Below are positions 1 through 64,000 of a DNA stretch of 64,000 bases, piece after piece (the stretch's first letter is position 1; the number at the start of each line of letters is the position of its first letter). The stretch is from a bacterium (lineage in GTDB: Bacteria > Eisenbacteria > RBG-16-71-46 > CAIMUX01). The position numbers were made by a program, and so were the translations under genes. The stretch spans positions 192,554 to 256,553 of the forward strand of contig JAUIHP010000007.1 in NCBI GenBank assembly GCA_030431975.1. The letters are read 5' to 3'. The notes below the pieces were generated by a model. It saw only the letters and a program-made list of their open reading frames with translations. It was not told where the DNA came from and did no database searches.

Positions 1-1080
1 GCCCTCATCGTCTGCATCGCGCTTGCGGAGGGCATGGTTCGCGTACTCCATCCGCAGCTCGGTACCATCAGCCTCAACCGGGAACTTGTTCAGTTGTCCG
101 AGAACGAGAAGCTGCTCTACGAGCTGCGGCCGAACCGTTCGATTCGATCCGAGGTCACCTACGCAACGAACGAGCACGGAATGCGCGACCGTTCCCGCAC
201 CCGCTCCCGTTCCCGCACCCGTGAGGGAGCGCAGGGAAAGGTCCGCATCGTTACGCTCGGCGATTCGATTACCTTCGGTTATTGGGTCGACCAGGCAGAT
301 GTCTACACAGCGAAACTGGAATCACTGGTCGAGGCCAACAAACTGGGTGAGGTCGGCCTCGAAGTCCTGAACTTTGGAGTCAGCGGCTACAACCTCGATC
401 AGGAAATCGAGACACTGCGTTCGAAGGCGATGCGTTTCGATCCGGACATCATTCTCTTCGGGCTGTGCCTCAATGACATCGACAGCCCCTTCTCGTATGA
501 GTACGGACTCACCGCCGGGGCTACCGAGCGTCAGGGACAGGCGGGTCCTTCGGAAAAGCTGCAGACGTGGCTACGTTCCAACTCCCGACTGGCCGCCTGG
601 ATTCACTACCGGCGCGTCGAGTACGACGCACGCAAACAGTGGGCGGAAGCGCGGGAGTGGCAGATCGGGAACGGCTCTGACAACCTGCGGCTGCAGCTTC
701 GTCAGGTTCTCGTCCCGCGAATGCAAGAGATCGCACAGATCGCCGCCGGACGAGATGTCGTTGTGATGCTGTTCCCCTCGTTCGACGTCGTCGACGGAAA
801 CTACAAGAACGATTGGTTTCATGAAGAGGTCGGCGGAACCGCCCGATCAGCAGGGCTCCACTATCTGGATTTGAGGGACGACTTTCACCATCTGCCGCCG
901 GAGGAAACAAGTGTCGATGTCGTCCATCCCAGCCCCTGGGGACACCTCATCGCCGCCCATCGACTCGCCCTGTTTCTTCAGGAGACCGGCCTGGCCTCGA
1001 AGCACGGCCTCCGGTACCAGATCGACGACGACGTGCTGACCGTAGAGCGCGCCCGCCTCGTCAACGTCACGGGATACTGA
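1..1080 (+). CDS. SGNH/GDSL-family hydrolase, 5' truncated by the window edge
   Basis: The frame is open from base 1 and its first codons encode a hydrophobic run (ALIVCIALAEG) that looks like the end of a membrane anchor, so the true start lies outside the window; an internal ATG at 34 is unlikely. Counting from base 1, the block I motif LGDSIT has its nucleophile Ser at residue 89, GLCLND (Asn158) resembles the GxND block, and DVVHPSPWGH supplies the Asp306/His309 pair typical of SGNH esterases or acyltransferases. The likely role is ester hydrolysis or acyl transfer on an envelope glycan or lipid, anchored at the inner membrane. An Arg-Ser/Arg-Thr dipeptide tract (nt 190-225), absent from usual family members, sits just before block I. 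The substrate cannot be told. Confidence 0.8.
   Translation, partial: ALIVCIALAEGMVRVLHPQLGTISLNRELVQLSENEKLLYELRPNRSIRSEVTYATNEHGMRDRSRTRSRSRTREGAQGKVRIVTLGDSITFGYWVDQADVYTAKLESLVEANKLGEVGLEVLNFGVSGYNLDQEIETLRSKAMRFDPDIILFGLCLNDIDSPFSYEYGLTAGATERQGQAGPSEKLQTWLRSNSRLAAWIHYRRVEYDARKQWAEAREWQIGNGSDNLRLQLRQVLVPRMQEIAQIAAGRDVVVMLFPSFDVVDGNYKNDWFHEEVGGTARSAGLHYLDLRDDFHHLPPEETSVDVVHPSPWGHLIAAHRLALFLQETGLASKHGLRYQIDDDVLTVERARLVNVTGY
190..225 (+). repeat. In-frame hexanucleotide repeat (Arg-X codons)
   Basis: About six 6-bp units of the form CG(T/C)(T/A/C)CC encode alternating Arg-Ser/Arg-Thr directly before the catalytic block of the SGNH hydrolase. It looks like an in-frame expansion rather than conserved sequence. 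Confidence 0.6.
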
Positions 1081-1144
1081 CATTCGGTTACTCTTTCAAG
1101 GCAGAGACCGCCCGTTCCAAGCCCCAACCCTGGAGAAACTGCCC

Positions 1145-1429
1145 ATGTGCCGAAACATCCGCACGCTCTTCAACTTTGACCCGCCGGCGACCGACGAGGA
1201 AGTCCATGCCGCTGCGCTCCAGTTCGTGCGCAAGCTAAGCGGGTCGACGATGCCGTCCAAAGCAAACGAGCAAGCCTTCGAGGTCGCGGTCGAAGAGACC
1301 GCGGCAGTGGCGAGGAAGCTTCTGGATTCGTTGGTGACCACGGCTCCACCCCGTGACCGTGATGTCGAGTTGGCCAAGGCAAGGGCCCGCAACGCCAAGC
1401 GTTTCGGCCGCCCGGAAGCTGGGAGCTGA
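1145..1429 (+). CDS. DUF2277 family protein
   Basis: A 94-residue protein opening with MCRNIRTLFNFDPPAT, the highly characteristic start of DUF2277, followed by the helical segment with ALQFVRKLSG and the C-terminal AKARARNAKRFG. Length and motif order match the family. Function is unknown in all members; the Cys and the basic helix suggest binding of metal or nucleic acid, but this is a guess. It lies 64 bp after the SGNH gene on the same strand, and a possible TTG start of the next frame follows two bases after its stop, so it may be in a short operon. Confidence 0.85.
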   Translation: MCRNIRTLFNFDPPATDEEVHAAALQFVRKLSGSTMPSKANEQAFEVAVEETAAVARKLLDSLVTTAPPRDRDVELAKARARNAKRFGRPEAGS

Positions 1430-1430
1430 C

Positions 1431-1988
1431 TTGGGTTCGAAGCCCGATGTCTGCACCAGCCGTTCCCATCCCTCCAGCCTTCCGTCTCGGCTCCACCCGT
1501 CCGGCCCCGGGACTCCCAGGAGACGGAAGCACTTCGAAAAAGTCCGGTTGGGCTTCGGATTGATTTGGGCGCTTCCCTACACGCTGGTCGGCCTTGCGGT
1601 CGGCGCCCTCGGACTGGCCACGGGTGGCGGTTGGCAACGCCGTGGACGAACCCTCGAGTTCCACGGCGGCTGGACGACCCGTTTCGTTCGGAACCTACCG
1701 GCGCGCCAATCCATCGCCGCGATCACGCTGGGTCACACCGTCCTTGGGCAAACCCGAGCGGTGCTCGACCAGGTTCGCAGTCACGAAGCGGTCCACGTCC
1801 GTCAGTTCGAGCGATGGGGACCGTTCATGGGACCGGCCTATCTGCTTGCCTCATTGTGGCTTTGGCTGGGGGGTGGGGAGCCGTACTGGGACAACCCCTT
1901 CGAGCGAGAAGCTTATTCCGAGGGTTGTGGCCGGAAGATTGCGGACGGCAGCCGTCCAAGTCCCACCGAGACAACCAGAAGGAAGTGA
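1431..1988 (+). CDS. Small membrane protein with HEAVH motif
   Basis: Hypothetical protein of about 185 residues. A hydrophobic stretch near the start (LIWALPYTLVGLAVGALGL) is followed by a soluble part with HEAVHVRQFERWGP, a zinc-peptidase-like HExxH, and a second hydrophobic stretch (AYLLASLWLWLGGG), then PFEREAYSEG. HEAVH-R-Q-E-W-G is seen in small conserved proteins of uncultivated bacteria; a metallopeptidase role is possible but unproven. No ATG fits: a TTG at 1431, two bases after the DUF2277 stop and preceded by GGGAG, or a TTG at 1548 just before the first hydrophobic segment, are the candidates. Its 3' end carries one arm of a 23-bp inverted repeat, so the C-terminal tail may be repeat-derived. 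Confidence 0.55.
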   Translation: MGSKPDVCTSRSHPSSLPSRLHPSGPGTPRRRKHFEKVRLGFGLIWALPYTLVGLAVGALGLATGGGWQRRGRTLEFHGGWTTRFVRNLPARQSIAAITLGHTVLGQTRAVLDQVRSHEAVHVRQFERWGPFMGPAYLLASLWLWLGGGEPYWDNPFEREAYSEGCGRKIADGSRPSPTETTRRK

Positions 1989-2087
1989 CGATCGCTCGTC
2001 GTCAAGTGGGCCCCGCGTTCGGAATCTGAAAGACGCTGTCTCGTCTCCACTTGGGAAATGAGCATCCGCAATCTTCCGGCCACAACC
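1923..2087. repeat. 23-bp perfect inverted repeat
   Basis: Bases 1923-1945 and 2065-2087 are exact reverse complements, separated by 119 bp. The left arm is inside the end of the preceding gene, the right arm in the gap. The right arm merges into a 13-bp tandem array, suggesting a mobile repeat family. Confidence 0.75.
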
Positions 2088-2137
2088 TTCCGGCCACAGC
2101 TCGCGGCCACAGCCGGCGGTCACAGCCCGCCGCCAAC
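2073..2137. repeat. 13-bp tandem repeat array
   Basis: Five degenerate units share a GGCCACA core, with successive cores at 2078, 2092, 2105, 2118 and about 2131, i.e. periods of 14, 13, 13 and 13. Confidence 0.6.
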
Positions 2138-2742
2138 AAGTTACGAGGAGAGGACCGGGTCAGGCCCTCTCCCCGAGGTGGTGCGCAAACTGTCAGGTTC
2201 GAAGCAAACGGTGGAGAGTGCGTGCGCGGGGCTGGGGGTCGGACAAGTCGCGCACGCACTCTTCGGGTAGAGCGGGGACGGGGGCGAGGACGTTTGATCA
2301 ACGGCCCCACGCACCTCAGGGGATCCACATCAACCTCGCCGAAGGCAGCTAAACCCGCGATGTTGCGTTACGGCGCCGTCGGGTCGAACTCACCGACCAC
2401 TCCGACCTCCGCACCCCCGTCCTCAAATCGGTCTATGTCGAGTCTCCATCTGTCGGCCGGGCGGGAAACCGCGGGAGTTCGTCCATTCCTGCGCGGTTCT
2501 CCGAGTTGGCCTTCGGGTTGCAAGTAGGTAAGTGCCATGCCGAATCGCAACAAAGGAGTGAATCGCATGTGGCTGAACGAGTTAAGGCCGCAGAACTCGA
2601 ACGCGGATCCCGACGACGACGGGCTCCAAGAGTCGCGTAGATCCGCGATGTCACCCAAGTTCAATGACCCCAGCGACTTGACAGAAGCGCGAAAAACCGC
2701 GAATTCGGTCGTCTCGCGGGCTCAGAAGGGAGAGGTTTTCGA

Positions 2743-2770
2743 TATACTTGTCGAACCGTTCCCGGAGGAG
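2743..2770 (+). promoter_or_regulatory. -10-like box and strong ribosome binding site for the sigma-54 activator
   Basis: TATACT at 2743-2748 resembles a -10 element. GGAGGAG at 2764-2770 lies six bases before an in-frame GTG at 2777 and decides the start over the ATG at 2537. No good -35 was found at the proper spacing, so the promoter part is tentative. Confidence 0.4.
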
Positions 2771-2776
2771 ACCGCT

Positions 2777-5700
2777 GTGACACAGGACGAAGAAAACCGC
2801 GAGGGCCCCGCACGTGTGGCGGATGCGTCTTTGGCCCAGCTTCTACTCGATGCCGGCGCAGCCTTCGCCGATCGCGGCCAGTGGTCGAGCGCTCTTCAAT
2901 CTGCAGAGCAGGTTCTGGGATTGATCACATCGGAATCCCAGGTCGAGATTCGTTCGCAGGCACTTTCTCTTCTCGCAAAGGCCCGCGTCCAGACTGAGGA
3001 CGGGCCCGGCGCCGAATCGGCCTGGCTCGAACTGATCCAAACTCTCGAGGCCGCGGCCGACCATCGCGCGATGGCCCGCACCTGGATCGACATCGGAATG
3101 GCACGTCGCAAGCGCGATGAGTTGGAAGGCGCGCACGATGCCTTCACGGAATCGCTCCGATGCTCGGCGTCTTCGACTCCTCACCTCGAGCGGGCCGAGG
3201 CGCTGGAACAGCTCGGAGTCGTCGAGCGCCTCCGCGGCGATTCCCTCTCCTCACGGCGACGGCTCGAAGAGGCGCTGCGGATCTACGAAGCATTGGAGGA
3301 GCTGGCCCCACTGGTTCGCACGCTGGAGAAGCTGGGAAACGTCAAACAGCGGATGGGCGACGTTGATGGGGCTGAGGCCGATTACCTGCGTGCGCTCACT
3401 CTTCTCGAAGACCAGGAGGACCAGGGTCGGACGGCGGCCCTCCACAACAATCTCGGCGGTCTCAAACACAAGGTCGGCGATCGTGATGCGGCCATCGCCT
3501 ACTTCCGGAAAGCGCATGATCTTTTTCAGAAGCGCGGAGACCGTCTTCAAGTTGCCGTGACACTGGGAAACCTTGGCGCCCTCCATTCGCTTCGCGGCGA
3601 GACCTCCCACGCAGAGGAAAGTCTCAAGAATGGTTTGAAGATTCTCGACGAGCTTGGTGAAAAGCGTCCGCGCCCGAGTCTCCTGACCAACCTCTCCATG
3701 GTTTGCTACATGGCCGGGCGTTTCGCCGATGCGTTGCGTTGGGCGGATGCTTCGATCGCGGCACGCGAAGAGATCGGGAAAGAAGAAGGGGCGACGAAGT
3801 CCCTCGTTAACCGTGCCCGCGCCTTGATCGGGCTTGGCCGCACGAACGAGGCGGAAGCGGTGATCGCGGACGCTGCGGATGTGGCCCGCCGTCGTGGTGG
3901 GCCGGAGGACGAGTGTGAGGCACTCCTCATGCGGGCCTTGCTCGAGCTGGAGCGTGGCCAGTCGAACGAAGCGATCCTCACGGCTCGTGACGCCGCCTCT
4001 TTGGCTGGAACGGCCTATCCTCGTCAACGTGCGGAAGCGCTTCGTCTGGAAGCGCGGGCCCACGCGAAGCTGGGCGACGACGACCGTGTCCGGGACCTTT
4101 TGTTGGAAAGCGAGTCGAGCTTTGCGCGCTTGTCCGATCCCTATCACCGGGCCCTTTGCGGTCTGGACCTCGGTCGTGTCTTTCTGCGGGTCAATGCGGA
4201 GGAGGCTGCGGCCACTCACTTCCGAAGCGCCCGAAGCCTCTTTCTGCTCTTGGAGAACGATCCACTCAGCGTAGAAGCGGGGCTGGGGTTGGCCGAATCT
4301 CTGTGGGCGTTGGATCCTGCCGAGTCCCGGGCCGTGCTGCAGGAAATGCGCCGACACGCGCAGGCTCGCGGACGCGACGAGGATCTCGAACAGACACGGC
4401 GCCTGGAACAACGGCTGGAAGCGCGTTCCCGTGACTCGTTCGAACCTGTCTCCCTCTTGCGAGGACTGAGTTCGCGACTTCGTGCCGGACACGATGCGGA
4501 CGCGATCGGGAACTACCTCCGGGATGGTCTCGGCGCAAAGTGGTTGCGTATTCGTTTCCACGAAGGGCCTGCGTGGTATCAGAGCGGAGTTTTGGACACG
4601 GTTCTCCCGACGGTGGAGGGCCGGGCTGCGCGGCGTTCCGTGCTCGCAGATGGAAGCCACTACTTGTTTGCTCCGATTCCTGGAAAGAAGGACGGAGTCT
4701 TCGAGTGTGTCTTCCAGGACCGACCGACGAGCGAGAGTGTCGCGGAGGCGTGTGCCGACCTTTTGGCTTTGGCGGCAACCAGTGAGTCGATCGCTGCGGC
4801 AACGAACGTCCCTTCGTCCCGGGTCGAGGTACAGCAGTTCGAAGGCATGGTTTACGCCAGCCGCCAAATGCAGGGAATCATCAGTACGATCGAACGGGTC
4901 GCCGTGACCGATGCCAGTGTCCTGATTCGCGGAGAGAGCGGAACAGGCAAAGAGCTCGTAGCGCAGGCGCTTCACGAGAAGAGTGCACGGAAAGGCGCAT
5001 TCGTTGCGATCAACTGCCCGTCGTTTCCGAAAGACCTGATCGAGGCGGAGTTGTTCGGCCACGAGAAGGGCGCATTCACGGGAGCGGAGCGGGCGCGTCC
5101 GGGTCAGATCGAGTCGGCCGACGGCGGAACGCTGTTCCTCGATGAGATCGGCGACATGGAGATGACCGTCCAGACGAAGCTTCTCCGCTTCCTGGAGCAA
5201 CGCGAATTCCTGCGTGTCGGAGGTCGTGATCCTGTTCGCGTCGATGTGCGACTCGTGGCCGCGACCAGTCGCGATCTGGAATCGATGGTCGAAGACGGCA
5301 CGTTCCGTCGCGACTTGTTGCACCGCATCATGGTCGTTCCAATTCATCTGCCCGCGCTTCGGGACCGTCGCGAGGACATTCCCGCGCTCATTTATTTCTT
5401 CGCCGCGGAGCGTTCAGCCAACGAAGGGTCGGAACGTACTTTCGATGAAGAGGCGGTCCTGTGCCTGCAACGTTACGCATGGCCGGGAAACATCCGTGAG
5501 ATGAGAAACCTCGTCCACCGTGTCTTTGCAACGAGCGGAGATGCAACGCTGGGGCTGTCCGCCATTCCCGCCGAGTATCGAATCCCGATGGGATCGGAAT
5601 CGACGAAGGAAGGCACGTCCGTTTGGATCTCTGAAGCGGAGCCACTCCGTCCTGGCGAAACGCTGGCGGCCCGCATGATGAGCGTCGAGGGATCCCTCCT

Positions 5701-5860
5701 TCGACGCATGCTAGAAGAGACGGGTTGGAATCAGTCCCAGGCAGCGCGCCGTCTGGGCATCAAAGAATCGACCATTCGGGACAAGATCAGGAAGTACGGC
5801 ATCCGACGCCCCGGAACCTCCAAAACATCGTCGAGTGAACGCAGAAGGGCCGAGTCATGA
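2777..5860 (+). CDS. TPR-fused sigma-54-dependent transcriptional activator
   Basis: Bacterial enhancer-binding protein of about 1027 residues from the GTG start. The first ~600 residues are a long run of tetratricopeptide repeats, then a poorly recognised linker of ~100 residues, then the AAA+ core: Walker A GESGTGKE (from residue 719), the sigma-54-contacting GAFTGA loop (765-770), Walker B with LFLDEIGD (Asp789), and a Fis-type helix-turn-helix at the C-terminus (QSQAARRLGIKESTIRDKI). The intact GAFTGA implies real sigma-54 activation. There is no receiver domain or phospho-acceptor, so input is probably by protein binding to the TPR array. The stop overlaps the start of the following secreted-protein gene (ATGA), tying the two together. 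An ATG at 2537 would add 80 residues but lacks a comparable ribosome site. Confidence 0.92.
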   Translation: MTQDEENREGPARVADASLAQLLLDAGAAFADRGQWSSALQSAEQVLGLITSESQVEIRSQALSLLAKARVQTEDGPGAESAWLELIQTLEAAADHRAMARTWIDIGMARRKRDELEGAHDAFTESLRCSASSTPHLERAEALEQLGVVERLRGDSLSSRRRLEEALRIYEALEELAPLVRTLEKLGNVKQRMGDVDGAEADYLRALTLLEDQEDQGRTAALHNNLGGLKHKVGDRDAAIAYFRKAHDLFQKRGDRLQVAVTLGNLGALHSLRGETSHAEESLKNGLKILDELGEKRPRPSLLTNLSMVCYMAGRFADALRWADASIAAREEIGKEEGATKSLVNRARALIGLGRTNEAEAVIADAADVARRRGGPEDECEALLMRALLELERGQSNEAILTARDAASLAGTAYPRQRAEALRLEARAHAKLGDDDRVRDLLLESESSFARLSDPYHRALCGLDLGRVFLRVNAEEAAATHFRSARSLFLLLENDPLSVEAGLGLAESLWALDPAESRAVLQEMRRHAQARGRDEDLEQTRRLEQRLEARSRDSFEPVSLLRGLSSRLRAGHDADAIGNYLRDGLGAKWLRIRFHEGPAWYQSGVLDTVLPTVEGRAARRSVLADGSHYLFAPIPGKKDGVFECVFQDRPTSESVAEACADLLALAATSESIAAATNVPSSRVEVQQFEGMVYASRQMQGIISTIERVAVTDASVLIRGESGTGKELVAQALHEKSARKGAFVAINCPSFPKDLIEAELFGHEKGAFTGAERARPGQIESADGGTLFLDEIGDMEMTVQTKLLRFLEQREFLRVGGRDPVRVDVRLVAATSRDLESMVEDGTFRRDLLHRIMVVPIHLPALRDRREDIPALIYFFAAERSANEGSERTFDEEAVLCLQRYAWPGNIREMRNLVHRVFATSGDATLGLSAIPAEYRIPMGSESTKEGTSVWISEAEPLRPGETLAARMMSVEGSLLRRMLEETGWNQSQAARRLGIKESTIRDKIRKYGIRRPGTSKTSSSERRRAES

Positions 5861-6918
5861 AGAACACACACAGTAGCGCAGCGAACAAACTTGGCGGCTT
5901 CCGCTTCGTCGTCCTCGTTGTCTTTGCCATCGCCGTCACGACCGCGACCGCCGACCAGGTCAGGGGGGATGTCTATCTCAACGAGTACCGTCATGCACCC
6001 ATCGGTGCCGTCGATCGGGTCGAACTCTACAACGCCTGTCCCGACACGGCGGATATCGGAAAGTGGGTCATCCGGGCCGGCAACGGCGACTATGTCATTC
6101 CCGAGGGCACGAAGATTCCGCCGAACGGATACTTCATCGTCGACGTTGGGAACATCGTCCTGCCCATCGGCGACGAGATCGAACTGATCGATGACCTCGA
6201 CTCGTTCACGGGCTCTGCGTTGGCGGACCGGGTCCGTTTCGGAGTGGTGGGAGGGGCGCCCGCCCAGCCGCGAGGAACGCCGGTGTCCTTGGCGCGGACT
6301 CCCGACGCATCCGCGATGCCTCCAAGAGCCGCGGAGGAAGACGAACTCTATTGGAGTCTCGACTTCAATCCCACGATGGGCGACCAGAATGATGTTCCTC
6401 CGCCGGATCTCGGAGCGGACGTTCTCATCAACGAGTTCAAGATTGGCGGAGACATGGACCAGGACCGGGTGGAGCTCTTCAACCCGCTGTCCTTCTCAGT
6501 CGACGTCAGCAATTGGCGACTGACGACCGCAGCCGGCGTCGTTTCCCTCGATGGGTCCATTCCCCCGGCGGGGTTCAGCGACTTCGACTCACCGGGAACC
6601 AATCTGGACGCCGTCCGTCGAGTGGATCTCTTCGACGCCAGCGGTGTCCGCATCGATCAGGTCAGTTGGTTCGGCGCCCCTCCGAATCCTTGCTTCGGCC
6701 GGTGTCCGGATGGAGAAGGTCCCTCGAACGGCTATGACTTCTTCACCTGCGGCGGCGGGTCGACTTGGTTCCGAACGATCTGTACTCTCGGCGGATCCAA
6801 TATGACGGTGAACGGCGAGTGCGAGACCTCCGGAGTCGAAGACCCCTTTGAGGAAGAGGGAGATCCCTTGATCGAGTCCCGAACCTGGGGTGGGATCAAG
6901 CGACAGTTCACGAGGTAG
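5857..6918 (+). CDS. Secreted lamin-tail-domain protein with WG-KR C-terminal tail
   Basis: 353 residues. An N-terminal signal peptide (hydrophobic core VVLVVFAIAV, probable cleavage near residue 32) is followed by two lamin-tail-like domains: about 38-140 (VYLNEYRHAP, DRVELYNAC, GYFIVDVGN) and 188-285 (LINEFKIGG, DRVELFNPLS, SNWRL). Such domains occur in bacterial surface proteins and often accompany nucleases or peptidases; none is fused here. After a Cys-containing and acidic stretch the protein ends in TWGGIKRQFTR, matching the end of the 47711-48553 product, probably a localisation signal. The start overlaps the upstream activator stop (ATGA), so translation is likely coupled. No enzymatic motif was seen. 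Confidence 0.8.
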   Translation: MKNTHSSAANKLGGFRFVVLVVFAIAVTTATADQVRGDVYLNEYRHAPIGAVDRVELYNACPDTADIGKWVIRAGNGDYVIPEGTKIPPNGYFIVDVGNIVLPIGDEIELIDDLDSFTGSALADRVRFGVVGGAPAQPRGTPVSLARTPDASAMPPRAAEEDELYWSLDFNPTMGDQNDVPPPDLGADVLINEFKIGGDMDQDRVELFNPLSFSVDVSNWRLTTAAGVVSLDGSIPPAGFSDFDSPGTNLDAVRRVDLFDASGVRIDQVSWFGAPPNPCFGRCPDGEGPSNGYDFFTCGGGSTWFRTICTLGGSNMTVNGECETSGVEDPFEEEGDPLIESRTWGGIKRQFTR

Positions 6919-7020
6919 GCGCAAGGCAGGCGACAGGCAGGCAGCACGGAATCCGGATCGGTGGCGGTGCGCCGCGCAACTCCCTCGTTTCGCGTCGCAT
7001 GTTGCGAAAGGCGGGAACGT

Positions 7021-7512
7021 TTGAGAATCCGAGAGTACAGCGATGCAGACTGGCCGGAGATCTGCCGCGTCCACGATGCCGCCCGCATCGTCGAACTCCG
7101 CAGTGGAGGGGTCGACGCCCGCGCCTTTCGTCCGATGAGGGACGTTGCCGAAGAAGACGAGTTCTTCGTCTCGAAGACTCTCGTAGCCGTAGAAGGCGAT
7201 TCCGACGAACGCCAGGCCGTCCTCGGCTTCGTTTCCTGGAATGTCGACTACATAACCTGGCTCTACGTCGATCCCGCGCGGCATCGTGAAGGAATCGGTC
7301 GGAAGTTGGTCGAAGAAGCCTTTCCGACTATCGGGACCGGTGCATGGACGCACGTGCTCGGTGGAAATGATGCGTCGAAGGGTTTGTTCTGCGCTGCCGG
7401 AATGGAAGTCGTGTTCGAGCGACCGAGTGAGTGCGATGGATACCCGTGCACGTTCATGAGGTTGGCACTACCTACCAGCAGGATGCGAGATGCGGCAGCG
7501 AAACGAGTTTGA
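7021..7512 (+). CDS. GNAT family N-acetyltransferase
   Basis: About 163 residues from a TTG that follows AAGGCGGGA and begins LRIREYSDADWPEI, the usual opening of GNAT enzymes; a GTG at 6961 would add 20 atypical residues. Beta-4 ITWLYVDPARHREGIGRKLV contains the acetyl-CoA pyrophosphate loop (R-x-x-G-I-G), and the C-terminal part has NDASKGLFCAAGMEVV, the family's N-x-x-x-x-x-Y/F-x-x-x-G-F-like segment. It transfers an acetyl group from acetyl-CoA to an amine; the substrate cannot be read from sequence. It stands alone on the plus strand, about 100 bp after the lamin-tail gene. Confidence 0.85.
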   Translation: MRIREYSDADWPEICRVHDAARIVELRSGGVDARAFRPMRDVAEEDEFFVSKTLVAVEGDSDERQAVLGFVSWNVDYITWLYVDPARHREGIGRKLVEEAFPTIGTGAWTHVLGGNDASKGLFCAAGMEVVFERPSECDGYPCTFMRLALPTSRMRDAAAKRV

Positions 7513-7632
7513 TCGGACGCGTCACGCCGTACGGCCTGACCGCGCCGCTGCCGTACAAGCCCGGATGCCAAGCCCCTGACGCGCGCCCGTAACGTACAAA
7601 CCCAGACGAAACGCCCCTGACTCACAAGCCTC

Positions 7633-8919
7633 TCAATCGACCCCTCTGCAGCTTCGCCGCAGCCACGACAGCTGCAACAGCGCCCCGACAAAGACTCCAA
7701 GTAGTCCGACATAGAGCCCAGGCATCTGTCCCCACATCACCCCCGCAACCAGCACGAGGGTGGCTCCGACCAAGAACAACGAGATCGCAACCGTGATGTT
7801 TGTCGTCTTTCTGGCCTGCAGCAGCCGCCCCTGGAAGTAGCTCTGCAGGAACGCATGCAGCGGCATCAGCGCGAAGATCCACGCGGCACGGCTTCCAAGG
7901 TCGACGAGGTCCGGTTCGAGTGCAGAGACCCGGCCCAACCAAAAATCGATGGCTGGCGTCGCCACGATCAGAACGTACACGGCCGTCGAGATGCCTCCGG
8001 CGACCAGCGCGAAACGCTTGAGTGCGGGGCGTGCGCCGTCCCGGTCCAGAAGCGCCACGACGACCTCGTTGAAGGCCATTCCGATTCCACGAAAGAGGAA
8101 GGTCATTCCGTTGACCACCGGCCACGTTGCCAACGAGTCCAGAGCTCGCGGCATTCGGCTCATTCCTGCGCTGCCGATCGGCATCGAAAGCAGCGTGATC
8201 AACGACGTCATGGCGAGGGGAACGAAGAACTTTAGGAACCCGCCCATGGTCAATGCGGGCTCCACGGCTTTGGCTTCCCGTAGCGGGCCTTTCAGGATCG
8301 GCTGTACCCAAAGTCCCGCGACGAACGCTTCGGCCACGACTCCCGTCGCGACGGCTGTGGTACCGACGATGATTCCCTCCGCCTTCCAAACAAAGTAGCC
8401 GAAGATCAGAACGGAGACGTTGAAGACCAGTCGGACGATCGTTCCCGCCCCGACCGCTTTCGAGTTGCCGAACCGAATGAGAACGCCCTGCTGAAAACGT
8501 CGGTACGCGATGGCCCACGTCCAAGGCGTCATGATCTGCAGGCCGATCCGTGCTGCCGGTTGAATCTCCGGCGGCGCTCCGATGATGCGGCCGACGACCA
8601 GGTCGAAGAGGGGAGTGAAGGCGATTCCGACATGGAGCAATGTGAGGGCGAACCCGGCCCAGAACATGTAGCGCCGGACGACTACGTAGGACGCCCAATC
8701 CCGACACAGGGAGGTGGACGCCGCCAAGAGCATGATGACCGGCGCTTCCACGATCAGCGCGAGCGGAAAGACGACGCCGCCGTAGGCGGCCAGACTGATT
8801 TCCGGGTTGGCCAGGCGCGCCATGACCGCACTGATGGCCGGAAGCTCCAGCCCCATGAGCATCCAGCTGAGTGCCAGCGGGGACCATTGCTCGAAGATCG
8901 TTCTCTGCCGAAGGGACAT
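7633..8919 (-). CDS. MATE-like multi-spanning membrane transporter
   Basis: About 428 residues with roughly twelve hydrophobic segments and almost no soluble regions. The N-terminal half (LSWMLMGLELPAISAVMARL) and spacing resemble the MATE/flippase (MVF) superfamily, including ANKH-like members, which exchange cations for drugs, organic anions or lipid-linked sugars. Assignment is by overall architecture; there is no diagnostic short motif. The ATG at 8919 gives the transporter-like start; an in-frame ATG at 8955 adds 12 residues and cannot be excluded. The frame stays open further upstream, antisense to the aldehyde dehydrogenase, but that part is not transporter-like. It is divergent from the dehydrogenase gene, with about 220 bp between them. 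Confidence 0.7.
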   Translation of the reverse strand: MSLRQRTIFEQWSPLALSWMLMGLELPAISAVMARLANPEISLAAYGGVVFPLALIVEAPVIMLLAASTSLCRDWASYVVVRRYMFWAGFALTLLHVGIAFTPLFDLVVGRIIGAPPEIQPAARIGLQIMTPWTWAIAYRRFQQGVLIRFGNSKAVGAGTIVRLVFNVSVLIFGYFVWKAEGIIVGTTAVATGVVAEAFVAGLWVQPILKGPLREAKAVEPALTMGGFLKFFVPLAMTSLITLLSMPIGSAGMSRMPRALDSLATWPVVNGMTFLFRGIGMAFNEVVVALLDRDGARPALKRFALVAGGISTAVYVLIVATPAIDFWLGRVSALEPDLVDLGSRAAWIFALMPLHAFLQSYFQGRLLQARKTTNITVAISLFLVGATLVLVAGVMWGQMPGLYVGLLGVFVGALLQLSWLRRSCRGVD

Positions 8920-9138
8920 AAGTCGGGCAGTGTACCACTCTCCGCTCTCTGCCATACTCGCGGCGAACATCTGCGACGTCCGGATCCGGGAATGGATCTC
9001 GTTCCTGTGATGCGTCGACGAAGGATGCGGCAACGCCGCGGACAGGGCCGACATCCATGAGACCGGATGAAAGCCCGCGGTCAAGGTCGTGGCAGCCATG
9101 GCACTTGAACGTGAAGTCAAAGGAGAGATGAGCGACCG

Positions 9139-10692
9139 ATGGAAACTCTGAAGAGCTTTGTAGGCGGCAAGTGGCACACCGCGACGTCCGGATTCCGGGA
9201 CCTTCACGACCCGAGTACGGAAGACATCATTGCCCGGGCCTCGAGTGACGGAGTCGACTTCGCTGCCGCCGCTTCCCACGCCCGCACCGTCGGCGGACCT
9301 GCGCTTCGGAGTCTCAACTTCACCGAACGTGGCGCTGTGCTCGCGAAGATCTCCAAGGTCCTCGGGGAAGCGCGCGAAGAACTGATCGATCTTTCGATGA
9401 AGAACACCGGCGTGACTCGTCGCGACGCCAAGTTCGACCTGGACGGCGCGACCGGGACCTTGGCCTACTACGGGTACAAAGCGAAGGAACTCGGCGAGGA
9501 CTTCTACCTGCGTGACGGAGACGGCGAAGCGCTCGGCCGCTCGGCGCGTTTTTGGGGACAGCACGTTCACGTCCCGCTCCAAGGCGTGGCTGTTCTCGTA
9601 GGCGCCTACAACTTCCCCGCCTGGGGTTTCGCCGAGAAGATGGCCTGCGCGTTTCTCGCCGGAGTTCCTGTGATCGTGAAGCCGGCCACGAGCACGGCCT
9701 GGGTTGCGGCGCGGTGCGCGGAGATCATCGTCGAGTCGGGAGCGGCTCCCGAAGGAACGTTCTCGTTCGTCGCCGGTTCAACCGGGGATTTGCTCGACCA
9801 TCTTGGACCCCAGGACGTCCTGGCCTTTACCGGTTCCGCCTCGACCGGCCTTGCCCTTCGCAGTCACGCGGGAATGCTCGCCCAGAACGTTCGCGTCAAT
9901 GTGGAAGCCGACAGCCTCAATGCTGCTGTGCTGGCTCCCGATCTGGACGGCTCCAGCGACACGATGTCGCTCTTCTATCGCGAGATCGTTCGGGAGATCA
10001 CACAGAAGACGGGTCAGAAGTGCACGGCGGTTCGTCGCATCTTCGTTCCGGAAGACCGCTGCGACGAGGTCATCGAAGAACTTCGTTTTCGCCTCGGAGA
10101 TGTCGTGCCGGGAGATCCGCGCGATGAGCAGACGACGATGGGGCCTCTTTGCACTTCGGACCAACTTGTCGACACCGTCGAAGGTGTCGCGGCTCTACAG
10201 AAAGCCGGAGCGGAACTGGTTCTGGGGACCGGAGCGCGTTCGGACGGCGCGGGCGCAACCGAGGGCAAGGGGTACTTCTTCGCACCACACCTTTTGCGTG
10301 CACCTTCAGCCGACGCGGTTTCTCTCGTTCACGAGCGGGAAGTGTTTGGACCGGTCTCGACGGTCATCCCCTACGCCGGCGACGCGTCCGAGGTCGCGGA
10401 GTACGTTGCCCGCGGCAGGGGTAGCCTGGTGACCTCGATCTACAGCGATGACGAGTCCTGGGTCGGACAGGCTTTGGCCACGGCCGGCGCCTGGAACGGA
10501 CGTCTCTACCTGGCTTCGGCCAAGATGGCGGAGCAGGCAGTGGGTTCGGGCCTGGCTCTCCCGCAGTCGAAACACGGCGGTCCCGGCCGCGCCGGCGGCG
10601 GAGAGGAACTGGGTGGAATCCGCGGTCTCAGCCTCTACATGAATCGGGTGGCGCTGCAGGGCAGCAAAACGATGATCGAGCGACTTCTATAA
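9139..10692 (+). CDS. PaaZ/BoxD-type aldehyde dehydrogenase
   Basis: 517 residues covering one NAD(P)-dependent aldehyde dehydrogenase domain. Visible are the cofactor-binding GAYNFPAWGFAEKMACAF, the proton acceptor Glu256 (NVEADSLNA) and the nucleophile Cys295 (GQKCTAVRR). Sequence style matches the N-terminal half of PaaZ and the stand-alone 3,4-dehydroadipyl-CoA semialdehyde dehydrogenase BoxD; the MaoC hydratase half of PaaZ is absent and the length equals BoxD. The expected reaction is oxidation of an aromatic-ring-cleavage CoA semialdehyde to the acid. No other paa or box genes are in the window, so the pathway cannot be confirmed. Confidence 0.85.
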   Translation: METLKSFVGGKWHTATSGFRDLHDPSTEDIIARASSDGVDFAAAASHARTVGGPALRSLNFTERGAVLAKISKVLGEAREELIDLSMKNTGVTRRDAKFDLDGATGTLAYYGYKAKELGEDFYLRDGDGEALGRSARFWGQHVHVPLQGVAVLVGAYNFPAWGFAEKMACAFLAGVPVIVKPATSTAWVAARCAEIIVESGAAPEGTFSFVAGSTGDLLDHLGPQDVLAFTGSASTGLALRSHAGMLAQNVRVNVEADSLNAAVLAPDLDGSSDTMSLFYREIVREITQKTGQKCTAVRRIFVPEDRCDEVIEELRFRLGDVVPGDPRDEQTTMGPLCTSDQLVDTVEGVAALQKAGAELVLGTGARSDGAGATEGKGYFFAPHLLRAPSADAVSLVHEREVFGPVSTVIPYAGDASEVAEYVARGRGSLVTSIYSDDESWVGQALATAGAWNGRLYLASAKMAEQAVGSGLALPQSKHGGPGRAGGGEELGGIRGLSLYMNRVALQGSKTMIERLL

Positions 10693-10947
10693 GCCGGTCG
10701 AGTTCGTCTGGTTCATGAAGTCGGTCCCGGCCCTCTGGCGGACCGCTACCTTGGTCACGCTCCACTATTTCCTTGCGGTACAGCCGACTATTTCAGAACG
10801 TCTCGTAAACAAACTCGCCGTGATGACGACTCTTCGTTCCTCAACGGAAACTCCAAATATTCCTCACTTGCGCTAACCCGGCATTTGATAGAGATATAAG
10901 GCAGGATGCAGGGATTGCGTCCGAATCATTCTCATCAGGGAGGCAGC

Positions 10948-11319
10948 ATGGCAACATTCGACCGAGTGCAATTCGAGATCGACATCATTTCCATGACGGA
11001 CTCCGAGCTTCTCCAACTGGAGAGCGACCTTGACGACCTTCGTCCCTTCCAACCGCAGGATGCCGTTCAATACGGAATGGTCATTGCGGAATTGCAGCGG
11101 CGAACCGGCACTGCAGAACATCCCGCCATGTCTCTCCCGGAAGACGAGGAAGCCGACGAAGCCGAGATTCAGGCCGCGCTGGCCGCAGCGGTGGCGTTCT
11201 ACCTCGGGCGCGAACGACGCGTCGAACTTCGTCTCGAAGACAAAGCCCTTCCCGACCAGTGGTTGGAAGTCCAGCGCGAGCCCGGCGCCTGGGTCTTTCG
11301 CGTTCGCAAAGGCGATTAG
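10948..11319 (+). CDS. Small acidic protein, unknown function
   Basis: 123 residues from the ATG at 10948, preceded by GGGAGGC; an upstream in-frame ATG at 10906 lacks a site. The N-terminal third is helical and acidic, a Glu/Asp-rich linker follows (EDEEADEAE), then an Ala-rich helix (AALAAAVAFYLGRE) and a short beta-rich end with Trp residues (DQWLEVQREPGAWVFRV). The Ala-rich helix plus W-containing tail faintly recalls small gamma-type subunits of decarboxylase complexes, but there is no membrane anchor and no partner genes. Not recognised. Confidence 0.6.
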   Translation: MATFDRVQFEIDIISMTDSELLQLESDLDDLRPFQPQDAVQYGMVIAELQRRTGTAEHPAMSLPEDEEADEAEIQAALAAAVAFYLGRERRVELRLEDKALPDQWLEVQREPGAWVFRVRKGD

Positions 11320-11369
11320 CGGGTCGAGCGGCCCGGGAGTGAGAGGGCTTCGTTCGATATCGACAAGAA

Positions 11370-11398
11370 AGCGGGCCGAGGGGGTTACTCGGCCCGCT
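11370..11398. terminator. Hairpin terminator between convergent genes
   Basis: A perfect 11-bp stem AGCGGGCCGAG / CTCGGCCCGCT with a 7-base loop. Read on the minus strand it is followed by TTCTTG, so it best serves the secreted protein gene ending at 11557; it can also stop the plus-strand gene. Confidence 0.7.
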
Positions 11399-11556
11399 TC
11401 GTGACGCCTCCCGTAGGGTGGAGGCGTCCAGGGATCGTGCGGCTCGTCATCCGGCTCCGGCCAAGCCCCGGCATCGGAACCGGGCTGTCGTCGTAACGGA
11501 CGCAGGTCGACGCTCGAGTCCAACCTCCGTACTCGCAGACGGAGGTCCGGCCCCGT

Positions 11557-13146
11557 TCACCGCACGATCGGTATCTGTTTTCGGTGCACCCCATCCGGCG
11601 TCTCCACCCGCGCCAGATAGATTCCACTCGGAAGTCGCTGCATCTCGCTCCGAATGGAAACGCGGCGCTCTCCGATCCCCGCATGCGACAGGTCACTTCC
11701 TGCGACGCGACGGCCACGGACATCGAAGAGCGCCAAACTCACGAACCCCGCGCGGGACACCCGGAAGCGCAGCTCGTTGCCGTCCCATGTGATCTCCTTT
11801 GCGCCCAGGTTTGCGCCGGGGTTTGCGCCGTGGATCGGCGCGCGACGACCCAGTGTGGAGTTGTCCTGCTCGAATTCCAGCGGATCGAGTTTCTTCACCG
11901 GATCGAGATCGACCGCACCGAACCGGTAGGCCGCGGTCTCTTCGACGGAAGTGAACCCGGCGACATCTCGATTCAGGAGATAGAACTGAACCGTGTGGTC
12001 CGCACACGCACTCGCGATGTTCGTTCCGTAGACGAGATCGTGCGCGTTGCCGTCGACGTCGACGCGAAACACGGTTTGCGAGTAGGGGTGGAGATGCTCC
12101 TTGATCATGAGGATCTCTCCGCCCGGCAGGAAGCCGATGTCCCTGCGGAAGAGGGCGCCGCCTCGTTCGAGTGCCCAGACTTCCGTTCCCTCCTCGTCGA
12201 ACCGGTAAAGCCCCGTGTCTCCGAAGAGATCCGCATTGACGACGAACGGGCCGACTCCCGCCGGGGTCAAAAAGACGCTGGCAGGATTCCCGTCAATGGG
12301 CACGTCGAGGAGTTGGCTGCCCCCGTAGGCGACCGCCCGAAGCGAGAACGTTCCGCTGTCGAGATCGTGAACGAGTACGTAGCAACGTTGTCCCGGGCCG
12401 TCGGCGCCGTCGACCACGCGTTGGCCGACATTCGTGGACCAGATCGCGCCGAGCCGGTTGCCGCCAGCGTCCCACCCGATAAGGCTTCCGCGAGCTTGCC
12501 GTGACTCGTCGTCCTCGCTGGTTGCGACCCAGAGTCGTAGCGACCCGTCACTCCAGGCGGTGACCACATCGATCGGACCTGAGATGGACGACTCCGAGGC
12601 TGTGTACGTGTCGCTCCAGATGCGTACACCGTCGTCCCGCACTTTGGCGACGTGTACGGTTCTGCCGTTTCCGGGAAGATCGGTTTCGAAGACGAGATAC
12701 TCTGCACTCGCCCCCGCGGGAGCACGCGCAATGAGATGTGCGGGATACTCCGATCCCGAATCCACCACCCAGTCGGCGCGCCCGTCCGTGTCGTAACGAC
12801 GAACCATCCCGTCGAAGAGTCGCAGACCGCCCGCGCCATCCGTCCAGACGTCGTCGATGTCCGACGACTCCATTTCCCACTGCGCAAGTTCCCGCCCTTC
12901 CCGATCGAGCTTGAGGACAAGTGTCGGCGAAGTTCGGTGCGGAAAGAGATCGTGCGACACCCACCACAGATCACCCTGCGGCGTGACTCGGTGAACCGAG
13001 TGCCACCAGGGACCTCCGCGGACCTGGAGTGTCCACTCCGGATCGCGATCAGCGGCTTCCGCATTCGCGGCTATGAGGGAGAGGGGGACGAGGATGGCAA
13101 GGGGAGAGGGCCATGACTCTTGCCATCCAAGGCGTAGACGGATCAT
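11557..13146 (-). CDS. Secreted propeller-like protein with FlgD/T9SS-type C-terminal domain
   Basis: 529 residues. The start at 13146 is preceded by GGAGG and opens a signal peptide (ILVPLSLIAANAEA). The middle ~400 residues consist of repeated beta-strand blocks with W/D/G motifs (WWHSVHRVTPQGDLWWV; VLKLDREGREL), typical of a WD40/Kelch-like propeller without catalytic residues. The last ~80 residues are a FlgD-like Ig sorting domain (LALFDVRGRRVAG, then PSGIYLARVETPDG). In FCB bacteria such domains direct proteins to the surface. It is followed downstream by a strong hairpin. Its role on the surface, such as binding a polymer or ion, is unknown. Confidence 0.8.
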   Translation of the reverse strand: MIRLRLGWQESWPSPLAILVPLSLIAANAEAADRDPEWTLQVRGGPWWHSVHRVTPQGDLWWVSHDLFPHRTSPTLVLKLDREGRELAQWEMESSDIDDVWTDGAGGLRLFDGMVRRYDTDGRADWVVDSGSEYPAHLIARAPAGASAEYLVFETDLPGNGRTVHVAKVRDDGVRIWSDTYTASESSISGPIDVVTAWSDGSLRLWVATSEDDESRQARGSLIGWDAGGNRLGAIWSTNVGQRVVDGADGPGQRCYVLVHDLDSGTFSLRAVAYGGSQLLDVPIDGNPASVFLTPAGVGPFVVNADLFGDTGLYRFDEEGTEVWALERGGALFRRDIGFLPGGEILMIKEHLHPYSQTVFRVDVDGNAHDLVYGTNIASACADHTVQFYLLNRDVAGFTSVEETAAYRFGAVDLDPVKKLDPLEFEQDNSTLGRRAPIHGANPGANLGAKEITWDGNELRFRVSRAGFVSLALFDVRGRRVAGSDLSHAGIGERRVSIRSEMQRLPSGIYLARVETPDGVHRKQIPIVR

Positions 13147-13277
13147 CGTCGCCTCCTTGAATGGCACCCCGGCAGTGCTTAGCTTTACTAAACCCTATGT
13201 CGAGGATGTCCGGCAAGGAAGAAACGCGGAATCGCTTAATCGTCGGCTCGAAGTGCCGGGACGTGCATATAAACGGC

Positions 13278-13304
13278 GAGGCGCCTCGGCCTTCGAAGCG
13301 CCTC
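13278..13304 (-). terminator. Hairpin downstream of the 1209-residue secreted protein
   Basis: Stem GAGGCGC / GCGCCTC with a 13-base loop, lying 12 bases past the stop at 13316 on the minus strand and followed there by CGCCGTTTAT. Weak T-run, so probable rather than certain. Confidence 0.45.
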
Positions 13305-13315
13305 CCCGTATAGCA

Positions 13316-16300
13316 CTAGCGAGCTCGCACCCACTTCGCAGTCCGCTCCTCGCCGAGCGCCTGAACCTTCGCAAAGTAGACGCCGGAGCTGGCACGAACG
13401 CCTCTGTCCGTCCGTCCATCCCACTCGATACGGTGGATGCCGGGCTGGAAGTCCCCGTCGACGAGCGAACGGACCTTCCGGCCCTGCGTATCGAAGATGT
13501 TCATTCGAACCGGCCCCGCGTCCGGTAGCGACAACTCGAGTTGCGGCGCTGCGGAGTTTCCTCGGAGCACCCGGAGATCCAACGCCTCGGGCAGATCCGC
13601 GGCATCATCTACGTCGGCGGCACCGTTCTCGTAGACGTAGATCTCGTACGCACCGGACCGGCCGTTGACGTTGGCCACGACAAGTCCGAAGACGTCGGGT
13701 TGTACCGCGACGAAGACGAGTCCTTCGGACACACCGGGGCCTCTGTCCTGCGAGACGGCGATCCGGTCGCCCGACGGTTGGTAGTAGTCACCGGTCCTGG
13801 AGCTGTGCACCGTCACGGAGAGGTCCATGTCGTTGTCCAGCGGCACGACCTCGACTCGAACGGCGGTGGCGTCGAGACCGATGTCCAGGTCCCAGATCTG
13901 CACCGGTTCGCCGGGCGCGAACTCGCCGGAGACCTTCACCACCTCGACCGGATCGTCGAACTGGATGTCCTGGGATTCGGCCACGTCGCAGAAGACGAGC
14001 TGGCCGCCCGTGCCGGCCGTGCGATCGATGCGGGAGTACAGCGAGTGGGCAGGGAGGTGGTTCCCGTCGACGACCATGTACGTCATCGGGTCGCCGCTCT
14101 GATCGCCGCCCAGGAAGCAGCTCAGGTACTCCTGTTCACACTCCCACATCCACATCGAAGACTGCGTCACGTCACCCGCGGGGCCTTCCTTGGGATGGAC
14201 CCCGAGCACGGCCCAGGAGTTTTCCACCGTCTGCATTTCGGGGAAGATCACCTCGTCCGGAAGCAGGACCCGAACGCCGTCGGCGAGTTCGACAGCTGGT
14301 CCCATGCCCAGCCAGTAGTTGGTTTCGGTCGGCTCTTCCGCGACGAGGACGGCGCCGTACCAGCCCGACTCGGGAGCCGTGAACTGGAACCACGTGCTGA
14401 GCTCGTTTCCGGTTCCCTGGACCACGAGTTCGCTCCGGGTGTAGGTGTATTCACCGGGCTGCGCCAGATAGAGCCGTGGCTCGTTGAACACACCCAGTTG
14501 GCCGTAGTACTGGAAGCGGTAGGCCTTTCCGGCCTCGAGGTAAGAGTCCCAGACCTTGCAGACGTGCCCTTCCTCCCAGGTTTCCATGTGCCACCCGGAG
14601 AGGATCTCGGGACCGTGCTCCCATTCGGTCGTGATCGGCTGCACTCCGCTCTCGCGCGAGATGCGCAGGTAGTCGTCCGGCGCAGCGAACTGGGTGTAGT
14701 CGACGACTGCGAACTCGACGCCGGGGTAGTCGTCGGAGACCTCCCGCTCGAAGTAGAACTGCGGAGTCTGCGAGAGGCGAAGTGTCGCGTTCGTGTCCTC
14801 TCCCGGTCGGGCGGCGGCGACGGCCCAGCTTGGATGCTGCGGCCAAAAGCTGTAGAGCCTGAGGTCGAACGCGGACTCGAACGGTGTGGCTTCCGCCAGG
14901 TTTTGCATTGTCGGTCCGACCTTGATCGAGAAGGTGCCGGCCTCCTCCGTCGTTGAAAAGATGATCAGGCCGTAGGTATCCGTCTCCGGAACCGTGAAGG
15001 TGTACGTCTCGTCGAGACCCGCCGTCCAGTTGTCCGCTTCCCACAGAGACTGGTCGCGGGGCGCATAGTATCCCCAGTCCTCGGACTTGAAGAGGGCCAT
15101 CCCGAGGTCGAGGTCGGGGTTTGCAGGGTCGATGTCGAGCTGGAACTGGATCGTCTCTCCTTCAAAGAGTGGGACGTCGTAAGCGCGAACGACCGAGTGT
15201 GAGCTCCAGTACTCATTCCGAGGAATGCCGTTGGCATAGACGAACTCATCTCCGTTCTCGTGTGCGAGGACGTAGTCGCCGGGCGCGCTCCAGTTCTCCA
15301 GCTCGATGTAGTCCTGTCCCGGGTTCGACTGGTTGAAGTCGCCGACGATGAAGCGCACGCCGCCGCCTCCCAGGATCGATGTGGCGATATGATGGTTCTT
15401 GTTGTTGTCCCCGAAGATTCGCATCATCCATCCGGAACTTCCCCGCGAGCGCACGCCGACGACGCCCCAGTTTCTCTCGCTCTGATTGGCGGCGAAGCCG
15501 ATGGAGGCGCTGGAGGAAACGAAGGAGTTGTTGTCGAGCTCGTAGAGTGTGTACGGAGCTCCCGTGTCGGGGTCGAAGGCGCGTACGGGATCGAGGAAGC
15601 CGTTTTCGTCGTCGTCGATCCAGCCCCAGTTGCGATGCGTGAACTCGCACGGGGAACCGCCGACCCATCCGGCCCGCATCAGGCAGTCTTCGCCCTCGGC
15701 GCAGGACATGCAGTTGCCGTTCGGGACCTGGTCGTAGAGGTACTCACTCTGGCAGACGTCGTCACAAAGGACACCGCCGCACCCTGCCGGCGTGCCGCCT
15801 TCGTCGCAGGCTCCGAAGTGCTTGCCCAGCAGGTAGGCCCAGACGTTCCAGTCCATGTCGTAGCTGACTTTCATCCATGACGTGCCGTTGCCGACTTGGA
15901 CGGTCGAGAACGAGTAATCCGCAGGGATGAAAACCAGCACGACGTTGTCCCAGCCACCGCCGTCGTTCTGGGCGGCAATCGAGAACTCGTCGATGTTGGA
16001 TCCGTCACCGTCTTCGTCGAAGTAGCCGAGATCTTCGGCCGCATCGGCGACCATCCAGGACTCGAAGTCCGGGTAGTCGCCGATGTCGTAGGGAACCTCG
16101 GCTGGATAGTAGTAGTAGCCGCCCGTGCGGCCCCACGCGAAGTGAAGAAAGCCCTCGTCGACCATGTTGTCCAGAAAGTACTCCCGAACCGGCGCGAGCT
16201 TTTCGGTTAGGGCCTGTCGCTCCTCCTCGTCCCAGGTTCCCCCTGCGTGATCGACGAGAACCAACGCGATGTTCACGGAGCCGCGGGCGTAGTGAACGGT

Positions 16301-16945
16301 GTCGTTGTCTCCGTTTCCGCCTCGGCTGTGGGCGTTGGCGGACGCGTATCCGCCTTCCAGATCCGTTGCAGCGAGAAGCACAGGATCAGGTACGGCATCT
16401 CTGCCCTTGGTCTCATAGCGAATCTTCGAAGGGTCGGGACTCGCCGTAGGATCGGCATCCACGCCTGTCGGGTGACAGATCTGTGCCTTGAGCCCGCTCG
16501 ATGTAGTCTCTGCGCTGAGGGCCGATACCGACTGGATTCTACCAGCTGCCGTCGCGGACGACGCGTCGAGCGGAGTCACATTCCGAAGAATGGATTCCGC
16601 TGGGATTGCATCGGCCGGGACACCTGGTCGCGTCAGCATCGGTTGAGGCTTCCGGGTGGTTCGCCGAATCTCCTTCGACTCGATCCGGGCCTGCCATTCC
16701 TTAGGGTCTACAGACGGGCGCGCGGTTGCGTCCTCGACCTTGCGGGTGCCGGCAGCCTCGGCATCGAGCTGCGCTTGCCAGGCCGCCTGGATCTTGGCCT
16801 GCTCCGCTACGGTGGGTGCCGCCGATTTCAGTTTCTCTGCCTCGAGGTGGGGCTCGGCTCCCGCATGGCTCGCTCCCGCCAGAACCATTCCGGCGGCAAG
16901 GAGTCCCAGTGCCGGCGCGAGCTCCCTAAGCTTTCTCAGCTGCAT
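13316..16945 (-). CDS. Large secreted metallopeptidase-like protein lacking the catalytic HExxH, FlgD-type C-terminus
   Basis: 1209 residues. The ATG at 16945 follows AAGGAG and starts a signal peptide (LGLLAAGMVLAGASHAGA). Residues ~30-75 are charged and helical. The next ~300 residues look like a metzincin-type peptidase module, with a Cys-rich loop after the place where the zinc helix belongs, but that helix reads YLLGKHFGACDEGG (from residue 371) where active relatives have HExGHxFGAxDE: both the first His-Glu and the second His are missing. C-terminal to it are several beta-sandwich blocks (pre-peptidase C-terminal-like) and a FlgD-type sorting domain (NIFDTQGRKVRSL, IEWDGRTDRG, SSGVYFAKV). 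It is probably a binding or scaffold protein on the cell surface. Confidence 0.8.
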   Translation of the reverse strand: MQLRKLRELAPALGLLAAGMVLAGASHAGAEPHLEAEKLKSAAPTVAEQAKIQAAWQAQLDAEAAGTRKVEDATARPSVDPKEWQARIESKEIRRTTRKPQPMLTRPGVPADAIPAESILRNVTPLDASSATAAGRIQSVSALSAETTSSGLKAQICHPTGVDADPTASPDPSKIRYETKGRDAVPDPVLLAATDLEGGYASANAHSRGGNGDNDTVHYARGSVNIALVLVDHAGGTWDEEERQALTEKLAPVREYFLDNMVDEGFLHFAWGRTGGYYYYPAEVPYDIGDYPDFESWMVADAAEDLGYFDEDGDGSNIDEFSIAAQNDGGGWDNVVLVFIPADYSFSTVQVGNGTSWMKVSYDMDWNVWAYLLGKHFGACDEGGTPAGCGGVLCDDVCQSEYLYDQVPNGNCMSCAEGEDCLMRAGWVGGSPCEFTHRNWGWIDDDENGFLDPVRAFDPDTGAPYTLYELDNNSFVSSSASIGFAANQSERNWGVVGVRSRGSSGWMMRIFGDNNKNHHIATSILGGGGVRFIVGDFNQSNPGQDYIELENWSAPGDYVLAHENGDEFVYANGIPRNEYWSSHSVVRAYDVPLFEGETIQFQLDIDPANPDLDLGMALFKSEDWGYYAPRDQSLWEADNWTAGLDETYTFTVPETDTYGLIIFSTTEEAGTFSIKVGPTMQNLAEATPFESAFDLRLYSFWPQHPSWAVAAARPGEDTNATLRLSQTPQFYFEREVSDDYPGVEFAVVDYTQFAAPDDYLRISRESGVQPITTEWEHGPEILSGWHMETWEEGHVCKVWDSYLEAGKAYRFQYYGQLGVFNEPRLYLAQPGEYTYTRSELVVQGTGNELSTWFQFTAPESGWYGAVLVAEEPTETNYWLGMGPAVELADGVRVLLPDEVIFPEMQTVENSWAVLGVHPKEGPAGDVTQSSMWMWECEQEYLSCFLGGDQSGDPMTYMVVDGNHLPAHSLYSRIDRTAGTGGQLVFCDVAESQDIQFDDPVEVVKVSGEFAPGEPVQIWDLDIGLDATAVRVEVVPLDNDMDLSVTVHSSRTGDYYQPSGDRIAVSQDRGPGVSEGLVFVAVQPDVFGLVVANVNGRSGAYEIYVYENGAADVDDAADLPEALDLRVLRGNSAAPQLELSLPDAGPVRMNIFDTQGRKVRSLVDGDFQPGIHRIEWDGRTDRGVRASSGVYFAKVQALGEERTAKWVRAR

Positions 16946-17054
16946 CACTTCCGTCTCTCCTTCATTTCCGGGCCGGGCTGTGGCGCGCCGGTCCATACCT
17001 TTTTGGCTATCAGGGAGTGCGCAGAAGCGGGTCGAGGTGTAACCCGGAACGTCG

Positions 17055-17330
17055 TTGGATCTGCGCGGCGCTGGAAGAGCCGGGTTTGCAGTCCAAACAT
17101 CATGTGCAACGTGTGGAGACGACGTTGCCCAGTCCGGTCCCGTGGCCATCTTCGACTCCGGAGGACGCAGAGTCCGGCAGCTTGTCGACGGCCCCCTCGG
17201 CGCGGGCCGACACGAGCTTCATTGGGACGGCACGGACGACGACGCCCGCAGGTTGCCGTCCGGTGTCTACTGGGCGCGGGTCAACGACGGCGGGGCCGAG
17301 TCGAGCGCGAAGTTGGTCCAGCTGCAGTAA
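17055..17330 (+). pseudogene. Orphan FlgD/T9SS-type sorting-domain fragment
   Basis: An open frame whose last ~65 residues are a complete FlgD-like sorting domain (AIFDSGGRRVRQLVDG, LHWDGTDDD, PSGVYWARV) with no passenger protein in front. The upstream part has no signal peptide and only a TTG start. It lies between the divergent start of the 1209-residue protein and convergent msrB, most simply a remnant of a deleted secreted-protein gene. Translation is doubtful. Confidence 0.6.
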
Positions 17331-17347
17331 AGAACGAGAGGGCGCGG

Positions 17348-17797
17348 CTATGACTTCGGATCGTCTTCCTTCAAATCCAACGCCACCGAGTTGATGCAGT
17401 AACGCTGCCCGGTCGGCGCCGGTCCGTCGGGGAAGACATGCCCCAGGTGCGCGTCACAGTCCGCGCAACGGACTTCCGTACGCCGCATCCCGTGACTCGT
17501 GTCCTCCACGTGCTTGAGGTTGGCCCCGCTCCCCGGCTGAAAGAAGCTTGGCCATCCGCAGCCGGAGTCGAACTTGTGGTCCGAGCTGAAAAGCGGAGCG
17601 TCACAGCAGATGCAGTGGAACATCCCCGTCTCTTTGCTGTCGTAGTACTTCCCGGTGAAGGGACGCTCGGTTCCCGCCTGCCGCGTGACCTCATACTGTT
17701 CGGGGGTCAACTGCTCCCGCCACTCGGCATCCGACTTTGCGACCTTCCTGCTGGATGCATCCTGGTTCGGGGCGGCGTTGCGAGTGTCGTCATTCAT
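17348..17797 (-). CDS. msrB: Peptide-methionine (R)-S-oxide reductase
   Basis: 149 residues. Reduces methionine-R-sulfoxide in proteins back to methionine using thioredoxin. Zinc-binding pairs are Cys62/Cys65 (CICC) and Cys111/Cys114 (CADC); the catalytic Cys134 sits in [15 protein letters not shown] and [10 protein letters not shown] are family signatures. The first ~20 residues are a polar extension without signal-peptide features, so it is cytoplasmic. The gene is convergent with the orphan sorting-domain fragment and about 120 bp downstream of the AcuI-type reductase; both relate to redox chemistry but nothing shows co-regulation. Confidence 0.95.
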
Positions 17798-17920
17798 GTT
17801 TCGACCATCCTTGTGGTTCGTGTGTCGTCGTGCAGATGGACGTCTCGGCCGGAAAGCGCGAGGGTCGTCGTAGAGTACCCAAGCCTCGATCTCTTGTGAC
17901 TCGAACGGCCTCGGCTGGAC

Positions 17921-18919
17921 TCAGTCCTGCACGAGGACGACCACGCGGCCGCGCACATCACCGGCCATGAGCCGATCGGCGCATGCCATCAACCCGTCGA
18001 AGGGAACGGTCTCGTACATCTCGTCCAGCGTCGAACGGTCCACGTCGGCAGCCAACCGCTTCCACGCCTCCCGCCGTCTCTCGATCGGACAGTAGTTGGA
18101 GTCGATCCCGAGAAGCGCGACACCGCGAAGAATGAGCGGGAAGACTGTGGTCTCGAGACGAAATCCGCCGGCGTTGCCGCAGACCGCAATCGCTCCGCCG
18201 CGCCGTGTCTGGGCCATCGCCGTGGCCAGAGTCCGGCCTCCGACCGCGTCGACGACGCCCGCCCACCGATCGGACTCCAAAGGTTTGGAGTCACGGTCCA
18301 ACTCGCCACGTTCGACGATCGAAGCTGCGCCGAGCGTTTTCAAATAGTCGTGGACCGAAGTGCGCCCCGTGACCGCTGCGACTTCGTACCCTGCCTTGGC
18401 CAGCAAGTGGACACTGAAGCCGCCGACGCCTCCACCGGCTCCGGTAACGAGGACCGGACCGTCACTCGGACGGACACCGTGGTCCTCCAAAGCCATGACG
18501 CCCAACATCGCCGTGTATCCACCGGTACCGATGGCCATCGCGAGTTCCGGTCCCAGTGAATCGGGTGTGCGCAAAAGCCGCGATCCTTCGACCCGGGCGT
18601 AGTGCGCGAACCCGCCGAACCTCTCTTCTCCGAGTCCCCAGCCGTTGGAAAGAACCGACTCACCGACGGACCAGTCGGGCGATGAGGACTCGACAACTGT
18701 TCCGGCCAAATCGATGCCCGCGACCATCGGAAGGGAGCGGGCGATCTTGCCTTTGCCGGTCACCGCGAGCCCGTCTTTGTAGTTCAGGCTCGAATGGGTC
18801 ACACGAACGAGAACGTCGCCGTCCGGGAGGTCGGAAGCAGAAAGCTCTTCCTTCGCCGTAACGGTTTGGCCCGCGTCGTCCTTCCGCAGGACGTAGGCCG
18901 GGAAGGACTCGGGAATCAT
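17921..18919 (-). CDS. AcuI/YhdH-type zinc-independent quinone/acrylyl-CoA reductase
   Basis: 332 residues of the medium-chain dehydrogenase/reductase superfamily. The N-terminal catalytic domain has SSLNYKDGLAVTGKGKI and GIDLAGTV, signature segments of the YhdH/AcuI group; the Rossmann part has VTGAGGGVGGFSVHLLAK and later GGAIAVCGNAGG. Known relatives reduce acrylyl-CoA to propionyl-CoA with NADPH, detoxifying acrylate; quinone substrates are also possible. The ATG at 18919 overlaps the stop of the upstream esterase gene (ATGA), so the two are translationally coupled and may act on linked ester or acyl substrates. Confidence 0.9.
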   Translation of the reverse strand: MIPESFPAYVLRKDDAGQTVTAKEELSASDLPDGDVLVRVTHSSLNYKDGLAVTGKGKIARSLPMVAGIDLAGTVVESSSPDWSVGESVLSNGWGLGEERFGGFAHYARVEGSRLLRTPDSLGPELAMAIGTGGYTAMLGVMALEDHGVRPSDGPVLVTGAGGGVGGFSVHLLAKAGYEVAAVTGRTSVHDYLKTLGAASIVERGELDRDSKPLESDRWAGVVDAVGGRTLATAMAQTRRGGAIAVCGNAGGFRLETTVFPLILRGVALLGIDSNYCPIERRREAWKRLAADVDRSTLDEMYETVPFDGLMACADRLMAGDVRGRVVVLVQD

Positions 18920-19671
18920 CCGCGACTCTGATGGATGCGGGGTTCGAGGTGATAGCGGACCTGACGCTTCCACCACTCCCACTCATGGGACACGTCGTAT
19001 CCCCACATGTCACAGATGTGGCTGATGCCCTTCGACTCGAGCAGACCCGCGAGCTTCTGCGTGTCTTCGATGTTTCCGTCTTCCCACTTGCCGCGCCCGC
19101 AAACCAACGTCAGGTGTGTGTTGTTGCGGACGTGGTCGAGACGCTGACCATCCAGGTAGGGGAGGTAGGCCATCGGGTTGGCTGCATGAATCTTGTCGTT
19201 GTTGAAACCATCGGTGATCCAGGTGATGTCGTAGCGGCCGCTCAGACAGAGCGCGTAACGAATCGCATCCGGGTGCTTCAACGCGAAGTGGGCGGAGTAG
19301 TAGGCGCCCATGCTGGTGCCGGTGGCGCCGATCGCGATGTCGGGGGTCTGGCAGTCTTCACGGATGAACGGAATGAGGTTCTGCTCGACGAAGGCTTCAT
19401 AGGCTTGGTGGCGTTGGATCCGCCACTCCGGTTCGCTGTCTTCTTTGCGCGTCCACGCCTCCGCCACGTTGCTCTCGACGCAGTAGACCTTGAGGAGGCC
19501 GGCGTCGATCCAGTCGGCGAGCGCGTCGATCATGCCGTGGGCTTCCCACTCATGCGCCATGCCGGCAGCCGATGGGAAGACGAGAAGGGGCATGCCGAAG
19601 TGCCCGTAACGCCAAAGGTGAACCCGGCGGCCCATCGGCTCGCTCGGGAGGAGGATGTGTTCGCGTTCCAT
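18916..19671 (-). CDS. Esterase D-like alpha/beta hydrolase
   Basis: 251 residues of the putative esterase family. The nucleophile elbow is GTSMGAYYSAHFALKHP, preceded by LLVFPSAAGMAHEWE, which forms the oxyanion side, and a late DVSHEWEWWKRQVRYHL provides the catalytic His. There is no signal peptide, so the enzyme is probably cytoplasmic, cleaving carboxylic esters or thioesters. The start at 19671 follows AAAGGA; a longer frame upstream is not family-like. The stop overlaps the ATG of the AcuI-type gene. Members of this family are often annotated only as esterases and the substrate is unknown. Confidence 0.85.
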   Translation of the reverse strand: MEREHILLPSEPMGRRVHLWRYGHFGMPLLVFPSAAGMAHEWEAHGMIDALADWIDAGLLKVYCVESNVAEAWTRKEDSEPEWRIQRHQAYEAFVEQNLIPFIREDCQTPDIAIGATGTSMGAYYSAHFALKHPDAIRYALCLSGRYDITWITDGFNNDKIHAANPMAYLPYLDGQRLDHVRNNTHLTLVCGRGKWEDGNIEDTQKLAGLLESKGISHICDMWGYDVSHEWEWWKRQVRYHLEPRIHQSRG

Positions 19672-19834
19672 TGAGGGTCCTTTCGTTTGGGAGCCACAGT
19701 ATAGGCGGGACGCGGCGCGGAGTTCCAGTCGCACTGAAGCGCGGGCGAGCGACAAGGGGGACTGGGTGTGCCCGCGCGCGCGGGAACCCTACGCAGTCAC
19801 GGGCCGCGAATTTCGGTGGGATTCGCTGGGGTGG

Positions 19835-19840
19835 TATACT
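19835..19840 (+). promoter_or_regulatory. -10-like TATACT upstream of the Cys/His-rich protein gene
   Basis: A perfect TATACT about 95 bases before the TTG start at 19935, in the divergent gap. A matching -35 was not found, so this is only a candidate. Confidence 0.25.
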
Positions 19841-19934
19841 CAGGAGCGTCCGCCCGTTCTCGAGGTCGCGCTCCGAATCGAGCCGGCACCGGGTCTCCAA
19901 TTGTGACCACCACTCATGGTCAAGGAGCTCTATC

Positions 19935-20537
19935 TTGCGGTTTCCACTCGCGTTACTCGTTGTTCCATTCGCGCTGACCTCGTTCGCGCCCTCCGGCACG
20001 ATCTCCGGCACGACCTCCGGCGCGCCCCCCGAGATCCATCATGTCTGCGACACCCCGCACGGCTCCCCATGCGGCAACCCATGCAGCAACCCATGCAGCA
20101 ACACTCACGACGCCCACACGCATTGCCTTGCCGACGGCCGCTTTCCAATCGAAGTTGGGATCGAAGGGCCCTTGGTTACCTCGCCACTGACCACGAACAC
20201 GGCCGAGATCCGCGTCGAACTTCGTCAACCGGCGGATCGGGTACTCATGGAACTCGTCCCAACCTCGTCATCGGTCGCGCTCCTCTCCACAGAGTCGATC
20301 GAATTGGGGGCGATGGGCGAAGGCGCTTCCTGGACCGGACAAGTGGCCGCTCGCCTCACTTCCCTTGAAGAACGGGGAACGATTGATGTCGTCGTCACCG
20401 CGTGGTTCGAAGGCATGCCCGTCTCACGGGGCGCCACCTGGAATCTTGTGCCGAGCGAACCTGACCCCGGGCGAACGGTCGAACGAAACGGCAAGCTGCC
20501 GGTTCGGGAACACCGAGTGGGGAGGGTCGAACGATGA
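19935..20537 (+). CDS. Cys/His-rich secreted protein coupled to a peptidase
   Basis: 200 residues from a TTG at 19935 preceded by AAGGAG; this start gives a clean signal peptide (LRFPLALLVVPFALTSFA). The mature N-terminus carries a dense Cys/His patch (about residues 36-65, with HHVC, CGNPCSNPCSN and HTHC) that could bind metal or be disulfide-linked. The rest is beta-rich with no recognised domain. The stop overlaps the ATG of the secreted HExxH peptidase by four bases, so the two are made together; a chaperone, propeptide-like or metal-donor role for the peptidase is possible but is inference. Longer frames upstream run antisense to the esterase and are not used. Confidence 0.6.
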   Translation: MRFPLALLVVPFALTSFAPSGTISGTTSGAPPEIHHVCDTPHGSPCGNPCSNPCSNTHDAHTHCLADGRFPIEVGIEGPLVTSPLTTNTAEIRVELRQPADRVLMELVPTSSSVALLSTESIELGAMGEGASWTGQVAARLTSLEERGTIDVVVTAWFEGMPVSRGATWNLVPSEPDPGRTVERNGKLPVREHRVGRVER

Positions 20538-23500
20538 TGAGAGCCCGCTCGATCCCTACGGCGACTCTCGCCCTCAGTCTGGCCACGGTCTCCCTGATCG
20601 GTAGCGTCGATTCGAGCCGAGCCGCTGCCGTCGACATCTCCGGTCGATTCCTCTATCAGGACCGTCAGTCGGATCAGTTCGGATACACCGGAACGACTCA
20701 GGACCTTCCCATTCGTCATGCCGACGTCGAAGTCGTGGGGACCACGGAAGGCGCGGTCTTCGGGTCGGGAAGTACGGACGAGGATGGCAACTTCTCCGTC
20801 ACCGTCGACATCCTGGCGCCGACGGAGCTGTATGTTCGCTGCCTCTCCTCCACGGACAATCACGCCGACTACCACATCAAGGTCGTCGACCGCTTCGTTC
20901 GCATCGGCGGTACCCTGGATCTCACCCAGTCGACGATCCACGCGATCGCCACCGACGAACAGCTTGTCGACCCAGGGGCACCTGCGACCGGGGAATTCGG
21001 CGAGCTCCTGACTGTCGATGCCACGGGATTCGAGGTTGCCCAAGTCTTCAATGTTCTCGACTGCGCCGTCGATGCGTTCGACTACATGGCCGAGCCCTAT
21101 GTCCTTGGCCGTTACCCGGAGGCGTCGGAGTTCGTCGTCTTCGGCTGGAACTTCACCGTGGGTAGCGCCGGCTCCAACTATGGTTCGCAAGGCATTCTTC
21201 TGACCGCCCGCAGCACCGACACCGACGCCTGGTCCGACAACGTCATTCTTCACGAGGCCGGACACTGGGCCAACGACATGTTCTCCGAAGACGACAATAC
21301 GGGCGGGGCGCATATCATCGGAGACAACGAGCAGGATCCGCGGCTCTCCTATGGCGAGGGTTACGCGACGTTCTATTGCGCGCAGGTCCGCGAGTTCCGC
21401 TCTGCGCGTCCGAACGGCGAAGGGCAACCGGTGGACGAAGGAGTCTCCATCTACGCCGACCTGGGAGTGCCTCCGACGATTCCCAATCCCGGAGGTCTCG
21501 AGTTCGCTTACGACTTCGAATCGGGGACTTTCAACAGCGGCGTCTCGATCGGTCAGATCGGGATGTCGAGCGAGACCAACGTCACGTCCGTGATGTGGGA
21601 CCTGGTCGATGGTGCTGCCACTCCGGACGAGACTCCCGGCGTGGACGACGACGCGGTCGACGAGGATGGTGATCTGTCCTGGGACGTCCTGCGGTTCTAC
21701 ATGACGACCCGGGGCCCGACGAACTGGCTGACCATCGAAGATTTTCATGACGGATGGTTTGCTCGCCACGGCCAGGACTTCCTCCGCACCGAGCTGGACG
21801 AGATCTTTGTCGACCTCGCCGAGATGCCGCTGAAACAAGATCCGTTCGAGGATGATGATGACGTTGCGAACGCGTCCGTCGTCACTCCGTTGACCTATGA
21901 CATCGCTCCGGGCGGTCCCGTTCTCATCAACGAAATCGATGTCGAAAACGACCGCATCGAAATCTTCAACGGAGGAGACGCGCCGGTCGACCTCACCGGT
22001 TGGAAGATTGCGACGAATCGCAACGGGCTTCCGACGAACAACTTCTACTTCCCCGAGTTCACGCTCTACCCGGGTTCCTTCGTCACGGTTCACGCTGGCG
22101 GGGATCCGGCCGACAACGGACCGACCCGAATCTTCGACCCGAACTTCCTGATCTTTTGGATCCTCGGCGACGACGGTGCGTGCGGACTCTTCGATGCGGC
22201 GAACACTCCGCTCGACTTCGTCCGTTGGGACAACGTCAGTGGCGAAGACCCGAATCAGACGGCGATTCCGAACGGACTGACCTGGACCGGAAATGTCTTT
22301 GCACCAGAAGAGGGAGAAAGTTTGGGGCGGGACAAGGACGGAACGGACAGCGACGACGCCGCTGATTGGCTCAGCCGTCCGTATGCATTCGGTTCACCCA
22401 ACTTCGACGACCTGAGGGCGCAGACGATCTATCCGCAAGGGGACCGGGACGTCATCTCGGTCGACCTGTTGGCGGGAGAGCTTCTGACGATCCAGGCCGT
22501 AGCACCGCACTCCAGCGGTTCTCCTGTCATCGAACTCCTGGACGCCGACGGCAACGTTGCCAGCGAGTCCTACCGCAGCTTCGGTCAGGTCGACCTGGCC
22601 GTGACGCAGCTTTTGGCCCCGAACGACACGACGATCTACGCTCGCTTTTCCAACCGGGCTGACTTCACGGAGTACACGCCTCTGGACCTGGCGATCTTCC
22701 GCCGACCCGCCGCTGATGTACCGGGCACGCCTTCGGCGCTGATCGCCGTCGCTGCGGGTGAGAATGATCTTTCCGATCCGGTCTCGCTCAGCTGGTTGAA
22801 CGGCGGTGCCTACGACGCGGTCGAGGTATGGCGAGACGGAGTCCTGCGAGCGACTCTCTCGGGAAGCGCGACGTCATTCAACGATACCCGACCTCGTGGG
22901 CTCTACACCTATCAGGTGCGGGGCATGCTCGGGTCGAGTCCGACGGAGTTTGCGCAAGCGGCGGTCTTTGCCGGTGTCGTTTCCTGCTACACCGGGGACG
23001 ACTTCGAATCGGGCACCTCCAACCTGGTGCTCGAGGGCACGTGGGACATTTCCGACGTGTTGGCGGAAGAGGGAACCTTTGCGCTGACCGAAAGTCCTGC
23101 GAACAACTACTTCAACAATCAGAACGTCTCCGCAGAGATCCTCGAACCGGCCGAGCTGCTCGGATACACCACTCTGGAGTTCGATCACATTTGCGCGACG
23201 GAGGTCGGCTTCGACTTCGGCTTTGTCGAGATCTCGACCAACCAGGGAACGAGCTGGATCACCTTGGCTCAATACGACGGCGACGATGCCCCCGGCTGGG
23301 AAGACGGCGACGCCGACCCGGAAGACTGGGTCCACGAAAGCATCGATCTCTCCGAGTACGTCGCTCAGCAAGTGCGGATCCGTTTCCGCTTCTTCTCGGA
23401 TGCCTTCGTCGTCGAGGACGGTTGGTTCATCGACAACGTCATGCTTTCCGATCCGCTGTGTGAGACGGTGACGTCGACGCCGGAGTTTGCGGACTTTCCT

Positions 23501-23833
23501 GTGGGTTCACTCCGAGCCGGCCCGAATCCCTTCGGAGACTCGGTCACGCTTCGGTTCCGAACGAACGGAGTGGGCACGGCGGGTAGCGCGGGCTCCGCGG
23601 GCACCGCAGGCACTGCAGGCACCGCAGACACTGCGGCAATCGTTACCGTCGACATCATCGATGTGACCGGCCGTCGACTCCGCGAACTCTACCGGGGACC
23701 CGTCGAGCCGATGGCTGAGTGGACGTGGGACGGGCGGGATGCGCGCGGCCATTCCGTAGGGGCCGGTGTCTACTTCGCAAGGATCCGGACATCGCAGGGG
23801 GCAAGCATCGCCCGGATCACCCGAGTCGAGTGA
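20534..23833 (+). CDS. Secreted zinc metallopeptidase-like protein with lamin-tail domain and FlgD-type C-terminus
   Basis: 1099 residues. A signal peptide (ATLALSLATVSLIGSVDSSRA) leads into a transthyretin-like beta domain (ADVEVVG... DGNFSVTV), then a peptidase region with HEAGHWAND (His240, Glu241, His244) and a downstream YGEGYATFY (Glu275), the pattern of a gluzincin. A lamin-tail domain follows (~460-590, VLINEIDVENDRIEIFN), then a PPC-like domain, an Fn3-like segment (~730-800), a MAM/concanavalin-like sandwich (~820-970), and the FlgD-type sorting domain interrupted by a Gly-Thr-Ala/Gly-Ser-Ala tract. The gene overlaps the preceding Cys/His-rich protein gene. Probably an extracellular or surface protease. 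Confidence 0.85.
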   Translation: MMRARSIPTATLALSLATVSLIGSVDSSRAAAVDISGRFLYQDRQSDQFGYTGTTQDLPIRHADVEVVGTTEGAVFGSGSTDEDGNFSVTVDILAPTELYVRCLSSTDNHADYHIKVVDRFVRIGGTLDLTQSTIHAIATDEQLVDPGAPATGEFGELLTVDATGFEVAQVFNVLDCAVDAFDYMAEPYVLGRYPEASEFVVFGWNFTVGSAGSNYGSQGILLTARSTDTDAWSDNVILHEAGHWANDMFSEDDNTGGAHIIGDNEQDPRLSYGEGYATFYCAQVREFRSARPNGEGQPVDEGVSIYADLGVPPTIPNPGGLEFAYDFESGTFNSGVSIGQIGMSSETNVTSVMWDLVDGAATPDETPGVDDDAVDEDGDLSWDVLRFYMTTRGPTNWLTIEDFHDGWFARHGQDFLRTELDEIFVDLAEMPLKQDPFEDDDDVANASVVTPLTYDIAPGGPVLINEIDVENDRIEIFNGGDAPVDLTGWKIATNRNGLPTNNFYFPEFTLYPGSFVTVHAGGDPADNGPTRIFDPNFLIFWILGDDGACGLFDAANTPLDFVRWDNVSGEDPNQTAIPNGLTWTGNVFAPEEGESLGRDKDGTDSDDAADWLSRPYAFGSPNFDDLRAQTIYPQGDRDVISVDLLAGELLTIQAVAPHSSGSPVIELLDADGNVASESYRSFGQVDLAVTQLLAPNDTTIYARFSNRADFTEYTPLDLAIFRRPAADVPGTPSALIAVAAGENDLSDPVSLSWLNGGAYDAVEVWRDGVLRATLSGSATSFNDTRPRGLYTYQVRGMLGSSPTEFAQAAVFAGVVSCYTGDDFESGTSNLVLEGTWDISDVLAEEGTFALTESPANNYFNNQNVSAEILEPAELLGYTTLEFDHICATEVGFDFGFVEISTNQGTSWITLAQYDGDDAPGWEDGDADPEDWVHESIDLSEYVAQQVRIRFRFFSDAFVVEDGWFIDNVMLSDPLCETVTSTPEFADFPVGSLRAGPNPFGDSVTLRFRTNGVGTAGSAGSAGTAGTAGTADTAAIVTVDIIDVTGRRLRELYRGPVEPMAEWTWDGRDARGHSVGAGVYFARIRTSQGASIARITRVE
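23571..23638 (+). repeat. In-frame 9-bp repeat (Gly-Thr/Ser-Ala)
   Basis: About seven 9-bp units encode GTA/GSA tripeptides within the sorting domain of the secreted peptidase, between the NPF segment and the DxTGRRL segment, as an inserted loop. Confidence 0.7.
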
Positions 23834-23834
23834 C

Positions 23835-23873
23835 TAGCCCGAACGACTACCGACTGGAGCCTGGTTCGGGCTA
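23835..23873. terminator. Hairpin between convergent genes
   Basis: A perfect 10-bp stem TAGCCCGAAC / GTTCGGGCTA with a 19-base loop; its right arm includes the stop codon of the STAS gene. No T-run, so intrinsic termination is uncertain. Confidence 0.4.
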
Positions 23874-24227
23874 TGCCTGCAGCGCTTCTGCGATTGAGTC
23901 GAAGTGCTCGATCATGCTCCAGAGCCCGACGACCTTGACGATCTGCTCGATTCGTGAGTTTGCGCCGACCAGCACCAACCGCTTGTCCTTGCCCTTGGCG
24001 CTCGTGTAGGCGGCCGCGATGATTCCCACCCCCGCGCTGGTGATGTGGGGAACATCCGTCAGGTCCAGAATGTGGCACGCGGGGCCCTTCTGGATACCCT
24101 CACGCACCTTTTCCAACAACTGGAAGGCTTCATGCGTGTCGGTGATGACGCCGCTGACCTTGTAGATCGAGGCATCCGGCTCCGTTCGCTGCTGTACTTC
24201 GTACTCGAGGTTGTTCCAGTTCGACAT
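23871..24227 (-). CDS. STAS-domain anti-sigma factor antagonist-like protein
   Basis: 118 residues, a single STAS domain. The segment LDLTDVPHITSAGVGIIAAAY contains the D-x-S/T-x-x-G core, with Thr-Ser before Ala-Gly as the phospho-acceptor in SpoIIAA/RsbV-type proteins. Such proteins bind anti-sigma or kinase partners depending on phosphorylation and control stress responses. The start at 24227 follows GGAGG; an ATG 11 codons upstream is less well placed. No partner kinase or phosphatase is adjacent; the gene is divergent from asnS. It could equally act in a partner-switch controlling secretion or stress. Confidence 0.88.
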   Translation of the reverse strand: MSNWNNLEYEVQQRTEPDASIYKVSGVITDTHEAFQLLEKVREGIQKGPACHILDLTDVPHITSAGVGIIAAAYTSAKGKDKRLVLVGANSRIEQIVKVVGLWSMIEHFDSIAEALQA

Positions 24228-24500
24228 CCCGACCTCCATCAATAGGTTACCTAGCGCCATGATACTCGATCCTCCCAGGGTGAGGGAGGGGCGGTCGGTC
24301 CCGAAACCCGTCTGGCCTCGCCGTTTCCGTCCCCGTCGTTGCCTCTACTGACTCCTGCGGAGAACGGGCCCAAAAGACGACAAGAAAAGATCCTTCCCCT
24401 TGTCCCGCTCTGGTCCGGTCGTCCAATATGTCCCGATCTTTCCGGGGGCAAACCCCTTGGAAAGCGGAACAAGGACCCGGAACCGAGCTCGAGGAACCCC

Positions 24501-25901
24501 ATGAAACCGACCCCGATTGCCGATGCCCTGGGAGGCAAGGTCACCGCCGACACCACCGTCCGGATCCAAGGCTGGGTCCGCACCCGCCGAGACTCCAAGG
24601 CCGGGATCTCGTTCATCCATCTGCATGACGGATCGAGCTTCGATCCCATCCAGGTCGTCGTCGATCAGCAGTTTGCCAATTACGAGGACGTGGTCCTCAA
24701 GATCACCAGCGGCTGCGCTTTGGACGTCACCGGGACGCTGGTCGAATCGCAGGGGAAGGGTCAGTCCTTCGAGATCCAGGCGAAGGACCTCGACGTTGTC
24801 GGTTGGGTCGAGGATCCGGACACCTATCCGGTCTCGCCGAAGCGCCACACCTTTGAGTATCTCCGTGAAGTGGCGCACCTGCGTCCGCGCACAAACACGA
24901 TCGGGGCCGTCACCCGGGTTCGCAACTGCCTGGCCCAGGCTGTGCATCGCTACTTCCACGAGCACGGTTTCTACTGGGTGCACACTCCGATCATCACGGG
25001 CGCCGACTGCGAAGGCGCCGGAGAGATGTTCCGCGTGTCGACGCTCGACCTGATGAACGTCCCGCGCACGGACGACGGGAACGTCGATGTTGCTCAGGAC
25101 TTCTTCGGGAAGGAGACCAACCTCACCGTTTCCGGCCAGCTCAACGTGGAGTGCTTCTGTCTTGCGCTCAGCAAGGTCTACACTTTTGGCCCGACGTTTC
25201 GCGCCGAGAACTCACACACGCCCCGACATCTCGCCGAGTTCTGGATGATCGAGCCGGAGATCGCCTTTGCCGATCTTATGGACGATGCCAAGCTCGCCGA
25301 TGACCTGCTGAAGTACTGCTTCAAGGCCGTGCTCGATGAGCGGGCCGACGACATGAAGTTCTTCGTGGAGCGAATCGAAAAGACTGCTGTCGATCGGCTC
25401 GAGCGTTTCATCGGAGCGAGCTTCGAATACATGACGTACACGCAGGCCATCGAAAAGCTGGAAGCGTCTGGAAAGAAGTTCGAATTCCCGGTGAAGTGGG
25501 GAATCGACATTCAGACCGAGCACGAGCGCTATCTGTCCGAGGAACTTGTCAACGGCCCGGTCGTCGTGACGGACTATCCGAAGGACATCAAAGCCTTCTA
25601 TATGCGTATGAACGACGACGGCAAGACCGTCGCCGCCATGGACGTGCTCGCGCCTGGGATCGGGGAGATCGTCGGCGGATCCCAGCGCGAAGAGCGTCTC
25701 GACATGCTCGACAAGCGCATCGAAGAGATGGATCTGAACAAGGACGACTACTGGTGGTACCGGGACCTCCGCAGATACGGAACGGTCCCACATGCGGGAT
25801 TCGGCTTGGGCTTCGAGCGTCTGGTTCAGTACACGACGGGTGTCCAAAACATCCGGGAAGTGATTCCCTTCCCGAGATGGGCAAACAACGCAGACTTCTA
25901 G
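24501..25901 (+). CDS. asnS: Asparaginyl-tRNA synthetase
   Basis: 466 residues, the normal length. Charges tRNA-Asn with asparagine. The N-terminal OB-fold anticodon-binding domain ([20 protein letters not shown]) is followed by the class II catalytic core: [21 protein letters not shown] (motif 2 region) and [13 protein letters not shown] (motif 3), with [19 protein letters not shown] as an AsnRS/AspRS signature. The ATG at 24501 follows GAGGAA; the in-frame ATG at 24339 would add 54 unrelated residues. The leader of about 270 bases shows no T-box or other riboswitch feature that could be recognised by eye. Confidence 0.97.
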
Positions 25902-25935
25902 CCGGGCCGTAGGACGCGACAGCCGGGACGCCGTT

Positions 25936-27486
25936 TCATCGCACGAGGACGATACGAAGAGCCGAGCTCCCGGCGTTCTGCGCTCTTCCCACGCGTGCCC
26001 AGTAGGCGCCGGCCGGAACCGTACGGCCCTCGTCGTCGGTTCCGTCCCACCGAAACGCATCCTTTTGCCCTCCTTCGCCCAGGAAGAAGTGACGAACACG
26101 CCGGCCGGCTGAGTCGTAGATGGCTCCGGACCCGCGGATCGATCCCTGATCCGCGCGGCTTCCGTCACCCAGGATCGAAGCGTCCGTCAGTTGCAGCAAC
26201 GTCGATCGCTGAAAGACACTGGGTGTCGCGCGCAGGGATTGTCCGGCCGAGTGACCCATGCCGGTGCTTTGCCCACCTTCGTCTGTCGATGCGACATTGC
26301 TCAACGTGAAGTCCTGGATGAAGCAAACGTCCAGGTTCTCATCCGTCGAAAACGCGATCGAAAGTCCTCCCAGGTTGTCGTGGGCGACAGATGGATGTTC
26401 AAACTCTTCGTCCGACCAGGGGCCGACCAACTGTGGAAGTCCGACCGGGTCGTTGTTGGAGAGGCTCTGAACGTAGATGACCGAGGGTTCGTCGTAGTCC
26501 CTCTGCTGCCAGACCAGTGCTCCCCGATGGTCGCCGTCGTGTGAGAGGCTGAGATTCGTCACCGAGTCTTTGTCCAGATGGACGATCTCGCTTTCGGGCC
26601 CGATGGGAGAACCTGCGGCATCGATAGCCCGGCATCGCAGGGTGAAGGTATCGTCGGACTCTTTCCGTTTCCAGGCAACGAAGGTGCGGCCCGCAGAACT
26701 CGATGTGGTCACGTCGTAGACGAGATCTCCGACGTTCTCGGTGGCCGACTGTGCAGTCGTCAGCCAGTTCCCGGCGGAGTCGAAGAGCCGGTACGAAACG
26801 CCGAACTCAGCCAACGTGGTGTTCTTCCAGGCGACGACGCCAAAAGAGTTCGGGCCGATGGAAAGATGGCCGCCAAGGCAGTTTCCGGGAGTTCCCGCTT
26901 CCAAACACGGCGTGATCGCATTGCCGGCAGGATCAAAAACACGGAGGTACGTGATGTCGGTATGCGGGTCGACCCAGGTTACGGCGAAGTTCCCATCCGG
27001 AAAATGGTCGACTGCGGCCCACTGGTGCTGACCTGCGAGGTCCTCGATCCGAAACTCGTCGGTGACCGCCTGCCCGGCCGGATCGAAGACGCGACCGAAG
27101 ATGGACTCTTCCACGGGATCATCACCGCCCCAGACGAAAACGACGCTGCCTGCGTCGGAGATCGAAACGTCGGGGTTGGCTTGCTGCCCGACCGTCGTCT
27201 GATTGATCTGGAACTCCGCGGGATGATCTCCGAAACGGGCGAAGATGCCCGCGCTGTCACCGTCCTCACCGTCGGTGTAGGTCCAGACCATGACCTTGTA
27301 GGTTCCGTCCGCGGAGTAGGTGCACTCCACGTCATAGGCATCCGAGGCGACGCTGTTCACCTGAACCGGATCTCCGTCCGGCAGCAGTCCGGCTTGAGTC
27401 TCGTGAGTCGCGACAGCGACCGCGAGAGACGAGAGCAGCGCTGCAGCTCCCGAGCGGAGTTCGCGAATCGAAACTGACATGGACAT
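25936..27486 (-). CDS. Secreted beta-propeller-like protein with FlgD-type C-terminus
   Basis: 516 residues. The ATG at 27486 follows AAAGGAG and opens a signal peptide (AAALLSSLAVAVATHETQA). The body has repeated blocks of the type FDPAGQAVTDEF, DPAGNAITP, FDSAGNWLTT and DAAGSPIGPE, a repeat seen in secreted propeller-like proteins of uncultivated bacteria, with no catalytic residues visible. The C-terminus is a FlgD-like sorting domain (AIYDSAGRRVRHFF, FRWDGTDDEG, PAGAYWARV). A surface-attached binding protein is the likeliest role. It is convergent with asnS, only 34 bp apart, with no clear terminator in between. Confidence 0.78.
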   Translation of the reverse strand: MSMSVSIRELRSGAAALLSSLAVAVATHETQAGLLPDGDPVQVNSVASDAYDVECTYSADGTYKVMVWTYTDGEDGDSAGIFARFGDHPAEFQINQTTVGQQANPDVSISDAGSVVFVWGGDDPVEESIFGRVFDPAGQAVTDEFRIEDLAGQHQWAAVDHFPDGNFAVTWVDPHTDITYLRVFDPAGNAITPCLEAGTPGNCLGGHLSIGPNSFGVVAWKNTTLAEFGVSYRLFDSAGNWLTTAQSATENVGDLVYDVTTSSSAGRTFVAWKRKESDDTFTLRCRAIDAAGSPIGPESEIVHLDKDSVTNLSLSHDGDHRGALVWQQRDYDEPSVIYVQSLSNNDPVGLPQLVGPWSDEEFEHPSVAHDNLGGLSIAFSTDENLDVCFIQDFTLSNVASTDEGGQSTGMGHSAGQSLRATPSVFQRSTLLQLTDASILGDGSRADQGSIRGSGAIYDSAGRRVRHFFLGEGGQKDAFRWDGTDDEGRTVPAGAYWARVGRAQNAGSSALRIVLVR

Positions 27487-27841
27487 CGAGGATTCTCCTT
27501 TTGTTTGGGTCGTCGAACCCTCATGCGTGTCTTGGAAGCGAGTGCGCCATGGGCGGCCTCAGATTCTCTGTGGCTCGTCCTAAGCTGCTTCTCATTAGTC
27601 GTTTACAGGGATTCATCGATTCATCGGGCCGATGCCGACCTCCCGAACCCACCTTTGCTTCCTCCGGACGATCTTCCGCTCATTGGGGTAACGATTACCC
27701 GCCGCCGCCGTCACCGAAACGGGGGATCCAGTTCGGCAGGCCGTCCGTAAACTGCCCCATGTACGCAGCGAACGCGAGCCGACCCGGGCTCCGGCCTCGA
27801 GGGTCGGTCCGATCGGCTCCGGCACCGCAAAGGGGTATGAG
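27487..27841. other. Gap of about 350 bp between divergent genes
   Basis: No gene, RNA or repeat recognised. It presumably holds the promoters of the two divergent genes but no convincing -35/-10 pair was found. Confidence 0.4.
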
Positions 27842-28306
27842 ATGAAACCGGACTCGAATCTCAGTGGCAGCTACGTTCGACTTCTTGACGCGACCGACCG
27901 CTGGTTCTACGGAAAGCTCACCGAGTGGAGCCACAACCACGTCGCGGTGACGCCCGCCAACGGATTGACCAAGACCTTCAGTACCTGGGAAATCGGCGCA
28001 CTCCAACGCCGCATCCGTATCAAGCGGGACCGTGTCGAAGCTGCGATTGCCGGCGCGCGCGCCGCTGCCTCCGTCCTCTCGGTTCCCGCTGGCTTCTTCG
28101 CCTCGGCCGTCGTTACTTTCGACAACAGCTGGTTCAGCACCGTCCGGCCCATGATGGCCCTCATGAGCTTCGTTGCCGGAACGGTCGCCGGAGCCTCCAT
28201 CGGCGCTGGAATCGGCTCACTGTTCGGCGCCGTTCTCGGCCCCTTGACCCGCAAGAAGGAGTGGATCGATGTCGAGATCGAGCCGATCCATCCGGTGTTC
28301 GCGTGA
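27842..28306 (+). CDS. Small membrane protein with Gly-rich hairpin
   Basis: 154 residues. The first ~60 residues are soluble and beta-rich, with WFYGKLTEWSHNHVAV. Two hydrophobic segments follow: AAASVLSVPAGFFASAVV and MMALMSFVAGTVAGASIGAGIGS, the second with small-residue spacing like a glycine zipper. The C-terminus is short and charged. The start at 27842 follows AAAGGGG. Not recognised as a named family; it sits directly upstream of the ketoacyl synthase unit, about 120 bp away on the same strand. Confidence 0.65.
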   Translation: MKPDSNLSGSYVRLLDATDRWFYGKLTEWSHNHVAVTPANGLTKTFSTWEIGALQRRIRIKRDRVEAAIAGARAAASVLSVPAGFFASAVVTFDNSWFSTVRPMMALMSFVAGTVAGASIGAGIGSLFGAVLGPLTRKKEWIDVEIEPIHPVFA

Positions 28307-28423
28307 CACAACCACGGATGAAGGTCTTCTGCGGTCGCGCAATCCGATTGCGAGTAGAATGTAGTCTCGACGAACGACTCTGTGCCGACAACTCGAGTCG
28401 GTGAGCCCGAAGCTGGACGAAGA

Positions 28424-29299
28424 ATGCAACGATTTCCCTACATCACCGACTACGTGAACGACGTGTTTGCCGAGGAGTCCAAACGTTGGGACTACCGGTT
28501 TCTTCGGCCTCCCATTCTCGTCGTTTACTTCCTGATGCGGGTCGTGCTCATGCCGCTGAAGTTCGTTATCCACCGCGTCCCCTACGGATTCGAGCACTGG
28601 GCCATCGACTACGTGTTGTCGTTCGGGATGAAGCACTTCGCAACGGTGGATGCCGCCCGCATGGTCATTCGCCATGTACAGATCGAACCTCTCCTCTACC
28701 GCTTTCTCCTGACCGGACATCCGGAACCGGAAGGAGTGGACCGGGACAAGAAATTCTGCGGTATCGACGCCGACTTCGGTGTCTCTCGGGTCAAGGACAT
28801 CTACTGGAACAATCTCACGATCAGCCACGACGAACTCTCCTACGAGATCATCGAGCGTTTCGATCGGGAAACGTTTCTTGCCAACCTCGACGAGCTTCGT
28901 CGCACGACGCCTGAGGACCATGAGAGATTCAGCAAGGGGGCGTTGGAAGAAGTCGACAAGCACTCCCTGAAGATTCTAGGAACGACCAATGTCGTCATGC
29001 TCATCGTTCTGACGATTACGATCTTCGCGGACCTACGCACGGCGATGAAAGCGCTCAACTCCTTCGACTCGGACTCCATTCTGCTTTGGTGCATGAAACA
29101 CATCTACCGCGATGACCCGGAGGTTCTGATCGACCTCGACTTCTTCATGCAGGAAACGGCCAACCGGGGGCACTACAGCAGCAGCGCTTTCCTTTCGAAT
29201 CCCAGCCAGTACCTCTACTACCACGTCGTCTTCGACGAGTTTGCCTACGAGACGTTGCGGTCCCGGCGCCCAACCATACCGTCCGAAGCGACGGCTTAG
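28424..29299 (+). CDS. Membrane-associated protein of unknown function, first gene of the ketoacyl synthase unit
   Basis: 291 residues. One clear hydrophobic segment near the N-terminus (PPILVVYFLMRVVLMPLKFVI) and a second around residue 190 (TNVVMLIVLTITIFADL), with long polar helices rich in conserved-looking aromatic and charged residues between them. No catalytic motif recognised; not assigned to a family. It ends 12 bp before the ATG of the KAS III-like gene, which in turn overlaps the monooxygenase gene, so it is most likely part of the same pathway, perhaps as a membrane docking or tailoring protein. The start at 28424 (MQRFPYITDYV) is preferred over 28382. Confidence 0.65.
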   Translation: MQRFPYITDYVNDVFAEESKRWDYRFLRPPILVVYFLMRVVLMPLKFVIHRVPYGFEHWAIDYVLSFGMKHFATVDAARMVIRHVQIEPLLYRFLLTGHPEPEGVDRDKKFCGIDADFGVSRVKDIYWNNLTISHDELSYEIIERFDRETFLANLDELRRTTPEDHERFSKGALEEVDKHSLKILGTTNVVMLIVLTITIFADLRTAMKALNSFDSDSILLWCMKHIYRDDPEVLIDLDFFMQETANRGHYSSSAFLSNPSQYLYYHVVFDEFAYETLRSRRPTIPSEATA

Positions 29300-29311
29300 A
29301 GTCTCGTGCCT

Positions 29312-30412
29312 ATGACCGTCTACATCACTCGCACCGGTTCGTTTCTGCCCGGTCCCGCCGTCGATAACGAGGACATCCATCGCTACCTGGGAGTCGTCCC
29401 GGGAGAAGAATCGGTTCGGGAGCGGGTCCTTCGGATGAACGGGATCCAACAGCGTCACTACGCCCTCACCGAGGACCAGTCGCCGACGCACGACATCTAC
29501 GAGTTGGCGGCGCAGGCGGTGGAAGAATGCGGCATTCGCGCGGACGGATGCAGCAAGGTCGGATACCTGTCGGCCGGTTCCACGCACACGCCGCTCTCGG
29601 GACCGGGACTCAGCAGCCTGCTTCACGGGACGCTGGCCGAGCGTGGAGTTCTTACCCATTCCGTCGAGGTCAACTCCAACGCCGGAATCTGTACTTCGGC
29701 GGCGGCCGCGCTGCACAACGCCTACCGCGCTCTGGATCGCGGAGAACACGAGGCTGCCATCTGCGTGGGTGCGGAGCGTCCGTCGGAGGTCCTGAAGTCG
29801 ACCGGGTTTCAGGGTGGGGACGCTCCCGAGTCGGAAGAGGAGCGGCAGGACAGACGTTCTCCCTGGTTCATGTCGGTATTCCTTCGCTTCATGCTTTCAG
29901 ATGGCGCCGGTGCGTTTCTTCTCGAGAACCAACCGTCGGACTCCGGGATTTCATTCGGGATCAACTGGATGTTCGCCCGGTCCTTCGCCCACGAGGCGCC
30001 CCTTTGCATGACGATGGACAATCGAAACATGCTGCTCAGTCAGGATGTCGACATCCTTTCGAAGCACATGATTCCCTGTACGCGCACTTTCGTCGAGATG
30101 GCGATGGAACATCATCGAGAGACGCTCTGTAGCTACGACTTCATCCTTCCGCACATGTCCTCTTTCTTCTTTCAGCGCCAGATGGAACGGCTCATGAACA
30201 CGCTGCGGGTCGATAAGCAGAAGAAGATTCCGTACTGGACGAACCTGGCCACCGCAGGAAACACCGGAGCGGCCAGCATCTTTATCATGCTCGATGAGTT
30301 CGTACGAACGCAGAGGATCGAAGACGGCGACCGGGTCCTTCTCTTCGTTCCCGAATCCGGCCGGTTCAACTACGTTCTTTGCAGCCTGACCGCGGTAGCC
30401 GGCTCTCCGTGA
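29312..30412 (+). CDS. Beta-ketoacyl-ACP synthase III-like thiolase-fold enzyme
   Basis: 366 residues, longer than typical FabH (~320). The catalytic triad is in place: Cys127 (NAGICTSAAAAL), His281 (LPHMSSFF) and Asn317 (ATAGNTGAASIFIMLDEF). The start MTVYITRTGSFLPGPAVDNEDI is characteristic of the KAS III superfamily. Family members condense an acyl-CoA with a malonyl carrier or another nucleophile. A duplicate of fabH is unlikely given the neighbours: an unknown membrane protein upstream and an FAD monooxygenase whose GTG overlaps this stop. A role in a dedicated lipid or polyketide-like product is inferred. A GTG at 29306 is an alternative start. Confidence 0.88.
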   Translation: MTVYITRTGSFLPGPAVDNEDIHRYLGVVPGEESVRERVLRMNGIQQRHYALTEDQSPTHDIYELAAQAVEECGIRADGCSKVGYLSAGSTHTPLSGPGLSSLLHGTLAERGVLTHSVEVNSNAGICTSAAAALHNAYRALDRGEHEAAICVGAERPSEVLKSTGFQGGDAPESEEERQDRRSPWFMSVFLRFMLSDGAGAFLLENQPSDSGISFGINWMFARSFAHEAPLCMTMDNRNMLLSQDVDILSKHMIPCTRTFVEMAMEHHRETLCSYDFILPHMSSFFFQRQMERLMNTLRVDKQKKIPYWTNLATAGNTGAASIFIMLDEFVRTQRIEDGDRVLLFVPESGRFNYVLCSLTAVAGSP

Positions 30413-32112
30413 CAAGACGATTGGCCATCATCGGGGGCGGAAGCAGCGGACTCGTGACGTTGAAGTATGCGCTCGACGAGTTGGATGGCTGGGAGATCGT
30501 CTGCTTCGAGAAGTCTGACTCCGTGACGGGTTGTTGGGGGAGTCCACCTGATGGCTTCGTTTCCACTTCGACGCGCTACGCCACTCAGTTTGCCTGCTTC
30601 CCCGTTTTCGATGCCCATGTGCAGCCGAGGCAGCCCGATTCGGAGTCGGCGCGCGAACGCTGTCCTGAGTTCTTCTGTGATCAGGAGTACGGCGGCTATC
30701 TGAACTCGTTTGCGGATCACTTCTCTTTGCGACCCCACATCCGCACCCGCACGAAAGTCGAGTCCCTTCGGCAGGCAGACGGCCGGTGGCGCCTGACCAT
30801 CGACGGACCTGACGGGACGCAAAGGGAGGACTTCGATGCGGTCGCGATCTGCACGGGACTGGTCGACCAGGTGCGCGAGACCGATTGTCCCGTCGAGACA
30901 CTGAAGGACTGGCGGGGTGTCGACGAGATTCGCGGAAGGAGAGTGGTGGTCGTCGGCGGTGGGGAGTCCGGAGTCGACCTGGCCCACCGTCTGGCCCGAC
31001 CGGAACTCCAGAACGACGTGTTTCTTTCGCTGAGATCGGGAATACGCGTCAGTCCCCGGTACCATCCGATTCGCGGCGTCCCGTCGGACTTTCTCCGAAA
31101 CCGCTTGCTGCTGAGCTTCGATCCCGGCCTTCGCAGTTCCATCGGAGGAGCGTTCGTCGCCGCTCGCATTCGCTTTCAGGAAGTCTTCGAGAGGCTCTTT
31201 CCACACCGCATTGCGCGGAAGCCGTCCGAGAGCATGAGCGCCGTCGAGCGTCGGAAGCACTGGGACCTTCGCCTCACGCGTGCGGCCAAGGGCAAACTCT
31301 TCGACGTCTACCACAACAAAACGGATGACTTCCTGGGGGCCGTCGGGGAAGGAAGGATTCGCATCATCGGCCCCAACGTCGACGAGGCCTGGAGCGACTT
31401 CTTCGAGTTTCAAAGTTCGGAACGCCACTCAGTCGATCCGGACCTCGTCGTTCCCGCCATCGGCTACCGCAACGGGTTGGAGCCGCTGACAGGCGGACAG
31501 ATTCGGCTCCGCGACTTCTTTCTGGGATGTGTCCACACGACGTTTCCCACGTTGTTTGCCATCGGGTTTGCGCGGCCCGTCATCGGGAACATCCCCTCGA
31601 TCAGTGAGATGCAGGCCCGTTTCGCGGTCGGTGTGCTCAGCGGCCGGGTGAAGCGAACCCTTCAGTGGCCTTCGGAGCACGTGAAGCTGCGCCGGACGCT
31701 GGAAGAGCGATTCCGGAGTTTGGATACCGACGCCGCCTACCCGGTCGAAATGTTTCCCTACTGCGATGAACTGGCCCGGAGACTCGGTACGTATCCCAGC
31801 CTCCGGAGGCTCGGGTCGTGGCGGCAGTGGGCCCACGTGCAGCTGGAGCCGGCCTCTACTCGACACTACGTTGTCCCAGGCTTCGGCCACACGGATCACA
31901 CCTCGGTGCGGGCAGGCCTGAATCAGACGGAACGCGTCTCCGTTCCGGCAGGCGTGGACCAAGCGGCACGCACTTCCGTTCCCATCTATTCCCCGCCCAT
32001 CCTCACTCTCATTCTGCTCGCTCTCAAACCTCTCGATTTTCTCGTGCGTGGGTGGCGGCGAGCCACCTTCCAATCCCGATCAGGGAGATCAGGACCCAAA
32101 ACGCCTCGATGA
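30409..32112 (+). CDS. FAD-dependent monooxygenase (flavin-containing monooxygenase type)
   Basis: 567 residues from a GTG that overlaps the synthase stop (GTGA). The FAD-binding GGGSSG is at residues 9-14 and the NADPH-binding GGGESG at 183-188; between them is CFEKSDSVTGCWG, the flavin-side signature. Such enzymes insert oxygen next to carbonyls or oxidise N or S atoms with NADPH and O2. The C-terminal ~90 residues look added: three 12-residue repeats (nt 31876-31983) and then a hydrophobic stretch (PPILTLILLALKPLDFLV) whose DNA overlaps the convergent CBU_0592-family gene. That tail could anchor the enzyme to the membrane, or be an extension after loss of an earlier stop. Confidence 0.88.
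   Translation: MTRRLAIIGGGSSGLVTLKYALDELDGWEIVCFEKSDSVTGCWGSPPDGFVSTSTRYATQFACFPVFDAHVQPRQPDSESARERCPEFFCDQEYGGYLNSFADHFSLRPHIRTRTKVESLRQADGRWRLTIDGPDGTQREDFDAVAICTGLVDQVRETDCPVETLKDWRGVDEIRGRRVVVVGGGESGVDLAHRLARPELQNDVFLSLRSGIRVSPRYHPIRGVPSDFLRNRLLLSFDPGLRSSIGGAFVAARIRFQEVFERLFPHRIARKPSESMSAVERRKHWDLRLTRAAKGKLFDVYHNKTDDFLGAVGEGRIRIIGPNVDEAWSDFFEFQSSERHSVDPDLVVPAIGYRNGLEPLTGGQIRLRDFFLGCVHTTFPTLFAIGFARPVIGNIPSISEMQARFAVGVLSGRVKRTLQWPSEHVKLRRTLEERFRSLDTDAAYPVEMFPYCDELARRLGTYPSLRRLGSWRQWAHVQLEPASTRHYVVPGFGHTDHTSVRAGLNQTERVSVPAGVDQAARTSVPIYSPPILTLILLALKPLDFLVRGWRRATFQSRSGRSGPKTPR
31876..31983 (+). repeat. In-frame 36-bp tandem repeat, three copies
   Basis: Copies start at 31876, 31912 and 31948 and encode 12-residue units such as AGLNQTERVSVP and AGVDQAARTSVP; the first copy is more diverged. 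Located in the C-terminal extension of the monooxygenase. Confidence 0.85.
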
Positions 32113-32293
32113 TAAAAGCCGAGAGATTGAAGTCGAAGATCAGCGAGACCAGGATGAGAAGAGCGCCGGCCGCGTTGAGGACGGAGTAACGCAGGTCCTC
32201 GGCCCGCAGTCGCTGAGTTTGCAGCAGCAGGTACGAGCCGACGATGGCGGCGACCCCCACGGTACCTACGATGTCGTACCAGGCAACATTCAT
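32024..32293 (-). CDS. CBU_0592-family small membrane protein
   Basis: 89 residues with three hydrophobic segments: DIVGTVGVAAIVGSYLLL, VLNAAGALLILVSLIF and AFIIEAFWVLISLIGIG. The pattern Y-D-x-x-G-x-x-G, then GSYLLLQ, then N-x-x-G-A, then N-x-x-x-x-I-E-x-x-W matches the small CBU_0592 family of inner-membrane proteins, function unknown. The last ~89 bases overlap the end of the monooxygenase gene tail to tail, so in the shared stretch both strands code for protein. Composition and motif fit make this a real gene despite the overlap. Confidence 0.8.
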   Translation of the reverse strand: MNVAWYDIVGTVGVAAIVGSYLLLQTQRLRAEDLRYSVLNAAGALLILVSLIFDFNLSAFIIEAFWVLISLIGIGRWLAATHARENREV

Positions 32294-33060
32294 TGATCCG
32301 AGGATACTACGGGGCGTGGATTGTCGCGGGGGGATGAGAAGGCCCCGACAAACGTCAGGGCCTTCTGAACTCCCGAGTGAATCGCCTCGACCGCGAATCG
32401 CCTACGGCTCTCCGCGTCCCCTCGGGATCTCTTTGCCGGGCGCGGCCGCCCGGTGAATGAATGAACGAAGAGAAACCAAGCGCTTTGCAGCGGCCCCGCG
32501 GCCTGTGGGCGTTTCTCTGTCGCTCCCTATGTTTCGGCATCGACAGACCGGGTTCCAGCTGACCGGCCCGTCGTACCCGTTCCAACGGTTGCTTCCTCGG
32601 GCTCGTCCGTCGTCGTTCCCTGGTCAAGCTTGGCCACCGGAACTTCAGCAGATTCTTTGCCCCAGGAAGTCCGCGGAGAACGGATCCTCCACTGAACCTC
32701 CTTTCTTCCATTTCGCGGCGCCGGAGCGGCGGTCACCAGGTTGTGATCCCTTCATCAAACCTGATGAGGCCCCTTCCGTTGCCCCTCGGACACCCACGAT
32801 GGAGGTGTCGATTCCAGACCTGGGCCGTACTAGCGCCACGGCCCAAAACCCGATCGACGGTCTGGTTTCGACGCGGGAAACGTTAGACTTACTACTGCCT
32901 GACATCAATCAAACTAAACCCTAATTTCATCCCGTTTCTCGAAGTCCTGAAACGCCGCCCGAGATCCGGCATCCGAACTGGTTTGCCTGCCCAGACGTGT
33001 CCGGTGTTCCGCCCAACGGAGGCCATGTACCGGTTATCCTCTGACCCGAGGAGGTTCGAG
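32294..33060. other. Gap of about 770 bp without a convincing gene
   Basis: Short open frames exist on both strands but lack ribosome sites and family-like sequence. It holds one hairpin (stem GAAGGCCC at 32338-32345, GGGCCTTC at 32358-32365) without a T-run. Nothing else recognised. Confidence 0.45.
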
Positions 33061-33471
33061 ATGCCCAAGAAGGACCTGCCCAAGAAGGACCTGGAGCCAC
33101 GCAAGACCAGCCCCGAAGCTGTCGAAGGCTCGATCCAAGCCGCAATCAACCGCGGAGACTTCGCAGAGCTGCCCGGCGCCGGCAAGCCGCTGAAGGGGCT
33201 GAACAATGATCCGCTCTGGTGGGTGAAGGAGAAGCTCAGGCAGGAACAGGTGTCCTCGCTGCCACCCAACCTTCAACTGCGTCTCGATCGCGACCGCGCG
33301 TTGGAAGAGGCCCGGCAGACCTCATCCGAGATCAAGGCGCGGGAGTTGCTCGAGGAGATCGACGCAAAGATCCGGAAGGCCAACGCCACTATCACCGCCG
33401 GTCCTCCCTCGGACGTCATGCCGATCGACGTCGACGATGCGATGGACAAGTGGCGTCGGAACGAACTGTGA
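33061..33471 (+). CDS. DUF1992 domain protein (DnaJ-C28-like)
   Basis: 136 residues from the ATG at 33061, preceded by GAGGAGG. The family signature is the segment EGSIQAAINRGDFAELPGAGKPL followed by a WWVKEKLR helix and a long charged helix. DUF1992 occurs alone in bacteria and in eukaryotic DNAJC28; biochemical function is unknown. A duplicated Lys-Lys-Asp-Leu-Pro-type segment opens the protein (PKKDLPKKDLEP). The stop overlaps the GTG start of the aminotransferase by four bases, so the two are coupled. Confidence 0.88.
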   Translation: MPKKDLPKKDLEPRKTSPEAVEGSIQAAINRGDFAELPGAGKPLKGLNNDPLWWVKEKLRQEQVSSLPPNLQLRLDRDRALEEARQTSSEIKARELLEEIDAKIRKANATITAGPPSDVMPIDVDDAMDKWRRNEL

Positions 33472-34313
33472 GCGGCGGGCGTGCCCGTTCGGGGCCTGTT
33501 GTCGCGCGAGTGCGCGGCGAAGACGTCGAGTATCTGGAAACGGATGCGACCGGCATTGTGGATTGGGCGACCCGAAACCACACAGCCGGGGTTTACGAAG
33601 TCGACCGCACCTATCCCGGTCCCTCCATTCTCAAAGTCGACGAACATCTCGATCGATTCGAGGCTTCGGCGAAACGCGAGGGCGCAACACTCCGAGTCGA
33701 TCGGGCCGCCTATCGCCGGGTCCTTCGACAGCTCGTACTGGACTGCGGATCGGAGTCCACGCGCTACTTCGTGCGAATGAGCTTTGCGCGCCCGGAGGTT
33801 CTGGAGTTTGTCGTCGAACCGTTCGCGGGCGCACCGTCCGACGTGTATGAGAAGGGAGTGGATGTCGCCGTCATGAAGGGGGCGGGAAGAACCAGCCCTG
33901 AATCGAAGACCAGCGGATGGATGAAGGACCGCAAAGAGTTTCCGCTTCCCGAGGGAGCCTACGAAGGGCTCCTCGTTTCCTCGGATGGTGGCATTCTCGA
34001 AGGAGCCACCAGCAACTTCTATGCGATCCGCGAGGGTGTCCTGTGGACGGCGGACGAACAGATTCTCAAGGGAATTGCCCGCCAGATCGTTCTCGAGGTC
34101 GCGCCTTCGCTTCTACCGATCCGAATGGAGCCGTATCCCTTGGCGGAACTTCCGGCATTGGATGAAGCGTGCCTTTCCAGCAGCAGTCGGGCTGTCTTTC
34201 CCATCGTGAGGGTCGACGATGTTCGCGTCGGATCGGGAACGCCCGGACCTTGGACCCGGAAGTTGTTGCAGGCCTACGAAGGATGGATCCGAAGCCACCT
34301 GGAGCCTTTGTAA
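33468..34313 (+). CDS. Class IV (branched-chain/D-amino acid/lyase type) PLP enzyme
   Basis: 281 residues from a GTG overlapping the DUF1992 stop. Fold type IV features are: the early DRTYPGPSILKVDEHLDRF, the PLP-Lys region SKTSGWMKDRK, EGATSNFYAI (the conserved E-x-x-x-x-N-x-F/Y-x-I), and LPIRMEP...LPALDEACLSSSSRAVFPIVRVD, which lines the cofactor. Typical reactions are transfer of an amino group between branched-chain or D-amino acids and 2-oxoglutarate, or 4-amino-4-deoxychorismate lyase. The sequence does not decide between these. A frame running further upstream overlaps DUF1992 and is not used. Confidence 0.88.
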   Translation: MSGGRARSGPVVARVRGEDVEYLETDATGIVDWATRNHTAGVYEVDRTYPGPSILKVDEHLDRFEASAKREGATLRVDRAAYRRVLRQLVLDCGSESTRYFVRMSFARPEVLEFVVEPFAGAPSDVYEKGVDVAVMKGAGRTSPESKTSGWMKDRKEFPLPEGAYEGLLVSSDGGILEGATSNFYAIREGVLWTADEQILKGIARQIVLEVAPSLLPIRMEPYPLAELPALDEACLSSSSRAVFPIVRVDDVRVGSGTPGPWTRKLLQAYEGWIRSHLEPL

Positions 34314-34339
34314 CGGCCGCGGGTTCGTTGCGGCGCAGG

Positions 34340-34399
34340 CCCGTCAGCTCCCGTCAGTTCCCGTCCGTTCCCGACAGTTCCCGTTAGTTTCCGTCAGTC
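34340..34399. repeat. 10-bp tandem repeat, six copies
   Basis: Six units of the form CCCGTCAGTT occur back to back with one or two changes each. The last unit contains the stop codon of the TPR gene (34394-34396, minus strand). Confidence 0.85.
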
Positions 34400-35467
34400 T
34401 TCGACGCTCCCGAAGTCGTGAACCTCGCGTTCCCGCGCGAGAGTGGCCAAGCCCGTTGCGGCCTTCTTGTAGAGTTTGAGAGCGGTGATCGGATCGCCCG
34501 AGGACTCTGCAACTTTCGAGAGGCCGAGGTTGGCAAGCCAGATGGACTTTGGAGCGTCCAGCCGGTCGGCTTCGGTTGCGGCTCTCGAAAAGAACGACCG
34601 GGCCCTGTCGAGATTGCCTTCCGCATGGAAGTACTCTCCCAGCGTGATGCAGGATGCCACAATTCCGCTGGTGTCCCCGGCCCGCTCACGGATCTCAAGG
34701 CCGTTCTCGAGTTCTTCCAGAGCCTCGGCGAGCCGTCCCTGCTTCCACAGTAGATGTCCGAGGTTGTGCTTCGCCCCGGCAATGGGATATCCGTTGGGTT
34801 CGGCGGACTCGAGAATTTCGATCGCCTGCTCATAGAACTGCAGGGCCAGAGCACTGTCTTCCTGGCGGTGAATGTTGCCGATGTTGATGTAGGCAATGGC
34901 GAGTCGGTACTCGTTTCCGATTTCCTGCAGGATCTCGGCAGACTGCAATCGGTAGCGCAGGGACAGCTTCGTTTCACCTGCGGCGGAGCAGATCCCACCC
35001 AATGTATCGAGTACGATGGCCCGTACTTCGTGGTCTCCCGCACCTTCGGCAAGTTGCTTCGCGATGAGCGCGGACTCCCTGGCTTCCCGCAGTCGCCCCT
35101 GCTTGTAACGAATGGCAGAGAAGAGGAGATGAGTGCGGGCCTCCTCCGAGTTGTTGTCCACTTCGGAGAAATGACCGAGCGCCGCGCCGGCATGCTCGAG
35201 CGCTTTCTCGTTGGATGCCATGCACCAGTAGGCCTGAGCCAGGCACTGGTGGGCGCGAGCGACAGCGTCGGAGCAATCGATGTCCGTTGCCACAGCAATA
35301 CACTTCCTGCAGATGTCGATCGCCTTGGCAGGATTCGACCGCGAGACAAGACCCGCGAGCTTCAAGTCGGTTTCCAACTGCTCGCGAGCAGATCCCTTTC
35401 CGGATTGCTCCTCGAGCTCATGCATCTTCTGCTGCGGGGACGGGCGAATGTGTCCGACTTCAACCAT
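34394..35467 (-). CDS. Tetratricopeptide repeat protein of a signalling operon
   Basis: 357 residues made almost wholly of TPR helices (e.g. AYINIGNIHRQEDSALALQFYEQAIEI, in which the family's W/G/Y/A/P spacing is visible; AKHNLGHLLWKQGRLAEALEEL). There is no signal peptide or catalytic domain. It is the last gene of a unit FIST protein - hybrid histidine kinase - TPR, 18 bp after the kinase stop, so it is probably a partner that scaffolds or reports the kinase output. An ATG at 35425 is an alternative start. The stop codon lies within a 10-bp tandem array. Confidence 0.85.
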   Translation of the reverse strand: MVEVGHIRPSPQQKMHELEEQSGKGSAREQLETDLKLAGLVSRSNPAKAIDICRKCIAVATDIDCSDAVARAHQCLAQAYWCMASNEKALEHAGAALGHFSEVDNNSEEARTHLLFSAIRYKQGRLREARESALIAKQLAEGAGDHEVRAIVLDTLGGICSAAGETKLSLRYRLQSAEILQEIGNEYRLAIAYINIGNIHRQEDSALALQFYEQAIEILESAEPNGYPIAGAKHNLGHLLWKQGRLAEALEELENGLEIRERAGDTSGIVASCITLGEYFHAEGNLDRARSFFSRAATEADRLDAPKSIWLANLGLSKVAESSGDPITALKLYKKAATGLATLAREREVHDFGSVED

Positions 35468-35485
35468 GTCTCGTCGCTTCCAAGG

Positions 35486-36865
35486 TTAGTTTACTCTGTC
35501 GACGGCTTCCGCAAGTTGCTCGCGCTGAACCGGCTTGGAGAGGTACGCGTCCATCCCGGCCTCCAGGCACCGGATCCGGTCCTCCTCGAACGCGCTCGCC
35601 GTGAGGGCAATGATCCGAATGGGGTCTTTACCCTGTCGCTCCCGGATCCGACGGGTCGTCTCATAGCCGTCCATGACCGGCATGGAACAGTCCATGAGAA
35701 TGATGTCGGGATGATTCCTTTCGGTCAGTTCCACCGCTTCCTGACCGTTCTTGGCTTCGAGAACCCGAAAGCCGAGGCTGTGCATCAGCTTCTTGGCAAC
35801 GAATCGGTTGACCGGATGGTCGTCGACGACCAATGCGAGCTTGGCGGCGTCTGTGCCTTCATGGTCATGGCGCGCCAACGGAGTCCTGCGTTCACAGGCC
35901 GCCGTACTTTCCGGCTCGGCATGCAGTGGAATACAAAAGGTGAACCGACTTCCTTCGCCGGGCTTGCTCGTCAGCTCGATCTCACCACCCAAGGCCCGAA
36001 CGAGACGACGGCTAATGGCCAGGCCGAGACCCGTTCCTCCAAACCTGCGCGTGGTCGTCGAGTCCTCCTGTGTGAACTCATCGAAGATATCGACCTGGGC
36101 TTCTTTCTTGATGCCGATCCCGGTATCGGAGACGGAGAACCGATATCCACCGTCCTCTGAGGTCAGTCCCAACTCGACGTGCCCCGAAGGCGTGAACCTG
36201 ACGGCGTTGGCGACGAGATTGAAGAGGACTTGGCGAATCTTCGCTTCGTCGCCGACCAGTCGCTGGGGAACCGCGCTCTGAACGTCGATGCGGAGGGCCA
36301 GGTTTTTGGTGGCCGCCTTGGCTCTTACGAGATCGAGAGCGTGGCGAAGTGTCTCCCGAGGTGAGAACGTAATCGGATCCAGTTCCACTTCGCCGGACTC
36401 CAGTCGGGAAAAGTCGAGGACCCGGTTCACAATTGCCAGCAGGGCCTCGGACGAACCCCGCAGAATCTCGAGCAGCTGCTGTTGCTCGGAGTCGAGCTCC
36501 GTGAGTTGCAACAGCTCGACCGCACCGATGACTCCATTCATGGGAGTGCGAATCTCGTGGCTCATGGTGGCCACGAACCGGCCGCGCGCCTCGACCGTTC
36601 TTGCCGCCTTTCGATTCGCTTCCTCCAGCTCCCGAACCGAGTTCTCGAGCTTCTCCTGCGTACGGAACATCACGCGCTTGCTGAGGTTCGACATGGACTC
36701 GGACGTCCCGGCCGTTCTCTTCCACTGCGTCACTTCGCGTTGGGCGCGCGCCAGCTTCTTTTGGAGGCGGCGCACCTCCTTCTCGAGTTCGCAAAGCTGT
36801 TCGTTCGTGCGGCTGTTCACGTGGCTATCACCTGGTCCTGGGTTTGGCTCCTCAGTTTCATGCAT
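35486..36865 (-). CDS. Cytoplasmic hybrid histidine kinase with receiver domain
   Basis: 459 residues. An N-terminal coiled coil (~20-95) replaces a membrane sensor; the dimerisation/phospho-acceptor box is MSHEIRTPMNG (His103); the ATPase domain has the N box FNLVANAVRF, G1 DTGIGI (247-252) and G2 GGTGLGL (276-282); the C-terminal receiver has VVDDHPVNR, phospho-Asp392 (LMDCSMPVMDG) and the conserved Lys in YLSKP. With no sensor of its own, it most likely takes input from the FIST protein encoded just upstream, whose stop it overlaps by 8 bp. No output DNA-binding regulator is next to it. Confidence 0.95.
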   Translation of the reverse strand: MHETEEPNPGPGDSHVNSRTNEQLCELEKEVRRLQKKLARAQREVTQWKRTAGTSESMSNLSKRVMFRTQEKLENSVRELEEANRKAARTVEARGRFVATMSHEIRTPMNGVIGAVELLQLTELDSEQQQLLEILRGSSEALLAIVNRVLDFSRLESGEVELDPITFSPRETLRHALDLVRAKAATKNLALRIDVQSAVPQRLVGDEAKIRQVLFNLVANAVRFTPSGHVELGLTSEDGGYRFSVSDTGIGIKKEAQVDIFDEFTQEDSTTTRRFGGTGLGLAISRRLVRALGGEIELTSKPGEGSRFTFCIPLHAEPESTAACERRTPLARHDHEGTDAAKLALVVDDHPVNRFVAKKLMHSLGFRVLEAKNGQEAVELTERNHPDIILMDCSMPVMDGYETTRRIRERQGKDPIRIIALTASAFEEDRIRCLEAGMDAYLSKPVQREQLAEAVDRVN

Positions 36866-38078
36866 TGGTTCGCGGTCCCAACAGCACCGTCAGACAGGTA
36901 TCGTTGTGAAGTTTGGATGGTTGTCCCGAAGCGAGGGGCGCCACTTCACCGTAGACGTAGAGCCCGGCGATGCTCGTGCCTTCGTGTCCTCGTGCCGAGA
37001 GAAACTCACGAAGAACACGGATCTCCTGTTCGGCTCTCGATCCCAGAACCCACTTGCGGGCGGCGCAGCTGAAGACCAGGCCGATCTCGGGGCGGGTTCC
37101 TGGGAACCTTTCCAATGCCTCCCCGACGGACGTTTTCGTTCCCGAGAGAATTCCTTCGTCCAGGACCTGAGTCATTCGAACCCAGCTTCCTTCCGGGATC
37201 TCGCCGACGAAACGGACCTCGCCACTGTCGCGGTCCGTTCCCAGAACCGCGCGCAGGACATAGGTTCCGTCCGGATCGTCGTCATACAAAGCGAGTGGAT
37301 ATTCACCCAGAGTGCCTTGCGGGACCTGGCCGTAGTTCTGCTCATAGATGTCGATGGCCGGCTTGCCGTCGATCTCCATGACGATGTGGCCGGCGGACCG
37401 GGTGACGGGGTAGGCCCGGTCGAGAGGTTTCCACCCGGAGCAAAGGCCCCACCCGGCGGCGACATTGCCGTACAGGCAAAGTATGGGCAGAGAGTCTGAA
37501 AGGACCTCGGTGCCGTGGAATTCGACCATGCGGGCGATCTCCCGGTGGTCACCGGTCAGGCCTCCGAGGATCGGGCAGGGCGGACTTCCGAAGGTTCTGT
37601 TCAGACTTCGTAGGACCTCGCTGGCGTTCGTGCTGGGGGAGAACAAGGTCAACACGACGTCCGGTGATCCATGCGTGTTGGCTGGAATGGCATCCCCCGT
37701 GGTTCCCGGTGTGCGAGACGGGCGAGAGGCCGAGCGGTGCGCTTCGAGGGTCGACGCGTCGATATCCGTGCTCAGATTCCGCCCGAGGCCGGTCGTGGCG
37801 AATACGTTGTCGCCGCAGATCAGGGTTAGTAGGACGGAGTCCATGAGATAGCCGGATTGGGAGGAGATCTCTCCATCGCTGCTTCCTCCGATCAGGGGGA
37901 GTCCGGGCCAGGCATCGGCGATCTTGGCGAGGACGACACGATGGTCGTAGTCGACGGACATGAAAAGCAGGGCGGCTTTCGGTACCCGGTCGCCCAATTG
38001 ACTCCGGCACTGCGCGATGACGTCCGTCGCCGCATCTTGGGAGTCGATGTCGTCGCTGTGGCCGATGACTACGTGCAC
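36858..38078 (-). CDS. FIST N/C sensory domain protein
   Basis: 406 residues. FIST domains are ligand-binding sensory modules thought to bind small molecules such as amino acids. The N-terminal half has PKAALLFMSVDYDH, the G-G-S-S-D-G-E motif (LIGGSSDGEIS) and LGGLTGDH; the C-terminal half has YGQVPQGTLGEYPLAL, GEIPEGSWVRMT, and GLVFSCAARKWVLGSRAEQEI with the conserved Cys, ending AGLYVYGEVAPL with the conserved G-E. There is no signal peptide or membrane segment, so the sensor is cytoplasmic. It is the first gene of the kinase operon, overlapping it by 8 bp. Confidence 0.92.
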   Translation of the reverse strand: MHVVIGHSDDIDSQDAATDVIAQCRSQLGDRVPKAALLFMSVDYDHRVVLAKIADAWPGLPLIGGSSDGEISSQSGYLMDSVLLTLICGDNVFATTGLGRNLSTDIDASTLEAHRSASRPSRTPGTTGDAIPANTHGSPDVVLTLFSPSTNASEVLRSLNRTFGSPPCPILGGLTGDHREIARMVEFHGTEVLSDSLPILCLYGNVAAGWGLCSGWKPLDRAYPVTRSAGHIVMEIDGKPAIDIYEQNYGQVPQGTLGEYPLALYDDDPDGTYVLRAVLGTDRDSGEVRFVGEIPEGSWVRMTQVLDEGILSGTKTSVGEALERFPGTRPEIGLVFSCAARKWVLGSRAEQEIRVLREFLSARGHEGTSIAGLYVYGEVAPLASGQPSKLHNDTCLTVLLGPRTNA

Positions 38079-38265
38079 TACCCATTCTCCCGAGGAGAGC
38101 CGTCACCACACCGAGACGGCCGTTGCAGCGCAATATTCTAACGCGATCGGTTCTCCCCGTCGTCCTTCCAACCTCCAACTTTTCACGAAAGGCTGGCCGA
38201 TTCCTCTGTCGCTCGTCGTTTCACAAGCAGGAGACGTCTCTTGAAAAAATGCCGGAGGGATTGCC

Positions 38266-38553
38266 ATGCAGGAGCTGATCGTGAGCTGGTGTGCCCCGGA
38301 CGGATCGACGGCCGCAGCCCGCCAACAACTGGAAGACATCGTCAGAGCAGTCCTGGATGAATTCAAAGAGCAAGACTGGTTAGAAGGCGAGAAAGTGCGG
38401 TCTCACTCCATGTTCTTCGGTTCGATCGACCCGGATTTTCTCGAGGCGTTGAACAGCCAGCTGCATGCCCGGCTGGGTGGTGTGCCCGGTCGGTGTCTCG
38501 TCGTTCAGTTGGACATCGACGCGCAGTTCTCAGAGGTGAGGGTGCTCGGATGA
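38266..38553 (+). CDS. Small protein coupled to an outer-membrane protein
   Basis: 95 residues, cytoplasmic, alternating helix and strand (IVSWCAPDG, LEDIVRAVLDEFKEQDW, RCLVVQLDIDAQFSEVRVLG). The ATG is preceded by GGAGGG. Not recognised as a known family; the C-terminus hints at a small alpha/beta fold such as a ferredoxin-like or YajQ-type unit, without proof. Its stop overlaps the start of the OMPLA-like gene (ATGA), so it is likely co-translated with it. Confidence 0.6.
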   Translation: MQELIVSWCAPDGSTAAARQQLEDIVRAVLDEFKEQDWLEGEKVRSHSMFFGSIDPDFLEALNSQLHARLGGVPGRCLVVQLDIDAQFSEVRVLG

Positions 38554-39689
38554 AAGAGATGACGGCCGAACAAAAGATCGTACGAGGACATCTTCTCTCC
38601 TGGTGGCCTCTCTTCTTCCTGACCACGAGTTTCTTCGCTTTCGCTGCGCCGGCACACGCGCAGAGAGACTTTGTCCGCAGTCAGCCAAGTCCGTGGATGG
38701 AGCGTTCGAAAGTCTACACGGGAGGCGGGAAACTCGACGGGCCGCTCGTGTTTGCAGCGGACATATCCCCCACTCTCTACTTTTGGAATCGGCTCGAGAC
38801 CGTGGACTTGACGAAGGGACGCCGACGCTTCTTCACGGCCTCCGGTACGCCGAGAGTCCGTCTTCGGATGTACGATGAGGACTCCGAGCCGGTCCGGACT
38901 CCGTCATACATGCCGACCCTGGACTTCCGCTGGCACTGGGCCATCCCCCGAATCACGGAGGAGACGATCCCATCTGGTGGCACCGTCCGGAGGTTGTCGG
39001 GGGTGACTTGGCTGATGGGCGGTTTGCGACTGAGACACCATTCGAACGGCCAGGACGGGTGTCGATTCCGCGCCGACCTGGAAGCCACGGACGAGGATTG
39101 CCCCGTCGGTGGCGCGCTGGATGAGGGTCTTTCGCAGGAAGATCTCAACCGGGATTCCGGCGACTTCTCAACAACGTATGTCGCAATCGCGGCGGGGTTA
39201 AGGCGAACCGGAATCGATGACAAGCTGCCGGGTAGCTCCTGGGAGGGGCTCGTCGAACTGCAGTGGCACCCGAAGGACTCCTTCCTGCCGGGCTCAATCG
39301 ACCGCCACCTGGCCCGTTTCTACTCGAACACCCGACTGCGGACCGCATTCTCCTACTCGAAGCGGATCCATCGTGCGAGATGGCTACCCAACGGTTTCGC
39401 CGAAGCTGCCTTGGAAACCGAACATTCTCTGACCTCCGTTGGAGATGCGATGCGCGAACTTGCAGGAGACGGTGACTTCGCTCTCCACGGCTTCGAATGG
39501 GTTCTGTCCTACCGGCTTGCCGGGGTAGGGGGCTGGGGGCCCTTCGTTGGAGGGCAGCATGGGCAGGACTTTTACAATCTAGCCGCGATCGATGAACCAA
39601 TCCATGTACTGATGTTCGGTCTGGTTTTCGGTGCGGACAAGTCGTCTTCCTATGAGTTCGCTCCGAGCGGCAAGTCCCCGTTCCCTTGA
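38550..39689 (+). CDS. OMPLA-like outer-membrane protein
   Basis: 379 residues from the ATG at 38550 (ATGA overlap with the previous stop). A signal peptide (LFFLTTSFFAFAAPAHA) is followed by alternating-hydrophobicity strands fitting a beta-barrel. The segment LRLRHHSNGQDG has His163-His164-Ser165-Asn166-Gly167; H-x-S-N-G/H-S-N-G is the catalytic signature of outer-membrane phospholipase A and related lipid-modifying barrels. If active, it would hydrolyse phospholipids or lipid A acyl chains in the outer membrane. Overall similarity to pldA is limited, so the call rests on the motif and topology. Confidence 0.5.
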   Translation: MKEMTAEQKIVRGHLLSWWPLFFLTTSFFAFAAPAHAQRDFVRSQPSPWMERSKVYTGGGKLDGPLVFAADISPTLYFWNRLETVDLTKGRRRFFTASGTPRVRLRMYDEDSEPVRTPSYMPTLDFRWHWAIPRITEETIPSGGTVRRLSGVTWLMGGLRLRHHSNGQDGCRFRADLEATDEDCPVGGALDEGLSQEDLNRDSGDFSTTYVAIAAGLRRTGIDDKLPGSSWEGLVELQWHPKDSFLPGSIDRHLARFYSNTRLRTAFSYSKRIHRARWLPNGFAEAALETEHSLTSVGDAMRELAGDGDFALHGFEWVLSYRLAGVGGWGPFVGGQHGQDFYNLAAIDEPIHVLMFGLVFGADKSSSYEFAPSGKSPFP

Positions 39690-39698
39690 GAAGAAGGT

Positions 39699-41537
39699 TC
39701 AGATTTCCAGCTTCTCGATATCGTCCTCGTAGTGAACCCGGTAGACGTCTGTTCGCCGGTCATCCCAGTTTCGAGTGGCCCCGCCGGCCTTGTGCTTCGG
39801 CAGAAGGCCGAAGTCGAGGTCGTGGAAGATCACCGTCTCGATGTTGGGGCTGCACTCTGCGGCGATCGCATCCCGGCTGAAAGAGAAGTCGGACGGTGTG
39901 TAGATCCCGGACTGGGCGTAGTGGATGTCCGCGTTGTCGACGAACGGCAGATTGCCGACGCATCCTGCGATTGCCGTGTAGACGTGATTCTCGATACACC
40001 GTGCCTGCGCGCAGTGCCGGACCCGAAGGTAGCCGTGGCGTTCGTCCGTATTGAACGGAACGAAGATCATTCGTGCCCCCTTGGCGGCCGCGACCCGGGA
40101 GAGCTCGGGGAATTCCACGTCGTAGCAGATCTGGATGGCGATCTTGCCGCGATCGGTGTCGAAGACTTCCATCCGATCGCCGGGCTCGACCCCCCACCAC
40201 CGGCGTTCCGACGGAGTGACGTGCAGTTTGTACTGCTTGGCCACGGTCCCGTCGCGACGGAAGAGGAACGCCACGTTGTAGAGCTTGTCTTCCTCCATGA
40301 CGAACTGCGAGCCACCGATGATGTTGATGTTGTACCGGACGGAGAGTCCCCCGAAGAGTTCGAGGAACTGCGGCGTGTATTCGGCGAGCCGGCGGGCCGA
40401 TTCCGCCGGATCTCTCGCATCGATGATCCCGAGCAGTTGCGTCGTGATCAGCTCCGGGAACAACACGAAATCGCTTCGGTAGTCGGATGCGGTGTCGACG
40501 AAGTACTCGCACTGGGTGGCGAAGTCTTCGAAGCTCGATACTCTTCGCATTTCGTACTGGACGACGCAGATGCGAGCGTTCTGTGAGCCGATCGAGGTCT
40601 CCGGCGCGTGGTCGAGGTTGACCCACTCGAGGATCGTGGCGTAGCCGAGGGACTCCCGGTCCGACGGAAGATAGTCTGGGACCAACTGCCGAAGCGCGAA
40701 CCCGTTGGAGATCTGTGGGGTCAGGACGGGATCGAGAATCGTCTTGTCGATGACCTTCTCCACGTACTCGCGGGCGGACAGTTCGTCAGAGTACCGCGAG
40801 TATCCGGGGATCCGGCCTCCGATCATCATCCTCTCGAGGTTGTGATCGCGAGCCAGTCTCTTCCGCTCGTCGTAGAGGCGGCGTGCAAGCTTCATCCCCC
40901 TGTACTCGGGGTGGACCATGATCTCGATTCCGTAGAGCGTGTCGCCGGCAGGATCGTGGTTGCGAATGAACCCGTCGTCGGCGATCTCTTTCCAGTCGTG
41001 CCAGGCCGAGTACTCGGCGAAGGCAACGATCACGCTGGAAGCCGAGGCCACCACGACGCCCTCGTACTCGACGCAGACTTGGCCTTCGGGGAAGATCTCC
41101 AACTGGCTGAGGTACTGGGCTCGCTTCCACGATTGCATTCCGGGGAAGCAGAGTCTTTGCAGTTCCACCATGGCCTCGAAGTCGGAAGGCAGGAGCGGAC
41201 GAGTGCGGATCTGTCGGGAGAAGTCGGAAAGGTCAAGCTCCGAGACGTCCGGTAGAGCATGAACGGGTCGGCCGACGCTCTCGTTCGCGGTCGTACTGGC
41301 CTCGGCATTCTTCTTCACGACCTTCTTCCTAGCCACTTGCTTCTTGCCCACATTCTTCTTTACGACCTTCTTCCGGGCCGTTCCTTGTTGAGATGTGCTT
41401 TTCTTGGCCGTCTTTTTCTTCGCTGCTTTTTTCTTGGTCGCTTTCCTGGAGGTCGCTTTCTTCGTGGTCGGCTTCTTTGAAGTTGCCTTCTTCGAGGTCG
41501 AACTCTTCGTCGCTCTCTTCGTCGTCTTCTTTGCCAT
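39699..41537 (-). CDS. GNAT acetyltransferase - nitrilase fusion with histone H1-like N-terminal tail
   Basis: 612 residues. Residues 1-77 are a Lys/Ala/Thr-rich tail ([26 protein letters not shown]) like a bacterial histone H1 tail. Residues ~113-320 are a GNAT domain ([21 protein letters not shown], acetyl-CoA loop R-G-M-K-L). Residues ~330-600 are a carbon-nitrogen hydrolase with Glu (FPELITTQ), Lys ([10 protein letters not shown]) and Cys ([11 protein letters not shown]) as the E-K-C triad. The GNAT-nitrilase fusion itself is a known architecture. It is the last gene of a five-gene unit, 69 bp after the N-formylglutamate amidohydrolase, and may cap or trim the product of that unit. The ATG at 41537 is chosen because it opens MAKKTT. 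Confidence 0.9.
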
Positions 41538-41605
41538 GCTCTCGCTCTGCCTCTTCGTACGTGACGGGTTCGAACGGATGAGAAGAAGGTCTCTGACCGC
41601 CGGAC

Positions 41606-42352
41606 TCAACCCCGATTGTTTGCTGCGTCGGCCAGAACGATCCTCAACGTTCGAGCCAAAGTCTTCCTTAGTTCCGATTCAGAGTCCGGGCGAGCCAAGA
41701 CTGCCTGATTACATTCGATTTCGATACCGATGTATCCGGTACCGAGCTTCCGACGGAAGGCCGTGGTCATTCCGTCGCTCCAACCGCGGTAGGGTTGGTT
41801 CAGCCGAACTTCGAGATGCGGCGCCACCGTGGCGATTTCCCGCTTCCAGGAGACGGCAAAGTTGCGCTCGGCCTCGCTGCGTGGATCGTAGAGGATCCCG
41901 AGCGGGTAGTGCCGATCGGATCGGTTCCGCCCAGAAATTCGTCCGGGCGTCGCGGTGAAGCTGTGGGACCCAAGATGCAGGACTCTCCGACCGGGAGCGT
42001 TGGCCTTTGCCTTCCGCAGTGCGTCTTCGACCGCCGACCAGTGTGGTGTGTGGTACTCCTTCAGAATCTCCTGACGCTCTGCCGCGGGCAGTGACTTCGT
42101 GAACTCAGAGAAGAGCCCGGCGCGGTCCTCGGTTCGATTGAGATCGACCAGCAGCCGGGTAACTTCGGATCCGAGAAAAGGCGCTTCAAGCACCCGAGCC
42201 AGGTAGCGGCCGATCTTCTGAGCTCCCGGATCCCAACCGCGATGACTCGCCAGCGTCTGCTCGGCGCCGCGAAAGAGGGAACGGTAGCGACGCGGGACGC
42301 GGTTGCCGCCGTGCTCGCATGTGACGAGGATCCCGGCACGGTTCGTTTTCAT
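41606..42352 (-). CDS. N-formylglutamate amidohydrolase family protein
   Basis: 248 residues. The opening [14 protein letters not shown] is the family's metal-binding E-H-G/A-N motif; further on are [17 protein letters not shown] and [11 protein letters not shown], with HxGxHSF and the late IEIE-N typical. Known members cleave N-formyl- or N-acyl-glutamate into glutamate and the acid, with a divalent metal. The ATG at 42352 overlaps the stop of the GCS2 ligase gene (ATGA). Within the unit it could release glutamate or remove a formyl or acyl cap from a glutamyl product. Confidence 0.9.
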
Positions 42353-43677
42353 GAGAACATCCGGTCCTCGTCCAGGCACGCGCAGAGTTCGCGGTAGACT
42401 TCCCGGACAGACTCTTTCGTGAAAGATCCTGCGCCCGAACCCGAACCCGAACCCGAACCCGAACCCGCGCCCGAGCCCGAGCCCGAGCTTGATCCTGCGC
42501 CCGCGTTGTCGTCCTTCAAACGCCGCAGGATCCGGTCGGAGAGGCAGCCCTCACTCAACAGGCGCTGCGCGACGGTGTAAATCGAGCTCGATGCAGCCAA
42601 TGGATCGTTCGGGTCGTGGGTGGTCAGTTCTGAAAGCAGGTGGCTCCAGACCTCCCGCGTCGAGGTCGGTTGTTTCAGACCGAAGGCCGCGAGCCATTCC
42701 GGAGACTCTACGATGCAGTCGTTCGCCGACTGCGTCGCCAGGATGAAGTGCTTTGCCAGCAATTCGGTCGGCAATTCACTGAGCTCCCGCTCCGAGATCC
42801 ACTTCTCGTTGGCCAGGGCTTTCACTGCAGCAGAAACCAGGGCGACGACGGCGAGGTCGGCGCTGGGACATTCCTGAATGTCGAGGACGCGGATCTCGAT
42901 GGCCATGCGGTCGAAACGGGCGATCGCGCCCCGTGCGTTCAGCCACTCGTACTGCAGGATTCGATCCGGATCGTGAGGGGCGATGTCCTTGTAGAGCCGA
43001 CCCAGAAGCTCCGTCTCGTAGGCATTTCGGGTGTAGACCGGCTCGGGAATGACATCGCCGCTGACGGACGGAATCCGTCGCGCATTCCGGCGATAGTAGG
43101 AGAGGCGGTTGTCGGTCGTCCCGGTCGCATTTCCCTCGACGATGGGCGAACTGGCGGCCAGCGCCGGGAGCAGAGGAAGGATTGCCCGAATGGCGGCGTG
43201 CAGCCGTCCGAACTCGTCGTCGTTTGCGAACGGCAGATTGATGTGCGTGCTCTGCAAGTTCGACCAACCGTGACCCGAGCAACCGAAGATGCGATCGAAC
43301 GCCTCGTAGACCGGGCTGTACTCGTGCGGCCAGAGTTGGGTTTCGCGAAGCGGATCCATCCATGGGTGCATGGCCGTGGGCATGAGACGTGCTCCCATTC
43401 GGGAAGCGATGCGATTCGCCTCACGGACTCGATCGGCGAATGCTTCCGGTAGGGGAGAGAGATCGGGAGCGGGCCCGTTGGTCTTGAGCTCGAGGACGTG
43501 GAGAACCAGTTCGTTCGACCACGCGATCTCTCCGTCCTCCAGTTCACTCGTGATCTCGCCGCACTTGCCTTCGAGAATCCGGTCGGAGATCGGCAGGACG
43601 TCGAGGGTCTCGGCGTCGACAATCATGTACTCCAGCTCTACGCCGAAGCCCTGAAACAGATGAAGAGGACTCGTCAC
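42349..43677 (-). CDS. GCS2-family carboxylate-amine ligase (YbdK type)
   Basis: 442 residues. GCS2 enzymes use ATP to join a carboxylate, normally the gamma-carboxyl of glutamate, to an amine. Features: FGVELEYMIVD at the start (the G-x-E-x-E metal/ATP site), ELKTNGP, STHINLPFAND, and late FDRMAIEIRVLDIQECPSADLAV. Near the C-terminus (~396-416) is a Gly-Ser/Gly-Ala tract from a 6-bp repeat, after the catalytic core. The ATG overlaps the stop of the ATP-grasp gene by four bases. Together with the ATP-grasp ligase it gives the unit two distinct amide-forming enzymes. Glutathione or ergothioneine-type synthesis is not indicated by the neighbours. Confidence 0.9.
   Translation of the reverse strand: MTSPLHLFQGFGVELEYMIVDAETLDVLPISDRILEGKCGEITSELEDGEIAWSNELVLHVLELKTNGPAPDLSPLPEAFADRVREANRIASRMGARLMPTAMHPWMDPLRETQLWPHEYSPVYEAFDRIFGCSGHGWSNLQSTHINLPFANDDEFGRLHAAIRAILPLLPALAASSPIVEGNATGTTDNRLSYYRRNARRIPSVSGDVIPEPVYTRNAYETELLGRLYKDIAPHDPDRILQYEWLNARGAIARFDRMAIEIRVLDIQECPSADLAVVALVSAAVKALANEKWISERELSELPTELLAKHFILATQSANDCIVESPEWLAAFGLKQPTSTREVWSHLLSELTTHDPNDPLAASSSIYTVAQRLLSEGCLSDRILRRLKDDNAGAGSSSGSGSGAGSGSGSGSGSGAGSFTKESVREVYRELCACLDEDRMFS
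42431..42490 (-). repeat. In-frame 6-bp repeat (Gly-Ser/Gly-Ala)
   Basis: About ten near-perfect 6-bp units (CCCGAA, CCCGAG and CCCGCG on the plus strand) encode Ser-Gly or Ala-Gly dipeptides near the end of the GCS2 ligase. Confidence 0.85.
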
Positions 43678-45332
43678 GACGAACGCTCCGATCTTTTGCT
43701 CTTGGCAGCCTTTCGGGGCTTGCGGGAGGGACCCGACGAGCGGGCGGCTGTTGCCGACCCACCTGTGGTTGCCGACCCGCTGCTACGGCCGGTCGTTGCG
43801 GTCGTCTTCCTGCCCGCAACCTGGCGCGCTGTAGCCATGGAGCGGCTCGACTCGATTCGGCGAACGAAGTGGTCGATGATGCGGTCGTAGAGCTCATCGC
43901 CCATGACCTGATCCTCGTCGCCCGCTTCGAGGCTGGGGTTGTCATTGACCTCAATGACGAAGGACCGGTTCCCGCGTTGCTTCAAGTCGACACCGTAGAG
44001 TCCGTCTCCCATGAGCCGGGCCGCGCGCAGGGCATTCCTCATCACCGAGTCCGGAACCTGGTCGACGGGGAGTGCCTCCACCTTTCCGAACCTTTGCGCC
44101 GTGCCCTGCCACTGAATGATCTGCCAATGCTTGTGCGCCATGTAGTAGCGGCACGCGTAAAGGGGCTTTCCACCGAGAACACCAATTCTCCAGTCGAATT
44201 CGCTGGGTAGAAACTCCTGCGCGATCAGGAGGTCCGAGTCTTCATGCAGACGGCTCAGCACCTCCGCGAGTTCGGTCTCGTCCCCGACCTTGAAGACGCC
44301 TTGCGAGAACGAACTGTCCGGTTGCTTGACGATGACCGGGAAACCGAGACGTTCTGCGATCTCTCCCGCATTGCCGTCATGGACGACCATCGATCGGGGG
44401 GCCGGGATCTTGTGCCGCAACAGTGCTTCTGCCAGGAAGACCTTGTTCGTGCATCGGACGATCGATCCCGGATCGTCCACGACGACCATCCCGGCGGCTT
44501 CTGCCCGAACGGCGAAGCGATAGGTGTAGTGATCGACCTGAGTCGTCTCCCGAATGAAGAGACCGTCGAACTCCAGAAGTCGGCCTGCGTCGTTGGGCGT
44601 GATCCGTTCGACGCGAACCCGGGCCCGGTTGCCCGCGCGTTCGAACTTTCGGAGCGCCCGTTCGTCCGAAGGCGGATTGTCACTCTTCGGGTCGACGAGG
44701 ATCGCGAGGTCATAGCGATGGATGGCCCGCTTCGTCCGTCCTTCGGAACGGCTGCCCAGATGTTCCTGTACCGCTTTGACGAGGAAGGACCGGTGGGAGT
44801 CCGGGATCTCACTCGTCGGCACGGGGCGGAGCCAATCCATCCGCCACCGTCCGTCCAGCCGCTCGAAACGGGCACGCAGAAGCGGAGCTGGGTGGGCGTT
44901 GTAGAGTGCGAGCGCCAACCGTCCGTACCGTTGGGCGAGGTTCCGACCAAAGTAGATGCTGAGGATGAACTCGTCGCCCACGATCGACTTGAGCGCCGAC
45001 TGGATCAGCTTGTCCAATTCCAGCGACCGCAGCCTCAGGACCGACGGATTGCGTAGCTCCTGCACGGTTTGAATGCTTGGAAGAGGACGATGTCCCCGAG
45101 CCTCGGCCAGAAGGGACACGTAGTACCCCTGGCTTTGGTAGGAGTACGAGCGGCACAGGTTGTAGACCTTGGTCCGGCGCACGTAGCCGAAGTCCGGATC
45201 GGTCAGATACTGTTTGGCCGACACGACCTCGACGCCCGGCAGTTCGATGGGCCAGTTCTTCGGGTTGTTTACGACCAGCAAGGTCGTGCCCGGGGGATGA
45301 GGATGGCTTTGGGACTTCATTCGGAAGTTCAT
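43674..45332 (-). CDS. RimK-like ATP-grasp ligase with N-terminal RimK-associated domain
   Basis: 552 residues. The N-terminal ~200 residues (LLVVNNPKNWPIELPGVEVV, CRSYSYQSQGYYVSLLAEARGHRPLPS) form the domain preceding ATP-grasp in RimK-family proteins of this kind. The ATP-grasp core (~285-500) has GFPVIVKQPDSSFSQGVFKV (ATP-binding loop), LLIAQEFLPSEFDWRIGVLGG and FVIEVNDNPSLEAG (Mg-binding E-x-N). Such enzymes add glutamate or other amino acids to a peptide C-terminus. The last ~45 residues are a Thr/Ser/Gly/Lys-rich tail ending in basic clusters. Overlaps the C39 gene upstream and the GCS2 gene downstream by four bases each. Confidence 0.92.
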   Translation of the reverse strand: MNFRMKSQSHPHPPGTTLLVVNNPKNWPIELPGVEVVSAKQYLTDPDFGYVRRTKVYNLCRSYSYQSQGYYVSLLAEARGHRPLPSIQTVQELRNPSVLRLRSLELDKLIQSALKSIVGDEFILSIYFGRNLAQRYGRLALALYNAHPAPLLRARFERLDGRWRMDWLRPVPTSEIPDSHRSFLVKAVQEHLGSRSEGRTKRAIHRYDLAILVDPKSDNPPSDERALRKFERAGNRARVRVERITPNDAGRLLEFDGLFIRETTQVDHYTYRFAVRAEAAGMVVVDDPGSIVRCTNKVFLAEALLRHKIPAPRSMVVHDGNAGEIAERLGFPVIVKQPDSSFSQGVFKVGDETELAEVLSRLHEDSDLLIAQEFLPSEFDWRIGVLGGKPLYACRYYMAHKHWQIIQWQGTAQRFGKVEALPVDQVPDSVMRNALRAARLMGDGLYGVDLKQRGNRSFVIEVNDNPSLEAGDEDQVMGDELYDRIIDHFVRRIESSRSMATARQVAGRKTTATTGRSSGSATTGGSATAARSSGPSRKPRKAAKSKRSERSS

Positions 45333-46036
45333 TTCTCCGGTTCGAGGACGAGAAGGTTCGCGTCGTAGGTCAGAACACCCAGAAGAATGGCGCCCAGGAC
45401 CCGCTCGATCGAAACCGAGTAGACGTGTCCCGGGGCCATCGGATTGGACTCGAGGGGATCGGCGACCCGAACCTGTCTGCTCTTCGAGTCGTAACCGCAG
45501 AGGACGACGAAGTGGCCGACCGGCTCGCCGCGGACGTCGTCCGGTTCATCATCGGTCGGGCGCTCCCGAGCGCTGCCGTAGAGGAAGGTGGCGGAAAGCC
45601 CGGTCAGGACCGGATGTTTGGCCTCGAGGGCCTTTCGAATCGGCTCCTCCGTCGCCGCGGCAAAGCGCACCTGACCTCCGAGTTCCAGGAACTCCAGGTA
45701 GGCGTCGGTCGCCACTCGCAGTTTCTTCCGCCGTTTCGCTAAGCGTTGTGCCGCCAGCTTGACCGGAATGTCGACGACCGGCTCCGGATCGAACCAGGTC
45801 GGATCAAAGACCTGAATGTTGAGCGTGTGCAGCGTGGCTCGGAATCCCCGGCGAAGTGCGTGGATCCCAAGCTGAACGGCAAGGGTGCCCCCTCCGTCCA
45901 GCATCGGCACCTCGCGCAGGAGAGCTTCCTGCGAAACGGTCTCGCCGAAGTATCGGTAGACGGCATGAAGACACGACGGCCCGCACGTTACGTCGTTGGG
46001 CTGAGGAGTGATTTCGAACTGGAGAGAGATGTCCAC
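45329..46036 (-). CDS. C39-like papain-fold cysteine peptidase
   Basis: 235 residues. The C39-type catalytic pattern is complete: Gln12 (oxyanion), Cys18 (NDVTCGPSCLHAVY), His175 (GHFVVLCGYD) and Asp193 (VADP). In ABC exporters this fold cleaves double-glycine leaders, but here it stands alone without ABC or membrane segments, like those in RimK-associated neighbourhoods. It may trim a precursor peptide or act as a transamidase. It is the first gene of the overlapping run (its stop overlaps the ATP-grasp start) and follows the MFS gene by 103 bp. Confidence 0.9.
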   Translation of the reverse strand: MDISLQFEITPQPNDVTCGPSCLHAVYRYFGETVSQEALLREVPMLDGGGTLAVQLGIHALRRGFRATLHTLNIQVFDPTWFDPEPVVDIPVKLAAQRLAKRRKKLRVATDAYLEFLELGGQVRFAAATEEPIRKALEAKHPVLTGLSATFLYGSARERPTDDEPDDVRGEPVGHFVVLCGYDSKSRQVRVADPLESNPMAPGHVYSVSIERVLGAILLGVLTYDANLLVLEPEK

Positions 46037-46139
46037 CGGACGCTGTTGTCCTCTCGGCGACCAAAGCCGATCGGAATGAAGCTAGAACGAAACAGGCCGT
46101 CTCGGAAAGAGGATTCGTTCGAAAGAGACGACAGCGGGA

Positions 46140-47546
46140 TCAGTTTTCGGTTCGTCCGTCGGGAGCGTTCGAAGGACGGTTTTGCGGATGCAGGGAGTCC
46201 GGGCCGGGGCCGGCCGTATCGTCGGGGCCGTCTGTTTCGGCGGACGGCCAGATAGGACGAAGCATTCCGCCGGCCGTCGGTCGAACGGAGATCGTCCGGA
46301 AGCGCAGGTTCCGAGCCAGCGAGGACACCCGTCCCACGCGTCCCCAGCCCAGCCGCAACAGGAAGACGGCGACGACGAGCCGTGCAGCGGTCGAACCGAC
46401 GAACACCGTATAGAAGCCTTCCCGGGATTGCGGGATCCACGTCAGCGCCAGCGCGCCGATCGACGAGCCCAGCAGGACGGCGACCGTATGGATGAAGTTG
46501 TAGGAACTCAGCAGGCTCGTCCGCTCTTTCTCTTTGATCGTCTCGAAGAGCATGAGGAAGGCGGCGAGGTCGTACGCTGCCCACGCCGTTCCGGAAAGAA
46601 ACTCCAGCCCGAGCATGTAGCCGTAGTGGTCACTGACTGCCCAGAGTCCGGCTACCGGCACGATGGCCGCAGCTCCGTACCGAAGAAGTTGAGCCGAACC
46701 GATTCGGTTGGCGACGCGTCCGAGCCAGGAGAGAGCGATGATCTTGGCCAGAAACGCCGTTCCCACCAGGCCGACGTACCGCGGGTAGTCGAGTTCCAGC
46801 TCTTTCAGAAAGTAGGGAGTGAAGAAGGGACTCCCGATGTTGACGGAAGCCGTCATGGCCGCAAGGAAAAGGAGGAAGCGACCGTCCGTTCCCCGGCGGA
46901 GACGACCGAAGATCTCCTTTATTCCGACGATCTTCTCGTTCGTGGGCGGCTCCGGTTCCGGATGACGGATGAGAAGAAGGGTGGAGGCTGCTCGAGCCAA
47001 GGCCGCGACTCCGAAGAGAAAGACAAAGCCGATCAGCGGCGACTCCAACTTTTCCCACGCATGGAGGACAGCCGCCCCGGAAAACAGTGCTGCTGCAGTG
47101 CCGAGTTGTGTTGCCAGAGAGCGGCGAGCAAAGAAGGCGGCCCGGACCCGTTTCGGAATCAACGTCCCGACCCACGGGTTCCAAGCGGGCCCGGCAGCCA
47201 TGCCGGCCGACCAGTAGAGCGTTGCGACCGCGAAAAGGGCCCACAACGAGCGGGATCCCAACAATCCCAGGACGATCAATGGGACGAAGCTCGCGGCCTG
47301 AACGGCAGCGCAAAGAACCACCCACTTCTTTCGCGAGCCCAACCGACGAACGCCCGCCGGCGTCAGAAGCTGAAGCGCGCCCCCGGCCAGCATCGGCCAG
47401 GTCGTAAGAAGTCCGGTCCCGACGCTTCCCCAACCCAGGGCAATGGCAAACGCTCCCAGGTAGGCTTCGCCTGTCCCCACCATGAGGCTCCAAGCGACAC
47501 CCTCCCGATGGATGAGCTGAAGATTCCCCCGCCTTTCATTGGCCAC
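46140..47546 (-). CDS. Major facilitator superfamily transporter
   Basis: About 468 residues with twelve hydrophobic segments; loop 2-3 has GVRRLGSRKKW, the G-x-x-x-D/R-R-x-G-R-R/K type motif of MFS, and the central cytoplasmic loop carries PEPEPPTNEKIVGIKEIFGRLRRG. A GTG at 47546, preceded by GGGAGC, opens the soluble N-terminus; upstream ATG at 47624 is possible. The C-terminal ~50 residues are a polar, Pro-rich tail. Lying directly upstream of the amidoligase run on the same strand, it may export its product or import a precursor; the 103-bp gap leaves co-transcription open. Confidence 0.85.
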   Translation of the reverse strand: MANERRGNLQLIHREGVAWSLMVGTGEAYLGAFAIALGWGSVGTGLLTTWPMLAGGALQLLTPAGVRRLGSRKKWVVLCAAVQAASFVPLIVLGLLGSRSLWALFAVATLYWSAGMAAGPAWNPWVGTLIPKRVRAAFFARRSLATQLGTAAALFSGAAVLHAWEKLESPLIGFVFLFGVAALARAASTLLLIRHPEPEPPTNEKIVGIKEIFGRLRRGTDGRFLLFLAAMTASVNIGSPFFTPYFLKELELDYPRYVGLVGTAFLAKIIALSWLGRVANRIGSAQLLRYGAAAIVPVAGLWAVSDHYGYMLGLEFLSGTAWAAYDLAAFLMLFETIKEKERTSLLSSYNFIHTVAVLLGSSIGALALTWIPQSREGFYTVFVGSTAARLVVAVFLLRLGWGRVGRVSSLARNLRFRTISVRPTAGGMLRPIWPSAETDGPDDTAGPGPDSLHPQNRPSNAPDGRTEN

Positions 47547-47618
47547 CGCTCCCAACCCACATCCCCCAAGACCATCCGGTAGAAACAATCTGTATGCTCG
47601 TACGTTCCCAACGATAAA

Positions 47619-47637
47619 GGGCACCCATAGGGTGCCC
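47619..47637. repeat. Hairpin GGGCACCC-ATA-GGGTGCCC
   Basis: A perfect 8-bp stem with a 3-base loop in the gap between the divergent MFS gene and the secreted WG-KR protein gene. The sequence following it (CCCGCTCAGTGTCACGAGG) resembles repeats on the other side of that gene, so it may be one end of a repeat-flanked cassette. Confidence 0.6.
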
Positions 47638-47710
47638 GCTCAGTGTCACGAGGGGAAGGTGAATCGCCCCGGGTTTGCCGGAGACTCCAATCTTTGGGAG
47701 GATGGTGTTC

Positions 47711-48553
47711 ATGGGAACTCGAAAAGATAGTCGCCGGAAGTCCGTGAGCGGGCCGTCCGGATGTTGCTGGAGCACAGGATTGAGTACGACTTCCGTCAGC
47801 ATCCTCGTTTGGACTTTGGGATCCCTTGCCGCTGGGGAAGCCTCCGGAGGTGTCAATAGCAATGGAACACTTGTCCTGGCGGACTTGGATCGAATGGGGT
47901 CGTGCAACGAGGATCCCTGCCTGAGAAACGAGGTGTGTTTTGATTTTCCAGAGTCATGCGACGAGGTTAGTGCCCAAATAGAGAAGTCCCGCTTCAGTGT
48001 CTGGGCGGGGGTTTACGCGGCGTTTCCAGCTGATGCCTCACCGGTCCTTTATCGCCTATCGTTCGGCTTGGAGTATGACGAAGCGAACGTCTTCGTGGCG
48101 AACACCGCCGCCTGCGGTTCCTCCACTGACGACCCGAATTGGCCTAGTTCAGGCTCGGGGACTGTCGTCACATTGTCAGAGCCGGAAACGGATCGTTTCA
48201 TACTGACCAGCTGGATCGTTGCGTACGAGTACTACGGAGTCCCGAGTGCCCTTTCGCTGGTTCCGCATCCAGGGCTGGGTGCTACCTTTTACGACGACTC
48301 CGTACCACCGGTCGAAGACTCCATAGTTGCACTTGGCAGTTTCGGTTTCTCAGGCACCGACGGTTACGTCCCTTGCCCGGACGAACTTGGCGCGTGCTGC
48401 TTTCCGACAGAGTGCCTTCTGTCGCAAGACGCTGAGTGCGACGCGGCTGGCGGCAGCTTTCTGGGCGACGGGACTTCATGTGAGCCCGACCCGTGCCAGG
48501 CCACACCTGTAATCGGGTCTTCCTGGGGCGCGCTCAAACGCACCTTCCGGTAG
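47711..48553 (+). CDS. Secreted Cys-rich protein with WG-KR C-terminal tail
   Basis: 280 residues. The ATG at 47711, nine bases after GGGAGG, gives a basic N-region and a hydrophobic segment (LSTTSVSILVWTLGSLAAG) as signal peptide. The body is beta-rich with several Cys pairs (CNEDPCLRNEVC), and near the end a C-C-F-P-x-E-C...C...GG-x-F-x-G-D-G-x-x-C-x-P-D-P-C module as found in surface proteins of uncultivated bacteria. It ends in SWGALKRTFR, matching the end of the lamin-tail protein at 5857-6918. No enzymatic motif. The gene is flanked by related short repeats. Confidence 0.72.
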   Translation: MGTRKDSRRKSVSGPSGCCWSTGLSTTSVSILVWTLGSLAAGEASGGVNSNGTLVLADLDRMGSCNEDPCLRNEVCFDFPESCDEVSAQIEKSRFSVWAGVYAAFPADASPVLYRLSFGLEYDEANVFVANTAACGSSTDDPNWPSSGSGTVVTLSEPETDRFILTSWIVAYEYYGVPSALSLVPHPGLGATFYDDSVPPVEDSIVALGSFGFSGTDGYVPCPDELGACCFPTECLLSQDAECDAAGGSFLGDGTSCEPDPCQATPVIGSSWGALKRTFR

Positions 48554-48582
48554 CAGGACTGGGCCGCACAGCGGCACCCGTC

Positions 48583-48735
48583 TCTCCGTGACGAGGCCGC
48601 GAAAGCGGCGAGTCCAAGGCAAACCCTCACGACCGCAACGAAAAACGGGCGCCCCTTGGGGTGCCCGTTTTCTCCGTGACGAGGCCGCGAATGCGGCGAG
48701 TCTAAATCAAAACAGAAGCCGCGAAAGCGGCGAGT
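48583..48735. repeat. Three copies of a GCCGC-GAA-GCGGC repeat
   Basis: Copies at 48583-48614 and 48671-48702 share TCTCCGTGACGAGG then a GCCGCGAA(A/T)GCGGCGAGTC hairpin; a shorter copy is at 48715-48735. They lie between two convergent genes around a terminator. Confidence 0.7.
48641..48671. terminator. Bidirectional rho-independent terminator
   Basis: A GC-rich stem (ACGGGCGCCCC / GGGGTGCCCGT) with A-tract before and T-tract after, so both strands read as hairpin plus T-run. It separates the convergent WG-KR protein and sugar dehydrogenase genes. Confidence 0.8.
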
Positions 48736-48740
48736 CTAAA

Positions 48741-50309
48741 CTAACGAATAAATCCGACCTTCTTCGTCGCGTGCTGGTTGTCACTGACCGCGCTCAGGAA
48801 GTAAACACCCGACGGAGCAAGTTCTCCGTTGTCGAGCTTGCCGGTCCAGACGTACTCAACCCGGTCGCCGTTGCGGAAGCCGCCCTCGAGGTCGCGAACG
48901 GCACGGCCGTTGGCGTCGAGGATCTGCACGGTGACCTGGGTGTTGGCGTCCGCCAGCTCCGTCAAGCGAACCGAGAACTGCAGCGGCCGTGCCGCGCTGA
49001 ACGGATTGCTCGAGTCGAGGGCGACGGAGATGCCGGCCAGCGGGCCGAGGTCGACGTCGCCGGTATCTGCCGGGTCGCCGACGATCTTGAAGACCTCGCC
49101 GGAGCCCGTAGCGCCCCGGTCGACGATCAGTATCTCTCCGTTTGGACCCTCGCCGAAGCTGGATATTGTGCGGACATCGAAGCCCTCTTGGCTAGGTGTT
49201 AGATCATCGCTGACTTCGGTCACCACGACACTTCCGCCGTCGCCGTCGTGCTCAAGCAACCAGATATTCTCAGGGATCACGAAGTCGGCAAAAATGTACT
49301 TTCCGAACGTGTCACCTACCAGCGGGTCGCGGGAAACGTAACCGCCGCTGACGGAAAAGCCCCCGGACGAGTTGTGCGGATAGACGTGGATCGGGTAAGT
49401 CAGACTGCCGTCGTCACAGCCGCTCGATGGGTTGTAGCAGTCGTCGCCTTCCATGCGGCGCCAGCCGTAGTTGAGGCCGCCGGCGTTTCCTTCCTTCTCG
49501 AAGTCGATCTCTTCCCAGGCGTTCTGACCGACGTCGGCGATCCAGAAGTCGCCGTTGGCGCGGTCGAAGCTGCAACGCCAGGCGTTACGAATTCCATACG
49601 CCCAGATCTCGTCGAGGAAACCGTCTCCGGCTCCGACGAACGGGTTGTCGGACGGAATGGAGTAGGGCGAGCCGCTGTCGACATCGATGCGGAGGATCTT
49701 GCCGAGAAGCGTGTTTCCGTTCTGGGCGCGATTGCCCGGATCGCCGGCCGATCCACCGTCACCGAGAGAGATGTAGAGGTAGCCGTCATTGGGGTTGAAG
49801 CCGATCCAACCACCGTTGTGGTTCGAGAACGGCTGGTTGACGTCGAGGATGAACTCCTCGCTGTCCTTGTCACCGAGAAGAGGATCTCCGCTATCAATGG
49901 TGAAGCGGGAGATCTGGGTGTCGCTCGAGTTGTCGCTGTAGTGGACGAAGAACTCGCCGTTGTTGATGAAGTCCGGATGGAGCGCGAAGCCGAGGAGTCC
50001 TCGCTCGTCATTTCCGTTTCCGGTGATGACCCGATCCTGGATGTCCATGAACGGAGTCGCCTGCAGCGTCCCGTTGAGCATCACCTTGATGACGCCGGGC
50101 TGCTCACAGATGTAGATGATCTCGCCGACACCCGGATAGTTGATGCCGGTTGCGTATGCGGCGCGGGTCAGGCCGGATGCGATCCGGACGGTGCTGAATG
50201 CGGAGTCGGACTGGCTCGGCGAACCGACGAGCAGTGCGACAGAAAGCGCAAGGGTCCAGAACACGCCGACGAGACGAACTCGGGCGCCGGAAGCAGCGCG
50301 TGGAAGCAT
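48741..50309 (-). CDS. Secreted PQQ-dependent sugar dehydrogenase-fold protein with FlgD-type C-terminus
   Basis: 522 residues. The ATG at 50309 follows GGAGG and opens a signal peptide (LVGVFWTLALSVALLVGSPSQS). Residues ~40-395 form the six-bladed glucose/sorbosone dehydrogenase propeller: NDERGLLGFALHPDF, NHNGGWIGFNPNDGYLYISLGDGG, LGKILRIDVD, WAYGIRNAWRCSFDR, ADVGQNAWEEID. These include the His and Arg positions that contact the PQQ cofactor. The enzyme would oxidise sugars outside the cell if PQQ is available; many homologues have no known activity. The last ~85 residues are a FlgD-like sorting domain (QILDANGRAVRDL, VWTGKLDNGE, PSGVYFLSAV). Confidence 0.9.
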   Translation of the reverse strand: MLPRAASGARVRLVGVFWTLALSVALLVGSPSQSDSAFSTVRIASGLTRAAYATGINYPGVGEIIYICEQPGVIKVMLNGTLQATPFMDIQDRVITGNGNDERGLLGFALHPDFINNGEFFVHYSDNSSDTQISRFTIDSGDPLLGDKDSEEFILDVNQPFSNHNGGWIGFNPNDGYLYISLGDGGSAGDPGNRAQNGNTLLGKILRIDVDSGSPYSIPSDNPFVGAGDGFLDEIWAYGIRNAWRCSFDRANGDFWIADVGQNAWEEIDFEKEGNAGGLNYGWRRMEGDDCYNPSSGCDDGSLTYPIHVYPHNSSGGFSVSGGYVSRDPLVGDTFGKYIFADFVIPENIWLLEHDGDGGSVVVTEVSDDLTPSQEGFDVRTISSFGEGPNGEILIVDRGATGSGEVFKIVGDPADTGDVDLGPLAGISVALDSSNPFSAARPLQFSVRLTELADANTQVTVQILDANGRAVRDLEGGFRNGDRVEYVWTGKLDNGELAPSGVYFLSAVSDNQHATKKVGFIR

Positions 50310-50769
50310 GAGTGGTGAACCTCCTAGGGAAGTGGCTTTTCTGCGTATGGGTGAGCCCCATAAGAGGATATCACAGAGAGCCTTCGGTCCCGAGTAACAC
50401 TCTGAAACACCTTCGCGGCTATTGCTCCGACCAGGAATCTGCCGAAAAGCGATCGTGTGTTCGCGTTGTCCTGGGCGTGTCCGGTCCGTTTTTGATCGCG
50501 GATACACCGCAGGACTCGGCGTTTGGCTGGATCTTGGCCTGCGGGATGCTGCTTTCCCGACGGGCTCCGAAGTCCCTCGGCGACCTCCATTGAGAGGCGC
50601 TGTTGAGAAGCTCCACAAAGAGCCTCTCTCTCGGACTTCGCTGGCCGGACGTGTCGGGCTTCCGGTGCGGCTGCAACTCGCGAACTCATGCTATCGTAAC
50701 CTCAGCCGGTAAGGCCTCCGCCGGGGCCAGGACGACCCATGCCCGATGGTCCGACTCAGGAGAAATCCC
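50310..50769. other. Gap of about 460 bp between divergent secreted-protein genes
   Basis: No gene recognised. It contains an imperfect hairpin (GAGAGGC at 50592-50598 with GCCTCTC at 50622-50628) that could sit in the leader of the large peptidase gene. Otherwise nothing seen. Confidence 0.4.
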
Positions 50770-53700
50770 ATGACGAACCGGTCCTTAACGGTAGGCGTTC
50801 CGCCTGTCCGTTCCCTCTCCCTGTTCCCGATTCTCATCTTCCTGCCGATGCTGTTTGCGATCTCCTGGTTCGCGAATGTGTCGCCGACGACGGCGGCGGT
50901 CGGCCACGATCACTCCGATCCGTTTGAGGTCGAAGGCCCGCAGCTGGCCGAGCCGACCCGATGGAATCTTCCGGCGGGTGCGCCGGGACTGGCTCCGGAG
51001 CCGGCCCGACTGCGTGAGATTCGCGAAAGCGCATCGGAACTGGGCGTTGCGAATCGCGCCCTGCCAATGCACCGCATGGTTTCTTTGGGGCTGTCCCGAA
51101 ACGAAGCCCTTTCGGATCCGGATGCGGCCTCGCGGGGACTTGCAACGAGTCACCCGGCCCTTGTCGGTGTTGCCGAACGGGACATGGAGCTCGCGGCCGT
51201 CAAGTCGGCACGTCACATGACCTACGTGCACTACCGCCAGCTCGAAAGCGGCTATCCCGTTTTCGGTAGCCGGATTCTCTTTCAGTGGGACGACGCGGCC
51301 CGCCTTCGTCTGACGGGGTCGGATGTTTTCCAATCCACGCTCGAAGGAAACCCGACGAGTCTCCGAAGTCCCGAATGGATGCCTTTGGCCGACGCTCGGA
51401 TCGGTGCGTTGGAAGGGATGCCGGCGGATCTCGAAGTGACCGAGTGGGAGCATGCGGAAAAGGGTTGGTTGCCCTTGGACTCCTCGGCCGATGCCGGCTT
51501 CGACTTGGTTCCGGTTTGGAACATCCGCTTCCGGACCGAGACGCCTCCCGGTTGGTATGACGCTATGGTCGAGGCCGAGACCGGGTCTTTGATTTCCCGA
51601 GTCAATCGTGTCGTCTTCGAGCAATTCGATGCGCGGATCAGCGGGCTGATCGAGCCGAACACGATCGGCGACTTCGTGGAGGAACACGGTTTTCAGGAAG
51701 CCTTCGCCAAGATCTCCGGACCGGGCGGCACGTTCAACCTGGTCACCGACCGCGAGGGAAACCTCTCGGCCGACGTCCCCGCCGGCAACTACACGCTGGA
51801 GACCGCCCTTTCCGGTGCGCGGATCGTCGTGCGCGATGCTTCCGGTGGACTCGGCGAAGATCAGCTCTTCACGCCTGAAGCCTCAATGAACGTTTCCGTG
51901 CCTGCCGATGCCGGAGATCCTGATGCCAACCATCTGTTGTGGGACGGCGCCACGAGCATCGAAAGCCATCGCGACGCCTACTACCACGGCAACTTGGCCT
52001 ACGCCGCGGTTCGCGCGATCGACGATACGCCGGGCATCTCTGAACTCGATCAGCCGATGCAGACCGTAGTGGAGGACGTTTCAGGGCAGTGCAATGCCTA
52101 CTGGAACGGTACGAAGATGAACTTCTATGCCGCGGGCGGTGGGTGCGCGGCGACGGCTCGAATCGCCGACGTCGTTTACCACGAGTACGGCCATGCGGTG
52201 ACGCAGTTCACCTATGAGCCGTTCTTCGCCCCACTCGACATGCACGAGGGCTTCAGTGACTACCTGGCCGCGACGATGCGGGACGATCCGCTCATCGGTC
52301 GTGGATTCCGCGGACCGGGAACGTCCATTCGTGACCTCGAAGAACATCTTGTTTATCCCGACGATGTCGATTCCGACCCGCACAGGACGGGACTCATCAT
52401 TGCCGGCGCTCTTTGGGATCTTCGTAAGGAGATCGGCAAGGAGAAGACGGACGAGCTGTGGCACTTCGCGCGCTACGCTGGGGCCATTACGTTCGACGAC
52501 TTTCTCATCGACATGTTGGTGCTCGATGACACCGACGCCGATCTCTCCAACGGGACTCCGAACATGGACGCGATCGTGCGGAACTTCCGTGACCACGGCA
52601 TCGGTGACTACGCGGTGGCCCTTTCGTTCTACGAACTTCCCGATGTCGAGGACCCGGGAACGACGCTTCGCGTTGCGACTCGCGTCTGGTCGCTGCTTCC
52701 GGTCCAGGCCTCCGGTTCGGCCTTTTTCTACAGCGTGGGCCAAGCCGACAACTTCGTTCGTGCCGACCTGCAGCAGGGTGTAGCCGGGGAGTGGTTCGCC
52801 GATATCCCGTCTCCGCCCGACGGGTCGACGGTCTACTACTACTGGACGGTGGCCAACAATGCCGGGGACGTCACGATCGTCCCGGACAACGCTCCGGCCA
52901 ACGCACTGTCTTTCTTTGTCGGAGAGGACCTCGTCGCCCCCTCCATCTCACATTTCGAGCCGACAGCTTTGGCCAACGATGCCAAGCGCCTTTACCTGCG
53001 GGCGGAAGTGGAGGACAACTCCCAGCAGCTGACTTCGGTCAACGTCGAGTACTCCGTTCCCGGCGGACCAGAAGGAATCGTTCCGATGGAACGCCTCGGC
53101 GACGGAAACACCTACGGGGTTACGATCGACCTCGGTGACGGTGGCCTGGCTGGTGACATCCGTTACAGCATCGTGGCCACGGACCGATCTGCCGCAGCGA
53201 ACACGACCTCCTATCCTGCCGACGGAAGCGTCGAGCTTTCGGTTCGCCAGGGTTGGTGGACCGACTTGGAAGACGACGACGCGGGAATGCGGTGGACCAA
53301 CGATTGGCAGTGGGGCGAGACGTTCGTCGGATCCTGGAGCGGTTCGAAGGTGTGGGGGACCCAGCTCGACGGACGTTACAGCGACTCCTCGACGTCGTCC
53401 CTCACCTGGGGGCCGTTCGATCTGCGCACGTTCGACCGGGCCCGGTTACAGTTCCATCACATCTACCGCTTCGAACGCGCCTTCGATGGCGGTCTCATCG
53501 AGATCAAGGAAGTCGGTGGAGACCGCTGGTCACCGATCGACCCGGCCGGCGGTTACCCCGGGAACGTCGTTGCGCTCAATCGCGACGGATTCACCGACGT
53601 CCTCGATGATTGGGAAGAAGTGGTCGTTCCGCTGGACTCCTGGTTGGGCAAGGAAATCGAAGTTCGGTTCCGCATGGCCTCGGATGTTTTCGTTTCCGAC

Positions 53701-56097
53701 CTCGGTTGGTTTCTCGACGACCTGATGTTGTTGGAAGCCCAAGCCTTGATCGATCCCAGGGATGTCGGGATCGAGGACGGAATGGATCGCCGAATCGAGA
53801 TCTCCTGGCGTCCGCCGCTCGGGGTCGATCTCAACAGTGATCGGTGGACCGGTTTCCGTCTCTACCGACGTGAGGCCGGTGGCGAAGAAGTTTCGCTGAC
53901 CGGATCGGAACCGGTACTCGACTTCGGCTACGTCGACACTGAGGTCGACAACGGAGTGGAATACAACTATCGCGTGGTCTCGGTTTATGACGAGGGAGAG
54001 AGCCGCGGCGTCGAGCTTCAAGGCGCTCCGTTTGCAGCGACCGTGGGTCTGAGCGTCGAGTCCATCGGAATGGTGGTGACAGGATACGGCTCTGTCAATC
54101 GAAGCTTCCAGGTCGAGAACACAGGATCCGGCACCTTGCGCTTCAACACGTATGTGGCCGAGCCCGGTGCTGACTTGTCGAGTGTCGTCGCCCGAACCCA
54201 ATTGACCGGAACGGCCGGCGATCCCGTCACGATTGTCCAGGACGATGCGGACGGAACCGATGTCGTCGATATCGCTGCGGTGTCCGTCCAAGAAATCGAT
54301 GTGAACGGCGTGCCTTGGATCAGCTTCATCATCGAAGGGCACGGCTGGGCGAATCCGCAATCGGACTGGGGCGGTTTCCTGACCATCGACACCGACAATG
54401 ACCTGTCGACCAGTCAGGGCGACTTCGCCACGCCATGGGGTGAGACCTATAACGCGGGGTACGAGTACGGCCTGATCTTCGGCAACCTGCCTCCGCAGGT
54501 CGGACTTCCCGAGTTCGTGCTGGGTTACTTCTTCTCCGCGGATCAGACCTTTGGCGAGGTCCTGACCGCCGTGGACTTTCCGACCGATGGATCCCCGATC
54601 ACCTTCGCGTTTCCGAAGACGTGGATTGGCAATGCGGTCGACATTCAAATCGGCCTCGTCGTCGGACCGAGTTTCGGTCTGCCCGCAGCGGATTCGACTC
54701 CGGACATTCCGTCATCCGCCAGCTGGTTGGAGCGTTCTCCGAAGAACGGAGTCGCGACGCAGTCCGTCAAGCAAACGGTCACGGTCGTCTTCGACAACGA
54801 TGATCTTCCGAGCGGCACCTACTCGACGGACATGATCCTGGCCTCCAACGATCCGCTGAACCCGGAGGTTCGGTTGCCGATCTCAATCCAGATCGATCGC
54901 ACAGCTCCGCCGCCGGACCTTGCCACACAGATCGCTTTGCCCTCGATTGCGGGTATGAATGTTCGCTTCGTGCCGCGTCCGAGTCTTGCCGTCGTCGATG
55001 CACGGATCGAGAAGGAGGAGTCGCACGAAACCTGGGTGGAGATCGCAGGGCCTTTGACGGCAGACGCAGGAGGCGCCTACTCCTTCCTCGATCGCGATGT
55101 CGTGCAGGGACAGACCTACCGGTATCGGTTCCCGCTCGAGTTCGAGGGAGGTGCGTCCCAGACGTATGGTCCCCTGGAGGCGGTCTTTGAGCCGACCGCG
55201 CCTGCGTTGTCTTCGAGTTCGACGGAGTCCACGACCCAGGGGCTGTCCGTCTCCTTCCAGCTCGCACCGGAGCTGTCGATCGTGAGCGCGGACTTCCTGC
55301 GCCGTGTGAAGCCCAATGGGGGAGAAGACACCGAGTACCAGAAGATCGTCCAGGACGTCCCGGCCGGCGCCGAAAATGTTGTTTCGATCGTCGACCAGAC
55401 GGTCAAGGCCGGTGTGGACTACCAGTACAAAGTCGAAGTCAGGACCGACGAAGGTGTGGGTTTGGTCTACGGACCTGTCGAAGGTCGATACGAGTCGTTG
55501 TTCCCGGCAGAGTTGCCGGACTTGTTGATCGGCTCAACCGACGACGGACTGGATTTCAGCTTCTTCCTGCCCGAAATTTTCAACCCGCTGGTTGGGGTTT
55601 GGCTGGATCGGCGCGAGGTCGGGGGAGACTGGGTGGCTCTGTTGGAAGAGCCGCTCATTCCCGACACGGAAGGTCGGATTCACTACTTCGATCCGTGGGC
55701 GACCCCGTTCAATCAGGGAGTCGAACCCGATCAGGATTACGAGTATCGGATCCGAGTCGAGATCGAGGGCCGCGAGGTCGACTACTTCGAGCCCGCCCGC
55801 TTTGCGCCTCCGATGCCGCAGGAAGTTCGTCTCTATGCTCCCCGGCCGAACCCGTTCCGCAACCAGGTCGTCATTCGAATGGACCTGCCGACTCCGCAGC
55901 GGGTCAAGCTGGAGGTCTATGATGTTTCCGGACGGCGTCGTGCGGTGATCGAGAACCGGGAGATGTCGGCCGGCGCCCATCAGATGGTTTGGGACGGACG
56001 GGATGACCTGGGTGAGGATCTTGGATCCGGTGTGTACTGGATGCGTATGGATGCCGGGTCCAAGACGGAGACGACGAGGATCCTTCGGACCCGATAA
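50770..56097 (+). CDS. Very large secreted gluzincin metallopeptidase with FlgD-type C-terminus
   Basis: 1775 residues. The ATG at 50770 follows AGGAGAAA and opens a signal peptide (LFPILIFLPMLFAISWFA). An FTP/PepSY-like propeptide (~130-290, MTYVHYRQLESGYPVFGSRI) leads to the catalytic domain with HEYGH (His471, Glu472, His475) and MHEGFSDY (Glu493), the M4/M36 fungalysin-type arrangement. Then follow an inhibitor-A/MAM-like sandwich (~830-990), Fn3-like and Ig-like repeats (~995-1655), and a FlgD-like sorting domain (LEVYDVSGRRRAVI, VWDGRDDLG, GSGVYWMRM). Probably an extracellular protease attached to the surface, activated by removal of its propeptide. Confidence 0.92.
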   Translation: MTNRSLTVGVPPVRSLSLFPILIFLPMLFAISWFANVSPTTAAVGHDHSDPFEVEGPQLAEPTRWNLPAGAPGLAPEPARLREIRESASELGVANRALPMHRMVSLGLSRNEALSDPDAASRGLATSHPALVGVAERDMELAAVKSARHMTYVHYRQLESGYPVFGSRILFQWDDAARLRLTGSDVFQSTLEGNPTSLRSPEWMPLADARIGALEGMPADLEVTEWEHAEKGWLPLDSSADAGFDLVPVWNIRFRTETPPGWYDAMVEAETGSLISRVNRVVFEQFDARISGLIEPNTIGDFVEEHGFQEAFAKISGPGGTFNLVTDREGNLSADVPAGNYTLETALSGARIVVRDASGGLGEDQLFTPEASMNVSVPADAGDPDANHLLWDGATSIESHRDAYYHGNLAYAAVRAIDDTPGISELDQPMQTVVEDVSGQCNAYWNGTKMNFYAAGGGCAATARIADVVYHEYGHAVTQFTYEPFFAPLDMHEGFSDYLAATMRDDPLIGRGFRGPGTSIRDLEEHLVYPDDVDSDPHRTGLIIAGALWDLRKEIGKEKTDELWHFARYAGAITFDDFLIDMLVLDDTDADLSNGTPNMDAIVRNFRDHGIGDYAVALSFYELPDVEDPGTTLRVATRVWSLLPVQASGSAFFYSVGQADNFVRADLQQGVAGEWFADIPSPPDGSTVYYYWTVANNAGDVTIVPDNAPANALSFFVGEDLVAPSISHFEPTALANDAKRLYLRAEVEDNSQQLTSVNVEYSVPGGPEGIVPMERLGDGNTYGVTIDLGDGGLAGDIRYSIVATDRSAAANTTSYPADGSVELSVRQGWWTDLEDDDAGMRWTNDWQWGETFVGSWSGSKVWGTQLDGRYSDSSTSSLTWGPFDLRTFDRARLQFHHIYRFERAFDGGLIEIKEVGGDRWSPIDPAGGYPGNVVALNRDGFTDVLDDWEEVVVPLDSWLGKEIEVRFRMASDVFVSDLGWFLDDLMLLEAQALIDPRDVGIEDGMDRRIEISWRPPLGVDLNSDRWTGFRLYRREAGGEEVSLTGSEPVLDFGYVDTEVDNGVEYNYRVVSVYDEGESRGVELQGAPFAATVGLSVESIGMVVTGYGSVNRSFQVENTGSGTLRFNTYVAEPGADLSSVVARTQLTGTAGDPVTIVQDDADGTDVVDIAAVSVQEIDVNGVPWISFIIEGHGWANPQSDWGGFLTIDTDNDLSTSQGDFATPWGETYNAGYEYGLIFGNLPPQVGLPEFVLGYFFSADQTFGEVLTAVDFPTDGSPITFAFPKTWIGNAVDIQIGLVVGPSFGLPAADSTPDIPSSASWLERSPKNGVATQSVKQTVTVVFDNDDLPSGTYSTDMILASNDPLNPEVRLPISIQIDRTAPPPDLATQIALPSIAGMNVRFVPRPSLAVVDARIEKEESHETWVEIAGPLTADAGGAYSFLDRDVVQGQTYRYRFPLEFEGGASQTYGPLEAVFEPTAPALSSSSTESTTQGLSVSFQLAPELSIVSADFLRRVKPNGGEDTEYQKIVQDVPAGAENVVSIVDQTVKAGVDYQYKVEVRTDEGVGLVYGPVEGRYESLFPAELPDLLIGSTDDGLDFSFFLPEIFNPLVGVWLDRREVGGDWVALLEEPLIPDTEGRIHYFDPWATPFNQGVEPDQDYEYRIRVEIEGREVDYFEPARFAPPMPQEVRLYAPRPNPFRNQVVIRMDLPTPQRVKLEVYDVSGRRRAVIENREMSAGAHQMVWDGRDDLGEDLGSGVYWMRMDAGSKTETTRILRTR

Positions 56098-56228
56098 CGA
56101 CGGCCTATGCCGAGACCAAAGTCAGGATCGACCGACCTCACTCGAGTTCGCCGGACACGTCTCGGATTTGGCGATGATCACTGGGGGCGCGACGAAATTG
56201 TCGTGTCCCCGGTTTTTCTTCAGGACAT

Positions 56229-57155
56229 CTACGGAGAGGCGCACATCCAGGAAGTCAGCGCTGCACGAACCGTTTCATGGTGGATGTCCACGATGTCATC
56301 GATGTTCGCTGCATAGCCGCCGCCCATGCTGACGGCGACAGGGACTCCGGCAACTCCGTCACTGCCGCCGGCGCAACGTGCGAAGACGCGACGGTCCCGC
56401 TCCGCGAGTCCGTGTTTGGAAAGCGAGAGTTTGCCGAGGCGATCTCCCTTGAATGGGTCGGCTCCGGATAGATAGAAGGTGATGTCGAACTGCGGCTGGG
56501 CGAAGGCTTGTTCCAGCGTGTCATCCAGAACCGTCAGGTACTCCGCGTCTTCCGTTCCGTCTGCCAGCGCGACATCGAGGTCGCTCTGTTCTTTGCGAAA
56601 GGGGTAGTTGGTGGCCCCGTGCAACGACACTGTGAAGACGTCCGGGTCGTCGGTGAAAATCCGCGCGGTGCCGTTTCCCTGATGAACGTCGCAGTCGAAG
56701 ACCAGGGCGCGCCGGATCCGGCCCTCCCGCCTCAGGGCGCCGATGGCGACGGCAACATCGTTGAAGACACAGTAGCCCTCTCCCCGGTCCGCGAACGAGT
56801 GATGAGTGCCTCCGGCCAAATTGACGCTGACGCCGTCTTCGAACGCGGCTCGTGCAGCAGCGATCGTGCTGCCGACCGACCGGCGGGAGCGTTCGACCAT
56901 CTGCGGGCTCCAGGGGAACCCGATTCGACGTGCCTCTCCGTCCTGTAGCCGGCCGCTCTTGATCCTGTGAAGATAGTCCGGATCGTGCACGGTCAGGATG
57001 TCTTCATCTGTGGCGCTTGGCCCGACGAGCAAGCGGCATCCTGTGAAGGCCGGGTCCGACTCGATGCGCTGACGAAGCCCTGAGTACTTACTCATCGGGA
57101 ATCGATGCCCTTCGGGAAGGGGCAGGACGAACTGGTCGTGGTAGAAGATGCGCAT
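56229..57155 (-). CDS. Histone deacetylase family enzyme (class IV-like)
   Basis: 308 residues. Zinc-dependent deacetylase fold: catalytic His pair HH118-119 (GGTHHSFADRGEGYCVFND), zinc ligands Asp156, His158 (FDCDVHQGNGTA) and Asp233 (SGADPFKGD), and the transition-state Tyr281 (GGGYAANI). The pattern and length match the bacterial HDAC11-like group, which act on acetylated or acylated lysines, polyamines or other amines. The start is separated by 30 bp from the divergent bacilliredoxin start, so promoters must overlap the neighbouring gene. Cytoplasmic, no signal peptide. Confidence 0.93.
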   Translation of the reverse strand: MRIFYHDQFVLPLPEGHRFPMSKYSGLRQRIESDPAFTGCRLLVGPSATDEDILTVHDPDYLHRIKSGRLQDGEARRIGFPWSPQMVERSRRSVGSTIAAARAAFEDGVSVNLAGGTHHSFADRGEGYCVFNDVAVAIGALRREGRIRRALVFDCDVHQGNGTARIFTDDPDVFTVSLHGATNYPFRKEQSDLDVALADGTEDAEYLTVLDDTLEQAFAQPQFDITFYLSGADPFKGDRLGKLSLSKHGLAERDRRVFARCAGGSDGVAGVPVAVSMGGGYAANIDDIVDIHHETVRAALTSWMCASP

Positions 57156-57185
57156 GGACCGCAGAGATTAGCGTATCCTGCCCGG

Positions 57186-57521
57186 ATGAAGACACAACCA
57201 CTCGCCGACGAGGCGGCCTACAAAGAAGCGATCGCGCAACCGGCGTTTCTGCTGTTCAAGCACTCACCGATGTGCGGAGTGAGCGGCGAGGCTGCCAATC
57301 AGTACAACAAGTTCATGGAATCCCGGTCCGTGCCCAGCAACTGGGTCGATGTCATCGCGCAGCGACCGCTGTCCCGTTGGATCGCGGAGGAGACCGGGAT
57401 TCGGCACCAGTCCCCGCAGGTCATCCTTTTTCGAGACGGGAAGGTGGTCTGGCACGCGAGTCACTGGGAGATCACGAACCAGTCGCTGGAAGATGCCGTC
57501 CGCGGCGAGTCCGTTTCTTAG
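57186..57521 (+). CDS. ytxJ: Monothiol bacilliredoxin (YtxJ/BrxC type)
   Basis: 111 residues, thioredoxin-like fold. The active site is FKHSPMCGVSGEA, with Cys30 and Ser33 (C-x-x-S), as in YtxJ-type bacilliredoxins that reduce bacillithiol-protein mixed disulfides. QVILFRDGKVVWHASHWEIT is the second family signature with the conserved H-x-S-H. It implies the organism uses bacillithiol or a related thiol. The ATG at 57186 gives the expected length; an upstream in-frame ATG overlaps the deacetylase gene. It stands alone after a 30-bp divergent gap. Confidence 0.9.
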   Translation: MKTQPLADEAAYKEAIAQPAFLLFKHSPMCGVSGEAANQYNKFMESRSVPSNWVDVIAQRPLSRWIAEETGIRHQSPQVILFRDGKVVWHASHWEITNQSLEDAVRGESVS

Positions 57522-57592
57522 GCAGAGCCCGTGCGCGTGACCCTCCACCGCTTGAGAACGGGAAGGGTCCCGCGCAAGACCGACTTCAAGAC

Positions 57593-59725
57593 CTACCGTA
57601 GGACGCGAACGGTGGTCGTTGCTGCTTCACCTTCCCCCGACCATCGAGCGAGAACGACTCCCGCCGGAACGGCCCGACCCTGCTCATCCGTGCCATCCCA
57701 GTGAACGTCGGAGCCTGCAGTGACCGGTAGGGTCCGAAGGATGCGTCCGTCGACCGAGAAGATCTCCAGTTGCGCTCCCTGGGATGAAGACCGGCCGGCG
57801 TCCCGGCTCGCTCGTTGGAGGCGGAACGATGTCGGTCCCCAACTCGGATTCGGTTGCGAGCGCAACGTCAGAGGAAGCTGCGTGGCCGGAGGGATTTCCG
57901 TACTGGCTGGGACGCACGGCTCGAGGAAGACGTGGAGTCCATCGGCATCCGTCACGTAGAGGTACTCCCCGGACGAGGCCAGCCCGGTGACGGAAGCTGT
58001 GGCGGTGGACCCGGTCGAAAGGTACTCGAGGCCGTTCACGGGCGAGAACGTGTGGAAGCTTCCGTTCCAGGTTTGGATCGCGCCCGAAGGGGACAGGTGG
58101 ATTCCGCCGCCTGCCAACGAGCACTCACCGACGGAACCGAGCAGGTCCAGATTCGATCGGTCGAATCGCAGGAGTCCAGTGCGGTTTCCGATCCAGAGCT
58201 CTCCATTGTGCGCGGTCATCGAATGGATCGGATCGAACGCGCTCTGGTCGCCGACGTAGGACGGGGAGGACGGGTTTGTGAAGTCGTAGTGGATGATCTC
58301 GGCTGAACTCTCGAACTCGTAGGAAAGGTAAACGTCATTCCCTTCCGCGGCGAAGGCTACGGAGAAGAGTCCGCTGTCGTAACTACCGAGCACGGTTGGG
58401 CTGGTTGGATCTGTGATGTCGAGAGTTGTGGTGTCTCCATCGTAGGAGAGATAGATACGGTTCCCGGTTGCAACGACGTCGCCGAAGAAACCGGCTATCG
58501 AGGCTACGACCGATGGCGTCGAGGGTTGGGCAAGGTCGACGACATGAAAGCCGTCCAGATCGCTGACGTACGCGTAGTCGCCCTGGGTGTCCAGTCCCCT
58601 CACTCGGTTGAAGGGAATGCTGGCGACTGCGACCGGTGTCTCTCCGTCGGCGATCGAGATCACTTCCATCGAGTCTCTCAGGTAGAGAACGAGATGATCC
58701 TCGATCACCCGAAGGTCCTGTCCTTCGGCGAACGCAGCGATCGTGTTCACCGCACTCGGATTGTCGACGTCGTTGAGTTCGATGGCCTGGAGTGATCCCG
58801 TGGCCACATACGCAATGCCGTCCTTCACCGCCATCCCGAAGAGTCCCGCACTCCGGAATGCGCCCGTGGAAACGATGTTCGTCGGGTCGCTGATGTCCAG
58901 GAATGTCAAACCGCCGGGGGATGAGACTGCGGCGTAACCTTCATCGATGACAAAGCCCGCGGACACACCGGTGTCGAGATAGCCGACCTCGACGGGGACA
59001 TCGGGATCTGCAAGATCGTGCGCCGTGACTCCGTGATTCAACCAGGAAACGAAAAGGTGGTCCGCCTCGACCTCCAGCCCGCCGATCGGACCGTAGGTCG
59101 CGATGACGAGACCCAATGAGACGGGAGCGGACGGGTTCGAGATATCGAAGGCCTCGACTCCGTCGTTTCCGGATGCGACATAGAGCCGATCACCGTACGT
59201 GACGACCCGGTCACCGTTCGCGGCATCGGTGTCGACGGTGACCGGTGACGCGGGGTCGGAGACGTCCACGGTGAACAGCGACGATCCGGCGACGTATGCG
59301 TAGTCGCCTTGCACGGCCACATCGCGGGCGGACGGTGCTGAATGAGTGGAGACGGTCGTTGCGATCCCATCCTCGGTCACGGAGACGATCGACATCGCCC
59401 CGGTGGAAATGATGTAGGCCAGATCTCCCGAGACGGTGATCCTGTCGACGTATCCGGTCAGGGTCGAGCTTGCCAAGGATAGGTTTCCCGGGCTGTCGAT
59501 CTCATAGACCCGGGTTCCGAAGAGATCGGTTGCGGTCAGGAGGAAGTTCCCGAGTGTCGCGGTGTCCAGGAAATAGCCTTGGAAACCTTCTCCGACCTGG
59601 TATTGACGGATGTCAATTCCTGACACCCAGCGGATGTGCCCTTCAGAAGACTCGCAGTCGGCGCGAAGTTCGGCTGGAGCGGAGGTTAGTAGGACGACGA
59701 GAAGGACGGGTAAAGCGCGACGCAT
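57593..59725 (-). CDS. Secreted LVIVD-repeat propeller protein with FlgD-type C-terminus
   Basis: 710 residues. The ATG at 59725 follows AAGGAG and starts a short signal peptide (RRALPVLLVVLLTSAPAELRA). About ten LVIVD-type repeats follow, each like GDYAYVAGSSLFTVDVSDPASP, YVASGNDGVEAFDISNPSAP and GIAYVATGSLQAIEL, together forming one or two beta-propellers without catalytic residues. The end is a FlgD-like sorting domain (LEIFSVDGRILRTL, VHWDGTDEQG, PAGVVLARW). LVIVD proteins are common on the surface of uncultivated bacteria and of unknown role. Convergent with the bacilliredoxin gene. Confidence 0.85.
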   Translation of the reverse strand: MRRALPVLLVVLLTSAPAELRADCESSEGHIRWVSGIDIRQYQVGEGFQGYFLDTATLGNFLLTATDLFGTRVYEIDSPGNLSLASSTLTGYVDRITVSGDLAYIISTGAMSIVSVTEDGIATTVSTHSAPSARDVAVQGDYAYVAGSSLFTVDVSDPASPVTVDTDAANGDRVVTYGDRLYVASGNDGVEAFDISNPSAPVSLGLVIATYGPIGGLEVEADHLFVSWLNHGVTAHDLADPDVPVEVGYLDTGVSAGFVIDEGYAAVSSPGGLTFLDISDPTNIVSTGAFRSAGLFGMAVKDGIAYVATGSLQAIELNDVDNPSAVNTIAAFAEGQDLRVIEDHLVLYLRDSMEVISIADGETPVAVASIPFNRVRGLDTQGDYAYVSDLDGFHVVDLAQPSTPSVVASIAGFFGDVVATGNRIYLSYDGDTTTLDITDPTSPTVLGSYDSGLFSVAFAAEGNDVYLSYEFESSAEIIHYDFTNPSSPSYVGDQSAFDPIHSMTAHNGELWIGNRTGLLRFDRSNLDLLGSVGECSLAGGGIHLSPSGAIQTWNGSFHTFSPVNGLEYLSTGSTATASVTGLASSGEYLYVTDADGLHVFLEPCVPASTEIPPATQLPLTLRSQPNPSWGPTSFRLQRASRDAGRSSSQGAQLEIFSVDGRILRTLPVTAGSDVHWDGTDEQGRAVPAGVVLARWSGEGEAATTTVRVLR

Positions 59726-60030
59726 GAGGAAGCTCCTTGGCGTACGGACGGACTCCACGAACGGTTCCGGCGTTCGATTCCATGGGAGAGGGGACTTAAA
59801 GCATACCCGCGGTTGGAGCTCGCCGGAAACGAATTCGCGCTGTCGCTCCTCTCGTGGCCGGGAGGCGGAAGCCGCCGTCGTCAAGAACGCAGTCGTCGAA
59901 ACCCGCCGCCGTCAAAACCTTCCGTCCTCAAGACCCGCCGCCGTCAAGACCCGCCGCCGTCAAGACCCGCAGTCGTCAAAACCCGCCGTCGTCCAAATCC
60001 GACTCACGTTCGGTCGTCTGTTCTCGGCCG
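59726..60030. other. Gap with 16-bp tandem array
   Basis: The gap between the two minus-strand secreted-protein genes; about 40% is the 16-bp array at 59869-59996. No gene or terminator recognised. Confidence 0.5.
59869..59996. repeat. 16-bp tandem repeat, eight copies
   Basis: Eight consecutive 16-bp units of the form ACCCGCCGCCGTCAAG, the middle ones nearly identical and the outer ones diverged. It lies between two genes and ends 34 bp before the stop of the clan CD peptidase gene. Confidence 0.88.
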
Positions 60031-63000
60031 TTACTCCAGAAGTGTGATCTTCCGCCGCGTCACAACGTCGCCGATCGAGATACGATAGAAGTACGTCCCG
60101 CCGGGAAGACCTTCACTGGGAAGCTCCACGGAGAACTCTCCACCATCCGTGTGGTACCGGCCGACCTTCTCGAGCCGACGTCCTTGAACGTCGAAGAGGC
60201 TCACTTCGATCCTTTCACCCGCGGGAATCGCATAGCGAATCTCCAGGGGATGTCCGGCGACCAGCGGGTTGGGGACCTTTCCGATCAGCTTCGGTTCTCT
60301 TACCTCGTCCTCTTCCGGTTCGACGTCAGCTGCAACGAACGGCAGCGTGATCGGGACGACTCGTGAGCTGTCCGCAATGTATGCGAACGTGGAGTCCCAG
60401 TCGGCGAGGCTGACGAACACTTCGTGGGGAGTGAAGTCGTTGCGGACCGGGCCGTCGAAGATGCTGCGGATCAGGACGGCCGTGTTCGAGCCGCCCGCTG
60501 TGTCTGTCACGGAACTCGACACGAGGGTGTTCTCGGCATCGCGGATCTCGACGAGGACTCCCAGTAGAGATTCTCCGTCGACGTCCAGCGCCTGGACCCA
60601 GGTGTCGTAGGACAGGGTCAGTTCCGACCCGGATTCCACGGAGACTTTCTCGATGTCGAGGCATGCGTTCCGGAGTTCTGCGGTCGACGCGCCGGCCATG
60701 GAAACATCGTCGAGGCCGGAATTCGTGACGCGGATGTCGCGCAGCAGAGCATTCGACACGCCATCGAACGTGACGCCGTGGGCGGCGCTGCTGTCTACGT
60801 CGAAGTACTGGAGGTCGAGACCGGCGAGGTCGCCGGAGAGTAAGAGTCCGTCCGCGAGGCTCCCCAAGACCCAGCCGTTACGAATGAGACCGGACGCGCC
60901 GCTCAGTTGCAGGCCGGAGAGCGGCTCGACGAAGGCGACCGTATTCCAGTCGACATCGCCTTGGACTTCAAACGTGTACGCCGCGCCTTCTTCGGGTGAG
61001 AAGAGACACTCGACCAATCCCATCGCTCCACCGGTTCCAACCCGGTTCTCACTGGGTTGGCCGATGAACTCGATGTTCGAGCGGAGTGCGGTGATCGGGC
61101 CTGCCTCGGCTCGCAACGCTCCATCGACGCGGAGGGCCTGGTAGGGGAGGTCGGCCGGGCCCGTGATGTCGGTCGGTACGAACTCGGCGAGAAGGGCCCG
61201 CAGTGTCAGTTGGCGGCGGTCTTCCGGGTCGTCGATGTTCTCGACGTAGGACCGGATCTCGCCGCCGCCCAGGGCACCGAGCGGAACTTCTCCGCGTAGG
61301 GTCACTTCCTGCGAATCGATGAGCGTCGAAACGAAGAAGGAATCGGGACTCGAGGTGAGATCCCATGTCGGCAAGGTGTCGAGAACGGTCGTGACGTAGG
61401 TGTCCCCGATCTCTCCGCGAACCATGTGAATCTGGTAGATGTCTTCTTCAGGCCAGTAGAGTGCGGTCCGCCCGTCGGTGAAGATGACGCTGTCGGACTC
61501 TCCGCCCTGGCCGCCGAGAGCGAAGAGTGTTTCCGAGAAGGGGTCATCCCAGGGAGAGTCGGGAGCGAAATCGTCCGGGGCCTTTCGCACGCCGAATACC
61601 GTGCAGCCCTCCGGCCAGTCGGCCACGCAGACTCTCTGGCCCGGCCCGATCCTGGGTTTCCACTTCGTTTTGTCGTCGTTGGGATTGCCTTCGATTTCCA
61701 GTGGGGTAAACGTCTTTCCCTGGATGCAACCGAGCTGGATCGGCTTCGTGAACTTCGTCACCGAGCTGCTTTCGTTGGTGACGTAGACGCGTTTGCGCCG
61801 CACGACCTTTTCACCGGTGCCGCTTCCGATCGTATAGCTCACGTCCTTGATTTCGTACGTCAGCTTGCGGCCACCCTTGCTGATCGGTTTCTTCCAGCAG
61901 CTGGTTCCCTCATTGAAGGTGATGGGCTCGCCGTGGCCGCCTCCCAAGGTCGTCCCTTTGGGTTCCGAAGCTTTCAGCTTCCACAGGTTCGAGTTTTGAG
62001 GCGCGTTCTCCGCCTGTTTCAAAGCCCAGGCCAATGCTTCGAACGCATCAACGCCGTCGGCCTTGTTCAGGTCAGCCGAGCTTTGTTGCCAGCAGTCGTA
62101 GAGCCCCATGATGAACGGCGTGCCCTGGCAGTTGTTGCGGTAGGTTTTTCTCTCCGGAGTGGATGAGGTGATGAGCTTTCCTTTGAGGACGTTCGGATTG
62201 TCCGGAAACTCCGAGAACGTGATGTTGAAGTCGCGCAGCGCGGCGATGGCGCCCCCTGCGTGGCAGGCCTCGATCACGACACAAACCTCTTCGATCCCGG
62301 TAAGACTGAGTTTGGCAGCCAGGCTGTGCCACGTGACGATGTCTCTCTCGTCGCCTTCGCCTTTCAGGATCATTCCACCCTGGGTGCCTGCCCCTTCGTC
62401 CTCTTCCGAGCCGTGACCGAGGTAGTAGAAGTGGAGCTTCTTGCAGTCTTCATCGAGTGACTCGAGAACGGTACAGAGCTCTTCGCGCGTCGTGCCCGTC
62501 GTGTCGGCTCCCATGGCATACTTCATCTTGTCCTTGTCGACCTTGGGGCCGAGAGGAAGCGTGTTGAGAATGTTTTGGACTCGCTTCACGTCCTGGGTCC
62601 GGGCCTTCTTCTCTCCGTTGAACTCGTCTCCCGGTGCACTCAGATTCTTGCCGACAGCGATCACGGCATACGTTTTCGTGTTGGCGTTGTGATCCTGCGG
62701 CGTGTAGGTGACGTTGAGGCTTGGATAGTTCTTGGGAGTGCCGCTGCAACGGCCGTTGTCCGTCGCGTTGTCAGGGTCGAAGTCGAAGATGGGGACGCCA
62801 TCGATGATGGGCCAGCCGTCCCCCTCGAACGGTTGGACGAAGCCGGACTGCTTGTCGACGAGGACGACGGTGGTGTGGTGGGTGAACTCGAACTCCGGTT
62901 CGTCGTCGAGCCAGAAGAAGTAGACCTCGGAGGGAATCGTCTCGACGTAACTGGAATCCCAGTCGGCGATGGTGGTGCCTGGGGCAAGGGTGCTGTCCGG

Positions 63001-63669
63001 GCCGGGAGGGTCGTAGCAGTAGGCCAGCAGGCTGTCGGCAAAGGGACTGTTCGGGATGAAGTCGTTGACGAGGATGTCGAGGGCGTCGTCGACGGACAGT
63101 CCGCCCGGGCCCGGTTGGCAATCGAGGGCCAGAGCGTACGGACCCTGGTCGGCTGGGCCGGCTCCGCGGACGAGAACGTGGAACTCACCCGTGTAGGGCA
63201 GGATGAAGCCGTCGATGACGGCGTAGTTTCCATTCCCGCTGTTGTCGTCCTGGGCCAAACCACCCAAACAGTCGTCGGCCACCAATTCGAGGAACGTGTT
63301 GGTGTTGTCCCCACCGTTCAGCGGCTCCGTGACGACGGTCACGATCTCGCCCTGGTTTCCGAAAAAGGAGTACCAGTCTTCGTCGCCGGGCTGAAGTTGA
63401 GCCGGTGCGACGAGGTTTCCGCATTGGATTGTTTGTCCCTGGCCGCAGGGTTGGTTCGGCTCCTGCTCGGGGATGTTCCCCGCGCTCGCCGCGCCAGCTG
63501 CGCTCGCTGCTCCGGTCGGGCCGTACGCGCCCGCCACGCCAGAGCCGCTAGTCGCTCCATGCGCGCCTGCCGCATCGGATACACCAGACGCGCCGCTTGC
63601 TCCAGATGCAACAGCAGCGAGAGGAATCATGGCGATTGCGAGGACGACGGAGGCGCGGATTCTGAACAT
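60031..63669 (-). CDS. Secreted clan CD (caspase/legumain-like) cysteine peptidase with FlgD-type C-terminus
   Basis: 1212 residues. The ATG at 63669 follows GGAGTGACCT. A signal peptide (VVLAIAMIPLAAVASG) is followed by a Gly-Ala-Ser-rich tract (~22-64), then a PPC-like domain (~80-180, PGDEDWYSFFGNQGE). The peptidase core has His419 (FYYLGHGSEED) and Cys469 (VVIEACHAGGAIAAL), each after a hydrophobic strand, 50 residues apart as in caspases, legumains and gingipains; a KLITSSTPERKTY strand follows. After beta-rich domains and a predicted parallel beta-helix stretch (~880-1000) comes a FlgD-type sorting domain (VSLFDVQGRRLEKVGRY, PGGTYFYRISIG). Specificity, acidic or basic, cannot be read from sequence. 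Confidence 0.88.
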   Translation of the reverse strand: MFRIRASVVLAIAMIPLAAVASGASGASGVSDAAGAHGATSGSGVAGAYGPTGAASAAGAASAGNIPEQEPNQPCGQGQTIQCGNLVAPAQLQPGDEDWYSFFGNQGEIVTVVTEPLNGGDNTNTFLELVADDCLGGLAQDDNSGNGNYAVIDGFILPYTGEFHVLVRGAGPADQGPYALALDCQPGPGGLSVDDALDILVNDFIPNSPFADSLLAYCYDPPGPDSTLAPGTTIADWDSSYVETIPSEVYFFWLDDEPEFEFTHHTTVVLVDKQSGFVQPFEGDGWPIIDGVPIFDFDPDNATDNGRCSGTPKNYPSLNVTYTPQDHNANTKTYAVIAVGKNLSAPGDEFNGEKKARTQDVKRVQNILNTLPLGPKVDKDKMKYAMGADTTGTTREELCTVLESLDEDCKKLHFYYLGHGSEEDEGAGTQGGMILKGEGDERDIVTWHSLAAKLSLTGIEEVCVVIEACHAGGAIAALRDFNITFSEFPDNPNVLKGKLITSSTPERKTYRNNCQGTPFIMGLYDCWQQSSADLNKADGVDAFEALAWALKQAENAPQNSNLWKLKASEPKGTTLGGGHGEPITFNEGTSCWKKPISKGGRKLTYEIKDVSYTIGSGTGEKVVRRKRVYVTNESSSVTKFTKPIQLGCIQGKTFTPLEIEGNPNDDKTKWKPRIGPGQRVCVADWPEGCTVFGVRKAPDDFAPDSPWDDPFSETLFALGGQGGESDSVIFTDGRTALYWPEEDIYQIHMVRGEIGDTYVTTVLDTLPTWDLTSSPDSFFVSTLIDSQEVTLRGEVPLGALGGGEIRSYVENIDDPEDRRQLTLRALLAEFVPTDITGPADLPYQALRVDGALRAEAGPITALRSNIEFIGQPSENRVGTGGAMGLVECLFSPEEGAAYTFEVQGDVDWNTVAFVEPLSGLQLSGASGLIRNGWVLGSLADGLLLSGDLAGLDLQYFDVDSSAAHGVTFDGVSNALLRDIRVTNSGLDDVSMAGASTAELRNACLDIEKVSVESGSELTLSYDTWVQALDVDGESLLGVLVEIRDAENTLVSSSVTDTAGGSNTAVLIRSIFDGPVRNDFTPHEVFVSLADWDSTFAYIADSSRVVPITLPFVAADVEPEEDEVREPKLIGKVPNPLVAGHPLEIRYAIPAGERIEVSLFDVQGRRLEKVGRYHTDGGEFSVELPSEGLPGGTYFYRISIGDVVTRRKITLLE
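63476..63606 (-). repeat. In-frame Gly-Ala-Ser-rich low-complexity tract
   Basis: An irregular GAx/GSx tripeptide run, collagen-like in composition, directly behind the signal peptide of the clan CD peptidase. Confidence 0.7.
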
Positions 63670-64000
63670 AGGTCACTCCTGCATGGACGGGCACTGAAGC
63701 GACCGGGCCCGGAAGTGCGGCCCAGCCGAAGTCGGCTGGCGTCCGGGAACCCGATCGACAGGTTGGTATGCAGAAGGGCAGATCCCGCCGGGGAGGCTTT
63801 CGCTGCGAAGAAACTTCGACGAGGCGGGATCTCGGGCTTTCGCTGCCCAGAAATGTCGAGGGACGCGATCTCTGCTTCGCTGCGAAGAAACTTCGACGAG
63901 GCGGGATCTCGGGCTTTCGCTGCCCAGAAATGTTGAGGGACGCGATCTCTGCTTCGCTGCGAAGAAACTTCGAGGGTTCGCGACCTCAGCGAAGGAGGAC
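63670..64000. other. Intergenic region at the window end, mostly tandem repeat
   Basis: Upstream of the clan CD peptidase gene. No gene recognised. The last ~200 bp are the 77-bp tandem array, which runs to the window edge. Confidence 0.5.
63798..64000. repeat. 77-bp tandem repeat, about 2.6 copies
   Basis: Units start at 63801, 63878 and 63955 and are nearly identical over 77 bp. Each unit is itself two related halves of about 38-40 bp, both containing TTCGCTGC, CAGAAA/AAGAAA and CGATCTC/GGATCTC. The third copy diverges near the window end. Confidence 0.85.

Follow-up and report, generated by a model that had tools for sequence, protein, structure and literature searches.

What might be made by three tightly coupled genes, for a membrane protein, a ketosynthase (KS) and a flavoprotein, in a bacterium of the Eisenbacteria? 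An earlier note on the 64,000-nucleotide stretch of DNA analysed here (the window), made from the sequence alone, had suggested that C-C bond formation is followed by oxygenation of a membrane-associated lipid or polyketide-like compound. The arrangement that it described at 28424-32112 was confirmed: the genes lie in tandem on the forward strand in the order DUF6999-KS-FMO (Table 1), with a gap of 12 bp between the first two and a 4-bp overlap (GTGA) between the second and third, and all three reading frames are intact. The KS start was taken as the ATG at 29312, the mechanical start of that ORF being a GTG two codons upstream.

Table 1. The three genes of the window, and examples from other organisms of the cassette discussed in the text
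Feature	Position	Strand	Details
DUF6999-family membrane-associated protein, divergent	28424..29299	+	ATG start, 291 aa
StlD/DarB-type KAS III-fold ketosynthase (KS)	29312..30412	+	ATG start, 366 aa
FMO-like FAD/NAD(P)H-binding oxidoreductase	30409..32112	+	GTG start, 567 aa
Cassette example, Pseudoalteromonas sp. THAF3 (L008)	7442-10616		KS-HDO-DUF6999
Cassette example, Poseidoniales (L020)			
Cassette example, Myxococcota (L125)			fused KS::HDO
Cassette example, Pseudomonadota (L148)			fused KS::HDO

DUF6999 and its conserved gene neighbourhood

The earlier note recognized no family for the product of the first gene, but this protein matches Pfam DUF6999 (PF22523) over residues 8-232 at 40.1 bits, above the cut-off of 27. 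That it is a membrane protein is plausible, since Kyte-Doolittle analysis indicates about two hydrophobic stretches (31-49 and 184-208) and the AlphaFold model is all-helical (pTM 0.74; a canonical member gave 0.87). In alignments it retains the RH, HD, N..D and H..E residues common to DUF6999 proteins of all types (R83-H84, H135-D136, N212...D217 and H267...E272); it lacks the otherwise universal D186, and also the E188/H191 of nonfused cassettes. One might speculate that the conserved His/Asp/Glu set forms a catalytic or metal site, and speculation this stays, because Foldseek searches of the PDB gave no fold match for either model (best E values 0.97 for the canonical member and 1.1 for the window protein). 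DUF6999 is named in no paper of the literature searched, from which subscription journals were mostly excluded.

What company does DUF6999 keep elsewhere? The neighbourhood analysis proposed in the earlier note gave a consistent answer: a search with DUF6999 alone found matches in 22 of 195 Myxococcota and 9 of 398 Pseudomonadota genomes, and a gene for a DarB-like KS adjoined DUF6999 in 20 of the 23 regions fetched, with a gene for a diiron oxidase (HDO) in 19 of those 20. KS::HDO fusions were numerous among these regions, which also included one truncated by a contig end with HDO present (L124), one with a degraded DUF6999 (L137) and one with DUF6999 alone, HDO being located elsewhere in the same genome (L138). 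The window KS used as a single query against genome contigs gave no match. A two-sequence alignment of the window KS and the Pseudoalteromonas KS (L008) returned 80 loci, the best of them in Poseidoniales archaea; with L008 included, 74 of 81 showed the order HYP-KS-HDO-DUF6999, although this set is biased by the presence of L008 in the query, the DUF6999-only search being less so. The same set contained a KS::HDO fusion followed by DUF6999 (L061), fusions without DUF6999 (L054, L055), loci truncated by contig ends (L063, L080) and bare KS genes (L087, L098). Cassettes were found in Poseidoniales (Marine Group II) archaea, gammaproteobacteria, Myxococcota and Bdellovibrionota. In tblastn searches of plasmids, the window DUF6999 had no match and that of L008 found only its own record.

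HDO matches a structure of heme-oxygenase-like fold (PDB 3dde, E = 4.6e-12), and its conserved residues in the alignment (E60, H91, E147, H178, D182 and H185) correspond to the diiron oxidase family pattern; both support this identity. Such enzymes activate O2 for varied oxidations; in UndA, desaturation is coupled to loss of CO2 (PMC13185094). The HYP protein is rich in His and spans the membrane several times; its motifs H81-E82...H86-D88 and E102-H104-H106 would suit a membrane di-iron enzyme but do not prove one. Genes of the FA_desaturase and FA_hydroxylase families adjoin many cassettes, and this context of partner enzymes points to lipid substrates. In the literature searched there was no published name for the KS-HDO-DUF6999 cassette, and nothing relevant on a KS combined with HDO or on KS clusters of Poseidoniales. 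The cassette appears to be undescribed in searchable literature, its single enzymes coming from known families; we know of no product for any DUF6999 cassette.

A ketosynthase close to StlD and DarB

The second gene was correctly recognized as encoding a KAS III-like synthase larger than FabH (366 aa vs. 317 aa for the Escherichia coli enzyme), with a C127, H281 and N317 triad (numbered from the ATG at 29312) that is kept throughout an alignment of 99 relatives. Could it be a housekeeping FabH-like initiation enzyme of a fatty-acid operon, as its KAS III fold and its match to the ACP_syn_III_C domain might allow? FabH models scored only 54-67 bits against it, 67 bits being the next-best NCBIfam score after DarB, and FabH model TIGR00747 gave 54.3 bits, well under its cut-off of 292.1. 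FabH was separated from the window KS in two trees (support 100/99 and 100/100), with the KS on the StlD/DarB side, and the source genome has four other ACP_syn_III_C loci, one of them (L001) in the order plsX-fabH-fabD. The earlier note would have given up its reading if the synthase clustered with housekeeping FabH and the genome had no other fabH; the tree and the second fabH refute the FabH reading instead, leaving it with a negligible probability.

The best NCBIfam match was to the StlD/DarB model NF005293 over nearly the full length (289.4 bits, below the curated cut-off of 450; other DUF6999-linked KSs likewise fall below it, at 362-442 bits), and a PDB search found StlD (5gk0, E = 2e-50). 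On sequence grounds, then, the window KS belongs on the StlD/DarB side and not with FabH. It shares with StlD/DarB enzymes the C-H-N triad and a KAS III-type size of about 366-380 aa; it differs from them in its score, in having no DarA partner and in a deletion of a loop of about 20 residues near residue 238. Two otherwise invariant sites are altered (D94P and W308Y). The KS occupies a long branch, so its exact place in the tree is unsure.

This affinity raises an alternative: the pathway might be DarAB-like and lead to a dialkylresorcinol or cyclohexanedione, with the flavoprotein carrying out the aromatization performed by DarA, or a ring hydroxylation, and with DUF6999 as only an accessory. 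DarB is a DAR-cyclase and DarA an aromatase (PMC3949708, which for the formation of 1,3-cyclohexanediones cites Fuchs et al., 2013). A further parallel is a Streptomyces plasmid locus (L009), where a DarB-like KS is accompanied by an aromatic-ring FAD hydroxylase, an instance outside the window of a KS together with a flavin monooxygenase, and by a protein that matches nothing in Pfam or NCBIfam. We tentatively take the latter to be DarA-like, from its place beside a KS at three loci that are phylogenetically distinct. As a phmmer query, it detected relatives next to the KS of L087 and of L098 (1e-36 to 1e-41), but the window and all the DUF6999 loci gave no match. Moreover, the L009 flavoprotein belongs to another fold family (FAD_binding_3) and has no similarity to that of the window; the L009 hypothetical and FAD genes were tested as homologues of DUF6999 and the FMO-like gene, and rejected. 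In the later tree, the window KS fell among the DUF6999-linked set and not with L087/L098, with weak support (94/76), although an earlier tree containing fewer fused KSs had placed it among DarB-type rows (85/80). We regard the DarAB-like alternative as unlikely, if still worth keeping in mind.

The flavoprotein and the missing diiron oxidase

The third gene had been described as an FAD monooxygenase with both nucleotide-binding motifs. The motifs are there (GGGSSG at 9 and GGGESG at 183, each GxGxxG), together with PAIGY at 349, which is ATGY-like, and the protein gives a full-length profile match to the flavin-containing monooxygenases (PF00743; 92.4 bits, cut-off 22); in the PDB, it found an ancestral FMO (E = 3e-22). 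It departs from these enzymes in an extra hydrophobic segment towards the C-terminus (528-546 by hydropathy) and in a shortened region where a motif scan did not find the classical fingerprint FxGxxxHxxx(F/Y), so that FMO-like is a safe description but oxygenase activity is not assured. A 634-aa gene of L008 was also tested as an FMO homologue, and rejected.

An FMO-like fold beside a large KS, in a family with a membrane and lipid context, might alternatively suggest OleA-like chemistry: head-to-head formation of a long-chain beta-keto acid or ketone, then Baeyer-Villiger or other oxidation to an ester or wax-like lipid. The motif scan, though, found no BVMO fingerprint in the flavoprotein, and no NCBIfam or PDB match placed the KS closer to an OleA-type enzyme than to StlD (the KS trees covered FabH, StlD/DarB-type and DUF6999-linked KSs); we consider this route decidedly improbable.

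Compared with the cassette, the window has in common a DarB-like KS with the same triad, an adjoining DUF6999 and an oxidative partner in the operon. It differs in gene order, in the strong divergence of its KS and DUF6999, and in lacking HDO, HYP and any adjoining FA desaturase or hydroxylase; no His-rich membrane protein, FA desaturase or hydroxylase is encoded in the window. Nor did profile searches for HDO and HYP find a match anywhere in the source genome, which is 97% complete (as positive controls, the HDO profile gave E < 1e-80 in HDO-bearing genomes, and also detected weaker HDO-like proteins). The trio is a previously undescribed variant of the cassette.

Where did it come from? None of the three genes was found in 46 relatives, making this the single occurrence among 47 genomes of the phylum, and the trio was therefore probably acquired. 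Its GC and GC3 equal those of neighbouring genes, so the acquisition seems not to have been recent, and recent transfer finds no support in composition. Might it be a decaying or chimeric unit, with a divergent DUF6999 and KS surviving as a cassette remnant beside an unrelated flavoprotein gene? The long KS branch, the loop deletion, the loss of D186 and the solitary occurrence would all fit, and DUF6999 is degraded at L137. Against this, the frames and the triad are intact, the genes are tightly coupled and their composition matches that of their neighbours, making decay improbable.

One other genome offers a parallel. In the myxococcote G255 (L136), a DUF6999-KS pair likewise occurs in a genome without any HDO, and its DUF6999 gives the best pairwise score to that of the window (phmmer, 1.4e-7). 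The gene beside the KS there encodes a P450, in place of the flavoprotein of the window, and is divergently oriented, which counts against the substitution idea developed below. The G255 KS is sister to the HDO-fused KS of L135, so it is likely that there are two separate HDO-less lineages, with HDO lost independently in G255.

A proposed oxidative lipid pathway

The reading that we prefer, while giving it a little less than an even chance, is that the trio is an acquired and rewired form of a widespread O2-dependent lipid pathway, with a core of DarB/StlD-type KS and DUF6999, in which the flavoprotein has replaced HDO. We infer its substrates, product and order of steps, and the flavoprotein's role as a functional substitute for HDO, as follows. 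First, a fatty acyl chain would be loaded onto Cys127 of the KS, which would join it to another thioester (acyl or beta-ketoacyl), a Claisen condensation being suggested by the KS family; optionally, as in DarB/StlD, a Michael-type ring closure would then give a cyclohexanedione. Second, the membrane-associated DUF6999 protein would hold or process the long-chain product at the membrane. Third, the NAD(P)H/FAD flavoprotein would oxidize this product, by hydroxylation or aromatization, in place of the diiron HDO of the cassette. On the simplest account, the condensed product would undergo a single oxidation, for which most organisms would use HDO and this one the flavoprotein; that HDO can be substituted is suggested by one FMO case (the window) and one P450 case (G255).

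Several features count against the rewired-pathway reading: the score of the KS below 450 bits, its loop deletion, its D94P and W308Y changes and its long branch; the loss of D186 from DUF6999; the missing FMO fingerprint; and the failure to find a second DUF6999-KS-FMO operon in the genomes searched. The original suggestion of C-C bond formation followed by oxygenation of a lipid is partly supported. It agrees with a KS of StlD/DarB type and with a DUF6999 linked elsewhere to KSs, O2-activating enzymes and membrane lipid desaturases or hydroxylases; the flavoprotein has no FMO fingerprint, and the product is conjectural.

More generally, and again as a tentative view that falls just short of evenly balanced, a DarB-like KS and DUF6999 may form the core of an undescribed lipid-building pathway common to several bacterial phyla and marine archaea. 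Different O2-activating enzymes (diiron HDO, P450 or flavoprotein) would be interchangeable in it, and DUF6999 may be a novel protein of the membrane, perhaps enzymatic, whose fold the PDB does not yet contain. The natural fusion of a KS to a diiron oxidase, next to lipid desaturases and hydroxylases, predicts a widespread and unrecognized lipid, and the flavoprotein swap in the window may help to identify the step that HDO carries out.

Flavoprotein gene end and degraded or split DUF6999 copies

In the window, a convergent ORF of membrane type overlaps the flavoprotein gene over its final ~87 bp, and the additional hydrophobic segment with which the flavoprotein ends is situated close to this overlap. 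Elsewhere, the gene for DUF6999 (a membrane-associated family) is degraded at one locus, L137, and split at another, L043, the split being attributable to either a frameshift or an assembly error.

Coordinates of individual features (numbered within the window or the locus named)
Feature	Location	Strand	Remarks
89-aa membrane-type ORF (MNVAWYDIVGTVGVAAIVGSYLLL...)	window 32026-32295 (approximate)	-	convergent to flavoprotein gene
Degraded DUF6999 fragment	L137 9375-10235		Myxococcota genome, ~9.4 Mb; no adjacent ketosynthase (KS)
DUF6999 as two ORFs	L043 2849-3676		rest of cassette intact
GH3-family (PF03321) acyl-conjugating enzyme	L054 11889-13349		directly 3' of KS::HDO fusion; Bdellovibrionales genome

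Plasmid-borne and fused ketosynthases

A plasmid of Streptomyces sp. NBC_00008 (L009) carries a cluster for a DarB-like KS, a DarA-like protein, an aromatic-ring FAD hydroxylase, SCP2, FabF, P450, ACP and FabG. Lone DarB-like KS genes lie directly 3' of a TetR/HTH regulator on Bacteroides, Phocaeicola and Prevotella plasmids (L010, L018, L019), with neither DarA nor DUF6999 found nearby.

Natural fusions of KS to the diiron oxidase HDO (~640-665 aa; L148-L153, L125-L132, L135, L054, L055, L061) often have FA_hydroxylase and FA_desaturase genes in their clusters, and the GH3-family gene of L054 is a possible clue to the product being a carboxylic acid.

The cassette in archaea

Marine Group II archaea possess the HYP-KS-HDO-DUF6999 cassette (loci L020-L047, most of them from Poseidoniales archaea), in some genomes with a desaturase gene directly 3' of it, and its occurrence there suggests transfer between domains.

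Follow-up and report, generated by a model that had tools for sequence, protein, structure and literature searches.

A recurrent four-gene cassette pairing two predicted amide-forming ligases with two predicted hydrolases in distantly related bacteria

Do neighbouring genes for enzymes expected to form and break amide bonds belong to one pathway, and what might such a pathway make? The question is raised by six genes on the minus strand at 39699-47546 of the window, the 64,000-nt stretch of DNA analysed here, which comes from a bacterium of Eisenbacteria; RBG-16-71-46; CAIMUX01 (GCA_030431975.1, JAUIHP010000007.1). All six genes given in a preliminary description of this DNA were found in place (Table 1), and each has Pfam matches above the curated cut-off (MFS_1; Peptidase_C39_2 and C39; RLAN and RimK; GCS2; FGase; CN_hydrolase and GNAT). 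That description had also reported three exact ATGA overlaps. Three 4-nt overlaps can indeed be read in the sequence, but only C39/RLAN (45332-45329) and GCS2/FGase (42352-42349) are ATGA, while RLAN/GCS2 (43677-43674) is GTGA and supplies the GTG start of GCS2. The MFS gene is separated from C39 by 103 nt, 68 nt lie between FGase and the likely ATG of the GNAT-nitrilase (41537), and the block is bounded at either end by opposite-strand ORFs (38493-39689 and 47675-48553).

Table 1. Genes of the block, listed in the direction of reading.
Gene product	Position	Strand	Pfam match (E value)	Remark
MFS transporter	46140..47546	-	PF07690 (1.2e-21)	GTG start 47546; accessory member
C39-type (papain-like) cysteine peptidase, stand-alone	45329..46036	-	PF13529 (8.5e-12), PF03412 (1.4e-5)	
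RLAN-RimK-type ATP-grasp ligase	43674..45332	-	PF14401 (1.9e-45), PF08443 (7.6e-11)	
GCS2-type carboxylate-amine ligase	42349..43677	-	PF04107 (5.8e-31)	GTG start
FGase-family (N-formylglutamate amidohydrolase) protein	41606..42352	-	PF05013 (1.2e-25)	ATG start 42352
GNAT - carbon-nitrogen hydrolase (nitrilase) fusion	39699..41537	-	PF00795 (2.9e-30), PF00583 (4.8e-9)	accessory member

A four-gene core and two accessory genes

Members of the GCS2 subfamily were detected at 51 loci, and across distantly related bacteria the core has the fixed order C39 > RLAN-RimK-type ATP-grasp > GCS2 > FGase, which is unbroken at the 51 loci among same-strand matches within 4 kb. RLAN adjoins GCS2 at 49 of them; one of the two exceptions is cut by a contig end, and 7.8 kb of sequence at the other (L147) contain no RLAN neighbour. 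C39 lies beside GCS2 in 41 of the 48 loci where its place is visible and is missing in seven, and FGase in 33 of 49, being missing in 16. Intergenic gaps within the core are mostly short, and at three loci (L151, L152 and L153, the latter two confirmed by Pfam) RLAN and GCS2 form one fused protein. The fusion shows which two steps belong together, and because of it we take successive action of the two ligases to be probable. The unit as first described, with six genes, thus recurs in other genomes as a conserved unit of four; a search for the same six-gene order, proposed earlier as a check, found the core together elsewhere but did not meet the exact order of six again.

The counts from genome searches are lower bounds, since scoring was limited to the few top first-look candidates of each genome. 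The GCS2 subfamily (E <= 1e-20) was detected in 16 of 385 genomes, all of them among the 25 with RLAN and in the same place (Fisher p 2.5e-22, uncorrected for kinship). Distances within the four core families correlate with one another (r 0.34-0.74, permutation p 0.0005-0.0145, with shared descent not removed). In one phylum 30 of 157 sampled genomes have GCS2. No GCS2 was detected (E <= 1e-10) among 398 genomes from the phylum to which the genome of a gammaproteobacterial contig belongs, in a search run with no positive control, and a Legionella record carries the gene. Viral contigs contained no GCS2 relative in the scan, which did return six RLAN-type ATP-grasps.

The two outer genes behave differently from the core, each occurring within 4 kb of it in only one of the 50 other loci. 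At L136 an MFS gene directly follows GCS2, its product being 30% identical to the window MFS over 400 residues; at L148 another MFS lies approximately 6.5 kb downstream of GCS2, and blast (E <= 1e-15) found no window-type MFS within 4 kb of the core in 49 other loci. A GNAT-nitrilase 63% identical to that of the window, which has a lysine-rich N-terminal tail, sits inside the operon of L138 between GCS2 and FGase, and in four other genomes with a GNAT-nitrilase and a core the two are apart. At E <= 1e-80 the GNAT-nitrilase is present in 5 of 16 GCS2 genomes, compared with 9 of the 369 remaining genomes (p 1.0e-4, rising to 8.9e-4 when the window is left out and to 0.007 when, in addition, one family is counted once), values in which genome size and kinship are uncontrolled. 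From these gene neighbourhoods the MFS and GNAT-nitrilase are accessories, occasional members of the cassette, and the view that they are mere flanks is weakened by L136 and L138.

Core proteins and their neighbourhood

The catalytic residues of the C39, ATP-grasp and GCS2 proteins, earlier described as intact, are the same in all relative rows that show the positions. For the 235-aa C39 protein, H175 and D193 are kept in 41 of 41 aligned rows and Q12 and C18 in 40, the exception (L157) being a frame-broken copy. Its only matches were to two models of the C39 family and, below the cut-off, to a guanylyl-cyclase model; the Pfam scan gave no match to the phytochelatin synthase model, and the protein has no ABC transporter part, unlike C39 peptidases of the bacteriocin-leader type, which lie within an ABC transporter. 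The RLAN ligase comprises an RLAN domain (residues ~39-186; PF14401, 154.7 bits against a cut-off of 25), an ATP-grasp domain (~207-495; PF08443, 42.4 against 21) and a basic tail (~503-552) that is found in none of the 24 other rows of alignment A4. K297, K336, D449, E461 and N463 are identical in every relative row showing the position. In a predicted model (mean pLDDT 73), of which the ATP-grasp half (204-502) was used for the fold search, the nearest folds are LysX, ArgX and RimK, tied within 1 at Z 24-25; the match to LysX (3vpd) has Z 25.3 and an rmsd of 2.2 over 267 residues.

The GCS2 protein matches PF04107 with 108.4 bits (cut-off 21) and has the E-x-E motif, of which E14 and E16 are present in 49 of 51 rows, the remaining two being gapped there; the relatives' alignment has other invariant residues as well. 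It carries a GSG-rich insert at residues ~405-430, and it shares distant homology with YbdK (hhalign probability 91.8). A single-sequence structure prediction for GCS2 had a mean pLDDT of 37 and was discarded. The FGase protein matches PF05013 with 91.4 bits (cut-off 28.9) and retains E13, H14, H37, D41, H126, H130, E211 and E213 in 34 of 34 rows; its closest solved structure is 2odf (E 1.7e-39), and no NCBIfam family matched it at E <= 0.01. None of the six proteins reached the NCBIfam cut-off of a characterised relative.

The preliminary description had seen no small precursor gene, and this was borne out: a comparison of 507 ORFs (18-120 aa) lying no more than 1.5 kb from 17 loci yielded no conserved family, only one weak pair (E 0.024). 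Among the small ORFs and the recurrent neighbours (families in at least 4 of 51 loci) no recurring small gene of the carrier kind was seen, and no target-protein gene recurs at a fixed place in the neighbourhood. Other recurrent neighbours include one ORF family, receiver or kinase-like by eye, scattered on both strands at eight loci; ORFs on both strands just upstream of C39 at five GC-rich loci, where of 10 frames scanned one (L129) encodes a MocA-type oxidoreductase and nine have no Pfam match; ABC-type ORFs, assigned by eye, at four loci; and a glutamine-synthetase-like ORF with frames opposite it at four loci of one family.

What the cassette may make

The explanation that we prefer, and to which we give about an even chance, is that the core encodes a cytosolic non-ribosomal pathway in which free amino acids, glutamate most likely among them, would be assembled into a short peptide or amide that is then trimmed or recycled. 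GCS2 relatives activate the gamma-carboxyl of glutamate, and it is from such family relatives that glutamate is suggested as a substrate. In the proposed scheme the RLAN-ATP-grasp enzyme, with its LysX/ArgX/RimK-like half, would activate a carboxylate, probably that of a glutamyl end, and join an amino acid to it; GCS2 would, then or before, activate another carboxylate and join a second amine. FGase, by analogy with relatives acting on N-formylglutamate, may remove an acyl-linked glutamate-like end, and the C39-type enzyme may cleave or transfer at an internal bond. A few lineages, that of the window among them, have added a GNAT-nitrilase and/or an MFS, which might serve for capping or editing of the product and for its transport across the membrane. 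The GNAT-nitrilase inside the L138 operon and the MFS after GCS2 at L136 would fit a small diffusible product, but most loci have no adjoining window-type transporter or GNAT-nitrilase, and the window and L136 MFS proteins are only 30% identical. Where ligases of these superfamilies are linked, they often carry out ligations one after another (PMC4431377). The earlier interpretation is supported in part, as a dedicated amide-forming and amide-breaking unit with no precursor gene nearby and with a core that recurs, but not in its six-gene extent.

The main rival to a free peptide is reversible modification of a protein encoded elsewhere, to whose end RLAN-ATP-grasp and GCS2 would add an amino acid or short isopeptide tail that C39 and FGase would remove. 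C39/papain-type peptidases usually act on polypeptides, and a protein substrate fits better for this reason, which counts against a small peptide. The RimK/LysX-like ATP-grasp half, the presence of two hydrolases with two ligases, and the lack of a nearby precursor and, at most loci, of a transporter point the same way, as does the cleavage by RimB of glutamates added by RimK (PMC12239564). We nevertheless regard protein modification as unlikely, though a serious contender: no target gene recurs at a fixed place, and the MFS and GNAT-nitrilase found now and then beside the core are more in keeping with a small molecule. GCS2 relatives, moreover, use free glutamate. A special case of the non-ribosomal peptide, and a clearly improbable one, would be a glutathione-like or gamma-glutamyl redox or metal-binding peptide, in which GCS2 would form gamma-Glu-X, the ATP-grasp enzyme add a third residue and the peptidase transfer or trim in the manner of phytochelatin synthase. 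Some glutathione pathways do pair GCS2 with an ATP-grasp enzyme. In a search of the 16 cassette genomes, with no baseline genomes lacking the cassette, a very strong GshB-type match was present in G734 only (2.9e-63) and eight genomes had none at E <= 0.001; in six more, among them that of the window, the best matches (30-67 bits) exceed the GshB-family cut-off and could be either genuine or general ATP-grasp relatives. The lack of a phytochelatin synthase match for the C39 protein also counts against this reading, as does the distance of GCS2 from the GshA/YbdK cut-offs.

Maturation of a graspetide-like RiPP, with ATP-grasp and GCS2 modifying a ribosomal precursor and C39 removing its leader, would be in keeping with the co-occurrence of C39 peptidases and ATP-grasp enzymes in RiPP loci, but RimK-type enzymes are distinct from graspetide ligases (both PMC8939145), the C39 protein stands outside any ABC transporter, and no precursor was found within 1.5 kb of 17 loci, the weak pair excepted. 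On a search of that range, which would not meet a more distant precursor, we reject this reading as very improbable. Chance neighbourhood of unrelated genes can be given hardly any credence: it would suit the MFS and GNAT-nitrilase, which are usually not beside the core, but for the core itself it is rejected on the 51-locus association, the ligase fusion and the genome-level co-occurrence (uncorrected for kinship). Returning to the non-ribosomal peptide, we advance, more tentatively, a broader proposal in which the core is a widespread, biochemically uncharacterised pathway whose two fused or coupled ligases write, and whose two hydrolases erase, a gamma-glutamyl-type peptide, either free or as a protein tag. 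Were this true, an entire class of tags or non-ribosomal peptides would have been overlooked in several phyla. With its clear enzymatic logic, the four-gene unit lends itself directly to expression and metabolomics, and thanks to the two hydrolases the choice between small molecule and tag can be put to the test.

Comparison with known systems

On ribosomal protein S6, glutamates are added by RimK and removed by RimB, and in both systems a RimK-type ATP-grasp ligase is genetically paired with a hydrolase, which for RimK reverses its action (PMC12239564). The ATP-grasp halves superpose in the predicted model (RimK 7qyr, Z 24.4), but the core ligase carries an RLAN domain in addition, GCS2 stands beside it as a second ligase, and the place of the retropepsin RimB is taken by C39 and FGase; the window ligase scores 20.0 bits against the NF007764 equivalog cut-off of 331. 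By both sequence and predicted structure, LysX and ArgX of the LysW carrier pathway (3vpd, 5k2m) rank with the nearest relatives of the catalytic half, whereas TIGR02144 (LysX_arch) gives 85.1 bits against a cut-off of 275.6, and among the small ORFs and recurrent neighbours no small gene that might encode a carrier was seen to recur. YbdK/GshA-type ligases share the GCS2 family and E-x-E motif; the best subfamily score is nevertheless 63.6 bits (gshA_cyan_rel, cut-off 176.4), TIGR02050 and PRK models fall short likewise, and the window type differs also in having an RLAN ligase beside it at 49 of 51 loci.

In a second operon type an RLAN-type ATP-grasp lies beside a GNAT-type ORF with a C39-like part, and unlike in the cassette no GCS2 or FGase was found. 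The C39-profile matches there are weak (L055 1.1e-5, L009 2e-4, L003 0.0045, L002 0.0067), with none passing E 0.01 in the GNAT-type ORFs of L004, L053 and L054; five of six GNAT-linked RLAN rows group in the tree with support 100/99, and L051 is placed elsewhere. The NAGGN osmoprotectant system follows a similar GNAT, ATP-grasp and peptidase logic to make a capped small peptide, with genes different from those of the core.

Linked amidoligase operons reportedly include peptidases among their members. At the 49 loci with RLAN, three of them fused, an ATP-grasp enzyme stands together with an unrelated ligase, GCS2, which we take to be of the COOH-NH2 type. Operons of linked ATP-grasp and COOH-NH2-ligase genes were predicted by Iyer, Abhiman, Burroughs and Aravind (2009), according to PMC4431377. 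Among the matches listed, our literature search returned no paper naming a C39 > RLAN > GCS2 > FGase cassette, Iyer et al. (2009) being compared by the later description only. We conclude from gene content that the cassette is a member of this published kind of operon, known here through the later paper's description (PMC4431377).

Organisation of the gene block in the window

The block (see table) contains a core of four genes, encoding in order the C39 peptidase, RLAN ligase, GCS2 and FGase, which on direct reading of the sequence are linked by 4-nt overlaps (ATGA, GTGA and ATGA in order). The outer genes are spaced from this core, MFS by 103 nt and GNAT-nitrilase by 68 nt, and the block is flanked on either side by opposite-strand ORFs. 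No sigma-70-type promoter was seen for the block; upstream of the MFS gene there is a hairpin with a T-rich stretch after it, but the region has about as many terminator-like hits as chance would give (7 observed vs 7.4 expected). The C39 peptidase is a stand-alone protein, and the RLAN domain, reportedly named in connection with the work of Iyer et al. 2009, forms the N-terminal part of the ATP-grasp ligase. A basic N-terminal stretch is also present on the C39 ORF of locus L008.

Features with coordinates in the window and in compared loci (L-numbers)
Sequence	Position	Strand	Feature	Basis
Window	39699-47546	minus	MFS transporter, C39-type cysteine peptidase, RLAN (RLAN-RimK-type ATP-grasp) ligase, GCS2, FGase (N-formylglutamate amidohydrolase family), GNAT-nitrilase fusion	ORFs and Pfam
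Window	43677-43826		Low-complexity basic tail on RLAN ligase, absent from aligned relatives	
Window	about 42388-42465		GSG-rich low-complexity insert in GCS2, absent from aligned relatives	
Window	about 41260-41537		Lysine-rich histone-like low-complexity tail on GNAT-nitrilase	
Window	35486-38078	minus	Two overlapping ORFs, histidine kinase/response regulator- and FIST-type sensor-like	By eye
L010	1-9073		9-kb Legionella adelaidensis 'plasmid' record, also with fur, dapF, bamE	
L147	6993-15928		Stretch with the GCS2 that lacks RLAN and, near it, a 1419-aa Cas9-like ORF	By eye
L077	4977-5909		RLAN-family ATP-grasp ligase, IMG/VR viral contig	
L079	4971-5900		As L077	
L080	4947-5915		As L077	
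L081	4986-6143		As L077; RLAN part retained	

Distribution and conservation of the four-gene core

We surveyed 385 genomes, 47 from the phylum of the window and the remainder a domain-wide sample. RLAN was found in 25 and the GCS2 subfamily of the window in 16 (E <= 1e-20), and in all 16 of the latter the RLAN locus houses the GCS2 gene. GCS2 is also present in 30/157 genomes of the phylum of genome G582 (31 places) and 6/14 of that of G727; none was detected in 398 sampled genomes of the phylum of G059 (E <= 1e-10). Once double-counted places were removed this gave 51 GCS2 loci, window included. RLAN adjoins GCS2 in 49 of these, the exceptions being L158, which ends inside GCS2, and L147, where there is none over 7.8 kb. 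C39 lies upstream in 41 of the 48 loci with a visible stretch (L010, L134 and L158 set aside), and FGase lies downstream within 4 kb in 33/49 (L050 and L127 set aside) and about 5 kb away in L156. Across the 51 loci the order C39, RLAN, GCS2, FGase is unbroken throughout same-strand hits within 4 kb, and the RLAN, GCS2 and FGase genes of L010 are ordered as in the window. This plasmid-labelled record, which also has fur, dapF and bamE, looks like a chromosomal fragment.

In 17 loci examined the intra-core gaps are mostly short, those above 60 nt being found in L044 (75 nt), in L043 next to a broken GCS2 (191 nt) and in L039 ahead of FGase (1243 nt). GCS2 of L043 (G727) has an internal TAG, and in L157 C39 and RLAN are each broken into two frames; these reflect either decay or assembly error.

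C39 Q12, C18, H175 and D193 and twelve ATP-grasp positions are unchanged in every row showing them. Among the GCS2 positions checked, R164 is alanine in L151-L154, the four loci that diverge most, and the other changes are K65R in L153, R249Q in L157 and H145Q in L147; those in FGase are C12A in L130, T133V in L153 and D193N in L147. L147, the sole RLAN-lacking locus (L158 being cut), is thus altered at two residues that are otherwise invariant, as if it were decaying.

Pairwise distances among the four core families are correlated, with r between 0.34 and 0.74 and permutation p between 0.0005 and 0.0145, a result that could also come from shared species history.

Neighbouring genes and a second RLAN context

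Blast searches with the accessory proteins of the window (E <= 1e-15, covering MFS relatives of the window's kind only) placed such a gene within 4 kb of the core, among the 51 loci, only in the window, in L138, where a GNAT-nitrilase sharing 63% identity with that of the window sits between GCS2 and FGase, and in L136, where an MFS gene (30% identity) directly follows GCS2. L148 has a related MFS gene about 6.5 kb downstream of GCS2. GNAT-nitrilase occurs in 14/385 genomes (E <= 1e-80), five of them GCS2 genomes, and in the four of these five other than the window's it is away from the core. It matches 238 plasmid records; among the matches listed, 17 of 25 cover 73-82% of it.

No conserved short ORF was found near the core in the 17 loci, save one weak pair at E 0.024, so a ribosomal precursor there seems unlikely from sequence. 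Small recurrent neighbour families each occupy one place in at most 5 of the 51 loci. In four loci of genome family f278, L137, L139, L140 and L143 (G903, G806, G869 and G830), the core is preceded on the same strand by an ORF that by eye resembles glutamine synthetase; this may be plain synteny.

Nine of the 25 RLAN genomes lack GCS2. In the RLAN protein tree (25 rows, 11 of 22 inner branches open), a supported group (100/99) unites five rows that have GNAT or GNAT-C39 partner genes; a single clade of GCS2-linked rows is not supported (3 changes). Two operon types thus seem to be built on RLAN. A GNAT or GNAT-C39 ORF replaces GCS2 in L002-L004, L009, L034, L051 and L053-L055; L051, in which RLAN and a GNAT (by eye) make up one fusion, has its row beside GCS2-type rows. 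In viral contigs no GCS2 relatives were found; by eye, a GNAT-like ORF lies directly upstream of the ligase in L079 and a terminase-like ORF adjoins it in L077.

Predicted route and relation to known operons

In a structure model the ATP-grasp half best matches LysX, ArgX and RimK (Z 25.3, 24.8 and 24.4, a tie), ligases that attach amino acids at glutamyl carboxylates. Members of the GCS2 family activate glutamate at its gamma-carboxyl, and FGase cleaves an N-acyl-glutamate bond. From these family activities the pathway would comprise two ligations (RLAN-ATP-grasp, GCS2) and two cleavages (C39, FGase). In L151, L152 and L153 RLAN-ATP-grasp and GCS2 form a single open frame of about 1000 codons, and a Pfam scan of L152 and L153 placed RLAN, RimK and GCS2 domains within one protein; this fusion makes a two-ligation route physically plausible. 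By sequence the product may be free or a protein tail; the MFS and GNAT-nitrilase genes beside a few cores tip the balance towards a free one.

The available parts of PMC7824862 and PMC8939145 do not describe the four-gene cassette, and no paper names it among the matches listed in a literature search, which did not cover Iyer et al. 2009. RimK and RimB, the hydrolase removing glutamates added by RimK, form a ligase-hydrolase pair according to the part of PMC12239564 available. Operons combining unlike amidoligases are a published kind, as the accessible portion of PMC4431377 states, citing Iyer et al. 2009, and the cassette therefore belongs among them.
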